Shown here: one piece after another, positions 1-45,480 of the stretch
How positions within the stretch are numbered: the stretch's first letter is position 1
How the letters are laid out: each line of letters begins with the position of its first letter
Virus record (IMG/VR): IMGVR_UViG_3300025647_000063
Span: 1 to 45,480 of that record
Source of the DNA: a virus
Length of the DNA stretch: 45,480 bases
Reading direction: 5' to 3' (one strand)
Made by a program: the position numbers and the translations under genes
The notes under the pieces: model-generated
The model's database searches: none
What the model saw: only the letters and a program-made list of their open reading frames with translations
Told to the model about the DNA's origin: nothing

Positions 1-12
1 ATACCCAGCTAA

Positions 13-120
13 ATGTCATTTTGTCATACCCTCCCCCCCCAGGCCATATAGGACGCGGCCTGTAGACCACCGTAGGATAGTTATCCTAACATGACTTAAT
101 GTCATGTGACACTTTGTCAT
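13..120. promoter_or_regulatory. Cluster of palindromic operator-like sites
   Basis: Four short dyads lie close together. ATGTCATTTTGTCAT (13-27) is a degenerate copy. TAGGATAGTTATCCTA (73-88) is a perfect 7-2-7 palindrome. ATGACTTAATGTCAT (91-105) and GTGACACTTTGTCAT (106-120) abut each other. The same ATGACA-CTT-TGTCAT pattern recurs at 5059-5073, 5323-5337 and 5341-5355. No gene lies here. Inferred to bind a phage regulator; the protein is unknown. Confidence 0.5.
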
Positions 121-147
121 GTGTATTTTATTTACCTTAATATGTAC

Positions 148-167
148 TACTGTATATGTATACAGTG
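148..167. promoter_or_regulatory. LexA (SOS) box-like palindrome
   Basis: TACTGTATATGTATACAGTG has a perfect 8-2-8 core (149-166). It differs from the enterobacterial LexA consensus (CTGT-N8-ACAG with an AT-rich centre) at only two of twenty positions. On a circular map it would lie about 250 bp upstream of the leftward terminase operon. That host LexA binds here is inference. Confidence 0.6.
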
Positions 168-190
168 CTACCTGGACGCTGTTAATTGCC

Positions 191-440
191 TGATAGCAGG
201 GCTCTATGGGTAGGCTGATAGCAGGGCTCTATGGGTAGCCTGATAGCATGGCTCTATGGGTAGCCTGATAGCAGGGCTCTATGGGTAGGCTGATAGCAGG
301 GCTCTATGGGTAGCCTGATAGCATGGCTCTATGGGTAGCCTGATAGCATGGCTCTATGGGTAGCCTGATAGCATGGCTCTATGGGTAGCCTGATAGCATG
401 GCTCTATGGGTAGCCTGATAGCATGGCTCTATGGGTAGCC
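191..440. repeat. Ten 25-bp tandem repeats
   Basis: Ten uninterrupted copies of a 25-bp unit (TGATAGCAGGGCTCTATGGG plus TAGGC) start at 191, 216, 241 and so on to 416. Variation is confined to unit position 9 (G/T) and position 24 (G/C). Copies 1-3 and 4-6 form two identical 75-bp blocks; copies 7-10 are identical to the third member of the block. The array lies beside operator-like palindromes and AT-rich DNA, as iterons do in some phage and plasmid origins, but no function is shown. Confidence 0.9.
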
Positions 441-537
441 TCTTGGCTATCTTTTGGGCAAAAAAAAATTTTACGTGTTTTTTTGGTACCTACAAAAGAG
501 GCAAAAAAAATTTTACGTGTTTTTTGTCCAAGAGGCT
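437..537. repeat. AT-rich inverted-repeat nest with internal direct repeats
   Basis: AGCCTCTTGG (437-446) and CCAAGAGGCT (528-537) form a 10-bp inverted repeat. Between them are two near-identical copies of an A-tract/TTTTACGTG/T-tract element (457-486 and 500-526). The A and T tracts could pair with each other. It directly follows the 25-bp repeats. Possible DNA-unwinding or processing site; role unknown. Confidence 0.6.
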
Positions 538-550
538 AAAAACAAGGCAT

Positions 551-577
551 AAAAAAACCCGCTTAATTGCGGGTTAT
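551..577 (-). terminator. Intrinsic terminator of the 595-2733 operon
   Basis: AACCCGC (556-562), loop TTAATT and GCGGGTT (569-575) make a 7-bp stem. On the minus strand it is followed by a run of five or more T. It lies 18 bp past the last leftward gene, so it should stop that operon before the repeat region. Confidence 0.8.
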
Positions 578-594
578 TCGATGATTAAACTGTT

Positions 595-789
595 TTATAT
601 GTAATCGTTTGGATTATCTAGTTTATGTCGTGCCTCAAGTGCCTCAAGCGCTAATACAGCCATTTTTGGAATGACAGTTTCATTTAGCCATCTTGCGACC
701 GTTCGATCGCTAACTTGTAACGATTCAGCCAGTTTGCTTTGATTTAACCCGATTAAAACCATTTTTGATTTAAATTCATTTGATTTCAT
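595..789 (-). CDS. Small Cro-like helix-turn-helix protein
   Basis: A 64-residue protein that is almost entirely a helix-turn-helix domain (about residues 10-48). It shows the pattern NQSKLAESLQVSDRTVARWL, in which the second helix should contact DNA. There is no peptidase or oligomerisation domain, so this is Cro-like and not CI-like. It is the last gene of a leftward operon and the terminator follows at once. The ribosome site is AGAGGC, set in a 24-nt leader nearly identical to that of the next gene upstream. It may bind the palindromes at 13-120 or 4732-5355; this is inference. Confidence 0.75.
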   Translation of the reverse strand: MKSNEFKSKMVLIGLNQSKLAESLQVSDRTVARWLNETVIPKMAVLALEALEARHKLDNPNDYI

Positions 790-807
790 TGTTTACGCCT
801 CTTGTAA

Positions 808-1029
808 TTATTTATTGTAATAAACACACGTTGTAAAATGCTCAATTTGCTTTTTGTTTGATTTAGTAAACAAATTAGATACACCATCACATTGGTCCCT
901 TATTTCATCATATCGCGCCAAACTTATACGGGTAAAACGGTCGCAACAATTAAGATAATATAACGTTTTATTTGTTGCCTTGTTTTTTGTGCGCTTAATT
1001 TCCATCGAATAACCGGTTAATGTTGCCAT
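808..1029 (-). CDS. Hypothetical protein (73 aa)
   Basis: No family recognised. The N-terminal half is basic (RTKNKATNK). Three cysteines (two adjacent, one near the C-terminus) are too few for a clear metal site. It starts after the leader ACAAGAGGCATAAACA, which is copied in front of the following gene and gives a good ribosome site. It is compactly packed in the leftward small-gene operon. It is probably a real early gene, because the spacing to both neighbours (about 18 nt) is regular. Confidence 0.6.
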   Translation of the reverse strand: MATLTGYSMEIKRTKNKATNKTLYYLNCCDRFTRISLARYDEIRDQCDGVSNLFTKSNKKQIEHFTTCVYYNK

Positions 1030-1047
1030 TGTTTATGCCTCTTGTGA

Positions 1048-1272
1048 TTAGTTAAGAAAAACACGGTTATCTTTAACGATGATATACAACGAACCGCAAT
1101 TGCTATAACAATGGCAATATACGCGATATAAACGATTGTTATATTTAACCTTATACTGTGTTGTCAATTTCGAACCATAGCCGGTAGCTGTTTGCATAAG
1201 TCCTTTTAAATGAAACCACAAAGGACTTTCTATTGTTTCAAGTTCTACACCATTCAAAGATAAATTATTCAC
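1048..1272 (-). CDS. Hypothetical protein (74 aa)
   Basis: No family recognised. It begins with GTG, whose GTGA overlaps the stop codon of the small membrane-protein gene upstream (1269-1397), so translation is probably coupled. The C-terminal half (YNNRLYRVYCHCYSNCGSLY and on) is rich in tyrosine and cysteine and predicted to be mostly beta strand. It is part of the leftward operon of small genes. Confidence 0.6.
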   Translation of the reverse strand: MNNLSLNGVELETIESPLWFHLKGLMQTATGYGSKLTTQYKVKYNNRLYRVYCHCYSNCGSLYIIVKDNRVFLN

Positions 1273-1397
1273 AAATTACACTCCAATAAACTAACTAAAA
1301 TCATTAAACATAGCAGTACAAAAAACCGTCTTTTTACTGCTAATTTTTGTTGTTTTCCAAGCTGCGATAGTCGCGGTAAATAGTCGTTGTTAATCAT
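1269..1397 (-). CDS. Small single-pass membrane protein (42 aa)
   Basis: A 42-codon gene that exactly fills the gap between its neighbours. Its ATG lies 1 nt after the upstream stop (1399) and its TGA overlaps the GTG start of the next gene. The protein has a basic N-terminal half ending KRR and then a hydrophobic helix of about 15 residues (FFVLLCLMILVSLL). It is probably anchored in the inner membrane with the N-terminus inside. The snug packing and the membrane helix support a real gene; function unknown. Confidence 0.6.
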   Translation of the reverse strand: MINNDYLPRLSQLGKQQKLAVKRRFFVLLCLMILVSLLECNL

Positions 1398-1398
1398 T

Positions 1399-1656
1399 TT
1401 ATAACCCGCCCCATTTTTTAAACATGTCTTTTTTACGTGCTACAACAATACGCGACAAATGATTTATTTTATTCATTGCGCCAAAATCATCAACTAAATA
1501 ATAAGTATCATCGTTTGACATGTGAAAAACGTAAGACGGGTTACCGTAAACATTGAACCAACATTTAATAACATCAATCTCGTTTTGATCAATTTCATAA
1601 TTTTCACCGCGTCCAGCCGATGAAGTTGTATTTTTATATCCGTAAATTGTTTTCAT
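1399..1656 (-). CDS. Hypothetical protein (85 aa)
   Basis: No family recognised. The residues are mixed, with many aromatics (YVFHMSNDDTYYLVDDFG), and suggest a small alpha/beta fold. It overlaps the preceding gene by one base (1656), which indicates coupling, and is followed within 1 nt by the small membrane-protein gene. It is part of the leftward early operon. Confidence 0.6.
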   Translation of the reverse strand: MKTIYGYKNTTSSAGRGENYEIDQNEIDVIKCWFNVYGNPSYVFHMSNDDTYYLVDDFGAMNKINHLSRIVVARKKDMFKKWGGL

Positions 1657-2033
1657 TATATAATGCCCTCACTACGTAATAATTGAGTTGTTTTTGTTGC
1701 TATCATGTGAAACCAATTTTCGATGTATTTTAAACATTGGCTATCGGTTGATTGTTCAGTTAGTGAATTGAATTCAATCCCTTTTTTAATTATTTCATCA
1801 TTTACATAATCAATATTGAATACAGAAGGTAAACCAGCGATCCATTCTTTTAATGATTTTGTATAACTGCCTGTTTTTTGTAAGTTCCATTTGCCATACT
1901 CACTCATAAATGTTTCATGTAAAAAAACAAGCTTTTCATTGATTGTATTTAGCTCTTTTGAATTGTCATACCCGTCATTATCAATTGCACTGATAATGTA
2001 CGATTTAACTAAAATTTGATTTGTTACCGTCAT
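1656..2033 (-). CDS. Hypothetical protein (125 aa)
   Basis: The largest gene of this small-gene operon. It is predicted mostly alpha-helical, with no membrane segment, cysteine cluster or known motif. The stop overlaps the next gene's start by one base. It starts 3 nt downstream of the 52-residue gene. No function can be proposed beyond a phage accessory (host-takeover) role inferred from its position. Confidence 0.6.
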   Translation of the reverse strand: MTVTNQILVKSYIISAIDNDGYDNSKELNTINEKLVFLHETFMSEYGKWNLQKTGSYTKSLKEWIAGLPSVFNIDYVNDEIIKKGIEFNSLTEQSTDSQCLKYIENWFHMIATKTTQLLRSEGII

Positions 2034-2036
2034 AAT

Positions 2037-2195
2037 TTATTTACTCGCTTTTAAGTTGATTGATAATTCACGTTTTAAACGTGCTACACGTTGTTTAATT
2101 GCCTTATTTGGCAATCCATCGCTTGATACTGTAAAACCGTTTATGTGAATAGGCATTACATAAGAATTAATCTTAATCAGTGGTTTAAATTTCAT
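2037..2195 (-). CDS. Small basic protein (52 aa)
   Basis: It fills the gap between two genes. Its ATG overlaps the upstream stop (ATGA at 2192-2195) and it ends 3 nt before the next gene. The C-terminal half is strongly basic (NKAIKQRVARLKRELSINLK) and predicted helical, so it may bind nucleic acid or a partner protein. The overlap and tight packing are the main evidence that it is expressed. Confidence 0.65.
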   Translation of the reverse strand: MKFKPLIKINSYVMPIHINGFTVSSDGLPNKAIKQRVARLKRELSINLKASK

Positions 2196-2518
2196 AAATT
2201 TACCCCAATAAGTGCGCCCGCTTCTTGTTTACTATCTGTCCTAAATTTTAATATTCTTTCATTTTTGTATTTTGATCTCACTTCAAACGCGCCTTGTGTT
2301 ATTGGACAAGGATAAAACAAAATTACATAATATTTATTTTCAAATACATTAAACGGACGGTATAACAAATACTCAACAGCTAATTTTGCTTTGTTTTCAA
2401 TATCGCTTGTTGGTGCCGTATCTCTTTTGAATTCAATACCATGTTGCGTAATACTGTAAAAACTAGCATTGCTATTTTTTATAATTGAAACCGTAAACTT
2501 TTTATATTCAAATTCCAT
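2192..2518 (-). CDS. Hypothetical protein (108 aa)
   Basis: No family recognised. It is predicted to be largely beta-strand in the first third (EYKKFTVSIIKNSNASFYSI) with a central helix. No membrane segment. The 4-nt ATGA overlap with the downstream 52-residue gene points to coupled translation. It starts 2 nt after the stop of the 2521-2733 gene. Confidence 0.6.
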   Translation of the reverse strand: MEFEYKKFTVSIIKNSNASFYSITQHGIEFKRDTAPTSDIENKAKLAVEYLLYRPFNVFENKYYVILFYPCPITQGAFEVRSKYKNERILKFRTDSKQEAGALIGVNL

Positions 2519-2520
2519 AA

Positions 2521-2733
2521 TTAATGCGCCTTTATCATATAAAAATCATCAGGGTTATATTCATCGGTTAACCCGACACAATAACCGTTAAATAAACACT
2601 TAACTAAAAATTGATTAGTTAATTTATTTTGAACTACTTGATAACCATTAGAACGATAGAAAATAGATTCGCCTTTTAATACAAGCTGTTTAATCTGCTC
2701 AATACTGTTTAGTTTAAATTTACCTTTTAACAT
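2521..2733 (-). CDS. Hypothetical protein (70 aa), first gene of the operon
   Basis: First gene of the leftward small-gene operon. The ribosome site GGACAGGAAACAAT precedes the ATG. The protein is predicted alpha/beta, with no recognised domain (SIEQIKQLVLKGESIFYRSN near the N-terminus). The promoter proposed at 2769-2796 lies about 35 bp upstream of the ATG. Confidence 0.6.
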   Translation of the reverse strand: MLKGKFKLNSIEQIKQLVLKGESIFYRSNGYQVVQNKLTNQFLVKCLFNGYCVGLTDEYNPDDFYMIKAH

Positions 2734-2768
2734 ATTGTTTCCTGTCCGTTGTTTTATTCAATACCCGC

Positions 2769-2796
2769 AGTATAAAGACAAAATCACACAATACAA
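2769..2796 (-). promoter_or_regulatory. Candidate leftward promoter for 595-2733
   Basis: On the minus strand, TTGTAT and TATACT are separated by 16 bp and sit just upstream of the first gene. Half-sites resembling the ATGACA/TGTCAT dyad lie nearby (about 2800 and 2860). The -35 box is weak and the -10 box good. Confidence 0.45.
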
Positions 2797-2902
2797 GCCT
2801 TTTTGTCACTTTATATAAAAATAAGTCAAATTAAATGCCTTACTGTCTATGCCCGCCATTTTGTCATTCTTTCTATATAAGCAACAAATTAAAATCATTC
2901 AT

Positions 2903-2981
2903 CGATTAAACGGTTATTCGATTAAACGGTTATTCGATTAAACGGTTATTCGATTAAACGGTTATTCGATTAAACGGTATC
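2903..2981. repeat. 16-bp tandem repeats
   Basis: Nearly five copies of CGATTAAACGGTTATT start at 2903, 2919, 2935, 2951 and 2967; the last is partial. A further CGATTAAACA occurs at 2991. The array lies in a gene-free stretch (2734-3444) upstream of the leftward small-gene promoter. A similar GGTTATTCGAT occurs at the terminator near 572-582. Possible protein-binding array. Confidence 0.85.
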
Positions 2982-3121
2982 AACTGAATTCGATTAAACA
3001 GGCTACAAGTCAATAAAACCGGCAAATTTTTTTTAGCCGAAAAAAAGCCAAGCGATTGAAACAGTAAAAAACCGTTATAAATCATATACTTAGTGATTTT
3101 AGCTATAAACAGGTTTTTCAA

Positions 3122-3446
3122 AATAACCCCATTACGATCGTTTCAGAGTTATAAAATTGACACAAAAAAGCGTTATAAATCATAGACTTATGATTTTATG
3201 AAGGGAAAACTGTATTAAAGGGATTTTCAGAATATCCCCCGTAGGAGCGTTTGAGAGTTATCCAGGATACCGGGATTAGTAGCGTTTCAGAGTTTTCCAG
3301 GCAAACGAAGTAACCAGGTGATGAAATAAAAAAATAATTTACGAAGTAACCAGGTAACCAGGTAATATAAGCCAAATCCAAAATATCCCCCGTAGTAGCG
3401 TTTCAGAGTATTTCAGAATACCCGGTGTAGTAGCCATTTGAAAATT
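3122..3446. repeat. Dispersed 29-30 bp repeats in pairs
   Basis: Five degenerate copies of AATATCCCCCGTAGTAGCG followed by TTTCAGAGTT begin near 3122, 3231, 3266, 3382 and 3417. The last four form two pairs with the same 35-bp spacing. Another CGTTATAAATCATA repeat occurs at 3073 and 3171, and a GAAGTAACCAGGT element occurs twice near 3307-3361. No gene is seen in 2734-3444; the only open frame there is made of these repeats. Confidence 0.65.
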
Positions 3447-3915
3447 ATCTACCATGCCTATCAGTGAAATATTTGGCATTATTCTGTGCAGAGAATCTTA
3501 TACAAGCCGCCTCAAATAAGTTATTGGTAATTCCCACCCTCTTACTACATAATCTAACTTCCCAAGCTGATAGTTTTTTATTCCAACTAACACCTGTAAT
3601 ACCAGATGTATTATTGTTACTAATTGCGGAGTTTCTTCTATTCGTAGAACGTGACACAGACCTTAAATTGCACCATTTATTATTTAAACCATCGGCATCA
3701 ATATGGTCAACATCACCAATTGGAAATTTACCTGTCATATACAAAAAAGCAAGTCTATGTGCCCTGTATTTCTTTTTACCTATGTTTATTCTAATGTAAT
3801 CAGTATGCAATGTGTGATGTACCCACCCTGCTATTTTATTATTTTTCTTCCAACTAAAATTCCCAGTAACAGGGTTGTAATGTAAAATTGATTTAAGGTG
3901 TGATTGGGTGATCAT
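3445..3915 (-). CDS. HNH homing-type endonuclease with AP2 DNA-binding domain
   Basis: A 156-residue protein. The HNH nuclease core spans about residues 45-95, with D70-H71 (VDHIDADG), N79 and N83 as expected metal and catalytic positions. A C-terminal AP2-like DNA-binding domain (about 103-150, GITGVSWNKKLSAWEVRL) follows. This arrangement is typical of free-standing phage homing endonucleases that nick DNA and spread their own gene. It stands alone between repeat-rich spacers, which fits insertion as a mobile gene. Its target is probably a nearby phage site, but cannot be read from the sequence. Confidence 0.85.
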   Translation of the reverse strand: MITQSHLKSILHYNPVTGNFSWKKNNKIAGWVHHTLHTDYIRINIGKKKYRAHRLAFLYMTGKFPIGDVDHIDADGLNNKWCNLRSVSRSTNRRNSAISNNNTSGITGVSWNKKLSAWEVRLCSKRVGITNNLFEAACIRFSAQNNAKYFTDRHGR

Positions 3916-3953
3916 TTGGATAGCCTTTGGTTAGTAGGTTATAGGTTTAAAGG

Positions 3954-4006
3954 TGTACGCCATTGAATAACCAATTCAAGTTTCGACCGCTAAGTCTAGG
4001 CGTACA
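3954..4006. repeat. Nested inverted repeat between the two HNH genes
   Basis: TGTACGCC (3954-3961) pairs with GGCGTACA (3999-4006). Inside it, TTGAAT (3963-3968) pairs with ATTCAA (3974-3979). A weak terminator or a protein-binding site is possible; there is no T run. Confidence 0.4.
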
Positions 4007-4047
4007 TATATACTAAATAAGTATCATACATAACACAAGTTTCAGAG

Positions 4048-4458
4048 TTATTTAAAACTAGATAAGGAAGGGTATTCAGATTCTTTCGTATTACGTTTCT
4101 TTTTTTCTTTGCCCGTTTTCTTGTTGTGGTGCATATCGCATAATGACTGCAGGTTGTCCATATCGAAAGGATCGCCACCATCTTTAATTTCAACGATGTG
4201 GTCAACTACGGTGGCCCGTCTTGACATATTGTATTCATCACACATTTCACAGACAGGGTTCAGCATTATCTTAGCTTTACGGGTTCGTTTCCAACGTGCG
4301 GTTTTATAGATGTTACGCCCCTGGTCATCATAATGATGTTCATAGCGTTTACGTGGTGCGGTACTGAGTTGATGCTTTGCACATCGAGGACTAGAACCAT
4401 CATTATTATGTTCAACGATAGTATTACATCTAGCTGACGTGCAAAGCTTCTTAGTCAT
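4048..4458 (-). CDS. HNH endonuclease, packaging-associated type
   Basis: A 136-residue protein. The HNH motif is complete: D86-H87 (VVDHIVEIKDGG), N102 and H110-H111. Zinc-ligand cysteines are at C70/C73 and C107. The N-terminal part carries another cysteine pair and a basic stretch. It resembles the HK97 gp74 type of HNH protein that works with terminase in DNA packaging. On this linear map it is far from the terminase genes, but on a circular map it would be upstream of them on the same strand. A homing role is the alternative. Confidence 0.8.
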   Translation of the reverse strand: MTKKLCTSARCNTIVEHNNDGSSPRCAKHQLSTAPRKRYEHHYDDQGRNIYKTARWKRTRKAKIMLNPVCEMCDEYNMSRRATVVDHIVEIKDGGDPFDMDNLQSLCDMHHNKKTGKEKKKRNTKESEYPSLSSFK

Positions 4459-4464
4459 AATAGA

Positions 4465-4719
4465 TTAAATCTTAGGTGGTGCTATTTTTTTGGCCTTTGC
4501 TGGTGGTACATCTTCTTTATTTACCGTTCCACCTTCGGCCTGTTTATCTTTTGGCTTCTCAGCTTGAACAAATTGTGACTGTTCTGGTGCTTCGCCTGGT
4601 TCACCTTCTAACAACTTCCAATCATCCGGTGATTCATGAAAAAGCTTCTTACTGATAACCATCACTTTTCCGTTCTTGTGTTCTACTTTCAATTCGTGGT
4701 CTTGCAATTTATCACCCAT
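4465..4719 (-). CDS. Small acidic/lysine-rich protein (84 aa)
   Basis: It has a short folded N-terminus with a strand-rich segment, then a low-complexity tail of Glu, Pro, Lys and Ala (from about residue 40). This composition is common in small phage head-associated or accessory proteins, but no family is certain. It ends 6 nt before the HNH gene and is the first gene after the leftward promoter at 4761-4789. The ribosome site is TAGGA. Confidence 0.6.
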   Translation of the reverse strand: MGDKLQDHELKVEHKNGKVMVISKKLFHESPDDWKLLEGEPGEAPEQSQFVQAEKPKDKQAEGGTVNKEDVPPAKAKKIAPPKI

Positions 4720-4731
4720 GGGATATTCCTA

Positions 4732-4761
4732 TTTAAGTTAGTTAACGTTAACGCGCTTAAA
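4732..4761. promoter_or_regulatory. 30-bp palindromic operator over the leftward promoter
   Basis: GTTAACGTTAAC (4741-4752) is a perfect 12-bp palindrome. It is centred exactly inside a second dyad, TTTAAG (4732-4737) and CTTAAA (4756-4761). The right edge touches the -10 box of the leftward promoter, as a repressor operator would. The repressor is unidentified. Confidence 0.6.
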
Positions 4762-4789
4762 TAATAAGCTTTTTATATCAATTTCGCAA
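4761..4789 (-). promoter_or_regulatory. Leftward sigma70-like promoter
   Basis: On the minus strand, TTGCGA (4784-4789) and TATTAT (4761-4766) are separated by exactly 17 bp. It should drive the 4465-4719 and HNH genes. The palindromic operator at 4732-4761 overlaps its start region. Confidence 0.6.
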
Positions 4790-4803
4790 TAATATCGTAA
4801 TAC

Positions 4804-5317
4804 GGTAAAAAATAATCCCCGTCCCGCTTTTTTAACCATCCGTCCTGATTTCGTCCTGATTTACTTGGACGGCTGAAACCCTTATATGGCGTGGCTTACA
4901 GAGCATCTTCAAAAAGTACGTCCTGGTTTGAACGGGACAGCGGGACGGCTGAAACCCTTATATGGCGTGGCTTACAGAGCATCCGTCCTAAAATATAATA
5001 TTACACCCCCTAAACTTTTTAAAAAGGGTATTTTCTGTTTATGGTCATTTTAACCAATATGACACTTTGTCGTACCCTTTTTATTTATATACTATATATC
5101 CTTGTTTCAAATACTTTTGGGGGTCATAATATAATATTTTAGGACGGATGGTCTACAGGCCGCGTGGTTAGTACGATCCAGCCGTCCCGCAATCCCGTTC
5201 AAACCAGGACGGCACTTTTCGCAACTCCCCTGCAGCCCTTGTGTGGCCTACGTTTCAGCCGTCCAAGTAAAAAATGCAAAATCAGGACGTAAATCAGGAC
5301 GGGTACTATTTTTTACC
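4804..5317. repeat. About 515-bp imperfect palindrome between divergent promoters
   Basis: Matched arm segments share one centre near 5065: TTTACTTGGACGGCTGAAAC (4860-4879) with 5252-5271; CGTCCTGGTTTGAACGGGA (4919-4937) with 5193-5211; GCGGGACGGCTG (4940-4951) with 5179-5190; CATCCGTCCTAAAATAT (from 4980) with the complement ending at 5150. Outer GGTAAAAAAT (4804-4813) pairs with 5308-5317, and inner AAAAAGGGTA (5021-5030) with 5073-5082. The operator-like ATGACACTTTGTCGT (5059-5073) sits at the centre. No gene was found in 4720-5438. Confidence 0.8.
4867..4983. repeat. 41-bp perfect direct repeat inside the left arm
   Basis: Bases 4867-4907 and 4943-4983 are identical over 41 bp, from GGACGGCTGAAACCC to CAGAGCATC. 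They are 76 bp apart. Only one related, diverged copy is seen in the right arm (about 5240-5265), so the left arm has duplicated part of itself. Confidence 0.85.
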
Positions 5318-5322
5318 ATAGT

Positions 5323-5355
5323 ATGACACTTTGTCATATAGTGACACTTTGTCAT
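5323..5355. promoter_or_regulatory. Two operator-like dyads upstream of the rightward promoter
   Basis: ATGACACTTTGTCAT (5323-5337) is a perfect 6-3-6 palindrome. GTGACACTTTGTCAT (5341-5355) differs by one base. They start 18 bp apart, about 23 bp upstream of the -35 box, which suits an activator or a looping repressor. The same site type is found at 91-120. Confidence 0.6.
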
Positions 5356-5377
5356 GTTGTTACGTGTAAAGTAAAAT

Positions 5378-5406
5378 TTGATTTTATGGGTGGTGTAAAT
5401 TATAAT
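5378..5406 (+). promoter_or_regulatory. Strong rightward early promoter
   Basis: TTGATT (5378-5383), a 17-bp spacer and a perfect TATAAT (5401-5406). The AT-rich element GTGTAAAGTAAAATTTG (5364-5380) overlaps the -35 box and is nearly the same as the element at 11144-11160 and 17632-17648. It drives the 5439-7246 operon. Confidence 0.75.
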
Positions 5407-5438
5407 CAGTGAGAACTAATAAATGAGACTATATATTT

Positions 5439-5786
5439 ATGACCAAAACTGAAATGTGTGCAATACGGGCCAGCCTATCGATGTTTGCTTCTTACGATGA
5501 ATCTAAGGTGATGCGCGAAAGGTTACATCAATCTGCTTTACTGGATTATCAACCTAAATATACCCATTACGATTATTTAGACTTCATGAACCGCAACGCT
5601 GTAAGTATTGATAAAATCAGCCCCCAAGATACTAACCATCGTTATTACTTCTGTTTATTCAGCATACCAAGTCAACATGTATACGGGGATTGTGTTGAGG
5701 AATGTTTAGACAACGCCATCGATAGTGAACGTAGTGCGAATACCACCAGCCGTTCCATCAACCAACCGAATAGATCCGAAAACTAA
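5439..5786 (+). CDS. Hypothetical early protein (115 aa)
   Basis: First gene of the rightward early operon, 33 bp after the -10 box. The protein is soluble and mixed alpha/beta, with a serine/asparagine/arginine-rich C-terminus (from about residue 95) that looks disordered. No family recognised. The ribosome site is weak, so the mRNA leader must be short. First-gene position after a strong regulated promoter suggests a host-takeover or control role (inference). Confidence 0.55.
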   Translation: MTKTEMCAIRASLSMFASYDESKVMRERLHQSALLDYQPKYTHYDYLDFMNRNAVSIDKISPQDTNHRYYFCLFSIPSQHVYGDCVEECLDNAIDSERSANTTSRSINQPNRSEN

Positions 5787-5798
5787 GGAAATGCGAAT

Positions 5799-6212
5799 AT
5801 GAATAATGAATCCGAAACAATGAAAGACTTTATAACGTTCTGTGAGGCTGCAAATAACAAACCGCTTATATGGTCTGAATTAGAAAACGTAAGTGCACAT
5901 TTTAAATCTTATTACACTCACCCTGTCAGTATAAAACCCAATTTATGTAACCCGTTTATGAAGCTTCACCTTAACAGTAGATACGGTAAATTTGGTACAC
6001 CACTTGATATTAAATTAATTGCTTCACCTTATTTACCTGAACGCAGAATTGAGCATGTAAAACTAACATGGAAACAACGTCTATTATCGTCACCGTGGAA
6101 ACCATGGGTAAAGTCGGTAATGGTGGATAAGGGTCCGTATATTGTTCATTCTGTTGACACTATATTTGGACACCCAAACACAATCAAAAAACTAAAGGAA
6201 ATGCAGGTATGA
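5799..6212 (+). CDS. Hypothetical early protein (137 aa)
   Basis: No family recognised. The stretch SRYGKFGTPLDIKLIASPYL in the middle and a basic segment (RIEHVKLTWKQRLLSSPWKP) are visible. The C-terminus may be a strand-helix pair. The ATG follows AAGGAAATGCGAAT, a good ribosome site, and the stop overlaps the next start (ATGA). Confidence 0.55.
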   Translation: MNNESETMKDFITFCEAANNKPLIWSELENVSAHFKSYYTHPVSIKPNLCNPFMKLHLNSRYGKFGTPLDIKLIASPYLPERRIEHVKLTWKQRLLSSPWKPWVKSVMVDKGPYIVHSVDTIFGHPNTIKKLKEMQV

Positions 6213-6448
6213 AAGGTTTTATACGAGTAAAAACATCAGGCGAATACGTTAGGATGGTGAAAGGGTCAGTCGGTGGTATTACATACGTGGTCCAATACAC
6301 GACCGATATAAATCAAGCGTCTTTGTTTCCGTTTTGTATCAATTTAATGCCCATCACCAGTTTAACAAAAAACGAATTGGATGAATGTATACGATTACTA
6401 GCCGAAGAAATTAGAACCGTAAAACTACTGAGATTTAACGATGAATAA
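6209..6448 (+). CDS. Hypothetical early protein (79 aa)
   Basis: The ATG overlaps the preceding stop by 4 nt, so it is probably translated by coupling. The protein begins with a strand-rich half (GFIRVKTSGEYVRMVKGS) and ends with a helix rich in Leu, Glu and Arg. It resembles small phage beta-sheet proteins of unknown role. No motif recognised. Confidence 0.55.
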   Translation: MKGFIRVKTSGEYVRMVKGSVGGITYVVQYTTDINQASLFPFCINLMPITSLTKNELDECIRLLAEEIRTVKLLRFNDE

Positions 6449-6881
6449 TAGACTGATAGAAGTTTACACCCTAAGCCGTGAAACGGTATCGCTACCGTAT
6501 GAGAATTATCAGAATCGCCGGTTTGAATTCTTTGATGAACCAACACCCGAAACCACACCGCATAACCTCGAAGGTACCAAAATACCGGCGCCAACGTATT
6601 TCAGGAAACTAAACGCCAAGATAAAGGATTACATGGTGGACGGTAAAAAACGGTATGTAGCGGTACACCCTGAAATTGAGTATCTAATATCAATGCCGTA
6701 TACGCAGCAAATCGAAGCCCTGAACGAGCTGGTGGATAGATTGAATCAAAACGTGCATGAACATACCACAAGCGCTAAATATTGGCACAGTGAGTATGAC
6801 AGGCTGACTAAGGTAGTCACCGATTTCAAACAGTTACCGTGGTATAAACGAACGTGGTTAGCAATGCGAGGGAAACTATAA
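6441..6881 (+). CDS. Hypothetical early protein with C-terminal coiled coil (146 aa)
   Basis: It overlaps the previous gene by 8 nt. The N-terminal 60 residues contain a Pro/Thr-rich segment (EPTPETTPHNLEG). From about residue 85 a long helix with heptad-like spacing (IEALNELVDRLNQNVHEHTT) predicts a coiled coil, and the C-terminus (LPWYKRTWLAMRG) is amphipathic and basic. No family recognised. Confidence 0.55.
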   Translation: MNNRLIEVYTLSRETVSLPYENYQNRRFEFFDEPTPETTPHNLEGTKIPAPTYFRKLNAKIKDYMVDGKKRYVAVHPEIEYLISMPYTQQIEALNELVDRLNQNVHEHTTSAKYWHSEYDRLTKVVTDFKQLPWYKRTWLAMRGKL

Positions 6882-7246
6882 TGGCAATAGTAAATAGACC
6901 GGCCAGGACCGTCAATCAGCGTATTGTTAGGGAAGCGTTGTCATCCTGTGGGTTCAGTCTTTACACCGTGGCCCATGTGTCAGGCGTGTCGATTCACACG
7001 ATTAAAAATTGGGTATACAAAGACGAAGACCCTACCGCCGCATTAGTTCAATTTGTATTAGAAGGGATTGAAAAACTAGGTGAATGCCCGAAGCGACCGG
7101 ATTGGAGTAAAGAGATTGTAACTATATTGGAAATGCGGGAAACAATGTCAGTCATCAATATAGCCAAGCATTATGGTGTACCAACTAAAAATATTCACTC
7201 TCTGATTTACTTCTATCGTAAACACCCTGATAAAATAAAACGATAA
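6881..7246 (+). CDS. Helix-turn-helix regulator with two HTH-like segments (121 aa)
   Basis: The start at 6881 is chosen because GAGGGAAACTATA gives a ribosome site and the ATG overlaps the upstream TAA by one base. The first HTH lies at about residues 24-45 (LYTVAHVSGVSIHTIKNW) and the second near the C-terminus (SVINIAKHYGVPTKNIHSLI). The protein is basic at the end. As the last gene of the early rightward operon, just before a terminator, it could be a repressor or activator of the palindromic operators. No cleavage domain is present. Confidence 0.65.
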   Translation: MAIVNRPARTVNQRIVREALSSCGFSLYTVAHVSGVSIHTIKNWVYKDEDPTAALVQFVLEGIEKLGECPKRPDWSKEIVTILEMRETMSVINIAKHYGVPTKNIHSLIYFYRKHPDKIKR

Positions 7247-7257
7247 TACCCGCAACG

Positions 7258-7289
7258 AAAAAACCACCGATTAAGGTGGTTTATTTTTA
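7258..7289. terminator. Bidirectional intrinsic terminator
   Basis: AAACCACC (7261-7268), loop GATTAA and GGTGGTTT (7275-7282) form an 8-bp stem. T runs occur on both strands. It lies between the convergent genes ending at 7246 (+) and 7310 (-). Confidence 0.85.
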
Positions 7290-7309
7290 TCCGTTATCCG
7301 GTGAAAATG

Positions 7310-7534
7310 TTAAAATGAATCTGGTTGTGCGATAGCTCGTACAGCGGCCATGACCCCCTGTTGTAAATGTGTTTCAGCAATTGACACCCAACGCTGATCA
7401 AGCCCTTTTCTTGATTTCATTGCTTCTATTACATTTCTTAATCTTTCACCTTCCGCTTTAATATCATTCATATCGTTAATTTCTTGCTGACTCAAATCAC
7501 GATACCCTTTTATTTTCTTGTGTTGATTATCCAT
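7310..7534 (-). CDS. acb2-like: Acb2/Tad1-type cyclic-nucleotide sponge (anti-CBASS)
   Basis: A 74-residue protein with the features I know from the Acb2/Tad1 hairpin family: an N-terminal IKGYRDLSQQEI, a central helix ending near LDQRWVSIAETHLQQG, and the C-terminal VMAAVRAIAQPDSF. Proteins of this family bind and hide cyclic di- or tri-nucleotides (or gcADPR for Tad1), which blocks CBASS or Thoeris immunity in the host. Family assignment is from motif memory, not a search. It is the last gene of the leftward operon and is preceded by a 270-bp structured leader (7535-7804). Ribosome site GGGGCAG. Confidence 0.75.
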   Translation of the reverse strand: MDNQHKKIKGYRDLSQQEINDMNDIKAEGERLRNVIEAMKSRKGLDQRWVSIAETHLQQGVMAAVRAIAQPDSF

Positions 7535-7804
7535 AACTGCCCCTTATTGATTAGCCGAGCGTTTAACCTTTATTGCCTATAACGCACAAGGTCGGCTATT
7601 GAATACGCTTATCTAGAATTACCCCGCTAGGAATCTCCCGGCAGTATTAGCGTATTCAAATGAGACCGTTATCACGGCTACGAAACCTAATTGCTGCTTG
7701 CTCCGTGCGGCCTCATGTGAATAAGCCATCGTCTATTCCGAGGTGTCAAATCCATTATTTAGCGCCGACTTGGATTAAATTGGCTTTATTAGCGTATTAA
7801 TTAT
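7535..7804 (-). other. Gene-poor structured leader upstream of the Acb2-like gene
   Basis: No full-length gene. TTGAATACGCT (7599-7609) pairs with AGCGTATTCAA (7649-7659), an 11-bp perfect stem. ATTAGCGTATT occurs twice (7646-7656 and 7788-7798), so the complement could also pair with the second copy. Two short frames on the minus strand overlap here, 7687-7755 (22 aa, begins MDLTPRNRRWLIH) and 7619-7729 (36 aa, begins MAYSHEAARSKQQLG). The layout resembles, loosely, antisense-RNA leaders of the C4/P4-CI kind; this is speculative. Confidence 0.4.
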
Positions 7805-8002
7805 TTATACTGCTACCCAAATTCGTGACATTAAAACTTCTGCGTATGCCTCCATAAATCCATGCTGCTTAATCATTCTTGATTGCTCCATGTCATCCAA
7901 TTTTTTGAATATTTCATTGCTATGAATAAAAGCACCAAGAGCTTTAATTTTTACGTCTAACTCTTTGTGTTCTACCTTCATTCTTTCGATATGTTCACTC
8001 AT
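7805..8002 (-). CDS. Small coiled-coil phage protein (65 aa)
   Basis: Almost entirely alpha-helical. It opens with an amphipathic helix (ERMKVEHKELDVKIKALGAF) and closes with a second one. This pattern of Met/Leu/Glu helices with a FIxS turn is common in small early proteins of many phages, but their function is not established. Ribosome site AAGGGG. Separated from the Acb2-like gene by the structured leader. Confidence 0.6.
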   Translation of the reverse strand: MSEHIERMKVEHKELDVKIKALGAFIHSNEIFKKLDDMEQSRMIKQHGFMEAYAEVLMSRIWVAV

Positions 8003-8028
8003 AAATACCCCTTTAGTTAATATAACGA

Positions 8029-8151
8029 TTATCCGGTGAAAATGTTAAACAGTATCACCAGTGCCAACAATATAAATATCTCATGTTTAAGATACTTATA
8101 CCGATGATGACTTTTTCTACTATAATTCTGTCGTGTCCGTTCCTGCTTCAT
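8029..8151 (-). CDS. Small single-pass membrane protein (40 aa)
   Basis: An open frame can be read further upstream, but the start at 8151 is preferred because GGGGAACATT gives a good ribosome site there. The protein has a basic N-terminal half (RTRQNYSRKSHHRYKYLK) followed by a hydrophobic segment (IFILLALVILFNIF). It overlaps the end of the preceding gene by 32 nt in another frame, which lowers certainty. It may be an inner-membrane protein of unknown role. Confidence 0.45.
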   Translation of the reverse strand: MKQERTRQNYSRKSHHRYKYLKHEIFILLALVILFNIFTG

Positions 8152-9283
8152 AATGTTCCCCGGTGTTTCCATTTTGTCCGATTGGTTCCATACGAATTTC
8201 ACCCTCTTGCCAGGTGAATAAATCACGCAATTCATTTAAACGTACTTTTAGTGCCGCGTTTTCAGCCGCTAAGTTTTGATTCTCAGCATAAACACTAAGA
8301 CTCTCACTACTGAGATTGTCATTTTCTATATCTAACCTTCGGTTTTCATCGTTTAATTTAATATTTTCGGCATGTAAGCTCTGATTTTCCTCCCGTATAT
8401 GTTCATCGGTACGTTGGGCTTTCAGTAACCTTACACGTTGCGATAACACCGCGTTATCTTCCCTCAGTGCTACCATATCCTGCTTTAACCGACTGAGGTA
8501 CATTATCAGGTCCATACCTTCTTCAATAGCATGTTGACACCACTGGTCAGCCGTTAGGTCGTCTCTATCAATCGTGGTACCGTATTTCAGTAACCCCGCT
8601 TGGTGACGGTCACGCAATTCAGCAATTACACGTTCAGTCGTTGAACCTAGTTCGACTTCTATTGCTGTTTCGATAGTTGGTGCGGTCGTAATGTGATCAA
8701 TAGAGTTTTGCTGTTTAAATTTAGAAATCTGCTCTGTGGTGAAAATGTTGTATTCAATAAGCTGGTCAAATGTCCAACCCACTTTAAGGTAATCAGAAAT
8801 ACTACGACCTTGTAAGCTGATTGGTTCAACATATCTTTCAGGTTTAAATTCACGCGGTATATCACGCGATACGATTACAACATCATCATACCGACCGTTC
8901 TCCCATGTTTCCCTTAATAAATCACTGTGATCAAGTTTACCGTTTTCGGCTTTAAAAATAGGGTAATCAGTAAATTTTAATGCCGCCTTTAAGACGGGAT
9001 TGCACCAGTAAAAACCATAGTTATTGTTTTTTCTAACTCCCGTTGCCCAATGTGGTGCCGGTTTGAATAGCAGTTTTGATAATTTAAAATTACCGTCACA
9101 CCTGCCGACCCATTGAAATTTACTATCTATAACCCCGTAAGCGCCTGCGTTTTCAACAAACCCAACATGGGCCGGGTGTAAATTGTATCCGTCTATATAA
9201 ACCATCAGAAAACGTAAAGCATCGTACTCAGCCTGTGTGTCACAAACCGCTGTATCATCTTGTTGAAATATTTTTGGTTCCAT
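8120..9283 (-). CDS. MazG-like/coiled-coil protein (387 aa)
   Basis: The N-terminal 200 residues carry no recognised fold. Around residues 214-270 is a segment like phage dATP/dGTP diphosphohydrolase-related, MazG-like proteins (GLLKYGTTIDRDDLTADQW ... HAIEEGMDLIMYLSRLK), including the EE..D spacing expected for metal ligands. From about 270 to 350 a long Leu/Glu/Asn-rich coiled coil follows. A fusion of a nucleotide-pool enzyme-like domain with a coiled coil is unusual. A role in nucleotide metabolism or in blunting ppGpp signalling is possible but unproved. Confidence 0.55.
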   Translation of the reverse strand: MEPKIFQQDDTAVCDTQAEYDALRFLMVYIDGYNLHPAHVGFVENAGAYGVIDSKFQWVGRCDGNFKLSKLLFKPAPHWATGVRKNNNYGFYWCNPVLKAALKFTDYPIFKAENGKLDHSDLLRETWENGRYDDVVIVSRDIPREFKPERYVEPISLQGRSISDYLKVGWTFDQLIEYNIFTTEQISKFKQQNSIDHITTAPTIETAIEVELGSTTERVIAELRDRHQAGLLKYGTTIDRDDLTADQWCQHAIEEGMDLIMYLSRLKQDMVALREDNAVLSQRVRLLKAQRTDEHIREENQSLHAENIKLNDENRRLDIENDNLSSESLSVYAENQNLAAENAALKVRLNELRDLFTWQEGEIRMEPIGQNGNTGEHYEAGTDTTEL

Positions 9284-9296
9284 AATTAATTAATCC

Positions 9297-9503
9297 TTAA
9301 ACCAGCTTTGCCGGTTTTCCTATATAAAATTTACATTTAGTCACCCATTCCCGCGTATTCATAATGCGGTTTGAGCAACCCTCTGTTTCACATCTGATAT
9401 AATTTATTTGCTTATACGGTGACCTAAAAATTTTCACAATCACCGGTTTGTTTTTGCAAAAAGGGCAATCGGGAAGTTTGTGTAAAACCTGCCCTATTTT
9501 CAC
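9297..9503 (-). CDS. Zinc-finger protein (68 aa)
   Basis: It has a CPFC pair (CPFCKNKPVIVKIF) and a CETEGC pair about 20 residues later, a pattern of a small four-cysteine zinc ribbon (Lar-like/Cys4 proteins are similar). It ends in a basic tail. Such proteins occur in phage early operons as restriction alleviators (Lar type) or nucleic-acid binders. Which applies here is not clear. It ends 13 nt before the next gene. Confidence 0.65.
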   Translation of the reverse strand: MKIGQVLHKLPDCPFCKNKPVIVKIFRSPYKQINYIRCETEGCSNRIMNTREWVTKCKFYIGKPAKLV

Positions 9504-9505
9504 AA

Positions 9506-9688
9506 TCAGTAACCCCGTTTTTTCTTGGTTTTACTCTTAACCTTACGAGTATTTTTGTACTTTTCAGGTGTAGGCATTTCACGATCTGTTGGTATCATTT
9601 TCTGATTTTCACCAGCATGTTGAACCGGACCGGTCATACCGGATACTAAACCCATCATTACAGCTTTCATTAACATCGATTTATTCAT
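9506..9688 (-). CDS. Small basic protein (60 aa)
   Basis: A hydrophobic N-terminal segment rich in Met (MNKSMLMKAVMMGLVSGMTG) is followed by a hydrophilic, lysine-rich C-terminal half ending KSKTKKKRGY. It could be a membrane-associated peptide with a charged tail, as in small phage toxic or host-interaction proteins. No family recognised. It lies 2 nt upstream of the zinc-finger gene. Confidence 0.5.
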   Translation of the reverse strand: MNKSMLMKAVMMGLVSGMTGPVQHAGENQKMIPTDREMPTPEKYKNTRKVKSKTKKKRGY

Positions 9689-9702
9689 TTATCGTTCCTC
9701 GT

Positions 9703-9954
9703 TTAAATTGGGTTTTTGTTATGTATATATTGTTCTACTTCTCGGCAAAACCTTTCAAAATCGGGGTGTGTATTTTCCGGAAAATCAAAAGGTTCCTCAA
9801 ATAAATAAGCGTAAACATCTTCGGCATTGATACCCCTGTAACCACTCGGTGAATCCGGTGTTATAACCATCACCTCATGTTTACCAAGCATCATTTCACA
9901 GCACCAGTAATGAGCAATTTTATAACTAGGTGATATAATTATTTTTTTCTTCAC
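9703..9954 (-). CDS. Small Rossmann-like early protein (83 aa)
   Basis: The N-terminus (IIISPSYKIAHYWCCEMMLG) reads as a strand followed by a helix, and later strands (HEVMVITPDS) fit a small alpha/beta fold. The pattern resembles small phage proteins of unknown function with a hydrophobic first strand and an aromatic helix. It starts 2 nt after the KorA-like gene. Confidence 0.55.
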   Translation of the reverse strand: MKKKIIISPSYKIAHYWCCEMMLGKHEVMVITPDSPSGYRGINAEDVYAYLFEEPFDFPENTHPDFERFCREVEQYIHNKNPI

Positions 9955-9956
9955 AA

Positions 9957-10193
9957 CTATCGTTCCTCATTTAATTGGTTATGATAACCAATAATTTCAT
10001 TGATGCGGGATAACGCACGTTTCAAATTAGAACCGTCTACATCGTAAACTTCGGATGCTAGTTCTTCACTCCAACCGTTGACCAACACCCCACGTACTGC
10101 AGCAATGACGTTAACACTTTGTATCTTGGTCATTTTTAATAGGATGGTCACACGCTTTTGGGATTCACGACCAGGTACGTATAGTTTCATCAT
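9957..10193 (-). CDS. KorA/TrfB-like helix-turn-helix protein (78 aa)
   Basis: From about residue 20 the protein follows the TrfB/KorA plan: a helix before the HTH, then WSEELASEVYDVDGSNLKRA as the recognition unit, and a C-terminal helix. KorA-type proteins are small plasmid repressors that bind palindromic operators. A copy in a phage early operon suggests autoregulation of the operon or of replication genes. Resemblance is by pattern only. The ATG overlaps the preceding stop (10190-10193). Confidence 0.5.
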   Translation of the reverse strand: MMKLYVPGRESQKRVTILLKMTKIQSVNVIAAVRGVLVNGWSEELASEVYDVDGSNLKRALSRINEIIGYHNQLNEER

Positions 10194-10441
10194 ATTTTCA
10201 TAAACCTGAATTGTGGGTGGTCAACATCGTTTACCGTAAACACTCGGTACCCGAACATTTCAATAGTGTTAGATTTTAAATCAATGGTAACCACGTTTTG
10301 ATGTGGTTCAGCAAAGAATTTAATATCCTGCAAAAAATCACGGCTAACATATGCGACACGACGATGACCATCTAAACGAGGGTTACGTTCTAGTTTTATT
10401 ATTGCTAATCTGATTTCTTCCATTGTGTTAAGTGTAATCAT
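10190..10441 (-). CDS. Hypothetical protein (83 aa)
   Basis: The protein shows an N-terminal helix (MEEIRLAIIKLERNP) and then four beta strands (RVAYVSRDFLQDIKFF, NVVTIDLKSNTIEMFGYRVF), a compact alpha/beta domain. No family recognised. It is coupled by 4-nt overlaps with both neighbours. Confidence 0.55.
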   Translation of the reverse strand: MITLNTMEEIRLAIIKLERNPRLDGHRRVAYVSRDFLQDIKFFAEPHQNVVTIDLKSNTIEMFGYRVFTVNDVDHPQFRFMKI

Positions 10442-10614
10442 TGGTCTTGCTCCTTTACCAGCTTTAAATACTTTCGCCTTTTTTCTTCAAACACACCCCA
10501 AAAAATATCAGCATTTTCACCGCCAGAATTGTCGTCATAATCCATGCTTGCCATTTTCATGGCTATTGCAGCATCATTAATTTTTATTGCAAAGTCTGCT
10601 GAATTATCACTCAT
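10438..10614 (-). CDS. Hypothetical protein (58 aa)
   Basis: The ATG at 10614 overlaps the preceding stop (ATGA), so it is preferred over an in-frame ATG 36 bases further upstream. The protein is helical and acidic in the centre (MDYDDNSGGENADIFWGVFE) and basic at the end. No family recognised. It may be a regulator or part of a complex with its translationally coupled neighbours. Confidence 0.55.
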   Translation of the reverse strand: MSDNSADFAIKINDAAIAMKMASMDYDDNSGGENADIFWGVFEEKRRKYLKLVKEQDQ

Positions 10615-11081
10615 TGGCCTTGCTCCTTTGGTGGTAGTGGCTTTACACATTTCATGTAATGAGTAAAATTACCGCTATCCATTTTTTTAAATGCCTTCAC
10701 ATAAGCGCCCACCAAGACCTCAGTAAAGCTCCCATCTGGCCTTATATGAGTATGCCAGTATAGATGACCTTCTTCTGGCTCAGCTTCATCAACACTAATC
10801 CACTGACCTACATTTGGCGCTAACTCTGTTGATAACCCTTGCTCAATTAACCAGTCTTGATAATTAGGCATTACTCGCATTACTGCGCACAAATGAGAGT
10901 ACTCTGCATACGATTTACAAAGATATTCTAAGTCACACTCGCTTTGTGTGCGGGTGTTCTCAAGCTCTGCAACTTTAGCGTATAAGCAGTTATGGCAATG
11001 AACCACACCTTTTGGGGCGATAAACTCTTTACCACAAGAGCATTTACCCATGTAACTATTTTCAGGGAATAGGTTATTCAT
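10611..11081 (-). CDS. Zinc-ribbon protein with DUF551-like C-terminus (156 aa)
   Basis: First gene of the leftward operon. Two cysteine pairs near the N-terminus (CSCGKEFIAPKGVVHCHNC) make a Cys4 zinc ribbon. A central helix follows. The C-terminus begins QWISVDEAEPEEGHLYW and ends MKCVKPLPP, which is the DUF551 pattern seen in many phage and prophage proteins. Function is not known. Promoter and leader are at 11118-11160. Confidence 0.6.
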   Translation of the reverse strand: MNNLFPENSYMGKCSCGKEFIAPKGVVHCHNCLYAKVAELENTRTQSECDLEYLCKSYAEYSHLCAVMRVMPNYQDWLIEQGLSTELAPNVGQWISVDEAEPEEGHLYWHTHIRPDGSFTEVLVGAYVKAFKKMDSGNFTHYMKCVKPLPPKEQGQ

Positions 11082-11117
11082 TATAATTTACTCCGGTTTA
11101 TTTAAGTCACTTAACTG

Positions 11118-11160
11118 ACTATAAACCGAAGTAACCATAATATCAAATTTTATTTTACAG
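11118..11160 (-). promoter_or_regulatory. Promoter and upstream element of the 7310-11081 operon
   Basis: On the minus strand, TTGATA (11141-11146), a 17-bp spacer and TATAGT (11118-11123). The element CTGTAAAATAAAATTTG (11144-11160) overlaps the -35 box and is repeated exactly at 17632-17648 and nearly at 5364-5380. It overlaps the last codons of the primase gene. Confidence 0.7.
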
Positions 11161-13651
11161 ATTGTTTGAGGGGAACAACGACATTAGAGAAAACACGAAC
11201 CTGTTTGTGCTTTTCTACCTGTGCGGTATTGACTGATATACCGGTGAAAATGTACCGGCGTTTGTCACCATTGGATGCAATGGCTTCACGTTTTTTGATG
11301 ATGTTATGTTTAGATCCTTTAATTACTTTCGTAAATTTTGCAGGTGATAAAGTATTCTTTTGATTGTGTACTTGACAATGAAACAAATAAGCATCGTACA
11401 AATCATCGACATAAACATTAACCGAATTATCCAGAATACAAAATTCATCAACAAATGACGATAATATAAACGAGTCATACTGTATTTCTTCTATCATTTC
11501 TAACGTGGATTCAGCTTTAGTTACATCACCGGTTTGTATTACTCTTATCAATCCTTGTAAAGCCCATAGGAAGATGCCGGCCATACTATCGGGCGCACAC
11601 AACCTGTCAGCTAGGTATCTATCCTCAACACCGGCAAACGACCTGGTGAAGTGAAACGGCCACACCCTCGTAGCGTATGCACCGGACCCATCTAAAAAAT
11701 CCGGTAATTCATTACAGCTTATAATAATAATAGGCCATTTTGAACAACGATTACTGTCTTTGTACTTCACATCAAATGATATACCGTCACCGGCTGAAAG
11801 TGCTTTTAAACGGTTTAATACTCTGTCTTTAATTGCAGGGTGTAAAGCGTTTGCTTCGGGTACGATTGCTAATTTAGATTTTGACATGGTATTCATCATG
11901 TGATCTTCAATCAATGATTCTAGGTGTGGATTACACACGTTATGAACACCAATTAGTTTGGTCATAATGGTACTGTGAACACCCTTACCGGCGCGAGGTT
12001 TACCAACCAATACAGGTAACAGGTGGTATCTGTTATCGTTGATTAAAGTCAGCCCGTATAATTCCTGCAATTGGTTGTGTATACCCACATCACCGGGCCA
12101 CTGTGCATCGATAAACTTTAAAAATTCATCACAGTTAGCGTTAGGATTGTAATCATAACCAAGTGCGTTTAAGTCGAACAAATCCCTAGTGTGAGGTTTA
12201 AGTATTGCTGCACCGTTTACAATTTCAACAATACCATTTTGCATAATTACGCAATTACCGCTTTCCTTATTTCTATCGTTTAAATAGATACCGCGTTGCA
12301 AACCAGCTTCGTAACACATACGCTCGACCGTCACCATAATGTTATTGATTTTCGATGGTGCAAATTTCCACGGAATAAACATTTTATTTATCTTCGATTC
12401 AATTTCGTCATCTGGTTTTTCTTCCCAATGAATACCGTTAAACGTATAGAATGTTTTACCAAACCGTATCAATGTTTTACATGGGTATTCTTCACCAATA
12501 AATTTAATGGCCCAATCAACGACTGACATTTTATTAGTGATTATCGAACGGTTTGCCGCTGCTTCTTCGGGTGTTATATACGCTGCATCACCCTCGATTT
12601 CAACATGACCCATTAATGGTGTGTCATCTTCCTTGCGTGGTGATTTTGGTTTATTCAGTTTTGCGTTGGCCTCCCATCCTCCTGTTGGCTCTGGTGCCGC
12701 GTGTCCAGAAAAAACAGACGTTGCCGTTTTACAACCAAACGCGTTTCCCGAATGTTGCCAAGCATGCTTAACATACGAATAAAACATACGCTTGTCATAC
12801 GGTTTATCTTCCCATGGAGGTTCGCAACGAGGGTTATAATGTTCCCACATTAATTCCTGTGCTTCGGTGTAACCAATACCCCTATCGTAAGCATAAGCGG
12901 CCACTTTGAATACTGTGAATGAACCGGACCCCTCGACCGCAACCGGCGCCAAGTTTTTAAGGAAATGAACAAACTGTTGACGATAAACAGGATCATCATT
13001 TGCACCGGTACCACTATCGATTTTATTACGAGTCTGTGACCAGTTTTCTAGTTTTGCTTCATCGGATGGTGACAAAACGAAAGCCTGTTCGATTTCATCA
13101 ATTGTATAATTAAAATCAAGCTGGTTATTCACACTTACCGAATATTTAACAGGATTTGTGCGGTCTTTTAGATGATAGAAACCCGGCACCCTAGCGACTC
13201 TGGCAACGTCTGTAACTTGTTGGTCAGAATCAAGATACATTGCAATGCGTTTCTGCATTCGGCTGTACTGTGCGGCTGTGAGGCATCCTTCAACGGGCCA
13301 ATAAACATGACCATGTGTTGAATCGCGTTGCGACACGAAACCGGGCAATAACGGAAAATCTGTCGGTATATCTTTTCCGTCAACATCGGCAAATGCCCAA
13401 TCATAAGAAATAATATTATCAACAGTACGACCCAAACCATCTGTGGGATTGATAGTAATAAATACGCCAAAACCATTATTTTGTAATTGGTTTACTCTTG
13501 GTAGAACATCAGTAAGTTTGCCGTGAAAATTCTCAGGGAAAGTATTATCAAGACCGCTATCATTAAATAGTTGCCAGCAAACAACGGAATCACCGTCACC
13601 GCGCAATAGTTCAATAAATAGACGAGCCTGATCTAAATCAATGCTCGACAT
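11150..13651 (-). CDS. Primase-helicase (D5/P4-like, 833 aa)
   Basis: The N-terminal part (about 1-300) looks like a RepB/primase-polymerase module (IDLDQARLFIELLRGDGDS; SYDWAFADVDGK, with a probable D-x-D metal pair; HGHVYWPVEG). The C-terminal half is an SF3 helicase: Walker A GKPRAGKG near residue 550, then KLAIVPEAN as the Walker B region, and IIIISCNELPDF as motif C. It unwinds DNA and makes primers at the fork. The length fits phage and plasmid primase-helicases. Start at 13651 comes 1 nt after the upstream stop. Confidence 0.85.
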   Translation of the reverse strand: MSSIDLDQARLFIELLRGDGDSVVCWQLFNDSGLDNTFPENFHGKLTDVLPRVNQLQNNGFGVFITINPTDGLGRTVDNIISYDWAFADVDGKDIPTDFPLLPGFVSQRDSTHGHVYWPVEGCLTAAQYSRMQKRIAMYLDSDQQVTDVARVARVPGFYHLKDRTNPVKYSVSVNNQLDFNYTIDEIEQAFVLSPSDEAKLENWSQTRNKIDSGTGANDDPVYRQQFVHFLKNLAPVAVEGSGSFTVFKVAAYAYDRGIGYTEAQELMWEHYNPRCEPPWEDKPYDKRMFYSYVKHAWQHSGNAFGCKTATSVFSGHAAPEPTGGWEANAKLNKPKSPRKEDDTPLMGHVEIEGDAAYITPEEAAANRSIITNKMSVVDWAIKFIGEEYPCKTLIRFGKTFYTFNGIHWEEKPDDEIESKINKMFIPWKFAPSKINNIMVTVERMCYEAGLQRGIYLNDRNKESGNCVIMQNGIVEIVNGAAILKPHTRDLFDLNALGYDYNPNANCDEFLKFIDAQWPGDVGIHNQLQELYGLTLINDNRYHLLPVLVGKPRAGKGVHSTIMTKLIGVHNVCNPHLESLIEDHMMNTMSKSKLAIVPEANALHPAIKDRVLNRLKALSAGDGISFDVKYKDSNRCSKWPIIIISCNELPDFLDGSGAYATRVWPFHFTRSFAGVEDRYLADRLCAPDSMAGIFLWALQGLIRVIQTGDVTKAESTLEMIEEIQYDSFILSSFVDEFCILDNSVNVYVDDLYDAYLFHCQVHNQKNTLSPAKFTKVIKGSKHNIIKKREAIASNGDKRRYIFTGISVNTAQVEKHKQVRVFSNVVVPLKQSVK

Positions 13652-13652
13652 A

Positions 13653-13901
13653 TTATAAACCTTTTAGGATTTGCTCGGCTCTTGTAATTGTGTTGTCATT
13701 TATTGCGGGTGCAACAGACACGCGAACGTATTGTTGTACCGTTTTTTCTGATAAACTTGACGCCAATGCAACGGCTTCAATTCCGTGTTCTTCCACCAAT
13801 ACACGTAACCGTTTTTGGTTTTGCGCGTAACGTTCATTGCTGGAACTGGTAACGTTGTAACGTTCAACACGTTTTTTTATTACTTTAATTTTGTCAGTCA
13901 T
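13653..13901 (-). CDS. Small HTH-like protein (82 aa)
   Basis: It has a basic N-terminus (MTDKIKVIKKRVERYN) and a C-terminal region with a possible HTH (GIEAVALASSLSEKTVQQYV) that ends in a helix. It overlaps the VRR-NUC stop (ATGA, 13898-13901) and is followed after 1 nt by the primase gene. It may help the primase bind DNA or regulate its operon. Confidence 0.55.
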   Translation of the reverse strand: MTDKIKVIKKRVERYNVTSSSNERYAQNQKRLRVLVEEHGIEAVALASSLSEKTVQQYVRVSVAPAINDNTITRAEQILKGL

Positions 13902-14329
13902 CGTTTTAATCCGTCTAAAAAATTGTTTATTATCGCTGTTACATCGTCAGCACATGAAGCAAACCAAGCTATACCACCGTATTTTCTAACAAACTCAATT
14001 GCCCTAAATTGTGCGGCCTCTCTTGAATCTTTAACGTTTGTTGCACGTCTGAGTGTTGCCGGTAATTTACCCATTGGTTTACATTCAATCATGCTAAAAA
14101 CAGCAACTTCTTTACCTACCATTTCAGGTGTAATTGTAAGGTTATAAAAACCAATAAAGTCACCCATTGCCATATTTTTCGCTAACTGTTCAGATTCATT
14201 ACCCAACCCAAACCGGATAAACCGGCCTGAATCGTTGTAACAGGCACCGTTATTGTTTCGCAACAAACGACACCCCATTTCCGAAGCACGTTCACGAATT
14301 TTCTGTGATGCTTCCTGTTCTGGTGTCAT
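13898..14329 (-). CDS. VRR-NUC domain nuclease (143 aa)
   Basis: A stand-alone VRR-NUC protein of the PD-(D/E)XK superfamily: E7 early, FSMIECKPMGKLPA carrying the E-x-K pair, and REAAQFRAIEFVRKYGGIAW at the end. Phage enzymes of this type cleave branched DNA such as Holliday junctions, clearing replication and recombination intermediates. It is typical next to DUF2800/DUF2815 genes in many phages. It overlaps its neighbours by 4 nt on both sides. Confidence 0.85.
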   Translation of the reverse strand: MTPEQEASQKIRERASEMGCRLLRNNNGACYNDSGRFIRFGLGNESEQLAKNMAMGDFIGFYNLTITPEMVGKEVAVFSMIECKPMGKLPATLRRATNVKDSREAAQFRAIEFVRKYGGIAWFASCADDVTAIINNFLDGLKR

Positions 14330-14442
14330 GCTGATAAACGTTTTTGCAATAATTGAGCATGATACTGTAGTCTCACTTCTTCGGGTTTACCACCAGATAA
14401 AGCAAAACTGATACACCACGTTAAATAAGAACGTTTACCCAT
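14326..14442 (-). CDS. Short conserved-position peptide (38 aa)
   Basis: A 38-codon frame begins MGKRSYLTWCISFALSGGK. It starts 2 nt after the DUF2815 stop and its TGA overlaps the VRR-NUC ATG (ATGA). The packing suggests a translated gene or a coupling peptide. No motif beyond a basic start and a hydrophobic centre. Confidence 0.5.
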   Translation of the reverse strand: MGKRSYLTWCISFALSGGKPEEVRLQYHAQLLQKRLSA

Positions 14443-14444
14443 GA

Positions 14445-15404
14445 CTACATACCTGGCATGACAGGGGGTTTAAGATATGCTTGCCCAGGCATAGCGGGTG
14501 CGGTTGTTGCCGCTGGAACACCAGGTAAACTCGGTACACCGGCTGTGGGCAATGCTGGTGCTGCCTGTTTGACTTCAACCGCGTAACCCTGTTCAACCAT
14601 CATTTCAATTGTCCAGCCTGACCCCGGTGCTAAAAACTGCTCCATGGTTGCACCTTTAGCAAGCGCTGTAACTTCATATACAGGTTTTACCGGTGCTGTG
14701 ACTGCTGGTGTTGCGGGTATAGCGGGTATAGCGGGTGCAACTGCAACACCTGGCATAGCGGGTGTTGCAAATGACTGACCTTCACCCACTTTACAATTAC
14801 TATCCGCAACTTTCATACCGGCGAAAGCCTGTTTAGCCGATTGCTGGTTAGAGCCACCACCTAGATTAGTATCATCGTAACATTTCATGACGTTCATCAA
14901 TTGAATAGCGATAATGTTCGACTTGGCTTTGTTGGTGTATGCCGATACTTCCAACTGTGCGCGACACCAGCAACCAGAATAAACCGAAGCGGGTGCAATA
15001 TCATTTTCGCCTGTGTGGTCTACGGTACCGACTGGCATAACGTTTTTAGCTGATAAAATCCACATACCAACAGATGATTCGTTTACATCACCAACGATTT
15101 TCATACCCTTGTCGTTTTTCTTCCAATCCTGGTCACCGTCTTTCCATTCAGGCGGGAATTGCACACTAGCACAAGCTGACTGAAAATCCATGCCCCACTG
15201 TTCCATACACACTTCATTCAGTGCTTGCATGATGTTAGTAACACCTGTTGAACCGGTACCAATAGTGGCGGGTAATGTACCAGTTTTGGGAAACATCATA
15301 CTAACCATGTATTTTGCATCATCGGCCGGTGTGTGTGCGTAAGGTTGCGCTAAATGAACATAAGAAGCGCGAAAGTAATCTGTGATAATTGTACGATTTG
15401 CCAT
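14445..15404 (-). CDS. DUF2815 ssDNA-binding protein with Pro-rich tail (319 aa)
   Basis: The N-terminal two-thirds match the DUF2815 pattern (ITDYFRASYVHLAQPY; YMVSMMFPKTGTLPAT; ASVYSGCWCRAQLEVSAYTN). DUF2815 is considered an OB-fold ssDNA-binding protein used with phage polymerases. From about residue 210 the protein is rich in Pro, Ala and Val repeats (PAIPAIPATPAV) and ends in MPG-containing segments, an unusually long disordered tail that could recruit partners. It is next to the DUF2800 nuclease, a standard pairing. Confidence 0.8.
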   Translation of the reverse strand: MANRTIITDYFRASYVHLAQPYAHTPADDAKYMVSMMFPKTGTLPATIGTGSTGVTNIMQALNEVCMEQWGMDFQSACASVQFPPEWKDGDQDWKKNDKGMKIVGDVNESSVGMWILSAKNVMPVGTVDHTGENDIAPASVYSGCWCRAQLEVSAYTNKAKSNIIAIQLMNVMKCYDDTNLGGGSNQQSAKQAFAGMKVADSNCKVGEGQSFATPAMPGVAVAPAIPAIPATPAVTAPVKPVYEVTALAKGATMEQFLAPGSGWTIEMMVEQGYAVEVKQAAPALPTAGVPSLPGVPAATTAPAMPGQAYLKPPVMPGM

Positions 15405-15419
15405 AATTAAATTTCCTGT

Positions 15420-16601
15420 TTATTTGTTTATTACGCTGCTGAATACACCAGCGGCACTAGGTTTTGAATCGGCCATGACAGCCGGTCGTTTATCCGATAA
15501 TCCTACCAATGTATAACCGGCTTCCGGTGTAACATAGTATTTATCTGCCAAATTTTTACCAATAATGGTTTTAATATCCGTCTTACCTTTCAACTTCATA
15601 TTGAATAGTTTTTCACGGTTAATACCACTTTCAACGGCTTCTTTAACCAAACCATCTTCATCTGAACAACTTGCACGAACTATACCTTTTACCAATTTTC
15701 GACCGGGTATTTTGTGACCTTTACGGGCCAGTTTAATAACCTGCTCTTTGACTGCTTCAAGGGTGTAAGTGATAACGTCAATTTCATTGTAAATAGCAAT
15801 CAACTGTTCAGCGTCACACGTTGCAATAGCTTGGTCAATTTGTAGTAACTGCAGTATATAAGTTAAACGGGTAGTACAATGACCACGCGCTCGACAATAT
15901 TTACAGTGCTTACCTGCCTGACGATGTTTAACACCTTCTAATGCTAACGAATGGGTGTAACGATAAACATCATGCCATGACTTTAATTCATCAACAGTAT
16001 ATGTTCTAACTCTAACCGGACCGTCAATGTGATCAACGTTGGGTTGTGCTATAAACGTAGTTAACCAATCAATTTGACCGTGTAAATTATAGGTGTCCAT
16101 TGTTGCCAAACCATAACCTACCGTTTGAGCATTACCGCGAATACTATTGGACCCGAAAACCATCTGTTCGTCTTCAACTTCAACAATACCGTATCCGTTT
16201 TTATAATCACCAACAATAAGTAAACGTTGTGAGCGAACAATAACAATACAATCAGATGTTCCCCACAATAACTTAGCGTCAATGCTGTGCATGTAAACTT
16301 TACCTTCGATGATTAATTCAGCATCGGGATAAATTCGCATTATTTCATTTACGTAATTTACGTAAACGTCACCGGCATGTGCATCATTTTCTTTGATGAC
16401 AATACCGTTAAACGTCATGCCGATCACATCTTCACATTTAATACCCATATTCAAAGCAAATTCAGTTGCTTCATGAACAGCGGTACCAAGTTCGGATTGA
16501 GGGTTGCTGGTATTAGCAAAACCCTCCTGCATTGCGGCACTTCCAGGACAAGCAATAATTCTGCTTTGTCCTGAATATCCGTGGGCACTATGCGCGGCCA
16601 T
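15420..16601 (-). CDS. DUF2800 Cas4/RecB-like nuclease (393 aa)
   Basis: Start at 16601 is chosen because it lies 2 nt after the preceding stop; earlier in-frame starts would overlap that gene. The protein has ASRIIACPGSA-like N-terminal context (SGQSRIIACPGSAAMQEG), the GTAVHEATEF segment, IVGDYKNGYG (D and K of the PD-(D/E)XK site) and a late cysteine cluster CKYCRARGHC for an iron-sulphur or zinc site. It probably trims DNA ends during recombination-linked replication. Confidence 0.85.
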   Translation of the reverse strand: MAAHSAHGYSGQSRIIACPGSAAMQEGFANTSNPQSELGTAVHEATEFALNMGIKCEDVIGMTFNGIVIKENDAHAGDVYVNYVNEIMRIYPDAELIIEGKVYMHSIDAKLLWGTSDCIVIVRSQRLLIVGDYKNGYGIVEVEDEQMVFGSNSIRGNAQTVGYGLATMDTYNLHGQIDWLTTFIAQPNVDHIDGPVRVRTYTVDELKSWHDVYRYTHSLALEGVKHRQAGKHCKYCRARGHCTTRLTYILQLLQIDQAIATCDAEQLIAIYNEIDVITYTLEAVKEQVIKLARKGHKIPGRKLVKGIVRASCSDEDGLVKEAVESGINREKLFNMKLKGKTDIKTIIGKNLADKYYVTPEAGYTLVGLSDKRPAVMADSKPSAAGVFSSVINK

Positions 16602-16603
16602 GA

Positions 16604-17551
16604 TTACTGACCCGCTTTCCATTTGGTTAACGTATCCAGCCAACCAGAAAAATCGGCCAAACATTCGGTAACATCACTATAATGAACACCATCGATTACT
16701 TGTGTATGGAATTTTTCAAACAGCTTTTTAATTCCATCCTCACAATAATCTTTGTGTTCGGCACCCATGAGGGTATGAATATCAGCAATACATTTAACAA
16801 CTTTTTCGTATTCTTCAACCAATTCACTAAAATATTCTAACGCTTCGGCATAACGATCACCACGTAACGAACCAAATGTAACCTGTTCACCGGGTTGTGC
16901 TGCATCGAATTCTTTAATCATAATCTCTTTGCAATCATCCCACGACAAACCAAATTTATCGGTAAGTAATTTAATATGCACAATACAAGCTTTACGTTGG
17001 TCAGCGTATTCATCAACAGGCTTTGATGCCGGTAAACCAGGCAACCCCGATGGTGTTGGTAATCCCGCTGCAACAGGTGGAGTATTAACCGCTGCTGGTG
17101 TGGAAGGTAAACCAGGTAACCCCGTTGGTGCTGATACGGCTGGTGTAACTGGTGTTTCTACCGTTCCGGTTAACGCTTTATTTTCAGCTTTAACTTGCTC
17201 AACAAAAGCGTCATCAAGTTTTTTCTTTAATCGCCACGCCTTACCACCTTTAACTAACTTAGATGCAATTTGTGTTTTAGTATCGGTGTGAATACGTGCA
17301 TCCCACGCAGTACCTTCATCATCTAAGTCGAATGTTTTTACCTCGGTTGTTGCGGTAGGTAATACCGGTGATTCTGTTACTACAGGTGTCATCACCCCTG
17401 CTGTTGCTGTAGGTAATACCGGTGTACCGGCAGTGGTAGGTGAATTCAATTCATGAATAATGTCATCGTTCATTGCTTGGACAACATTTTCTAATTTGGT
17501 TAGACCTAATATTGCACCACGAATGGCCGCAACGAGTTCAGATTTTTGCAT
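16604..17551 (-). CDS. WDxRIH-type phage protein with Pro/Gly-rich linkers (315 aa)
   Basis: Start at 17551 (MQKSEL) is preferred because AAAGGAAACAAGAAC gives a ribosome site. The protein begins with a helix, then Thr/Pro repeats (VLPTATAGVMTPVVTESP), the conserved AWDARIHTDTKTQIASKL block found in many phage replication operons, a second Pro/Gly/Leu linker (GLPTPSGLPGLPASKP) and a helical C-terminus. Function is not known; its place as first gene of the replication operon suggests a DNA-bound scaffold. Confidence 0.7.
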   Translation of the reverse strand: MQKSELVAAIRGAILGLTKLENVVQAMNDDIIHELNSPTTAGTPVLPTATAGVMTPVVTESPVLPTATTEVKTFDLDDEGTAWDARIHTDTKTQIASKLVKGGKAWRLKKKLDDAFVEQVKAENKALTGTVETPVTPAVSAPTGLPGLPSTPAAVNTPPVAAGLPTPSGLPGLPASKPVDEYADQRKACIVHIKLLTDKFGLSWDDCKEIMIKEFDAAQPGEQVTFGSLRGDRYAEALEYFSELVEEYEKVVKCIADIHTLMGAEHKDYCEDGIKKLFEKFHTQVIDGVHYSDVTECLADFSGWLDTLTKWKAGQ

Positions 17552-17605
17552 GTTCTTGTTTCCTTTAATTAGGTTAAAATAACTATTACTCAATCGAGTG
17601 AACAT

Positions 17606-17648
17606 AGCTTAAACCTATAAAAATAAATTTGCAAATTTTATTTTACAG
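17606..17648 (-). promoter_or_regulatory. Upstream element of the leftward replication operon
   Basis: CTGTAAAATAAAATTTG on the minus strand (17632-17648) is identical to 11144-11160. Possible -35 TTGCAA (17629-17634) and a poor -10 TAAGCT (17606-17611) follow at 17-bp spacing. Drives 11150-17551. Confidence 0.5.
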
Positions 17649-17657
17649 AATTATAGT
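17629..17657 (+). promoter_or_regulatory. Rightward promoter of the helicase-polymerase operon
   Basis: TTGCAA (17629-17634), 17-bp spacer, TATAGT (17652-17657). The palindromic TTGCAA serves as a possible -35 box for the leftward side as well, so the two replication operons start back to back. Confidence 0.6.
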
Positions 17658-17689
17658 TGTATCACTGAATAAAATTAAAGGCGGGAAAT

Positions 17690-17890
17690 ATGTCACTGTT
17701 TAGAATTAAATCACAATGGTTAAGCGGTTTATTATATGCCGAAAGTTTAGCACAACAAGGTAAAAGCAATGATGAAATTAATCATGAAATCGATATGCAC
17801 ATATTTGGTAATCCTGACGATTTTGACCGTGGTGCTATGGATTATACACATCACATGAAACGACTTGCCGAAGTTGGGTTAGCCGAATGA
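17690..17890 (+). CDS. Hypothetical protein (66 aa)
   Basis: First gene of the rightward replication operon. Helical: SQWLSGLLYAESLAQQGKSN and a histidine-rich segment (MDYTHHMKRLAEVG). The ribosome site is AGGCGGGAAAT. No family recognised. May be a small replication accessory or helicase partner by position. Confidence 0.6.
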   Translation: MSLFRIKSQWLSGLLYAESLAQQGKSNDEINHEIDMHIFGNPDDFDRGAMDYTHHMKRLAEVGLAE

Positions 17891-17929
17891 ATGTATTAAG
17901 TTTGTTTGATGGTAATAAGGGATAATGGA

Positions 17930-19660
17930 ATGCCTAAAATAACCAAACCGCATGATTACCAAGATGACGTTATAAACAACGTTTTCAAAACCTGGTCACC
18001 GGATTTATTGAATATTTGTTTAGTCGCACCAACAGGCGCCGGTAAAACTGTAATCATGGCCTTTACAGCTAAACGTTATATTCAATCTAACCCAAATAAA
18101 TTTGTGCTGGTGTTTGCTCACCGTGATGTTTTATTAAGTCAGATTTCACTTGCTTTCGGTTCGATTGGTTTACCACACCGTATGATTTGTAGTCGGGCAA
18201 CTGAATTGATGATAAGTAACTCCCACTTAGAAGAATTCGGGGAGTCGTATTTGTCCGATAAATCTAAGATAATTATCGTCAGTGTACCAACCTGGATAAA
18301 GCGCGATTCATCATCATTAATACCGCTGGTTGGTTTATGGATGCAAGACGAATTCCATCACTGTTTGCGCGATAATATGTGGGGTAAATCCATTGAAAAA
18401 TTTGGTATACCAACTAACGATGAACCTGATTTAATACCCGCTATCGGTCTTGGTGTGACAGCTACACCGCTTCGTGCTGACGGTCGCGGTTTGGGTCGTC
18501 ATGCTGACGGTTTGGCTGATACCATCATCAAAACCCCTGGTATGGGTGAACTAATACAAATGGGTAGACTAAGTAATTATAAGGTTTACGCACCACCAGC
18601 AACGATAGATTTGACCGGTGTAAACATTACAGCTTCGGGTGATTATAACCAACAGAAACTAGCTAAGGCCACGGATAAAAAATCAATCACCGGCAAAGCT
18701 GTTGAACATTATTTGATGTTAGGTCGTGGTAAACAGGGTATTGTTTTTGCTGCCAGTATTAAACATTCCGACCACGTTGCTGCTGATTTTCGTGACGCCG
18801 GTATTACCGCTGTATCACTATCAAGTAAAACTAATGCTGCAGTTAGACAAGCTGAAATCCGTAAGTTTAGGCAGGGTAGAACCCAACTGCTTATTAATTA
18901 CGATCTGTTTGGTGAAGGGTTCGACGTTCCCGCTGTAGAAATTGTGATTATGTTACGCAAAACATTATCCTACTCACTGTTTAAACAGATGTTTGGTCGT
19001 TGTTTGCGTGTACTGGACGGTAAGCCGTTTGGTATTTTGTTGGATCATGTTGGTAATGTGGCTGAACATATATTACCGGGCAAACATTTGCATGAAGATC
19101 CCGAATGGACCCTAGACCGTCAAACTAAAAAGTCATCCAGTAAAAAGGGTGATATTTTAATGCGTATTTGTCCACAATGCTTTTATTACTACGCGCCACC
19201 AACCAACAATATTAAATCGTTTGTTTGTCCTGATTGCGGTCACAGTGAATCAGACAATGAACGTAACGCAACACAAAAAGAAATCCAAATCAAAGACGGG
19301 GTATTAGTAGAGTTTGATACCGGATTTTTTAAAGAAGTAATGGAAAAAATAGCCAAGGTGGATACCCCTGTTGACGTATTTAAGCGAAAAATGAGGAATG
19401 CCCCACCTGTTGTTATACATAGTGCTACAAATAAGCACATAGCACGACAAGAGGCACAAAAAACGTTACGTGAGTGGATTATTCATTGGTGTAACGAAGT
19501 TGGTTTATATAAGGGTTTAGACGTGTCTGTTACTCAATCTGAATTCAACCGGTGCTTTGGTACCGATGTGTTTACAGCACAAGCAATGGGCGCAAATGCA
19601 GCAAACGACTTGACCGATAAAATCAAGTTACATTTAATAGAATACCGTTTATTCGGTTAA
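17930..19660 (+). CDS. Superfamily 2 DEAD/DEAH helicase (576 aa)
   Basis: Start at 17930 (MPKITKPHDYQDD) is preferred over the earlier in-frame ATG/TTG because AAGGGATAATGGA lies at the right distance. Motifs in order: Q-like PHDYQ, Walker A APTGAGKT (about residues 33-40), DEFHH (near 141), GVTATPLRADG (motif III), a C-terminal FGEGFDVPAVE and MFGRCLRV (motifs V and VI). A zinc ribbon (CPQC ... CPDCG, about 413-445) follows. It resembles RadD/UvsW-type phage helicases that restart or remodel forks. Confidence 0.9.
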   Translation: MPKITKPHDYQDDVINNVFKTWSPDLLNICLVAPTGAGKTVIMAFTAKRYIQSNPNKFVLVFAHRDVLLSQISLAFGSIGLPHRMICSRATELMISNSHLEEFGESYLSDKSKIIIVSVPTWIKRDSSSLIPLVGLWMQDEFHHCLRDNMWGKSIEKFGIPTNDEPDLIPAIGLGVTATPLRADGRGLGRHADGLADTIIKTPGMGELIQMGRLSNYKVYAPPATIDLTGVNITASGDYNQQKLAKATDKKSITGKAVEHYLMLGRGKQGIVFAASIKHSDHVAADFRDAGITAVSLSSKTNAAVRQAEIRKFRQGRTQLLINYDLFGEGFDVPAVEIVIMLRKTLSYSLFKQMFGRCLRVLDGKPFGILLDHVGNVAEHILPGKHLHEDPEWTLDRQTKKSSSKKGDILMRICPQCFYYYAPPTNNIKSFVCPDCGHSESDNERNATQKEIQIKDGVLVEFDTGFFKEVMEKIAKVDTPVDVFKRKMRNAPPVVIHSATNKHIARQEAQKTLREWIIHWCNEVGLYKGLDVSVTQSEFNRCFGTDVFTAQAMGANAANDLTDKIKLHLIEYRLFG

Positions 19661-19669
19661 GGGGTTACT

Positions 19670-19957
19670 GTGAAATTTATAATATTACTGTGTGTGTTAA
19701 TTACCGGTTGTGCATCACCTACTTATGTAAAAGTAGGAACCGGTTATAAAGTAAATGAAACCAACATTGATTGGAAAGATGGAAGCAAAAGCGATCCTGT
19801 TGTTGCCCGTATAGAAGTATTTAAAAAATCGGGTGCTGTAACGTATGGGGTTTCGCATTCTAGCCAATGGTTCCAGGGGTGGCCGGTAAACAATGAATTG
19901 GAATACGCTAAAACTGAGGTATTCATTGATTATACTTTTACGATAGGGGGTAAATAA
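19670..19957 (+). CDS. Small lipoprotein (95 aa)
   Basis: Starts with GTG after GGGG. The signal sequence MKFIILLCVLITGCASP has a clear lipobox (ITGC); the mature protein would be lipid-anchored at Cys15. The mature part is strand-rich (KVGTGYKVNETNI; FIDYTFTIGG). A lipoprotein inside a replication operon is odd. It could block receptor or exclude superinfection, as other phage lipoproteins do (inference), or act in lysis. Confidence 0.75.
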   Translation: MKFIILLCVLITGCASPTYVKVGTGYKVNETNIDWKDGSKSDPVVARIEVFKKSGAVTYGVSHSSQWFQGWPVNNELEYAKTEVFIDYTFTIGGK

Positions 19958-19958
19958 T

Positions 19959-20186
19959 ATGCTTGCTTTTTTTATGGGTTTAACGCTCTTAACTATAATG
20001 TTTAGTCTTGGTGGTATCGTTGTTGGGATTCATATTTCGACTAAGTTATGGGGGTTAAGTGAGTCATCCGAACCATTATGGTTTAAACAATTTATGAACA
20101 AATTTAGTAAAGGTTTATTCTATTCATTTGGGTTTTTTGTAATTGAAATTATGATTTTAATTGTAATTGGAGTTAAGGGACTATGA
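19959..20186 (+). CDS. Two-helix membrane protein (75 aa)
   Basis: Two hydrophobic segments are clear: MLAFFMGLTLLTIMFSLGG and GLFYSFGFFVIEIMILIVIG, with a basic loop between (KLWGLSESSEPLWFKQF). Its size and topology fit a small holin or an inner-membrane accessory. Starts 1 nt after the lipoprotein gene, so the two probably act together at the envelope. No direct evidence for lysis. Confidence 0.7.
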   Translation: MLAFFMGLTLLTIMFSLGGIVVGIHISTKLWGLSESSEPLWFKQFMNKFSKGLFYSFGFFVIEIMILIVIGVKGL

Positions 20187-20359
20187 GCGAACAAATATAC
20201 GCGCAACGTGGAACAAATCAACGGGTGACAGTTAATGCGATCCATCGTGATAGTAACGGTGCCAGAATTTATTTTACCAACGATAAAGGTGTGACTAACC
20301 ACCTCGGATTAAATAAGTTCAAGAAAACGCATTACCACCTTAGCGGTCCGGTGGTGTGA
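20183..20359 (+). CDS. Small protein (58 aa)
   Basis: The ATG overlaps the upstream stop (ATGA, 20183-20186). The protein is mostly beta-strand, with basic and histidine residues (TNQRVTVNAIHRDSNGARIY; KTHYHLSGPVV). The tight fit between the membrane protein and the RMF-like gene (1 nt away) supports translation. No family recognised. Confidence 0.6.
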   Translation: MSEQIYAQRGTNQRVTVNAIHRDSNGARIYFTNDKGVTNHLGLNKFKKTHYHLSGPVV

Positions 20360-20360
20360 T

Positions 20361-20573
20361 ATGTCAGAACGTATTAGAAATGTATGTGTGGCATACACCA
20401 AAGGCACGAAAGCTGCCAAAAAGCATGGTAAACACATCGACCGCGCAAATTGCCCTTATGGTGAAACCAAGATTGAGTTAAAGCATTGGTGGCATGGTGG
20501 ATATTACGACCAGTTAAACAATAACACCGATACCACTTTATTAATTAATTCGGATGAACCAAGTGACGAATAA
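20361..20573 (+). CDS. RMF-like protein (70 aa)
   Basis: Residues 11-52 follow the ribosome modulation factor pattern: a Tyr/Ala/Gly-containing helix (GTKAAKKHGK), CPY (31-33), then HWWHGGY at the place of RMF's WLGGW. RMF pairs 70S ribosomes into inactive 100S dimers. Here it is shorter of basic residues at the start and has an acidic tail (DEPSDE). It may tune host translation during phage DNA synthesis or bind polymerase. Coupled to the polymerase by a 20-nt overlap. Confidence 0.55.
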   Translation: MSERIRNVCVAYTKGTKAAKKHGKHIDRANCPYGETKIELKHWWHGGYYDQLNNNTDTTLLINSDEPSDE

Positions 20574-22626
20574 AACAAATTTATCAGTGTACGATTTAGA
20601 ATCCTGGCCTAATTATTTTAGTGCTGCGTTTTATGATATGGATAACCAACAAGTTTTATTCTTCGAGGTGTCCTGGCGTAGAAATGATTTACCGGCATTA
20701 CGTCATCACCTAAACGCATACCGTGAACAAGGTATTCGAATGGTTGGTTTCAACAATGATGCTTATGACTATTCGGTATTGCATCCTGTAATGACTGACG
20801 AAAATATCAGAAACGCTTATGATATTTATTTGGTTAATGAACGGATCATAAATACACCATGGGAAAGACGATTCGATAACAACATTCCAGATTGGAAAAA
20901 GCTTATCGTACAAATTGACCTAATGAAAATTCATCATTTTGACAACCTTGCAAAAGCAACATCATTGAAAAAGATTGAATTTGCTATGCGCTCACCAACA
21001 TTAGAGGATTTACCCTATCCACCGGGAATACCACTGGAAGAAACCGACCATGTTGCCGACACCGTAATGAACTATAACGTGCATGACATTATGAGGACCG
21101 TGGATTTTCTAATTATATCGTTACCGGCGTTAGAATTTAGAGACGTGATGACAGAAAAATACGGGATGAATTTCACCAACTTTAACGATACTAAGATTGG
21201 TAAAAAGTATTTCGTAAAACAGTTAGAGGCTGCAGGGGTCGAGTGTTACGGTCCTAATGGTGCGCGTCAAACGTGGCGGGATAGTATTCATCTTGGTAGT
21301 CTAATATTGCCGTACATTCAGTTTGAGCGTTACGAGTTTAACCAGGTGTTGCGAATACTCCATGAAACGACCATACAAGAGACTAAGGGTGCGTTTTCCA
21401 CATCGGCTGTAGTTGATGGGTTTAGCTTTGATTTCGCGTTAGGCGGCATCCACGGAAGTCTAAGCGGGGTTAATGTTCATAGTGATGACGAATTCATTAT
21501 GATTGATGCTGACGTTGCGAGTTATTACCCGAACGTTGCTATTAAAAACCGGATATTCCCCGAACACCTTTCATCTGTATTTTGTGATGTTTACGATGAT
21601 GTATTTGAACAACGTAAAAAGTACGACAAGAAAACGGTTGAAAACAAGGCAATGAAACTGGCCCTTAATGGTGTTTACGGTGACAGCAACAGTAAATTTA
21701 GCCCGTTCTATGACCCTGCATACACCATGGCTACCACAATTAATGGTCAGTTGATGTTATGTATGTTGGCCGAACAATTAATGAAAATACCACAATTGCA
21801 GATGATACAGATCAACACTGACGGTCTTACGGTCCGGTTTCCACGTCAATACAAATTTCACTATGATGCCTTGTGCGATTGGTGGCAAAAGCTCACTTGT
21901 TTAACACTTGAATTTGTCAATTATAAATCGATGTATATTCGTGATGTTAATAATTACATTGCGGTACCGGTTGACAAACCAATCAAGTACAAAGGCGTTT
22001 ACGTACCATTCGGCGCCCATGAGGACCATGACGATTCTTTAGAGTGGCACAAGAACCATTCTATGCTTATCGTCAAAAAAGCTGCTGTAGCGGCAATACT
22101 GGAAGGAATACCCGTAAGGAAATTTATCACTGAACACAAAGACATTTATGATTTCTTTAGTTTAGCCAAGGTAGCTAGGACCGAAAGTTTACAATTGCTA
22201 CACGATGTTAAATGGGATGGTGTTGTAATTTACCGCGACCAGGTTTATCAAGATTTACAAAAAACATCACGATACCTGGTGACTAACTCCGGTCATAAGT
22301 TAGTTAAGATTATGAAACCACTGGTTAGAAAAACCAAAATAGTGCAGATGTATTTACCCGGCTGGGTAAGTAAAAAAATCACAGGCCACAATAAGAATAT
22401 AAGTGTTGAAACCGAACACGAATACAACAACGCTTACTTACTTGGTTATCGTACAAAAGACGGGGGGTCGTATCGCAGAGGACCGAATAGAGTAATGGAA
22501 ATAGAAGCTGACCGTATGTGTACTATTTACAATACTGTTGTTGATGGTGCTGTATATGATATTGATTATAACTATTACATTGATGAAGCTGAAAAGCTGG
22601 TCAATGGTGTTATGGGGATTAAATAG
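20554..22626 (+). CDS. Family B DNA polymerase (690 aa)
   Basis: Exonuclease domain: SVYDLESW (Exo I, D14 and E16), MVGFNNDAYDYSVL (Exo II) and YNVHDIMRT (Exo III). Polymerase motif A DADVASYYPN (near 317), motif B KLALNGVYGD (near 368) and motif C QINTDGLTV (near 421). Motif C has NTDG in place of the usual DTDS, so the first Asp is replaced but the second, catalytic, one remains. Length is short for the family. It replicates the phage genome with the SSB, helicase and primase encoded nearby. Confidence 0.9.
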   Translation: MNQVTNKTNLSVYDLESWPNYFSAAFYDMDNQQVLFFEVSWRRNDLPALRHHLNAYREQGIRMVGFNNDAYDYSVLHPVMTDENIRNAYDIYLVNERIINTPWERRFDNNIPDWKKLIVQIDLMKIHHFDNLAKATSLKKIEFAMRSPTLEDLPYPPGIPLEETDHVADTVMNYNVHDIMRTVDFLIISLPALEFRDVMTEKYGMNFTNFNDTKIGKKYFVKQLEAAGVECYGPNGARQTWRDSIHLGSLILPYIQFERYEFNQVLRILHETTIQETKGAFSTSAVVDGFSFDFALGGIHGSLSGVNVHSDDEFIMIDADVASYYPNVAIKNRIFPEHLSSVFCDVYDDVFEQRKKYDKKTVENKAMKLALNGVYGDSNSKFSPFYDPAYTMATTINGQLMLCMLAEQLMKIPQLQMIQINTDGLTVRFPRQYKFHYDALCDWWQKLTCLTLEFVNYKSMYIRDVNNYIAVPVDKPIKYKGVYVPFGAHEDHDDSLEWHKNHSMLIVKKAAVAAILEGIPVRKFITEHKDIYDFFSLAKVARTESLQLLHDVKWDGVVIYRDQVYQDLQKTSRYLVTNSGHKLVKIMKPLVRKTKIVQMYLPGWVSKKITGHNKNISVETEHEYNNAYLLGYRTKDGGSYRRGPNRVMEIEADRMCTIYNTVVDGAVYDIDYNYYIDEAEKLVNGVMGIK

Positions 22627-22628
22627 TA

Positions 22629-22793
22629 ATGACTGAATTTGAATTGAAACAAATGATACACAGTTTAGAGTTTAAAACAGATTGTATCTTACGCGACATT
22701 AACCGTGATAACGTATTAGAAGCATTAAAAGAGTTGCTAGAATTACGCGGTAAAGTAGAAGAAATGCGAGAATTATTCGGATTTAAGGAATAA
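22629..22793 (+). CDS. Small helical protein (54 aa)
   Basis: Starts 2 nt after the polymerase stop, with GGGGATTAAATAGTA ahead of the ATG. Two helices are visible, the second with heptad-like spacing (EALKELLELRGKVEEMRELF), so a coiled coil is likely. It is the last gene of the rightward operon and may be a polymerase-associated peptide. Confidence 0.6.
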   Translation: MTEFELKQMIHSLEFKTDCILRDINRDNVLEALKELLELRGKVEEMRELFGFKE

Positions 22794-22813
22794 CTCTTTT
22801 ACCTTACCGCGTA
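22744..22813. terminator. Weak inverted repeat between convergent genes
   Basis: TACGCGGTAA (22744-22753) and TTACCGCGTA (22804-22813) are exact complements around a 50-nt loop between the convergent polymerase and lysis-region genes. It overlaps the end of the rightward gene. No T run on either strand; a role as terminator is uncertain. Confidence 0.3.
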
Positions 22814-22817
22814 TGTT

Positions 22818-22985
22818 TTATTTGTTTTTAACGTCACTGAAACGTAATGCCAACAAAGAAAGAACAGACTTAACTTTACCCAAAATTTCGTCATCTTTCT
22901 TTGTTGGTGTAATTTCAGCAATTACGCTTGCCAATGCTACAACAGCCGTAACTATGTTAAAAATTGTCAATAGTGTATCGCCCAT
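22818..22985 (-). CDS. Holin-like small membrane protein (55 aa)
   Basis: One hydrophobic helix near the N-terminus (LTIFNIVTAVVALASVIAEI), then a charged linker (TPTKKDDEILGKV) and a second amphipathic helix. Small proteins with this plan are common near the end of late operons in marine phages and are treated as holin-like. It is the last gene of the leftward late operon. Ribosome site AAGGATC. No endolysin is recognisable next to it. Confidence 0.55.
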   Translation of the reverse strand: MGDTLLTIFNIVTAVVALASVIAEITPTKKDDEILGKVKSVLSLLALRFSDVKNK

Positions 22986-23004
22986 ATTTTAGATCCTTAT
23001 TGTA

Positions 23005-23460
23005 TTATTGATGATGGTAATTGCTTTCTACTTCTTTGGTAACAGAACTGAGTCTGTCTAACGCTTTACGGATAGGGGTCAACGAATCGTGTAATATAAT
23101 AGTTCTTATCATATCCTGTATATCATCACCTTTTCTAAAATAAGCAATGCTACCAAATAAAAACGCCTTACCTCTATCGTCAAGTGATTCACTACTTGTT
23201 AAAAACATGACTGGTATTTGACTTGTTTCAGGGTTGTTGAACAAATCCTCACATACATTTAAACCATTTCTTTTTGGCATAAACACATCGAGTACAATAA
23301 AATCCGGTTTGTGTTCTATTGTCTTTTCTATTACTAATAAAGGATCATCAAGGGTTATACATTTGAATTCAACAATTTCGGTAGATTCAAAATACCCTTT
23401 AATTATTTCAAGCGTAAGAAGATTATCATCGACAATTAAAACTGTTATCACACTGTTCAT
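23005..23460 (-). CDS. CheY-like response regulator (receiver domain, 151 aa)
   Basis: A complete receiver domain: D11-D12 (LIVDDN) for Mg2+, phosphoacceptor D58 (IVLDVFMPKRNG), T88 (VMFLTSSES), Y107 and K110 (AYFRKG). The C-terminal 30 residues add a helix with no DNA-binding or enzyme domain. All residues for phosphorylation are present, so it can probably accept phosphate from a host histidine kinase. Coupled by an ATGA overlap to the membrane coiled-coil gene 23457-23816. Such a gene is rare in tailed phages. Confidence 0.85.
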   Translation of the reverse strand: MNSVITVLIVDDNLLTLEIIKGYFESTEIVEFKCITLDDPLLVIEKTIEHKPDFIVLDVFMPKRNGLNVCEDLFNNPETSQIPVMFLTSSESLDDRGKAFLFGSIAYFRKGDDIQDMIRTIILHDSLTPIRKALDRLSSVTKEVESNYHHQ

Positions 23461-23816
23461 TTGCCCACCAATTTAAGTAATAAGTCACTCATGTTTGTAC
23501 GTATGATGTTGACCGTTTGGTTTATCTGAGTTGTCAAAGCACCCATGTCATTACGTATTTGGTCTACGGATTTTTCAATAGGTTTTATTTTATCTTTAAA
23601 TATATCATTTATTCTTGTTTCAGTTACCAAGGTATCTTTTACAATCTGTTCAACCCTGATTTCAGTAACCTTACCCGTCAATGCTGTTTCAATTAAGTTC
23701 ATCCTTTTAGATGTACTTTGTATCCAATTATAGAGCATTAAACACGTTACACCAATAGCACTGGTAAGTATCCCACACACCCATAGTATAACTGATAACT
23801 CTATTTCAAAAGTCAT
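23457..23816 (-). CDS. Membrane-anchored coiled-coil protein (119 aa)
   Basis: One N-terminal transmembrane helix (LSVILWVCGILTSAIGVTCL), then a long helical region with heptad spacing (IKPIEKSVDQIRNDMGALTT). Topology fits an i-spanin-like protein or a small membrane adaptor. The stop overlaps the start of the response regulator gene, so the two proteins are likely made in step. Promoter-like TATAAT lies at about 23830-23840 on this strand. Exact function unknown. Confidence 0.65.
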   Translation of the reverse strand: MTFEIELSVILWVCGILTSAIGVTCLMLYNWIQSTSKRMNLIETALTGKVTEIRVEQIVKDTLVTETRINDIFKDKIKPIEKSVDQIRNDMGALTTQINQTVNIIRTNMSDLLLKLVGK

Positions 23817-23956
23817 GAAAACCCCTTACTAATTATACAATGCGATTACTTCAAATCGGTAGAGAAAATAAATACACTACTGTTTCCATTAATTGTACCT
23901 TTCATGATCTGAATATTGCAATGTATAACTTTATAAATTTCAAGACTTTAGTTTTC

Positions 23957-24523
23957 TCATTTTAGTATTGATGATGGTGGTAAATTACCGTTATGTTGAC
24001 TAACCAACTCGGCACCCGCTGTATATATACTATTGTACCCCACTACACGCCAGTAATTCGGTAACACTTCCGTTGTGTCGTTAAAATTCAATAATAGTTC
24101 GGTTGCTGAAATAACCATTACACTGTCTTGATGTTCGTCTGTGTTTCTGGTGTCATCACCAAAGGTCACATCGACTCGATCAAACGCGGTTAAATCTACA
24201 CCTGTAAAAATTAAAGAAATAGTATTATTAGTATCCGATATTATATTTCTACCACAACCAAATACAGTTTTAATCCCACAAAGTACAGTCAAACTGGTTA
24301 AAGCATCTGGATCAACAAATGCACCAAAACCACCAAACGCACCGAAGCCTGTTAGCTCAAGCTCGTAAGGTGTACCAGCAATGATATTGTCCATGCCCCT
24401 GCTGTTTACCAATCCCATGTTTAAAGTTGACTCGTTACCATCTGGATCAGTTATTACAATTGTTGATATTGGGCTTTCAGGACCAGCAATTGCAAGACCT
24501 GTTAATGTTGTTGAAATAGTCAT
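23957..24523 (-). CDS. Hypothetical virion-region protein (188 aa)
   Basis: Strand-rich with Thr, Asp and Gly (ISTIVITDPDGNESTLN; GFGAFGGFGAFVDPDAL). It looks like an immunoglobulin-like or jelly-roll extracellular domain, as in phage decoration or fibre-tip proteins. It is the last of the tail genes before a 140-bp gap (23817-23956), in which I see no gene. Ribosome site GGCGGT. Confidence 0.55.
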   Translation of the reverse strand: MTISTTLTGLAIAGPESPISTIVITDPDGNESTLNMGLVNSRGMDNIIAGTPYELELTGFGAFGGFGAFVDPDALTSLTVLCGIKTVFGCGRNIISDTNNTISLIFTGVDLTAFDRVDVTFGDDTRNTDEHQDSVMVISATELLLNFNDTTEVLPNYWRVVGYNSIYTAGAELVSQHNGNLPPSSILK

Positions 24524-24525
24524 AA

Positions 24526-26658
24526 TTAAACCGCCGTACCGTCTGCATTTCTATCCGTTGGCTCTGTTGATGAGTGTCGCATTACGCCAGAATTATCAAA
24601 CCACAAGAATTGATAAACTCCATTTGGCTGCTGCATTCTAATAAACTTGGTGTTTACTATGTTGGTGTTCATATTAATTTGTAAGCCGTTGTTAAACTGC
24701 AACGCTCTCACAGGGTTAGCCGTACCATCACCAAGAAATACACCACCTGAGCCAACAGCGCAGCGTGAAAACGATTCGCCAGCATTTCTAAACTCTTGAA
24801 CTCTAGCGCCAACGTTTGAGCAGAAAAATATCTGATTTTCTACTGAGAATGTTGGCCTGCTATTGCTAATTGAGGACCAACTAGCACGGGAGTTGGCCGG
24901 TCTAGTGCCGCTTTCGGTTACAACTAACTTTTCAGAGATGGTAGATAAATTTAATGGCCCTGATAAGTTATAAAAAGAAAGTTGCCCCGCTGCTGAGTCT
25001 TGCTCTGCAAATGCGTAATCGCCTGACCTGCTTGGATTTTCTGGCCTATTTTCTGAGCGTGTAGTTACTTTTTGTACTTGAGTATCTTGACCTTTGTTTC
25101 TTATTAATCTGCGCCAGGTTGTTGTTGTGGCATTCATAGGGTAAATAATATCGAGCGTTAAACCTTTACATGTATTCAATACGTCAATCATTGGGAATGT
25201 TTGCAATGTCGTTGATGTAACTGCCGCGCCGCCTGTTGGTGGAATGTCTGTATCTGCCTCTGAATCTGTTTTTGATTCAATGTATAACTTTAAGTCGTTA
25301 CCATCACCAGCGCAGGAAAAAATATCTGTGCCAAAGCTTCTTAAGCAAGATTTTTTACCCTTCGATTCAGATATGCCAAGCAATAACATGGCTATATTTG
25401 AACGTCGATTCTCACCCGCTAGAGTCATATCAGTGCATTCAATTTCGTCAACGTTGCGACTGTAAGTTTCGGCAATATCGCAATCGGTAACGTATGACGT
25501 ATAGTTACCTTGTTGGCACATGTGATAAGAAATGCCCACTGCACGATGTTGAACAGTTGCGCTTGCGTTAGTTCCAACCACGCCGCGATCTAACTTAACC
25601 GATAAACCAGCAATACTTACTATTGTGTAAAACTTGCCGGTATCACTGCCGATTTCAACAGTATCAAAAACACTTACGTTTGTTGTGCTTGCAAAGGTCA
25701 CAGTGTCGTTTGCATTTGTTTTGTTACATGTTGTTGTATATTTTCTATAAGTCGCTCTAGCAACGTTTATGTCAATATTTGAACCGCTTGCACACGTATC
25801 TAGCAAAAGACCGATTGAGGCTTTGTTAGCGCAATCAATTATCCCGCGACCTTTTATGGTTACACCTTTGCGGTCATAGTAGTTAACACCAAGGGCTGCA
25901 ACATACTCGGCGCGTGTGGGTGTTCTGGCTACTACTTGCCCATTGGCTGTAGCGGTTAAAATCGCCCCTTTTGAAAATTGATACTCAATTGAGGGCCAGA
26001 TTATTAAGGTGTTAGAAAAGCTGTATTGCCCATCAATAACAACTCTACAGCCTGATTTTATCAAACCAAACTCGGTTACTGCCGAAGGATTAACCGCCGA
26101 TATTAGCCCAGCACAATAATCATTAAGATAAGTAATTGCGGTGTCTGTATCTGCGGATGCTGATATAAAATCAGATAGAGCAATGGTTTTAACAAATGTT
26201 TGATTGGATAAATACAAACCACCACTGCCGCCGCTTACGTGTTTATTTGCTGCACTGTTTGCAGGTCTAGCGCCAGAGCTGCCAGCGTCAATTAACTGAT
26301 AACTGGCTCCATTAATTAACTTTACAGTGCCGCCAACCAATACGGCTCCCGCTTCTGCAATCGCTACGGCTGCGGCTATATCTGTGACTTGGGCTGTGGG
26401 TTTAACTAGCTTTAATCTTTCCGTTTCGGTTTTTGCGTTTGTTGCATCTGCTTGTGCTGCAACTGCCTTGCCATCTGCTGCACTTGCGGCCGTTGCTAAA
26501 TCTCCGAGTGATGCTGTAAGGGCTGCACTATCTGGTAAAGTTGTTACTTTATCAATCGCGTCTTGCACATCGTTAGCCGCTGGCATTATGGCGGATTTTT
26601 CAAGCGCGTCTTGATACTGTTGCGCCGTTGTTACATTTGTTTTTACAACTGTTGTCAT
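24526..26658 (-). CDS. Tailspike-like protein with beta-helix (710 aa)
   Basis: Start at 26658 is chosen because GGAGATATAAA is the ribosome site. Alanine-rich N-terminal helix region (to about 130), then a strand/turn-rich region with many short repeats (GVTIKGRGIIDCANKASIG) that fits a right-handed parallel beta-helix, and a C-terminal strand-rich end. Tailspikes of this kind bind and often cut surface polysaccharide. The catalytic residues cannot be named. Confidence 0.7.
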   Translation of the reverse strand: MTTVVKTNVTTAQQYQDALEKSAIMPAANDVQDAIDKVTTLPDSAALTASLGDLATAASAADGKAVAAQADATNAKTETERLKLVKPTAQVTDIAAAVAIAEAGAVLVGGTVKLINGASYQLIDAGSSGARPANSAANKHVSGGSGGLYLSNQTFVKTIALSDFISASADTDTAITYLNDYCAGLISAVNPSAVTEFGLIKSGCRVVIDGQYSFSNTLIIWPSIEYQFSKGAILTATANGQVVARTPTRAEYVAALGVNYYDRKGVTIKGRGIIDCANKASIGLLLDTCASGSNIDINVARATYRKYTTTCNKTNANDTVTFASTTNVSVFDTVEIGSDTGKFYTIVSIAGLSVKLDRGVVGTNASATVQHRAVGISYHMCQQGNYTSYVTDCDIAETYSRNVDEIECTDMTLAGENRRSNIAMLLLGISESKGKKSCLRSFGTDIFSCAGDGNDLKLYIESKTDSEADTDIPPTGGAAVTSTTLQTFPMIDVLNTCKGLTLDIIYPMNATTTTWRRLIRNKGQDTQVQKVTTRSENRPENPSRSGDYAFAEQDSAAGQLSFYNLSGPLNLSTISEKLVVTESGTRPANSRASWSSISNSRPTFSVENQIFFCSNVGARVQEFRNAGESFSRCAVGSGGVFLGDGTANPVRALQFNNGLQINMNTNIVNTKFIRMQQPNGVYQFLWFDNSGVMRHSSTEPTDRNADGTAV

Positions 26659-26659
26659 T

Positions 26660-26884
26660 TTATATCTCCACGACTGAATTTGACTGAGTTGCAAAAACAA
26701 ACCCGTCTAAGTTTAATAAATTTGATGTTGGCACTAACTGCCGATCACTTGTGCTTTCGTTGCGCTCGATGATGTTTTCGTTTTCTGTCGTATCTGCATA
26801 TAAGACTTTTACAATTGACAAGTCTGCAACCGTATCGACTGACAAAGATTGCTCTGCGGTTGTTAAAACGAGTGATTTAGCCAT
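26660..26884 (-). CDS. Small tail-region protein (74 aa)
   Basis: It sits between the tailspike and the fibre-associated gene with 1-2 nt spacing. Mostly strands (SLVLTTAEQSLSVDTVADLS), no membrane segment. It could be an adaptor or chaperone for the spike. Ribosome site GGGGCG. Confidence 0.6.
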   Translation of the reverse strand: MAKSLVLTTAEQSLSVDTVADLSIVKVLYADTTENENIIERNESTSDRQLVPTSNLLNLDGFVFATQSNSVVEI

Positions 26885-26885
26885 G

Positions 26886-27464
26886 TTATACGCCCCAAAT
26901 GTTAGCCATGTTTTGAACAGCCAATTGGTGAGCTAGCTTTAAATCTGCTTTAGTGATGGTTGTCATTACCCCAGTTGCAGTGCTAGCAAGTGACCAATCT
27001 AAAATGTAAGTGTCTAGTTCGTCAGAAACAGCGATTAAAGCACTTGCCATGCGTCCAATGGCTTTTTCATCAGCATCAAATTCAAAATTGTTCGCGGTAA
27101 CAACTGCATTATCAAGTAGAGATTGACGATTTGATTTGAATGTTTGCTGTGCTGCTATAGCGTCCTGCTCCGTTTGGTATGCAACTTCGTCAAGCCAAGT
27201 AACACTAATGTCACTTTCAGGATCAGAATCTAATAATACAAGTTCATCCCAAGGACTATAAGATTCTTCAATAAATTTAGGTTGAGTTTCAAACTGTTCA
27301 ACACCTTCTTCATCTAATCCAATACTTACTTGCTCTGTACCATCTTGTACTGTGCGAGTACGTGTTTCAAACCTTCTAACCACTCCAGTTGAAATACTAC
27401 CGTCTTCTTGAATTGTGTGAGTGTCAATGAAATTAGGCTCTGTTTGTGTGTATGTAGTAGTCAT
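26886..27464 (-). CDS. Tail fibre-associated protein (192 aa)
   Basis: N-terminal half is strand-rich and acidic (TEPNFIDTHTIQEDGSIS), C-terminal half helical (KSNRQSLLDNAVVTANNFEF). This layout, just after a fibre gene, recalls phage tail fibre assembly proteins, but no exact family is recognised. Start overlaps the fibre stop by one base (TAATG). Confidence 0.55.
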   Translation of the reverse strand: MTTTYTQTEPNFIDTHTIQEDGSISTGVVRRFETRTRTVQDGTEQVSIGLDEEGVEQFETQPKFIEESYSPWDELVLLDSDPESDISVTWLDEVAYQTEQDAIAAQQTFKSNRQSLLDNAVVTANNFEFDADEKAIGRMASALIAVSDELDTYILDWSLASTATGVMTTITKADLKLAHQLAVQNMANIWGV

Positions 27465-28564
27465 TAGAATGTCGCCTTAAATTGTGAATCAGCTTGCTCA
27501 GAGCGTAATTGATAGGTGTTACCTGTCGTGAGTCCAGATGTTGTCACATCGAAAACAAGTTGTTTTGGTGTACTTCTTCCATTAAATCCTAACGTTGTTA
27601 TCCCTGCTGCAAAAGCAGCATCATTTGCCGCATTAATAGAAAAAGTCTTTCCTGATAGTACGGTAATACCAGCGGGATTGAGTAAAAAATCTGTATCTAT
27701 AAAAAACCTAAGAGTGGTGCTAGAAACTGCTATGCCTGTACATAGAATATCGCCTATTGATACAGATTTCCAAGTGTCAAAGTTGGTGTTGCCTGAGTGG
27801 TAAAGTTCATTCCAATCTGACCAAACACCATCAAGAGTACCTCTTACGTAAGTAGACCCAGTAGATCTATTTGTAGCCCGTTGCGCCCCTGTTCCTGTTG
27901 GTGATCCAATAAACTCAACTGTATATCTTGTTGATGTAGCTGTGTCCATTGGAGGTCTGTTAGTAAGAAGGTTAACGGCATTACTTGTTACAATATTTCC
28001 TGCTTTTACATAGTCCCCTGCATTCATATCAGTATCGGTAGTAGCTCTCCCAATACCAATACCAAAGTCACCAACCTTCAATAACCTGTCAGCTGTTGCA
28101 TCAGTTGCACTTGTGGTTACGTCTTTAGTTGCTGCTGTGCCAATCTCACTCTTGACAACAACATCGTCACTCGCGCTTGATGCAACAGCTTTTATACGTC
28201 CGGCACTGGTGCGTTTAACCAATGAGTCAGCGGTCGCTACCGAACTGACAGAATCACCTAATGCCGTATATAAAGTTACCAGTGCTTGAACATCTACAGC
28301 GGCGGCGGCAACAGCGGCGGCACTTGGTACAACAACAGCGGAAACACCAGAAGCATTGGCACCAGGCCAGTTAGAAAATAACTCAATGGTTGGTACAGCG
28401 GCATTCATATATGCTCGTTTAACTTCGACCGGTTCACTGTAATTACTTACTTTCAGAAATGAGTTTTCATAAATAGAACTAATATCATCACCGGTTTGAA
28501 CGGTAATATAATTCAACGTATTGTTGACTGTTACCGATGATGCTAACCAAAAAGTTGCTGGCAT
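27464..28564 (-). CDS. Tail fibre protein with pyocin-knob domain (366 aa)
   Basis: Residues about 1-60 are a strand-rich attachment domain. A long Ala/Val helix region (about 75-115) and a repeat-like stalk follow. Residues about 185-265 match the pyocin-knob pattern (AVNLLTNRPPMDTATSTRYT; YVRGTLDGVWSDWNELYHSG), found in phage fibres and R-pyocins that recognise the cell surface. The C-terminal 100 residues form a further domain. Ribosome site AAGGGGTAAACAAC. Confidence 0.75.
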   Translation of the reverse strand: MPATFWLASSVTVNNTLNYITVQTGDDISSIYENSFLKVSNYSEPVEVKRAYMNAAVPTIELFSNWPGANASGVSAVVVPSAAAVAAAAVDVQALVTLYTALGDSVSSVATADSLVKRTSAGRIKAVASSASDDVVVKSEIGTAATKDVTTSATDATADRLLKVGDFGIGIGRATTDTDMNAGDYVKAGNIVTSNAVNLLTNRPPMDTATSTRYTVEFIGSPTGTGAQRATNRSTGSTYVRGTLDGVWSDWNELYHSGNTNFDTWKSVSIGDILCTGIAVSSTTLRFFIDTDFLLNPAGITVLSGKTFSINAANDAAFAAGITTLGFNGRSTPKQLVFDVTTSGLTTGNTYQLRSEQADSQFKATF

Positions 28565-28591
28565 GTTGTTTACCCCTTAAAATTTCTATGA

Positions 28592-28597
28592 ATTATA
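28592..28597 (-). promoter_or_regulatory. Possible -10 box before the tail-fibre genes
   Basis: A perfect minus-strand TATAAT with no good -35 box lies in the 65-bp gap between the tip-protein gene and the fibre gene. It might let the fibre block be made separately. Confidence 0.25.
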
Positions 28598-28629
28598 TTA
28601 CAGTATTAATTGTTTTAATTAAATAAATG

Positions 28630-31600
28630 TTATGAGTAAGGTGCGCCACTAGCATCAAAGTATTGAGCCTGTGAATCTGTATTTCTAATTATCTGTATAA
28701 TATGGGCTTGCTGTCTTATAAGCACACTACCTGAATTTACAGTCATTCTAAGTTTGAATCGTGCCTCTGCGTTTGCTGCAAGTGTTACGAAAAAAGGAGG
28801 ACCAGAATAATTATACAAACCGCTTGCGTTATTAATCGGCCAAATTGTACCCGCATTAGTTTGTAGGGAAAAGTCAACTGAGCTATATGCCGAACCAGAT
28901 GATGTACACCAGGGTAATGGTATTATTACTGTTCTACTGTACGGTACAGCACTAATTACTACGTTTATTATTATTAAATCTACCGTGGTTGATGTCAAAG
29001 TACCTGTTGCATTCATTGTGAACACACCGGCGGCGGCGGTATCACCTATTATTTCTTCCGCATATAAACCACCATTAAAAACCGCTTTATTCAACCCGCT
29101 GTCAAACTCAATAAAAACATTATTATTGTTATCAATGAATTGAGCTATGTCGGTTTTTATTTTTAATGATGTTGCTGTTGGTGTAGCACCGAGTTGAATA
29201 AAACCAAGTACACCACCAGCACTAACCGTAAGTTGTGAAACTGCTCGATAACCGTCTAAATCATCATCTAACGTTGACGCTAACGTTAATGCACTTGTGG
29301 CGGTTGAACTGACACCCGTTACTGTACTTGATAAACTGGATATTGCTGTTGCATTGGTATCCGCTTTACTGTCTGCAGTTCCAGCCAATGTGTTCGCTGT
29401 ACCGGCTAACGTTAATGCACTTGTGGCGGTTGAACTGACACCCGTTACTGTACTTGATAAACTGGATATTGCTGTTGCATTGGTATCCGCTTTACTGTCT
29501 GCAGTTCCAGCCAATGTGTTCGCTGTACCGGCTAACGTTAATGCACTTGTGGCGGTTGAACTGACACCCGTTACTGTACTTGACAACGTGGATATTGCTG
29601 TTGCGTTGGTATCCGCTTTACCGTCTGCAGTTCCAGCCAATGTGTTCGCTGTACCGGCTAACGTTAATGCACTTGTAGCAGTTGAACTGACACCCGTTAC
29701 TGTACTTGACAACGTGGATATTGCTGTTGCGTTGGTATCCGCTTTACCGTCTGCAGATAATGCAAGCGCCGATGTAGCACCCAAACCAGTAATAGGATCA
29801 GCAATGGTGTTACTGATATTGGTTATGGACAGTGAATTTCCATCAACTTCTAATTGTGCCGATTGAACCAAACCATACGTTGCCGCTAAACCTGTTGTTG
29901 CGTTGTTTACAGTTGCGCTTACCGCACTTATAGCACTTGTATTACCATCAACATCAATATCAACTTGGTCCAATCTGTCAATGTTTGCATTTATCAAACT
30001 GGTTAAATCGGTACCTAACGAGGATACAGTCAAACTAAGTGCATCAAATGCTGTAGTGTTTCCATCAATATCAGTTTCAGCTTGTGTGATTCTACCAGCT
30101 AAAGCCGTTACACTAGAACCTTGTGATGCTGTCAATGATTCTAAGGTAAGTATTGATTGAGCTAACGAACCGCTTGGACCAATATCGATATTTAATTGGT
30201 TTATGGCATTGGCAAATGTGAAATTACGTTCACCCTGTTCGTAATTCTTCACACCCGAATTGACAAGCTGATTTAATAAATCAAGTTTGGTGTCGTAATC
30301 TTCTAATTGCAAAATAACTAAACTTGATACTTGATTGGTTATTTTACCATTGGCCGCGTCAATTTCTAACTGTGCATCAGTTATTAAACCATTCTGCAAG
30401 TCAAAATCATCTTGTACGGTTTGGGCGTAAGCTGTGAACGTTCCGGTATAACCATCAATGAAAACACCGGCTTCATTGGCTTTCAACACCACATCATTAT
30501 CAATTATGGTCTGTCTGGTAGCAATCAGACTGATATAGCTGTCAATTCCGTTCAGCGTGGTTTCGACGTTACTGAATGTAACCGTATTAGCGTTGTAATC
30601 AGTATTACTAACCTTACTGGTTATTTGACCAGCATTAGCGTCAATATCAATTTCAGCTTGTGTCACACGACCTGTTAAGTTGATTAAATCCTGTGTTTGG
30701 GCATCCGCTTTTCCTATTGTGATTGACTTGATAATAAATTCATCAGCAACAGTTTCACCCAACATTAACCTTACACGATTTACTGTACCGGAATAGTTAG
30801 ATAAACCAGTGAAATCAACCAACAATATAACCGGTCCTGTTAGCGCCGGTTCGTTAATTATATTTGCAAATGTTTCTGTACTTGCATTATCACGTTCAAT
30901 AATTACGGTACCGTCCCAACCTGTACCCGCTGTTCTTTCAATTGCAATTCTTAACAGTAGATTTTCAGTGGCTACATAATCTAATGCACTGTTTTCAATA
31001 TCAGCCCATGTAGTCGTAACCTGGTTTAACCCACTTGTAATTGTACCGTTTACAGCAACCCAACCCTGAACACTATCAAAGAAATTAAAACTGTGAGCAG
31101 GTTCAAGAGCCGCTATTGATTCGGACACAATAGCTGTTGCTGTTGCTGTTATTTGACCGGGAACAAGAGATAATTCAGCACTCAAATCATTGATTGAGTT
31201 TTCGTTTAATTCAACACGTTCAACGGTTGCTGTAATGCTGGCATTAACACCATCAATCAATAATGAAGCCTGAGTAAATACAGTATCGGTATAATTGAAA
31301 GCTCTGTTAACAATAGTTCCTGTAGACGGATCTATCCATATTAAAGCATCAACCAATGTTTCACCGGCTAATTGTCGTCTGCGTAATTCTTCCCTGGCTG
31401 CTGCAGTATCCGCAATACTTGATAATAATTGAACATCTGTGTTTTGACGATTTAGTATTTCTTGTCTTAACGCATTATTTGTATCAGCTCTAAAATCAAT
31501 AAAATCAACATCGATTTGTGCAATTGTTGTGTCAATATCATCAATTCTTAAATCAATCAAATCTGTTATTGCTTCGATTTGCGGTACAATTATTTCAACC

Positions 31601-34143
31601 AATGGGTCGTTAATTAGGTCCATTATTTGAGTAGGTACAGCGGTTGTGGTAGCACTACCAGAAACCCACACTGAAACACCTGTTGGATTTACAGCACGTA
31701 TCCAGTAATAATAAGTCGTACCATGTGATAAACCTGTAATTGTCCAGTTTGCACCGATACCATAATTTATAGCATCAGCCTGTGTACCAGTTAAACCGAA
31801 TTCAAGTTCATACGTTTGATTGATAATTAAATTTGGTACAGATGGTATGAGTTGGATTTCAAAGTTACTTACATTAACTGTTATGGTTGGTGCAACCGGT
31901 ATTGAAATATCAAAAATAAGTGTTGTAGCAACACCCTCATTATCATTTTTAAACGGGGTTATTGTGGCAACATACGACCCAACAGCAATACCCGTAAGTT
32001 TAACCGGTGGTTGTGATGCCCTTTCATTGCTAAATACCACAACATCGTCAAGCAACACTTCAATTGCATACCAATTAGCATTGGCTGTACTTAATACTTC
32101 CCATGTTAAATAATATTCACCATTGATTGTTACTAACGCAAAACCGGTAACATCGACCATTCTACTCACCGGTGGTACGGCTGGTGCCGGTGGTGCCGGT
32201 ATTACGTTTGGATCGGGTGTGTAAAACGTATCATCATAAGCAACGAGTTTTAATTCAACATCAGAATCATCATTTTCAGTTACTTCATCAATGCGCCATT
32301 TGGTTTCTATTTCTTCCACTATTTCGGACGTAAAATCAATAACGTCCCCGACTTCCATTAACCAACCAATGGGGCCGACAACTAATTCCAATGTTCTTGG
32401 CTGTCTTGCGATACGTGCATCAACAAGTGTCCAATAATACGCTTGTTCTAATTCTGTTACATAGCTGAGTGATTCACCGCTGAAATTAATAATGTTACCA
32501 TCTTCGGCCAACCATTGATTATAAACTGTACTGCCATCTTCGGGGAAAACCGCTTCTACATCTACCTCTACCAAATCACCCGGTTCAGCATCTTCGGACG
32601 TATCGGGAACAAGTTGTTTAATGCTATACGATAATTGTGTAATTCGGTCGGTAAAATCCCCACTGTCGTATGTTGGGTATTCTACCAAATCAGTTTCGTT
32701 AAAACTCCAAACGGACGCGGCTTTGGTTTCAACACGAATGTCAAACTCACCGTAATAATCAGATGTATATAAACGGGTTCCTTCCATCCAAATATTAATG
32801 TTATCAGCAAGTGAATCACCAGTATCAACCATCACGTCAATTAATATCGAGTTGATACCAGGATTACCAATTGAATCGGGTATTTGGTCAAAGTGGTCAG
32901 CTAAATCGCTTATTGTAGCATCTGTGACGGGAATATTGCGTCTACCGGCCCCATAAGTCGTTGAACGTAAATAATCACCATACTGTAGCGCAGGATTGCG
33001 AGAATACACCGAAGTTTCTACGGGTATTGGTCCTATAAAATCGGGCGGGTAATATGGTCCAAGTCTAGGGTCGTACACTTTAGAGCCACGAACCGGTATT
33101 GTTAATTTTGGTGGTATGTCCAACCAATCATCACGGTTACGATTCTTAACGAACAATAAGGTTAAACCTTCCCCCCTCATACCTATGAAGCGGTCTTTTT
33201 CGTACTGTTCCATACCTTCAAACCAGAAACTTAAATCACCTTCTATATCCTCATCTAGTAGTGATGAATTGGCCGCGTCTGTAGGTGTACGAACCCGACA
33301 ACTCCAACCGCCAACATCACGGTTAGTATTGTTTACAATAGTTACGTCAAATTTTTCATCGTCTTTCAGTAAATTCTTTGTGTCAACAAAATCACAATCA
33401 CCGATGTTTAGTGCATAAATAAACGTTGTGAAATAATGACGGTAAAACGTGTGAGTCTTACGGTGTTTAAGTAATAAGATTGGTACCGCTTCAACATTAC
33501 GATAACCATAAATTTTATGTAGCGCCGGTGGTTTTACTTGCTCATTGATTACACCCTTAAAATTAGTGGTGTAACGCTTGCGTTGTTCTTCGGTCATGAC
33601 AGTTTGACCGTACTTCATAATACTGTCACCTGGGTAACGCTGTTGATGACTTGAATCTAATACAAACCAACCGTTGTTATTGCTCAAATCACCTAGTACA
33701 GAGTCTAGGGTCAACGTAACAGCACGATCGCCTATATCACCATCGATTGTATGACTTAATGCCCAGGCTGCACGTATGGGGATTCTATACCCCTCTAATA
33801 TGGCACCATTCTGAACAATAACCCGGTCAATTGATGTTTTCTTATTTACATAACGTTCGGACCGTATTGCTTCAACAATCGTTTCATCAGTGATTGAAAA
33901 GCTGATTTTTACTTTATCCGAACCAGTGGATGCTTTACGACTAATACCGGCCAATTCAGATAACGAATGGTCTGTAGAATACGTGTTACCACCCAATGAT
34001 AATGAATGTCTGAACGTAGTGTAATAGAGAACTAACTCAGTACCGGTATCATAAGCATCACCAAGATTAATAGTGACTAAATTGGCATACTCAAAATTGC
34101 CAGATTCTAAAGCGTTAACAACAGCGGTTGGTGCATTTCTCAT
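28630..34143 (-). CDS. Giant tail-tip protein, DUF2163-like/J-like with coiled coils (1837 aa)
   Basis: N-terminal part (1-190) looks like the DUF2163 tail-tip domain (LALYYTTFRHSL-like LVLYYTTFRHSLSLGG). A J-like central module (about 190-640: VRGSKVYDPRLGPYYPPDF; ALQYGDYLRSTTYGAGRR) follows. Residues about 650-840 contain two fibronectin-III-like domains. From about 850 long coiled coils extend to about 1640, with four 42-residue repeats, and the C-terminus is strand-rich. It probably forms the tip and side fibre that contact the receptor. Start overlaps the upstream stop (ATGA). Confidence 0.8.
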   Translation of the reverse strand: MRNAPTAVVNALESGNFEYANLVTINLGDAYDTGTELVLYYTTFRHSLSLGGNTYSTDHSLSELAGISRKASTGSDKVKISFSITDETIVEAIRSERYVNKKTSIDRVIVQNGAILEGYRIPIRAAWALSHTIDGDIGDRAVTLTLDSVLGDLSNNNGWFVLDSSHQQRYPGDSIMKYGQTVMTEEQRKRYTTNFKGVINEQVKPPALHKIYGYRNVEAVPILLLKHRKTHTFYRHYFTTFIYALNIGDCDFVDTKNLLKDDEKFDVTIVNNTNRDVGGWSCRVRTPTDAANSSLLDEDIEGDLSFWFEGMEQYEKDRFIGMRGEGLTLLFVKNRNRDDWLDIPPKLTIPVRGSKVYDPRLGPYYPPDFIGPIPVETSVYSRNPALQYGDYLRSTTYGAGRRNIPVTDATISDLADHFDQIPDSIGNPGINSILIDVMVDTGDSLADNINIWMEGTRLYTSDYYGEFDIRVETKAASVWSFNETDLVEYPTYDSGDFTDRITQLSYSIKQLVPDTSEDAEPGDLVEVDVEAVFPEDGSTVYNQWLAEDGNIINFSGESLSYVTELEQAYYWTLVDARIARQPRTLELVVGPIGWLMEVGDVIDFTSEIVEEIETKWRIDEVTENDDSDVELKLVAYDDTFYTPDPNVIPAPPAPAVPPVSRMVDVTGFALVTINGEYYLTWEVLSTANANWYAIEVLLDDVVVFSNERASQPPVKLTGIAVGSYVATITPFKNDNEGVATTLIFDISIPVAPTITVNVSNFEIQLIPSVPNLIINQTYELEFGLTGTQADAINYGIGANWTITGLSHGTTYYYWIRAVNPTGVSVWVSGSATTTAVPTQIMDLINDPLVEIIVPQIEAITDLIDLRIDDIDTTIAQIDVDFIDFRADTNNALRQEILNRQNTDVQLLSSIADTAAAREELRRRQLAGETLVDALIWIDPSTGTIVNRAFNYTDTVFTQASLLIDGVNASITATVERVELNENSINDLSAELSLVPGQITATATAIVSESIAALEPAHSFNFFDSVQGWVAVNGTITSGLNQVTTTWADIENSALDYVATENLLLRIAIERTAGTGWDGTVIIERDNASTETFANIINEPALTGPVILLVDFTGLSNYSGTVNRVRLMLGETVADEFIIKSITIGKADAQTQDLINLTGRVTQAEIDIDANAGQITSKVSNTDYNANTVTFSNVETTLNGIDSYISLIATRQTIIDNDVVLKANEAGVFIDGYTGTFTAYAQTVQDDFDLQNGLITDAQLEIDAANGKITNQVSSLVILQLEDYDTKLDLLNQLVNSGVKNYEQGERNFTFANAINQLNIDIGPSGSLAQSILTLESLTASQGSSVTALAGRITQAETDIDGNTTAFDALSLTVSSLGTDLTSLINANIDRLDQVDIDVDGNTSAISAVSATVNNATTGLAATYGLVQSAQLEVDGNSLSITNISNTIADPITGLGATSALALSADGKADTNATAISTLSSTVTGVSSTATSALTLAGTANTLAGTADGKADTNATAISTLSSTVTGVSSTATSALTLAGTANTLAGTADSKADTNATAISSLSSTVTGVSSTATSALTLAGTANTLAGTADSKADTNATAISSLSSTVTGVSSTATSALTLASTLDDDLDGYRAVSQLTVSAGGVLGFIQLGATPTATSLKIKTDIAQFIDNNNNVFIEFDSGLNKAVFNGGLYAEEIIGDTAAAGVFTMNATGTLTSTTVDLIIINVVISAVPYSRTVIIPLPWCTSSGSAYSSVDFSLQTNAGTIWPINNASGLYNYSGPPFFVTLAANAEARFKLRMTVNSGSVLIRQQAHIIQIIRNTDSQAQYFDASGAPYS
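29282..29785. repeat. Four 126-bp direct repeats in the tip-protein gene
   Basis: Starting near 29282, 29408, 29534 and 29660, the 126-bp unit encodes a 42-residue segment (VTGVSSTATSALTLAGTANT and on). The first two copies are almost identical and the last two differ at a few bases. The repeats fall at about residues 1450-1620 of the tip protein. Confidence 0.9.
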
Positions 34144-34724
34144 AATTGCTCTACTACAGATAAAGTTATTTGCATATCTTGATTTTGATTAGCCTGTGTG
34201 TCAACTGCGATAATACCATCAGAACTTAAATACCATGTAATACCATTTGCTGTAACGGTGGATGATGCCGTTAATGCTGTGCGTAACGGGAAAGTAAGTT
34301 GTACAGTTTGAATACCAGAAACTTTCCCTGTGTCCTCGGCCACTTCGTATACTTTAGAGTCATTCGCCCATTGTAAATAATCACCGGCTTTTAACTGCCA
34401 GATGTTTAAACTGGTTAGTACCACCGATGTTTCACCCTTTGCGTGTGATCCGTTTACCAAAATACCGGAACCAGGTATTGTACCGTTTGAATAACTATAA
34501 CGAGGGTGACGATAATGTAAAACATCATTTACAGCCCTTGACAGTTTGGCTTTCAATGCTCGACCCTCATTATCCGGCATTTCAACAGTGACCAATTCAA
34601 ATTCATAACGATGTATACCCGTTGTGCGTTTTGAGCGTTTCAAACCAAGGCTGTCGGCAACATATAAATCCCGATTTTCTACAAGGTTAAACTCTGCCCA
34701 TGGGAAATTAGAAATATCAAGCAT
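34140..34724 (-). CDS. Distal tail-type protein (194 aa)
   Basis: The start at 34724 is chosen because CAGGGGTAAACGTT precedes the ATG at the right distance; an earlier in-frame start would overlap the tape-measure gene by 47 nt. The protein begins MLDISNFPWAEFNLVENRDL and is strand-rich. Position between tape measure and tip protein, and length, fit a distal tail protein that joins the tube to the tip. Confidence 0.65.
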   Translation of the reverse strand: MLDISNFPWAEFNLVENRDLYVADSLGLKRSKRTTGIHRYEFELVTVEMPDNEGRALKAKLSRAVNDVLHYRHPRYSYSNGTIPGSGILVNGSHAKGETSVVLTSLNIWQLKAGDYLQWANDSKVYEVAEDTGKVSGIQTVQLTFPLRTALTASSTVTANGITWYLSSDGIIAVDTQANQNQDMQITLSVVEQL

Positions 34725-37005
34725 AACGTTTACCCCTGTTTGTTCTTCCACGATTGACAGCATCGTAAAGGTTTGTATCTAATTGTTTATTTGGACGTTT
34801 CATTACTCTAACCATGGCCCTTGCAATAGCATCAGGTGTGGCGTTACCGGATGAATTTATAGTCACGCTCATTTGACCATTACTACCACCCAACAAGGCG
34901 GCTGTATCTTCACGGCCCGTAACTCTGGTACCACCTTGTTTACCCTGTACAAGTAAACCGTCAACCAATTCTTGTCCATATTCAGCAACGATACCAACCG
35001 ATCCCTGTGGAATAACACCACCCTTGTCGTAAGCACCGGCGAATGATAAACCGCTAATAGCACCTACAAACGGTTCGGTGAAACCTAAAGCTGCCCCCGC
35101 TGCTGCTGGTGCCAATGCTGGACCAACAATCGGTATTGCTGCAGTTGATGAAAACGCATGTATTGCGGCCATAAATGATGCTGCTTGTGCTTCGGCTGTC
35201 ATAGCCAAACCACCTGCTATACCCGCTTCGGCGCCTATCAGTTTCTTTAATGCCCACAATGCCAACTCTTGTGCTGCCCATTCCGCAAAAAATGCCACCA
35301 TATTTTTACCAATGTCGGTAAATAGGTTAGCCATGGCATCACCAAGATTTTCAGATTCAAATATTGCATCAGCAAAAGCATCCCCGAAACCCTGTGAAAA
35401 CCGGTTTATACTATCCTGTAATATTTCGTCAGTGTTGGATAACTGATCCTCAAGTTCCAGCATGTATTTTTTCCAGCCGGTAGCCGTGGCCTTTTGCACA
35501 TCACGTTCGTATTCTTCACGCAATTTTGCCAACGCTTCGTTATTACCAGCCAATAGTTTTTGTTCTTCTTTGTATCTGGCTGTTAACGCACTGGTATCAC
35601 CAATATCAAGTGATGCAAGTAATGTGTTGCGTTTTTTGGTTATTTCCTCGTCTAATCGTTGCGCCGCAGCTAGATCATCTAGTGCTTTTTTACGTTCCTT
35701 TTCAGCTTCGGTTAATTCCCTGGTTAACTCCAAATTACGTTCGTGCGATATTAAAGCATCATAACTAGCTGCTACCGAATCTTTTTGTGCGTCTGTTGCA
35801 CCCTGTAACGTTAGGGTTGACAAATCCCTTGTTTTATTCAATTCAAGTAGTTCGACTTTAGAATAACGAACAGAATCAACTTGATCACTCATTGATGACA
35901 CTAAATTTTTATTTTCATCATTCCATTTTTTTAACTTATTCAAACCATCCCCACCAACAGCGGCATTATATAATCGTTGGTTTTTTATCGAATCGGCAAT
36001 TTCACCGTTTAGTTTTTGAACATCAGCAACCCGCTTGTTTTGTTCATACGCTGCTTGTTGTTGCGCTTTTGTCCACTCTTTCTCTGTCTTTACAAGTACA
36101 ACTCGACCGTTAACCTGTGATGCCTGTAAAACAGCTTCTTTTTTCATACGCTTTTCATATTCTGCGTATGATTCATTTATTTTCAGTTGTGCTGCTATTT
36201 CTTCATTTAAAGATTTAACTTTTTTCTGGTTTTCTTTTATTAACTTTTGTTCTTCATAAACTAATACCGCCGCTTGTTCTTTTGTTAAACCGGTAGCATC
36301 AGCAAGTTCTTTTAGTTTCGCTGTTAACTCTTTTATTTCCTTACCAGCGTTCATTACATTAGGTATAAGTAAGCTTCCCATCATACCAGCAAACGCGATA
36401 CCCGCACCAACGATAGCACCAGTTGGACCGAAACCGGCTGCCAACTGTGAACCCTGTTGCGAGAATATAGTCATTGCGTTAGTACCCATTTGCATTTGTA
36501 CCGCGACGTCTTGCATTTGGTAGCCGAAGTTTTGCATTTGACCACGCATACCACGGAAGGAACCTTGCACCTTCATAGCTTCTGCACGTTGACGCTGATA
36601 AGCATTAACCAACTGAGCAACTTCTTGTTGTTGTTTTTCTGTGGCGTTGGCACCTAAGCGATATACTGCGTTTAATACTTCCTGTTCGTCTGCAGTTTTA
36701 CCAATACGACTTGCTAAGTGACTGTATTCTTGTGACAAAAGAGCGTAATTTTTAGTTGACCGGTCGGCTTCTCTCGCTGCTTCTCTTAGTGCGGTTTTTG
36801 CAGATTTGGTTTTATCTTCGGCAATCTTTACCTTTGCACCATAATCCTTTTCGATTTTATCACCAAGGTTACGCATTGCATCTGCTGTGGTTTTAGAATC
36901 GGTAGCCATGGTACGCATAGTGACCATCATATCGCGACCACCTTTCTTAGCGTCCGTGGTATCGACTCTTATTTTATATACGACCGTTCTTATTTGTTCA
37001 CTCAT
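34717..37005 (-). CDS. Tail tape measure protein (762 aa)
   Basis: N-terminal helix-rich half with many Lys/Gln/Glu heptads, then hydrophobic segments (TGAIVGAGIAFAGMMGSLLIP; SAAGAALGF and similar) that fit membrane-active tape-measure regions, and a Gly/Ala-rich C-terminus. The length sets tail length: by the usual rule of about 1.5 angstrom per residue, the tail would be about 110 nm. Start overlaps the chaperone stop (ATGA). Confidence 0.85.
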   Translation of the reverse strand: MSEQIRTVVYKIRVDTTDAKKGGRDMMVTMRTMATDSKTTADAMRNLGDKIEKDYGAKVKIAEDKTKSAKTALREAAREADRSTKNYALLSQEYSHLASRIGKTADEQEVLNAVYRLGANATEKQQQEVAQLVNAYQRQRAEAMKVQGSFRGMRGQMQNFGYQMQDVAVQMQMGTNAMTIFSQQGSQLAAGFGPTGAIVGAGIAFAGMMGSLLIPNVMNAGKEIKELTAKLKELADATGLTKEQAAVLVYEEQKLIKENQKKVKSLNEEIAAQLKINESYAEYEKRMKKEAVLQASQVNGRVVLVKTEKEWTKAQQQAAYEQNKRVADVQKLNGEIADSIKNQRLYNAAVGGDGLNKLKKWNDENKNLVSSMSDQVDSVRYSKVELLELNKTRDLSTLTLQGATDAQKDSVAASYDALISHERNLELTRELTEAEKERKKALDDLAAAQRLDEEITKKRNTLLASLDIGDTSALTARYKEEQKLLAGNNEALAKLREEYERDVQKATATGWKKYMLELEDQLSNTDEILQDSINRFSQGFGDAFADAIFESENLGDAMANLFTDIGKNMVAFFAEWAAQELALWALKKLIGAEAGIAGGLAMTAEAQAASFMAAIHAFSSTAAIPIVGPALAPAAAGAALGFTEPFVGAISGLSFAGAYDKGGVIPQGSVGIVAEYGQELVDGLLVQGKQGGTRVTGREDTAALLGGSNGQMSVTINSSGNATPDAIARAMVRVMKRPNKQLDTNLYDAVNRGRTNRGKRYA

Positions 37006-37564
37006 GATTCAAGCACCCTAATCAAATCTTTAATTGATTGTTCAACTGTAATTTCAGGTTTGGTAATTTTAATTGTAGGCTTATCTTTATTGTCGTCAAT
37101 AGAAAAGCTCGCGGCCCAAAAATCCAATTCAGATTCAGGCCACGACATTACTTCAAAGAATGGTTTTTGCAGGGTGGTACAAATTCTCCTCACTAAGAGT
37201 AAGGCGGGGTCGCTTAGGATTTCTTTTTTTTTGCGGTGAAGCCTTTACCAATGGGATTAACATCAAGATATTTATTAACCAACTCTTGAAATAAATCGTA
37301 TTCCATTTCATTGTAAATAGCATCAACGGCGGTTTCATCGTCAGGATAATGTAAGACACCGTTTTCATCTTTTAATGTAGCGGCCAACGCGCAACAATTT
37401 AAAAGCATTCCCTTTTCATGGTCCTTAATTCCCTCACGCTCCATAACACCCGAAGTCAATGAAAATCTACGTGCTGTAGTGGCTACCGTGGCTTTTTCGA
37501 TGACGAAGGTTTTTAAAATCGTACCCGCGTCATCTTCCAATAATACCGTTACTGAATCACCCAT
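37002..37564 (-). CDS. Tail assembly chaperone fusion made by -1 frameshift (187 aa)
   Basis: Reading begins at 37564 in the frame of the shorter product. At the A AAA AAG site (37229-37223) it can slip back one base and continue as GAA ATC CTA to the stop at 37002. The joined part reads EILSDPALLLVRRICTTLQK and then WPESELDFWA, the conserved tail chaperone T-domain core. The lambda gpG/gpGT model predicts this. It guides tape-measure folding and tube assembly. Confidence 0.8.
37214..37564 (-). CDS. Tail assembly chaperone, short form (116 aa)
   Basis: The gpG-like product ends at a stop 10 bases after the slippery site. The fold is alpha-helical (REGIKDHEKGMLLNCCALAA), the length usual for such chaperones. 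It starts 3 nt after the major tail protein gene. Most ribosomes should make this form; a minority make the 187-residue fusion. Confidence 0.8.
   Translation of the reverse strand: MGDSVTVLLEDDAGTILKTFVIEKATVATTARRFSLTSGVMEREGIKDHEKGMLLNCCALAATLKDENGVLHYPDDETAVDAIYNEMEYDLFQELVNKYLDVNPIGKGFTAKKKKS
37223..37231 (-). other. Programmed -1 ribosomal frameshift site
   Basis: Nine As followed by G contain the heptamer A AAA AAG in the zero frame (AAA AAA AAG), the same slippery type as in E. coli dnaX. The zero-frame stop follows 3 codons later, and the -1 frame is open to 37002 with a typical T domain. Confidence 0.8.
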
Positions 37565-37567
37565 GTG

Positions 37568-38020
37568 TTATACACCCGCAACAGGTGGAACTAGGTCAAA
37601 TGAGTTTTGTTTAGCTGTAACAGTAAACATCAACCATTCTGCGCCAGTAGGATCATCAATTTCAAATCCTAACGGTTGTAATTCAACAGTGACCACGGTA
37701 CCTGTGCCTGTAGCATCGGGTTTGTCAGGGAATTGACATTTTAACAACATAGGGGTACGTGCGCGACAAGCTGCAATAAACGCTTTTTGGTCTGTGTCAT
37801 CACCGTAATATTGACCTTTAATGGTCTTATCTGGTGCGTCGGGTAAACCCGAACCGTATTTCATTTCGGTATCAGCAAGTGTTGTACGGTCCTTAGCTGG
37901 TGCTGTATAACCAGAGGGACCAAAACTCATGATACCAGGAATCACGGTATAAACAGGTGTGGTTAAATCTGTAGCAAAGCTGGTTATGGTTCCAGCGGCT
38001 AAACGTGCTTGGTCAGTCAT
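37568..38020 (-). CDS. Major tail tube protein (150 aa)
   Basis: Strand-rich, with GYTAPAKDRTTLADTEMKYG and GTGTVVTVELQPLGFEIDDP segments as in HK97-like tail tube proteins. It stacks as hexameric rings around the tape measure. Position directly before the chaperone gene is diagnostic in siphophages. No C-terminal immunoglobulin-like domain. Confidence 0.75.
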   Translation of the reverse strand: MTDQARLAAGTITSFATDLTTPVYTVIPGIMSFGPSGYTAPAKDRTTLADTEMKYGSGLPDAPDKTIKGQYYGDDTDQKAFIAACRARTPMLLKCQFPDKPDATGTGTVVTVELQPLGFEIDDPTGAEWLMFTVTAKQNSFDLVPPVAGV

Positions 38021-38023
38021 TTT

Positions 38024-38383
38024 CTAATCCCCGTAGGTTTCTAAATCAATTAAGTAAGTGAATGTAATTTGTTCATCTGAAATACGTGGAACACGTTTTC
38101 TATAGATTACAAATATCCGCTGATAACCATCTTTAACTGTATTATCGATTGTTTCAACTAAATTTACAAGTTGTTCCAATTCTTCTAAATCATTGCAAAC
38201 CAATGACAATCGCCATGTATCAGATTTTGCCGATTTACTGCCCTCAAGTACACGATTAAATTTATCGGATATTTGAACGTAAGAGATTGCAGGTAATGTG
38301 GCGTCTTCCGGTACAAAGTCGGGCCATACATCAACACCAGAATGCAAATGTATCATTTGGTAAAATTTAGCATCGTTCATCAT
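38024..38383 (-). CDS. Tail completion/terminator-type protein (119 aa)
   Basis: DUF3168-like layout: a helix, then VWPDFVPEDATLPAISYVQI and four strands with a final edge strand (ITFTYLIDLETYG). Such proteins cap the tail tube and dock it to the head. It is between the head gene set and the tube gene and overlaps the previous gene (ATGA). Confidence 0.7.
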   Translation of the reverse strand: MMNDAKFYQMIHLHSGVDVWPDFVPEDATLPAISYVQISDKFNRVLEGSKSAKSDTWRLSLVCNDLEELEQLVNLVETIDNTVKDGYQRIFVIYRKRVPRISDEQITFTYLIDLETYGD

Positions 38384-38931
38384 ACTTTTGCAAATTCCAC
38401 ATCAACTGGTTTGAATATCTTATCTGTGGCCGTAGGAACAAGGCGATCAAATGCTGACGATAAAAAGGGTAATGGTATATGACCAGGGTGTATCCATGGT
38501 GTTTGCTCACCTTTAGCCCTTGCACCATTTGGTTTACTTTCACTCGGATTTTCAGCTAACTTTACACCCGGACTAATAGAATGCGGTCTTATACCTGCTT
38601 CGTAGAAAAACGCCAACATTGGCGCCGTTGCCGGGTGTTTCTTTTCGGTGTTGCCCGTTTTATTTGACATATCGTAAACACCCGCTGAACCGTTTGCACC
38701 ATTCCCGTCTTTAGATATAGCGCTTTTGTGAGATATTGAGTTAACCAACACATCTTTATCGTACCCCGCTGTAAACATAGTAACGACATTTGTACGCATT
38801 GCCGACTCTACTTCGGTAAGAAATGAATCAACACCATTTTTAGCTTCTTCATCCAAATTTAGATTTAGTTTTTCCCAACCGGCGACAATATCAGTAAAAC
38901 CGGTGGCTGAAAAATCCAATGAAAATTTCAT
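38380..38931 (-). CDS. HK97 gp10-like head-tail protein (183 aa)
   Basis: Contains the HK97 gp10 pattern: FLTEVESAMRTNVVTMF in the first half, PMLAFFYEAGIRPHSISPGV and HPGHIPLPFLSSAFDRLV. Position and length fit. It takes part in joining the tail to the head. The Ala/Ser-Asn-rich centre may be a flexible loop. Confidence 0.75.
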   Translation of the reverse strand: MKFSLDFSATGFTDIVAGWEKLNLNLDEEAKNGVDSFLTEVESAMRTNVVTMFTAGYDKDVLVNSISHKSAISKDGNGANGSAGVYDMSNKTGNTEKKHPATAPMLAFFYEAGIRPHSISPGVKLAENPSESKPNGARAKGEQTPWIHPGHIPLPFLSSAFDRLVPTATDKIFKPVDVEFAKV

Positions 38932-39255
38932 TTAAAATTCTCTCTTGGCAAGAATGATTACACTAATTTCACGTTCATCAGGTCTTACATCTTTGACAGA
39001 ATAAACATCACCTTTATATCTCAAAAGGTGTTCAAACTGCAATCTACGATCATAACCTGCCAGTATCGACAACGCTTTACCGTTAATATCAACGCCTTGT
39101 TTAATCTGGTCAGTAGCACTTAACTCTTGAACATTAGCACGAAAATCAAAAACATCGGTAAACTCACCGTCAACTTTCCCACCAAATTTATTTTTAGTTT
39201 CGACTTTTTGTAATACTGTCAGTTTGTGACGAAACCGGCCCCTGTTTATTTTCAT
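38932..39255 (-). CDS. Head-tail stopper/adaptor-like protein (107 aa)
   Basis: Begins with basic residues (NRGRFRHKLTVLQKV) as phage head-closure (SPP1 gp16-like) proteins do, then a strand-rich core with DRRLQFEHLLRYKGDVYSV. Overlaps its neighbours by 4 nt, as in other HK97-like morons. Closes the filled head until the tail is attached. Confidence 0.75.
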   Translation of the reverse strand: MKINRGRFRHKLTVLQKVETKNKFGGKVDGEFTDVFDFRANVQELSATDQIKQGVDINGKALSILAGYDRRLQFEHLLRYKGDVYSVKDVRPDEREISVIILAKREF

Positions 39256-39776
39256 ACTGATAATATCCGGTAAGCATCAAGCAGGGTCATTGCGGTTAAT
39301 GGAACAGCTTTACCACCTTCAACATCTGTACTTTCTCGGTTCGCATACATATCACCAATCATGATTTTAACAGCATGTTTTATCATAGCTGGTACATTAG
39401 CGGCATCAGGAAAACCAGCGGTATAGGTAACTACAATATTTGAATAGTCATCAACCAATGGATCGGTAATAGTTAAACGATTTGAATAAACACTGAAATC
39501 ATACGTTACGTCGTCTGCACCGATTTTAACCGATGTTATTGATGCTACGGGAGGGTAAGGAAGGAACACACAACTTAACGCGCTGCTGAATTCTGCTTCA
39601 ACAGTACATTGACTTAATAGTCTACCAATATACCGTTCAGCGGCTTCGTAGGCCACGTTTATTAGACTTAATATGTAACCGTCATCGTCATCAAAGTCGA
39701 TAATGTTTAACTGTTTTTTAGCTTCGTCAATTGTAATAAAATTGACCGGTGAAACTCTTGTGTATCTGCTAAACAT
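39252..39776 (-). CDS. Head-tail connector, gp6-like (174 aa)
   Basis: HK97 gp6-like: FITIDEAKKQLNIIDFDDDD at the start, then AYEAAERYIGRLLSQCTVEA, and a helical end (MIKHAVKIMIGDMYANRES). It forms the ring under the portal. Ribosome site AGAGG. It lies after the terminator at 39788-39819. Confidence 0.8.
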   Translation of the reverse strand: MFSRYTRVSPVNFITIDEAKKQLNIIDFDDDDGYILSLINVAYEAAERYIGRLLSQCTVEAEFSSALSCVFLPYPPVASITSVKIGADDVTYDFSVYSNRLTITDPLVDDYSNIVVTYTAGFPDAANVPAMIKHAVKIMIGDMYANRESTDVEGGKAVPLTAMTLLDAYRILSV

Positions 39777-39787
39777 TATGAACCTCT

Positions 39788-39819
39788 TAAAAATAGTCCG
39801 GTAACACTCGCTACCGGAC
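39788..39819 (-). terminator. Terminator after the major capsid gene
   Basis: GTCCGGTA (39796-39803) and TACCGGAC (39812-39819) form an 8-bp stem, followed on the minus strand by ATTTTT. It lies between the capsid stop and the connector start. As the operon continues beyond it, partial termination would make capsid more abundant than the downstream proteins. Confidence 0.75.
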
Positions 39820-39841
39820 CAAAAGTATCACACTATATTAC

Positions 39842-41194
39842 TTATGCTGCTGCTGCAGTAGTAGCGGCACCAATAATGATAGCATCATTTTTACCCACGA
39901 TTTCAAAGTATTCTTTGTTAACTTTAACCAGTGTACAACCGTCAACGGTGTATGGGTCAAGTAACATAGAATCAATGTCACCAGGGCTGATATAAAACGC
40001 TTCTTCCAACTTACCGAAAATTAGGAACGGTGCGTTAGCAACGTTAAATTCAGGCATGTTGTCATCAATTACAACCGGGTAACCTAGAATCGACATACGT
40101 TCACCCATGTAACCAAGGGCGAAAATAGGACGGTCATCAACATCACGAAGCTTTTTAAACTTAGCTAATGTACGACGATTCATGTACCACTTAGCACCCA
40201 TAAGATACTTAGTAGGTAACAATGATTCAAGGTCAATCAACCAATCAACTGTCGCTTTATCTGTAGCAGGTAAACCACCGGAAACACCGGTACCAACCGC
40301 AGGATAAAAATCAGGACTACGTGCACCGGCGCCGAAAGTTGGTTTAAATGATTCACCTGTTAGGTTAGTGATATTTAAACGGCTGCTCGACAAGATACCA
40401 CGCATGTTTTTAGTTGCGCCATTACCGTACAAAATTTGCATTAACAAATAACGTCCAATTTCGTCATCAAGTAAACGCAGTAAGTGACCATATAAATCTA
40501 AATCACCACCAACCATGGCTTCGTCAGTAATACGCGGTTTAGCGTTTACTTTAGCTACCTGGTTTACTACTTCATCATAGCGTTGTACTTCGGTTTGTGA
40601 AATCGCAGTACCGGCAACGTTTTCAATACCTTGTTGCACAGATGGATAAGATACCAAAACTTCTTCACGTAAACTACGTGGCATGTTACGCATACCAACA
40701 GCACCAAGAATCGGGTAAGACTCACGAGCACGTTCGATAATTTCACGCGATAACACTTCATCAATTGATTCTAAACCTTGTGCTGTAGTGGTCAGGTTTA
40801 AAGCCGCTTTGATGTGTAGGTTAACGAAGTTTTTGAATGCACTAGCATCCTTTTGTGCATCACTGGTTTTTGCAGATTTTACAAAGGCACCGATAGCGTT
40901 TTTAAATGCTGTTGCCAATTGCTCTTTTTGCTGTTTGTGATCAACCGGACCACCGAAACCCTTAAATTTAACTTCAACGTCTGCAATCTCGTTTTTAAGG
41001 TTTTCCATTTCAGTTTTGTGTTCGGCGGCTTGCTTCTCAAACTCAACTTTTTGAGCTTCAAACTTAGCGGCCATACCATCTGCTTTCGCTTCGGCATCTT
41101 TCATACGTACATCAGCTAAATCAGCTTTCGCTTTAATGGCTTGATAATTTGCGTCAGCTTTCGCAAGTAACGCTTTCAATTCTTCTTCGTTCAT
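39842..41194 (-). CDS. HK97-fold major capsid protein with N-terminal scaffold domain (450 aa)
   Basis: Residues 1-80 are a Lys/Glu/Ala coiled coil, like the HK97 delta domain that acts as scaffold and is removed by the protease. From about 110 the HK97 fold follows, with conserved SIDEVLSREIIERARESYPIL and later PDFYPAVGTGVSGGLPATDK. Length matches. It forms the icosahedral shell. Confidence 0.9.
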   Translation of the reverse strand: MNEEELKALLAKADANYQAIKAKADLADVRMKDAEAKADGMAAKFEAQKVEFEKQAAEHKTEMENLKNEIADVEVKFKGFGGPVDHKQQKEQLATAFKNAIGAFVKSAKTSDAQKDASAFKNFVNLHIKAALNLTTTAQGLESIDEVLSREIIERARESYPILGAVGMRNMPRSLREEVLVSYPSVQQGIENVAGTAISQTEVQRYDEVVNQVAKVNAKPRITDEAMVGGDLDLYGHLLRLLDDEIGRYLLMQILYGNGATKNMRGILSSSRLNITNLTGESFKPTFGAGARSPDFYPAVGTGVSGGLPATDKATVDWLIDLESLLPTKYLMGAKWYMNRRTLAKFKKLRDVDDRPIFALGYMGERMSILGYPVVIDDNMPEFNVANAPFLIFGKLEEAFYISPGDIDSMLLDPYTVDGCTLVKVNKEYFEIVGKNDAIIIGAATTAAAA

Positions 41195-41238
41195 GAGGAT
41201 AATTCCTGTAAATAATGGTTAATAAGTTAAGTTTAATA

Positions 41239-41273
41239 ACTGTATCACACAGTTTTTTACAGTATCCCACTGT
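41239..41273. promoter_or_regulatory. Paired 15-bp stem-loops before the capsid gene
   Basis: ACTGTATCACACAGT (41239-41253) and ACAGTATCCCACTGT (41259-41273) are both 5-5-5 inverted repeats in the gap between protease and capsid genes. They may be mRNA-processing or stabilising hairpins, or an operator. Confidence 0.55.
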
Positions 41274-41899
41274 TAATTAAATAGAGAATAACCCTTAACA
41301 TCAATCAAATCAATATTGTTTGTTTTGGGTTTATAATGACTGCAGATTGTCATTGCTTGTTTTCTACTCAAACCACCGTCACGCAATAGCTTTTCCAATT
41401 CTCTAACACTTGGAACATTCCCAACGGCCATGGCTGATTTTATATCTTGCAATAACGATTCTTCGTTACACGCAAAGTTAACGAATGATATTTCTTTCAC
41501 ATCAATATCGTGAAGTTCATTGTATCCTTTTACGCTGTTCCACTTCTCGCTTATGACATTATAACCAATGCTCAGGCTATCAACAGCGTTGTCCATGGCT
41601 AACACATACAAATCATTACCCATTGTGGTTTTAGATAACTTACCTTCAAAAAGTAACCCTTTTGTATCTTCCTCAAGTCGGTTTATCTTACCTACTGGTA
41701 ATGCGCGGGAGTCGTGGCCCCAAAATAAACGAGGGTTAGTACCTTTTCGTTTATGCTCATTGATGCTACGGGTATAACAACCATCCATTGCAACATCCAA
41801 CGCTTTGTCCACGATATTTTTAACATTACCGTAAGCGGTAAACGACATTTCACCGTTGCCAGCGGCCTTTATTTGGCATTCCATGAATAACTTGCTCAT
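41273..41899 (-). CDS. Prohead protease (HK97 gp4-like, 208 aa)
   Basis: The serine protease core has the family's LFWGHDSRALPVG (H62) and the serine in DSLSIGY (about 108-110). FNVHEISFV-like DVKEISFVNFA follows. It removes scaffold from capsid and then itself during head maturation. The extra 50 C-terminal residues form a helical tail that may bind the capsid scaffold. Start overlaps the portal stop (ATGA). Confidence 0.85.
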   Translation of the reverse strand: MSKLFMECQIKAAGNGEMSFTAYGNVKNIVDKALDVAMDGCYTRSINEHKRKGTNPRLFWGHDSRALPVGKINRLEEDTKGLLFEGKLSKTTMGNDLYVLAMDNAVDSLSIGYNVISEKWNSVKGYNELHDIDVKEISFVNFACNEESLLQDIKSAMAVGNVPSVRELEKLLRDGGLSRKQAMTICSHYKPKTNNIDLIDVKGYSLFN

Positions 41900-43167
41900 T
41901 GTTTCGGTACCTCTGGTTTTGGTTTTGCTGCCGCTTGTGCTTGTGCTGCCGCTTGTAATTTTGGTATATCAGTTAATGTGCCAAACGTTAGGTTATTGGT
42001 ATCGATAGCATGAACATCATCACCCTCTTTACGTTCACGCCCTAAATCTTCTCGCCCTTCACCTATAGAAATTAATCCTAGTTTGATTTCACTTCCTATC
42101 GCTTCAACCTGTGATTTTCTATCACCACGAATATACTGTTTAACATCAAATTCGATTGTGTAAACGTTATTAGATAATCCACTTATACCGGCTTCAAGTT
42201 TTGTCATCAACGGTATTAACGAATCGCGTAAATATGCCCGGTTGTTTTCTTCAACGCTATTATAACGCTGTGCGTCTGTAATACCTACCCTTGATAGTGG
42301 TACGCGGAATATACCGGCCAATTGAATTCTGCTGAATGTTCTTTGTTTAATTAGTTCACTGTCAACCGGTGATAACGATAATGCCTGGTACTTTAAACCG
42401 CCTTCAAGCAATGGAGTTTTACCGTTGTTACGACTTCCACCATACGATTCGGCCCATTGGTCCTTAACACGTTGTAAAGCAGTAGGGTCTTTGAATACAG
42501 CCTCGGTGGTTAGTACACCTTGCGTCATACTGCCTTTTTCCATCAACGAGCTAAGGTGTTGCTCTTGTGAAATACTTATACCAATTGATCGTGCTGCCGC
42601 TGATATAGGGGAAAGACCATTCAAACCATCTAATGAGTTCAGTTTGATGTGCATTAATTCGCCACCAGCAAACGTAGTAATGGGTTTACCATCGTTGGTG
42701 GTGTATGTGTAGTATACACGTCCGTAAGTGTCCATATTGGCCCTTACGTTGTTTTGGTGGCGTAGTGGTAATAGTTCAGCCAAGTTACCGTATTTGTTGT
42801 AAACAGGGTAAGCGAAAAATTGCCCGGTTGTTTCCATGCACGTAACATACATTTCAACAAAATCTTGCATCGTTTGAAAGTCGTTAGGTTTTAAGGCTAG
42901 AATCCTGTATTCGCGTGTGGTTTTCTCTACTATCTTACCATTGCGTTTAACGATGATAGGTAGCTGACCAATTGACTCGGCCTTATCTCGGATACACGTA
43001 TAAACGGTTTCTGATTTTAATGCTGTTTGCTGATTGACGTTAATACCGGCGAAATTTTTTGAATGTATAACAATGCCGAATTCACTTTCAAGCTTGTGAA
43101 GCTTTGCCTCTAAGTCGGCCACTTTAGTATTTTTAAACCAACTACGCGGGTTAAGCTTCATACGCAT
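41896..43167 (-). CDS. Portal protein (HK97 gp3-like, 423 aa)
   Basis: Recognised from MKLNPRSWFKNTK, SVYTCIRDKAESIGQLPIIV-like TVYTCIRDKAESIGQLPIIV, LLPLRHQNNVRANMDTYG and GLNGLSPISAAARSIGISIS. It forms the dodecameric DNA gate. The C-terminal Ala/Gln/Lys/Pro tail (QAAAQAQAAAKPKPEVPK) looks disordered. The start at 43167 is favoured by AAGAGA; an ATG at 43161 is also possible. Confidence 0.9.
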   Translation of the reverse strand: MRMKLNPRSWFKNTKVADLEAKLHKLESEFGIVIHSKNFAGINVNQQTALKSETVYTCIRDKAESIGQLPIIVKRNGKIVEKTTREYRILALKPNDFQTMQDFVEMYVTCMETTGQFFAYPVYNKYGNLAELLPLRHQNNVRANMDTYGRVYYTYTTNDGKPITTFAGGELMHIKLNSLDGLNGLSPISAAARSIGISISQEQHLSSLMEKGSMTQGVLTTEAVFKDPTALQRVKDQWAESYGGSRNNGKTPLLEGGLKYQALSLSPVDSELIKQRTFSRIQLAGIFRVPLSRVGITDAQRYNSVEENNRAYLRDSLIPLMTKLEAGISGLSNNVYTIEFDVKQYIRGDRKSQVEAIGSEIKLGLISIGEGREDLGRERKEGDDVHAIDTNNLTFGTLTDIPKLQAAAQAQAAAKPKPEVPKQ

Positions 43168-44867
43168 ACCAAATCTCTTTTTTCATACGGATTGTCGTCA
43201 ACCGGCTCTTGTAATGTAGCGCAAGATAAGGCAATTATTGTGGATACCAACGGATCTATTTTGTCCGTCTTATCATCTTCTCGGACTATCTTCACGTTGT
43301 TTTGGTCTGTAAATTTAGCCATAGCACAGGTACACGCAAATTTAAACAGAATATCATTATACCTAAACATACCATCTTTTATCAATCCTTCCAATTTTTT
43401 AGCGGGTTCGCTCATATTTCCTGTACCTTGCGATACGGAAACCATCGGGAAACCTTCTTCGGCTAAATCCTCGCATATTTCGCGCATGTGCCACGGGTCA
43501 TAACCGAACATCTGAATATCAAAGTTTTCAAATGCCCATCTTATCAAATTTTTAACCTGTATATCTTTTATTGTGTTGGTGTCAACCAATATTAAATTAC
43601 CAGCGGCCAACGCTTTTCTATAAATCTCTTTTAAATGGTCCGTGGCTTCTTCCATTGTTTTTCTAGGTAGCAAATTCATGTAGAAACATTCACAACCCCC
43701 TAAATCATCTGGGAACAATAAACACAATGATGTTATATCGTGCAATCTGGACCTATCAATTGCAGCAAAGCAACTAATACCACCAAAATCATCAATAAGG
43801 TTTTTAGTTTTACACGCTTCTACTTCGTCAATGTCCAACCACTTGTCATAACCAGAAACGAATAAATTTAAATGTTTGGTTAGGAAGTTTATTTTTTCCT
43901 CGCTCGACATTGATGCTTCAATATGACGGTCACGCAAATAATCTAAACGCGGTTGGTGTCCTAATCCTGGGTTTGCTTTGTACCAGTTTTTTTCCTCGTT
44001 CCAATCGTCTTTTTTGTCCACTTCATATATTGCGTAAAAATAAGCATCTTGATCAACGTCACCCTGTAAAACCATTTTACCGGCTTTGTTTAAATCGGTA
44101 CAAATCCCATCTAATACGGTACCGGCTGTTGTAATGGTCAACATTAAACCTTCTGGTTGGGCGCCGAAAGCTGACACCATTACACCATATAAATTGCGGT
44201 CCTTAATCGCGTGGCATTCGTCTAAATTTGCAACAAGAGGGTTTTTACCATCAAGGGTATTACTGTCACTAGCTAATGGTATGAAATGACCTTCCTTACT
44301 CGGCATAAGAATATCGTTTGTACGCGCAAGAAAGATTCCCCGCAAGCGTGGTGACAATTTAATCATCGTGTGTGCGGCTGACCATAACTCTTTAGCCTGG
44401 TCGCGCTTGGTGGCCACGCTGTAAGCTCTCGGTTTGAAATATCCAGATTTATACATGTAATAAAGAGTAAGACCACCGGCAATTGTGGATTTTCCGTTCT
44501 TTCTTCCGACCTGAACATAAGCATATTTGAATTTGCGTAAACCAGTTTCTTTTATCTTCCATGCAACCAGATTACATACGATAAATATTTGCCAAGGTAA
44601 CAGCGTTGTTGATTTCCCGACTTCCTTACCATCCGTAATGGGAATGAATTTAAACCACAACACAACCGATTTTGCCGCAACTTCATCAAAGTAAATATCG
44701 CTGCGTTTTAGGTCACTTAAGTGACGTTTACATGCAAGTTTTATCCACTTACCGGCGATAATATTCCCATTGACTACATCATGGGCGTATTTGTGGCACC
44801 ACCTGAAATCCTGCATACCCTCTGTTAATTCAGGGTAGGCATACTTGCTGTTTACATTAGATGCCAT
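43158..44867 (-). CDS. Large terminase subunit (569 aa)
   Basis: ATPase domain with Walker A GRKNGKS (121-127) and Walker B LDE (D216-E217, ANLDECHAI). Nuclease domain from about residue 370 (AAIDRSRLHDITSL; LVDTNTIKDI; GYDPWHMRE). It cuts and pumps DNA into the head. Typical of the HK97/Mu-related terminase group. It overlaps the portal start by 10 bp. Confidence 0.9.
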   Translation of the reverse strand: MASNVNSKYAYPELTEGMQDFRWCHKYAHDVVNGNIIAGKWIKLACKRHLSDLKRSDIYFDEVAAKSVVLWFKFIPITDGKEVGKSTTLLPWQIFIVCNLVAWKIKETGLRKFKYAYVQVGRKNGKSTIAGGLTLYYMYKSGYFKPRAYSVATKRDQAKELWSAAHTMIKLSPRLRGIFLARTNDILMPSKEGHFIPLASDSNTLDGKNPLVANLDECHAIKDRNLYGVMVSAFGAQPEGLMLTITTAGTVLDGICTDLNKAGKMVLQGDVDQDAYFYAIYEVDKKDDWNEEKNWYKANPGLGHQPRLDYLRDRHIEASMSSEEKINFLTKHLNLFVSGYDKWLDIDEVEACKTKNLIDDFGGISCFAAIDRSRLHDITSLCLLFPDDLGGCECFYMNLLPRKTMEEATDHLKEIYRKALAAGNLILVDTNTIKDIQVKNLIRWAFENFDIQMFGYDPWHMREICEDLAEEGFPMVSVSQGTGNMSEPAKKLEGLIKDGMFRYNDILFKFACTCAMAKFTDQNNVKIVREDDKTDKIDPLVSTIIALSCATLQEPVDDNPYEKRDLVCV

Positions 44868-44873
44868 TTATTT

Positions 44874-45359
44874 TTAAACCTCACCAAAACCATCACTATC
44901 GTCATTACCCGTACCGGTGTTAAGCGTTTTACCACGGCTACCAGGTGTCATGCAAAATTGCTGCAGGTAAAACCTAACCGCTGTTTGTGCATCTTTCAAT
45001 ACGTCTAACGCGGGGTTTCGTTTCATAACCATCTTGCGATCACCGCGATATTCCATGCTCATACCATCGTTTGCAATAGAATAATTACAATCATCAACCA
45101 AGGCCATGTTAAATGCCAACATACCCAAACCATAAGCGTCAACGTTTTGCATTACGGTGCCATTTTGCTTTATCTGGTCGTACATTGACTGATAGTAGAA
45201 TATTTGAAGCTCTGTTATTATAAAATTCGGGAAAGCATCCCTAATACCGAATTTTGTTCTGTCAACTATCTGACGGGGGTATTTTAATTCGGTTTCTTCC
45301 AATTCTTCCGTATCTTCTACGGTTATGCCCGGTAGTGGTGGTAAACCAATAGATTTCAT
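44874..45359 (-). CDS. Small terminase subunit (P27 family, 161 aa)
   Basis: Start at 45359 is preferred because GAGGCGAATTGGT is the ribosome site. Helical core (IITELQIFYYQSMYDQIKQN), and ending with SRGKTLNTGTGNDDSDGFGE, as in P27-like TerS. It recognises phage DNA for packaging. First gene of the late operon. Confidence 0.8.
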   Translation of the reverse strand: MKSIGLPPLPGITVEDTEELEETELKYPRQIVDRTKFGIRDAFPNFIITELQIFYYQSMYDQIKQNGTVMQNVDAYGLGMLAFNMALVDDCNYSIANDGMSMEYRGDRKMVMKRNPALDVLKDAQTAVRFYLQQFCMTPGSRGKTLNTGTGNDDSDGFGEV

Positions 45360-45394
45360 ACCAATTCGCCTCAATTTTACTGTGTGTTTTTACC

Positions 45395-45422
45395 ATTTTA
45401 CACCCAAAACCTAATTTTACAA
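45395..45422 (-). promoter_or_regulatory. Late promoter before terminase
   Basis: On the minus strand TTGTAA (45417-45422) and TAAAAT (45395-45400) are 16 bp apart and about 36 bp upstream of the small-terminase ATG. The gap to the window end (45423-45480) has no gene and no clear repeat. Confidence 0.55.
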
Positions 45423-45480
45423 TACGCCATTCTGTCAGGTTGGTGTGTTAGCCTAAAACGGCATTTTACGTTTAAGCGAG

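Follow-up and report, generated by a model that had tools for sequence, protein, structure and literature searches.

The alpha protein of phage P4 is a primase-helicase fusion that binds iterons at ori/crr by its C-terminus, and we know of no giant palindrome between divergent promoters in that system. The herpes simplex origin OriL is located between divergent genes. In PICI origins an AT-rich region is 'always' bracketed by a pair of iteron sets, as stated in a paper that also mentions the alpha protein and its ori (PMC6092414). The SaPI Rep helicases recognise iterons by their C-terminal domain, apparently as two hexamers, and at the putative origin of SCCmec Cch2 a helicase of the primase-C-terminal/D5 type binds short repeats via its C-terminal domain (PMC7581432). 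Herpes simplex OriS and OriL are palindromic, and the initiator boxes on the two sides of their AT-rich spacer point in inverse directions (PMC12543377).

The DNA analysed here, referred to as the window, is a viral stretch of 45,480 nucleotides (IMG/VR record IMGVR_UViG_3300025647_000063). Judging from sequence comparisons, we read a giant imperfect palindrome in it (Table 1) as a bidirectional replication origin, in which iterons would flank a melting core and the phage's own PrimPol/D5 primase-helicase would be the likely initiator; we put the probability of this reading at about 0.7.

Extent and organisation of the palindrome

BLASTN of the window against its own reverse complement yielded a sole inverted match in the 45,480-base record (547 columns, 66% identity), and an earlier note that had placed a giant imperfect palindrome at 4804-5317 was essentially right in its coordinates. 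The common centre near 5065 that it had proposed for at least four arm segments was recovered, with exact arms of 11, 19, 12 and 17 bp centred at 5065.0 and a 20-bp arm at 5065.5; small indels displace the centres of the outermost arms to 5060.5 and 5071. The gapped self-score was 168, compared with 17.0±3.0 in dinucleotide shuffles (maximum 27, n = 200) and at most 40 across 120 other windows of the genome. Half-sites had been described as running for about 250 bp on each side, and the arms are indeed near-complete mirror images of that length; the sequence between iterons also matched across the arms (78% over 148 bp). The palindrome takes up the space that separates two divergent operons, with leftward genes from 4719 and rightward genes from 5439. 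An Rfam search of the region returned no match above the gathering score, only sub-threshold miRNA hairpin matches attributed to chance.

Both arms are arrays of one short site, present as 13 GGACG (10 of them GGACGG) and one GGGAC, and 10 of the 15 GGACGG copies in the whole window lie in the palindrome. Counted from the midpoint of the core, with the strand in brackets, the left sites are at -79(-), -120(+), -144(-), -196(+), -211(-), -222(-) and -243(-), with GGGAC at about -129(+), and the right sites at +79(+), +120(-), +144(+), +197(-), +222(+) and +234(+), mirrored both in position and in orientation. The core between them is 158 bp long, and its best 100-bp stretch is among the least stable 0.3% of the genome's 100-bp windows. 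A 41-bp direct duplication reported earlier in the left arm proved exact; each copy holds an iteron and a TGTAAGCCACG box, so that the left arm's two iteron-plus-box units are identical there.

Table 1. Features of the palindrome locus, its candidate initiator and comparable loci in related phages (window coordinates unless a locus is named)
Feature	Position	Strand	Basis
Imperfect palindrome, 532 bp, proposed replication origin	4795-5326	.	self-inverse BLASTN E 1e-59, shuffles, genome scan
Left iteron array	4819-4988	mixed	site map
Left array, CCGTCC/CGTCC sites	4819, 4840, 4852, 4919, 4983	-	site map
Left array, GGACGG sites	4867, 4943	+	site map
Left array, GGGAC site	4934	+	site map
Right iteron array	5142-5302	mixed	site map
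Right array, GGACGG/GGACG sites	5142, 5207, 5285, 5297	+	site map
Right array, CCGTCC sites	5182, 5259	-	site map
AT-rich core, proposed melting element	4989-5141	.	between innermost iterons; 74% AT; duplex-stability ranking
41-bp direct duplication, copy 1	4867-4907	+	one iteron + TGTAAGCCACG box
41-bp direct duplication, copy 2	4943-4983	+	exact repeat of copy 1
ACAGGCCGCGTGGTTA box (also given as ACAGGCCGCRTGGTTA)	5155-5170	+	between inner iterons; common to window and L016
Operator-like TATGACACTTTGTCGTA	5058-5074	+	in core
Two further operator-like TATGACACTTTGTCGTA copies	5322-5356 (starts 5322, 5340)	+	adjoin rightward promoters
Leftward sigma-70-like promoter match, TTGCGA-17-TATTAT	4761-4789	-	consensus only
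Two rightward sigma-70-like promoter matches	5349-5377, 5378-5406	+	consensus only
First gene of leftward operon, 84 aa, no assigned function	4465-4719	-	ORF
First gene of rightward operon, 115 aa, no assigned function	5439-5786	+	ORF
Candidate phage HTH regulators, putative array binders	595-789, 6854-7246		domain annotation
PrimPol/D5-type SF3 primase-helicase, 833 aa, proposed initiator	11150-13651	-	Pfam/PHROG; SaPI5 PriRep1 7ola; fold search
C-terminal winged-helix domain, residues 729-807	11231-11467	-	AlphaFold2 model; RFX/Pox_D5 matches
Recognition helix, residues ~770-778, within SPAKFTKVIKGS	C-terminal winged helix of primase-helicase		AlphaFold2 model
Iteron-less palindromic divergent gaps	L067 10247-10627; L030 43661-43974; L031 35812-36193		
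TAGGGGCGA-N-TCGTCCATTAAAGTG element	L006 45121-45190; L008 100-180; L009 190-290; L014 17440-17470; L016 9690-9720		

The region contains 12 promoter-consensus matches, compared with 2.9±1.5 in shuffles. As had been claimed, an operator-like TATGACACTTTGTCGTA site stands at the palindrome centre and promoters lie just outside the arms, the latter as consensus matches only. With such matches at its edges, operator-like sites nearby and a position exactly between the divergent operons, the palindrome might be a mirror-image array of operators through which a phage repressor or activator controls the two promoters, with no role in replication. We consider this unlikely: 13-14 sites over 480 bp are many for an operator, and distinct operator-like repeats, separate from the iterons, already sit outside the arms (TGACACTTTGTCA in the window; ACTGTTGCAACTGT-type in the related phages L006, L008 and L009). 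In L006, repeats of the ACTGTTGCAACTGT/AACTGTTATAACTG kind were observed beyond each of the arms, close to the divergent promoters (44640-44690 and 45340-45390), and such repeats are also present in L008 and L009; they are probably operators of a separate regulator.

The palindrome might also act as an extruded structure, a cruciform or long hairpin serving, for example, as a nicking or priming site. Folding prediction, which the earlier note had suggested as a check, gave a z of -16.6 for the single strand, with long paired arms. However, about 70-80 bp separate the centre from the start of the long near-perfect arms, so that a wide stretch of core would have to open for extrusion, and the iteron spacing is kept in L009 and L014, which pair poorly overall (self-scores 35 and 41). 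We regard a functional extruded structure as very unlikely.

Several other features were observed in the window. Ten near-identical 25-bp tandem repeats (GCCTGATAGCATGGCTCTATGGGTA) occupy intergenic positions 188-441, between an HTH gene and the terminase side; a 16-bp repeat, TCGATTAAACGGTTAT, is present in 4.8 perfect copies at 2902-2978; and a 126-bp coding tandem repeat (29279-29756, 3.8 copies) lies in a 1837-aa tail-tip-like protein. At 1-120, about 5 kb from the palindrome, there is a stray origin-module piece that reads AGGACG and then CGGCCTGTAGACCACCG; two operator-like sites accompany it (14-26, 107-119). By eye, the ORF at 23005-23460 resembles a CheY-type response-regulator receiver, which is unusual for a phage.

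Recurrence and geometry in related phages

The primase-helicase ties the phage to marine phages of the siphovirus type; the window primase sequence alone gave no matches in IMG/VR, and profile searches had to be used. A palindrome was detected in the corresponding divergent gap of L006 (Vibrio phage 1.055.O, E 2e-45), L010 (1.049.O, E 1e-44), L008 (Shewanella phage 1/44, E 3e-25), L016 (E 1e-21), L023 (E 6e-26), L014 (E 4e-6) and L025 (E 9e-36). The last continues the contig of L022, for which a palindrome had been predicted from its primase clade; none turned up in the 10 kb next to the primase, and it was later met on this next piece. The divergent gap was the most palindromic 700-bp stretch in 10 of the 12 genomes or loci scanned. 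The gap of L007 was not palindromic, and no palindrome was found in the examined parts of L015, L019 and L021; these cases count against the origin reading. The earlier note had held that absence from close relatives would count against the structure, and the relatives do carry it. The relatives also bear on the possibility that the palindrome has no function and is a mobile-element remnant, an assembly artefact or the product of a recent inverted duplication. The exact 41-bp duplication does show recent local recombination, but several distinct genomes, which come from separate studies and isolates, have the same position and layout, contradicting this explanation, and no target-site duplication was seen at the palindrome ends when the sequence was read directly; we give it almost no credence.

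The repeat itself differs among relatives: GTGGCAC in 1.055.O, 1.049.O and Shewanella phage 1/44; GTGTCAC/GTGAGAC in 1.083.O and 2.096.O; TACGGGCA in L014; AGGACAG in L016 and L023; and GTGTCAC/GTGTCTC in the L022 contig. All 13 copies of GTGGCACA in the 47-kb L006 fall within the palindrome. TGACCA was rejected as the L022 iteron, its copies falling in coding sequence.

Despite these different repeats, the orientation order and the spacings of about 24 and 53 bp are common to the window and its relatives. Measured from the centre, left | right arm being given here as left and right lists whose leading signs denote the strand of the site, the offsets are -79, +120, -144, +196, -222 (left) and +79, -120, +144, -197, +222 (right) in the window; -54, +118, -144, +198, -224 and +54, -118, +144, -198 in L016; and -52, +98, -120, -128, +182, -204 and +52, -98, +120, +128, -172, +194 in L006. 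From the core outward, successive iterons of the window and L016 are about 41-65, 24, 53 and 25 bp apart; for the left arms of L006 and L008 the steps are 46, 22, 9, 54 and 22 bp. The window and L016 keep this geometry although their primases are only about 33% identical, and the ACAGGCCGCGTGGTTA box likewise has a counterpart, ACAGGCCGCATGGTTA, in the L016 arm. In L009 the palindrome is weak by sequence, yet the iterons are mirrored. Because the spacing is kept while the repeat sequence has changed, the data point to a protein assembly as the conserved thing. Concerted evolution of the two arms was unsupported, the within-genome identity of L006 and L008 (79% and 76%) being close to that between genomes (83% and 77%).

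In another primase clade (L030, L031, L067) the divergent gaps are palindromic but lack GC-rich iterons, and an initial description of this clade as one without palindromes was dropped. The arms of L067 seem to hold two mirrored promoters with a common CTTGGTTGGTG in the spacer; symmetry in the divergent gap may therefore also serve transcription, which favours the operator-array explanation to that extent. In relatives, a conserved element of the form TAGGGGCGA-N-TCGTCCATTAAAGTG, a small hairpin with a tail, was observed in one to three copies, always immediately right of the palindrome; it was not found in the window.

A search of IMG/VR with a pattern of the inner spacing only (AGGACGG-30/36-GCCGTCC-14/20-AGGACG) matched 13 stretches, three of which (L041, L047, L053) had full two-sided arrays; the others (L042-L046, L048-L052) did not and are probably chance matches. 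All three reproduce the window's spacing as mirror arrays of GGACGG, and the virus contigs that carry them are unrelated and richer in GC. A VapE-like helicase is encoded in two of these contigs (L047, L053), and in the L047 contig (L064) the array begins right behind the stop codon of a gene for PrimPol-VapE, where a PICI origin is classically placed. Recurrence of the spacing behind such a gene in an unrelated contig argues against a purely transcriptional array.

The primase-helicase as candidate initiator

A profile of the primases matched SaPI5 PriRep1 (7ola, E 3e-21) and gave weak matches to winged helices of the RFX type. The AlphaFold2 model of the window protein had a mean pLDDT of 65, with the C-terminal domain mostly at 65-85, and Foldseek with this model retrieved structures of PrimPol, the SaPI5 primase-helicase and asfarvirus PrimPol. 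A scan of genome contigs turned up a single prophage primase, which was truncated, and revealed no large palindrome; a primase fragment of the same family, matching the N-terminal part only, was observed in a Litorilituus lipolyticus chromosome contig (L054, 10001-10975).

The recognition helix SQTKIIRELNSS is paired with GTGGCAC in L006 and L008, while the helices SQQKVIREINSS of L009 and SQGKVVREINSS of L022 are both paired with GTGTCAC/GTGTCTC. The L009 primase is overall nearer to that of L006 (71%) than to that of L022 (61%), yet its helix and repeat side with L022. Across the few lineages compared, the helix thus appears to change in step with the repeat, which is suggestive only because the sample of independent pairs is small (five repeat types). 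This covariation also weighs against operators of a separate regulator, and against a site that serves packaging or a partition-like (ParB/parS) function. Centromere-like sites typically contain clustered repeats, and a ParB-like protein is annotated in Shewanella phage 1/44; in the window, however, an unsystematic look revealed no ParB-like gene, and the arrays flank an AT-rich core as in origins. A partition or packaging role is highly improbable.

The comparison of relatives favours a replication origin because layout and spacing are kept while repeats change, the core is AT-rich, and the phage encodes a self-loading primase-helicase of an iteron-binding family. The earlier note had offered a cruciform, an origin and mirrored regulatory arrays without ranking them; the origin is the possibility that gained from the relatives, and a cruciform is not needed. 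At such an origin, copies of the primase-helicase would bind the GGACG iterons of each arm via their C-terminal winged helices. As the arms are mirror images, two oppositely facing oligomers would be expected to form across the core, a hexamer per side by analogy with SaPI Rep. They would melt the core and depart in opposite directions, so that synthesis would start at the palindrome and replication would proceed bidirectionally between the divergent operons. The flanking promoters and operator-like sites may couple or time early transcription to the origin.

The chances are about even that giant palindromic iteron origins in the divergent promoter gap are widespread in a family of marine tailed phages, with repeat and recognition helix changing together and the geometry fixed. 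If so, these initiator/iteron pairs, of varied specificity and fixed geometry, would be a ready set for studying origin choice and opening by SF3/D5 helicases, and the mirrored-array layout would be a sequence rule for locating origins in uncultured phages.

Comparison with described origins

The window shares with SaPI/PICI origins two oppositely oriented iteron sets around a 74% AT core, seen also in L006, L008 and L016, and an initiator candidate, a 7ola homologue composed of PrimPol, D5 helicase and a C-terminal winged helix, for which binding is predicted. Whereas in PICIs the initiator gene has the ori directly at its 3' side, the palindrome at 4795-5326 is about 6 kb (overall 6-8 kb) from the putative initiator gene at 11150-13651, a point against the origin reading; the 3' position was seen only in the unrelated L047/L064 contig. 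The window arms, moreover, are near-complete mirror images between divergent operons, and its genome, unlike the satellites, itself encodes a terminase, a portal, a capsid and a tail. Phage P4 ori/crr is similar in its primase-helicase fusion with C-terminal iteron binding, predicted for the window, and differs in sequences and layout. SCCmec Cch2 has few direct iterons, downstream of the gene, and inverted repeats there are dispensable for binding (PMC7581432). Herpes simplex OriS/OriL has an unrelated initiator (SF2 UL9), belongs to another host domain and is much shorter, and is an analogy only.

The claim that no described phage control region resembles this one was half right, in that PICI/SaPI origins share the plan while the position and the giant palindrome differ. 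No description of such a palindrome in these phages was found in the open-access literature, subscription journals being outside the scope. The iterons/AT-rich core/iterons plan is already known from SaPI/PICI satellites; what appears to be new is a giant palindrome of this kind in full phage genomes, between divergent promoters and away from the putative initiator gene. If repeat and recognition helix do change together at such origins, a modular primase-helicase origin code would exist in full phages, beyond the satellites in which this origin type was thought unique; if the origin reading is true, a PICI-like plan would also serve tailed phages with their own structural genes, which bears on the ancestry of satellite replicons.

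Follow-up and report, generated by a model that had tools for sequence, protein, structure and literature searches.

A single-domain response regulator and a small membrane-anchored coiled-coil protein, encoded by two overlapping genes at the end of a phage late operon, recur as a pair in at least 16 phage records other than the one analysed here, and adjoin or sit within lysis genes in all lineages examined but one. The sequence-only reading of the window (the whole 45,480-nucleotide stretch, a 45.5-kb virus record from a marine phage) had known of no other tailed phage with this pairing, which the search proved wrong. The anatomy of membrane coil gene, receiver gene and lysis genes is well supported; the mechanism that we infer from it is tentative and, in our judgement, somewhat short of probable, namely that the membrane-tethered receiver may take phosphate from host kinases or acetyl phosphate and adjust lysis.

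The window carries a minus-strand operon for packaging, head and tail proteins (TerL, portal, protease, major head protein, tape measure), which ends near 22.8 kb and there converges with a plus-strand operon whose genes include a helicase and a DNA polymerase. The late operon finishes, in order, with genes for a probable tail fibre of 724 aa, a 188-aa protein, the membrane anchor, the receiver and a 55-aa protein. The features concerned are as follows.

23957..24523, minus strand: 188-aa protein encoded between the probable tail fibre gene and the pair; function unassigned by homology
23457..23816, minus strand: membrane anchor gene, 119 aa, ATG start (hydropathy and charges, profile match, low-confidence helical model)
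23457..23460, minus strand: ATGA stop/start overlap of 4 nt between the anchor stop and the receiver ATG (sequence)
23005..23460, minus strand: single-domain response regulator (REC), 151 aa, ATG start (Pfam Response_reg, AlphaFold model, conservation of the phosphorylation set)
22818..22985, minus strand: small holin-like membrane protein of 55 aa, containing a single hydrophobic stretch and the motif TPTKKDDE (phrog_9685, 3.3e-13)
20554..22626, plus strand: DNA polymerase gene of the convergent operon, marking where the late operon ends (45% identity by tblastn to DNA polymerases of Edwardsiella phages)

Both open reading frames of the pair lie where they had been reported, and the receiver ATG does overlap the stop codon of the membrane coil gene, an arrangement that likely couples their translation. 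Promoter-like sites around the pair were at chance level only, and the 188-aa protein had no match in Pfam, PHROGs, NCBIfam or the PDB. The receiver matches Pfam Response_reg (PF00072) over residues 7-120 (2.5e-16, 60.2 bits against a cut-off of 30.2), with D11, D12, D58, T88, Y107 and K110 all present as had been claimed, and with K-G where a K-P pair is usual. Its AlphaFold model (pLDDT 83.5) has the (beta-alpha)5 fold, with helix 5 spanning residues 114 to 149; Pfam, NCBIfam and AlphaFold revealed no output domain, a single helical C-tail being all that extends beyond REC. No second receiver was found in the window's genome. The window genes scanned included no recognisable kinase, which leaves the host or a small molecule as the source of any phosphate. 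The anchor begins with an acidic N-terminus, followed by a hydrophobic segment at residues 9-27 (Kyte-Doolittle 2.23), a basic flank and long helices, which also follow the membrane segment in its low-confidence AlphaFold model (pLDDT 67, pTM 0.27). The flanking charges predict an N-out, C-in topology, so that the coil would share the cytosolic side of the membrane with the receiver.

Searches with tblastn detected the receiver in Alteromonas phages from unrelated families, and the carriers of the pair comprise Autographiviridae, Schitoviridae, one myovirus and several siphoviruses, most of which infect Alteromonas. In Foturvirus H4/4 and R8W (Autographiviridae) and in siphophages R9Y1 and R9Y2, a small membrane gene overlaps the receiver ATG by 4 nt; the pair is also present in schitoviruses V19 and A5, siphophages XX1924 and PB15, myovirus V22, two relatives (L107 and L108), five environmental virus contigs (L007, L008, L009, L018 and L019) and a probable phage contig binned with the metagenome-assembled genome TMED12. 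The last of these (L023, NHBR02000063.1), a 48.7-kb contig in the 'Muricauda sp. TMED12' bin, looks like phage, and its presence there is probably a binning error. Across the 17 pairs tabulated, the two genes overlap by 4 nt in 12 and by 11 nt in one, and are separated by gaps of 1-4 nt in the other four. Neighbouring genes resembling the pair by size, single membrane segment and spacing make up about 3% of gene neighbours in the window (2/60), so that recurrence of the pair with unrelated partners exceeds chance. The pair was absent from the stretches read of L109, L113 and L114, which are distant relatives of the window by DNA polymerase, and, judging by record names and sizes, most non-Alteromonas receiver matches in the phage collection resemble host DNA or metagenomic fragments without annotation. 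A different context was seen in Stenotrophomonas phage Bhz63 (L118, 3986-5532), where a full regulator lies beside a sensor-kinase-like gene annotated as PRK11100.

The membrane partners belong to at least two unrelated families. No BLAST homologue of the window anchor was found in the phage collection; its relation to other anchors was recovered by profile only, residues 66-117 aligning with a profile built from the H4/4, R8W, R9Y, U30100, U38545 and TMED12 anchors (hhalign probability 88%, E 3e-6). Profile comparison provided no convincing link between the window anchor and those of V19 and V22, and the V22 and A5 anchors, whose hydrophobic segments are weak (1.2-1.3), have no demonstrable relation to it. 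The partner in XX1924 and PB15 is of another, XhlA-like family, with its membrane segment at the C-terminus (XX1924 against phrog_937, 1.2e-12). The hemolysin XhlA resembles the window anchor in being a small one-segment membrane protein with a coil in a lysis cassette, but the window's segment is N-terminal and its anchor matches no family, an XhlA/hemolysin profile match being confined to the XX1924 anchor; we know of no XhlA that works with a receiver. Since the partners come from two or more unrelated families, the pairing apparently came about on more than one occasion. The possibility that the anchor is an i-spanin of the Rz type was considered and rejected, as its charges predict a cytosolic coil and L009, A5 and L107 have separate Rz/Rz1-type genes.

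Genes found near the pair encode GH108 or M15 endolysins, DUF5675 proteins, three-transmembrane (3TM) holins and Rz/Rz1, and linked endolysin, holin and spanin genes occur to varying extent in A5, L009, XX1924, PB15 and R9Y. The receiver gene is followed by a GH108 endolysin (5e-24) in R9Y1, by DUF5675 in L009 and XX1924, by GTA_holin_3TM (1.4e-14) in XX1924 and by an M15 peptidase in PB15, which also has a 3TM holin by PHROG (2.6e-40); in A5 the genes after it encode Rz-like spanins, among them a lipoprotein of Rz1 type in an embedded frame, as well as an endolysin and a protein that has two membrane segments. In H4/4, a gene annotated as a class II holin directly precedes the pair, and a phrog_2524 membrane protein is encoded on its other side. 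The TMED12 contig is laid out as the window is, its pair being convergent with a DNA polymerase gene, and Vibrio phages related to the window (TerL about 60%) encode an amidase, a membrane protein and a lipoprotein at the place of the pair, without a receiver. In the window itself, the only candidate lysis-cassette component seen is the 55-aa gene, which begins 19 nt past the receiver and belongs to a family without known function, phrog_9685, a relative of which lies between DUF5675 and Rz/Rz1 in L009. A small membrane protein with one hydrophobic stretch does follow the receiver, as the earlier reading had it, and the name holin is fair for it but putative. No endolysin was recognised among the window genes scanned with Pfam and PHROGs: the phage may lack one, encode it beyond the ends of the record or use one of a type that escapes recognition; the lysis reading of the window therefore draws on the 55-aa gene and synteny.

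A mechanism consistent with this anatomy would run as follows. The anchor would be inserted in the inner membrane, coil towards the cytosol, and would tether the receiver there, probably by way of the extended helix 5 of the receiver. Phosphate for D58 would come from histidine kinases of the host or from acetyl phosphate, and the resulting change in the alpha4-beta5-alpha5 face would alter the action of the anchored complex on the neighbouring holin or on other lysis proteins, so that the onset of lysis would be tuned to the signalling or energy state of the host. Binding of anchor to receiver, phosphorylation by the host and an effect on lysis are thus the three suppositions on which the proposal depends. 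Among the roles suggested earlier (timing lysis, stopping chemotaxis or draining a two-component pathway), lysis timing is the best option because the neighbourhood is conserved. Several considerations point the other way: genes beside lysis genes can be late cargo without a role in lysis, the V22 and A5 anchors have only the weak hydrophobic segments described above, and the V19 pair, whose receiver is without D58 and K110, is at a distance from recognised lysis genes, the one exception to the neighbourhood.

The V19 receiver (L010, 5998-6450), possibly a pseudo-receiver, has lost both residues, yet its gene retains an 11-nt overlap with a preceding small membrane gene. Retention of such a pair is what would be expected if the receiver served only as a structural adaptor of the anchor, phosphorylation being irrelevant. 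We give this explanation little credence, as 15 of 16 receiver homologues retain every phosphorylation residue (with S or T at position 88) despite mutual identities of only about 26-36% among homologue groups. Both genes are under purifying selection, with dN/dS of 0.06-0.20 for receivers and 0.03-0.28 for anchors in those pairs where it could be computed, dS being saturated in more distant pairs. In the receiver tree, R9Y, U30100, TMED12, H4/4 and R8W form a well-supported group, which the window joins weakly and on a long branch; V22/A5 and XX1924/PB15 are likewise on long branches.

The tyrosine at position 107 had been read as CheY-like. The residue is present, but no CheY-specific meaning attaches to it, as tyrosine at this position is generic in the homologue alignment and is also found in the closest Alteromonadaceae receivers; these are parts of c-di-GMP-type regulators, and the best PDB sequence match is PleD rather than CheY, which speaks against the chemotaxis option as well. 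A related explanation is that the receiver acts in the manner of CheY or PilG on flagella or type IV pili, sparing released phage from re-adsorption or excluding other phages. Y107 and K110 would suit such a role, several carriers of the pair have tail fibre genes alongside, and a Nat Commun 2023 paper puts the gene in a host recognition module (PMC10579305). We nevertheless consider it improbable, given that structural alignment with E. coli CheY yields only 18% identity, that the NCBIfam CheY equivalog model scores the H4/4 receiver at 47.6 bits against a cut-off of 189 and is outside the 25 best models for the window receiver, and that membrane anchoring is unlike CheY. The receiver gene of R8W has been called PhoB (PMC8228385), and the PhoB model is the best NCBIfam match for the H4/4, V22 and XX1924 receivers. 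A role as a PhoB-type auxiliary gene that targets the phosphate genes of the host, which was the proposal for R8W, is very improbable all the same: scores reach only 44-77 bits against a cut-off of 296, only the receiver part of the model is matched and the C-terminal DNA-binding domain is lacking.

By profile, the closest PDB receiver is PleD (1.3e-29, the next protein being at 1e-20), and the structures of WspR and PA3702 align with the window receiver over 147-152 columns, extended helix 5 included. Receivers of the PleD/WspR REC-GGDEF type are thus the closest known relatives by sequence, from which the window receiver differs in lacking GGDEF and in having its membrane anchor encoded by a separate gene; the NCBIfam PleD/REC-GGDEF model scores 48 bits against a cut-off of 474, the receiver consisting of REC only. 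Within 199 genomes of the family reached through L033 (Marinifaba, Alteromonadaceae), the closest receivers, as read from their sequences, are parts of multidomain REC-GGDEF-EAL and REC-HD-GYP proteins. These multidomain contexts, together with the lack of any anchor match in the same 199 genomes (a search run without a positive control), led us to set aside a prophage origin.

The same relationships bear on the chief rival to the lysis reading, in which the anchored receiver is a decoy or dominant negative that draws phosphate away from membrane histidine kinases, or forms mixed dimers with the receivers of host c-di-GMP regulators, and so blunts envelope-stress or surface-life responses late in infection. 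A lone receiver without an output domain, whose closest host counterparts are in REC-GGDEF-EAL and REC-HD-GYP proteins and whose closest PDB chain is PleD, would suit this purpose, a membrane tether would put it near kinases, and the PIT4 protein of phage LSL4 binds several histidine kinases (PMC10714779). We regard the decoy as unlikely, though by no means negligible: it leaves the repeated location among lysis genes unexplained, and the end of the late operon is a late moment for blunting a response. PIT4 resembles the window receiver as a phage protein acting on host two-component systems, but it is an early protein with a motility phenotype (PMC10714779). A bacterial parallel is offered by a single-domain response regulator of exopolysaccharide synthesis, described as an output-less receiver acting by protein contact at a membrane-linked enzyme, which differs in not being viral and in having another partner (PMC12802240).

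The 'CheY-like' and 'PhoB' genes of Alteromonas phages V22, A5 and R8W are small receivers that share this late location and are either homologous or analogous, and in the records of all three a small membrane or helical gene precedes the receiver, as in the window. Their publications present them differently, as accessories of metabolism or signalling that in two cases form part of a host recognition module, without the membrane partner, the overlap or the lysis neighbourhood. The V22 gene is listed as a class II auxiliary gene (PMC7289586), and the paper on A5, V22 and P24 assigned the gene and its 'unknown' neighbours to the host recognition module (PMC10579305). The R9Y paper mentions a lysis-related module, the words response regulator, receiver, lysozyme and holin being absent (PMC9430817). 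No published link of the receiver to lysis or to a membrane partner was found in the open-access literature.

What sets the moment of lysis in phages is known mainly from intrinsic holin clocks and superinfection-sensing antiholins. If the lysis reading is true, a receiver inside lysis cassettes would represent a new type of input, host signalling, into lysis timing. A bolder generalisation, possible but on the doubtful side, is that the pair is a widespread marine-phage module, attached independently to unrelated membrane coil proteins, in which an anchored phosphorylatable receiver would wire host two-component signalling or the acetyl-phosphate level directly into holin firing and so serve as a post-translational lysis timer. 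The presence of the pair in cultured Alteromonas phages with available hosts makes these proposals directly testable, and suggests that published alterophage 'CheY/PhoB auxiliary metabolic genes' and 'host recognition module' genes be re-examined as lysis-linked.

Four further features of the window were observed elsewhere in its sequence. The plus-strand operon contains, at 19670-20186 (+), a gene for a lipoprotein-like 95-aa protein and, 1 nt further on, one for a 75-aa hydrophobic protein, neither with a family match. Near the left end of the record, a 25-bp unit (GCCTGATAGCATGGCTCTATGGGTA) is repeated in tandem about ten times at positions 188-441, and a 16-bp unit (TCGATTAAACGGTTAT) forms a perfect tandem repeat of 4.8 copies at 2902-2978, within a low-GC region. 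Inside the gene for a 1837-aa tail protein, about 3.8 near-identical 126-bp repeats at 29279-29756 encode repeated 'TNATAISTLSSTVTGVSSTATSALTLAGTANTLAGT' segments.
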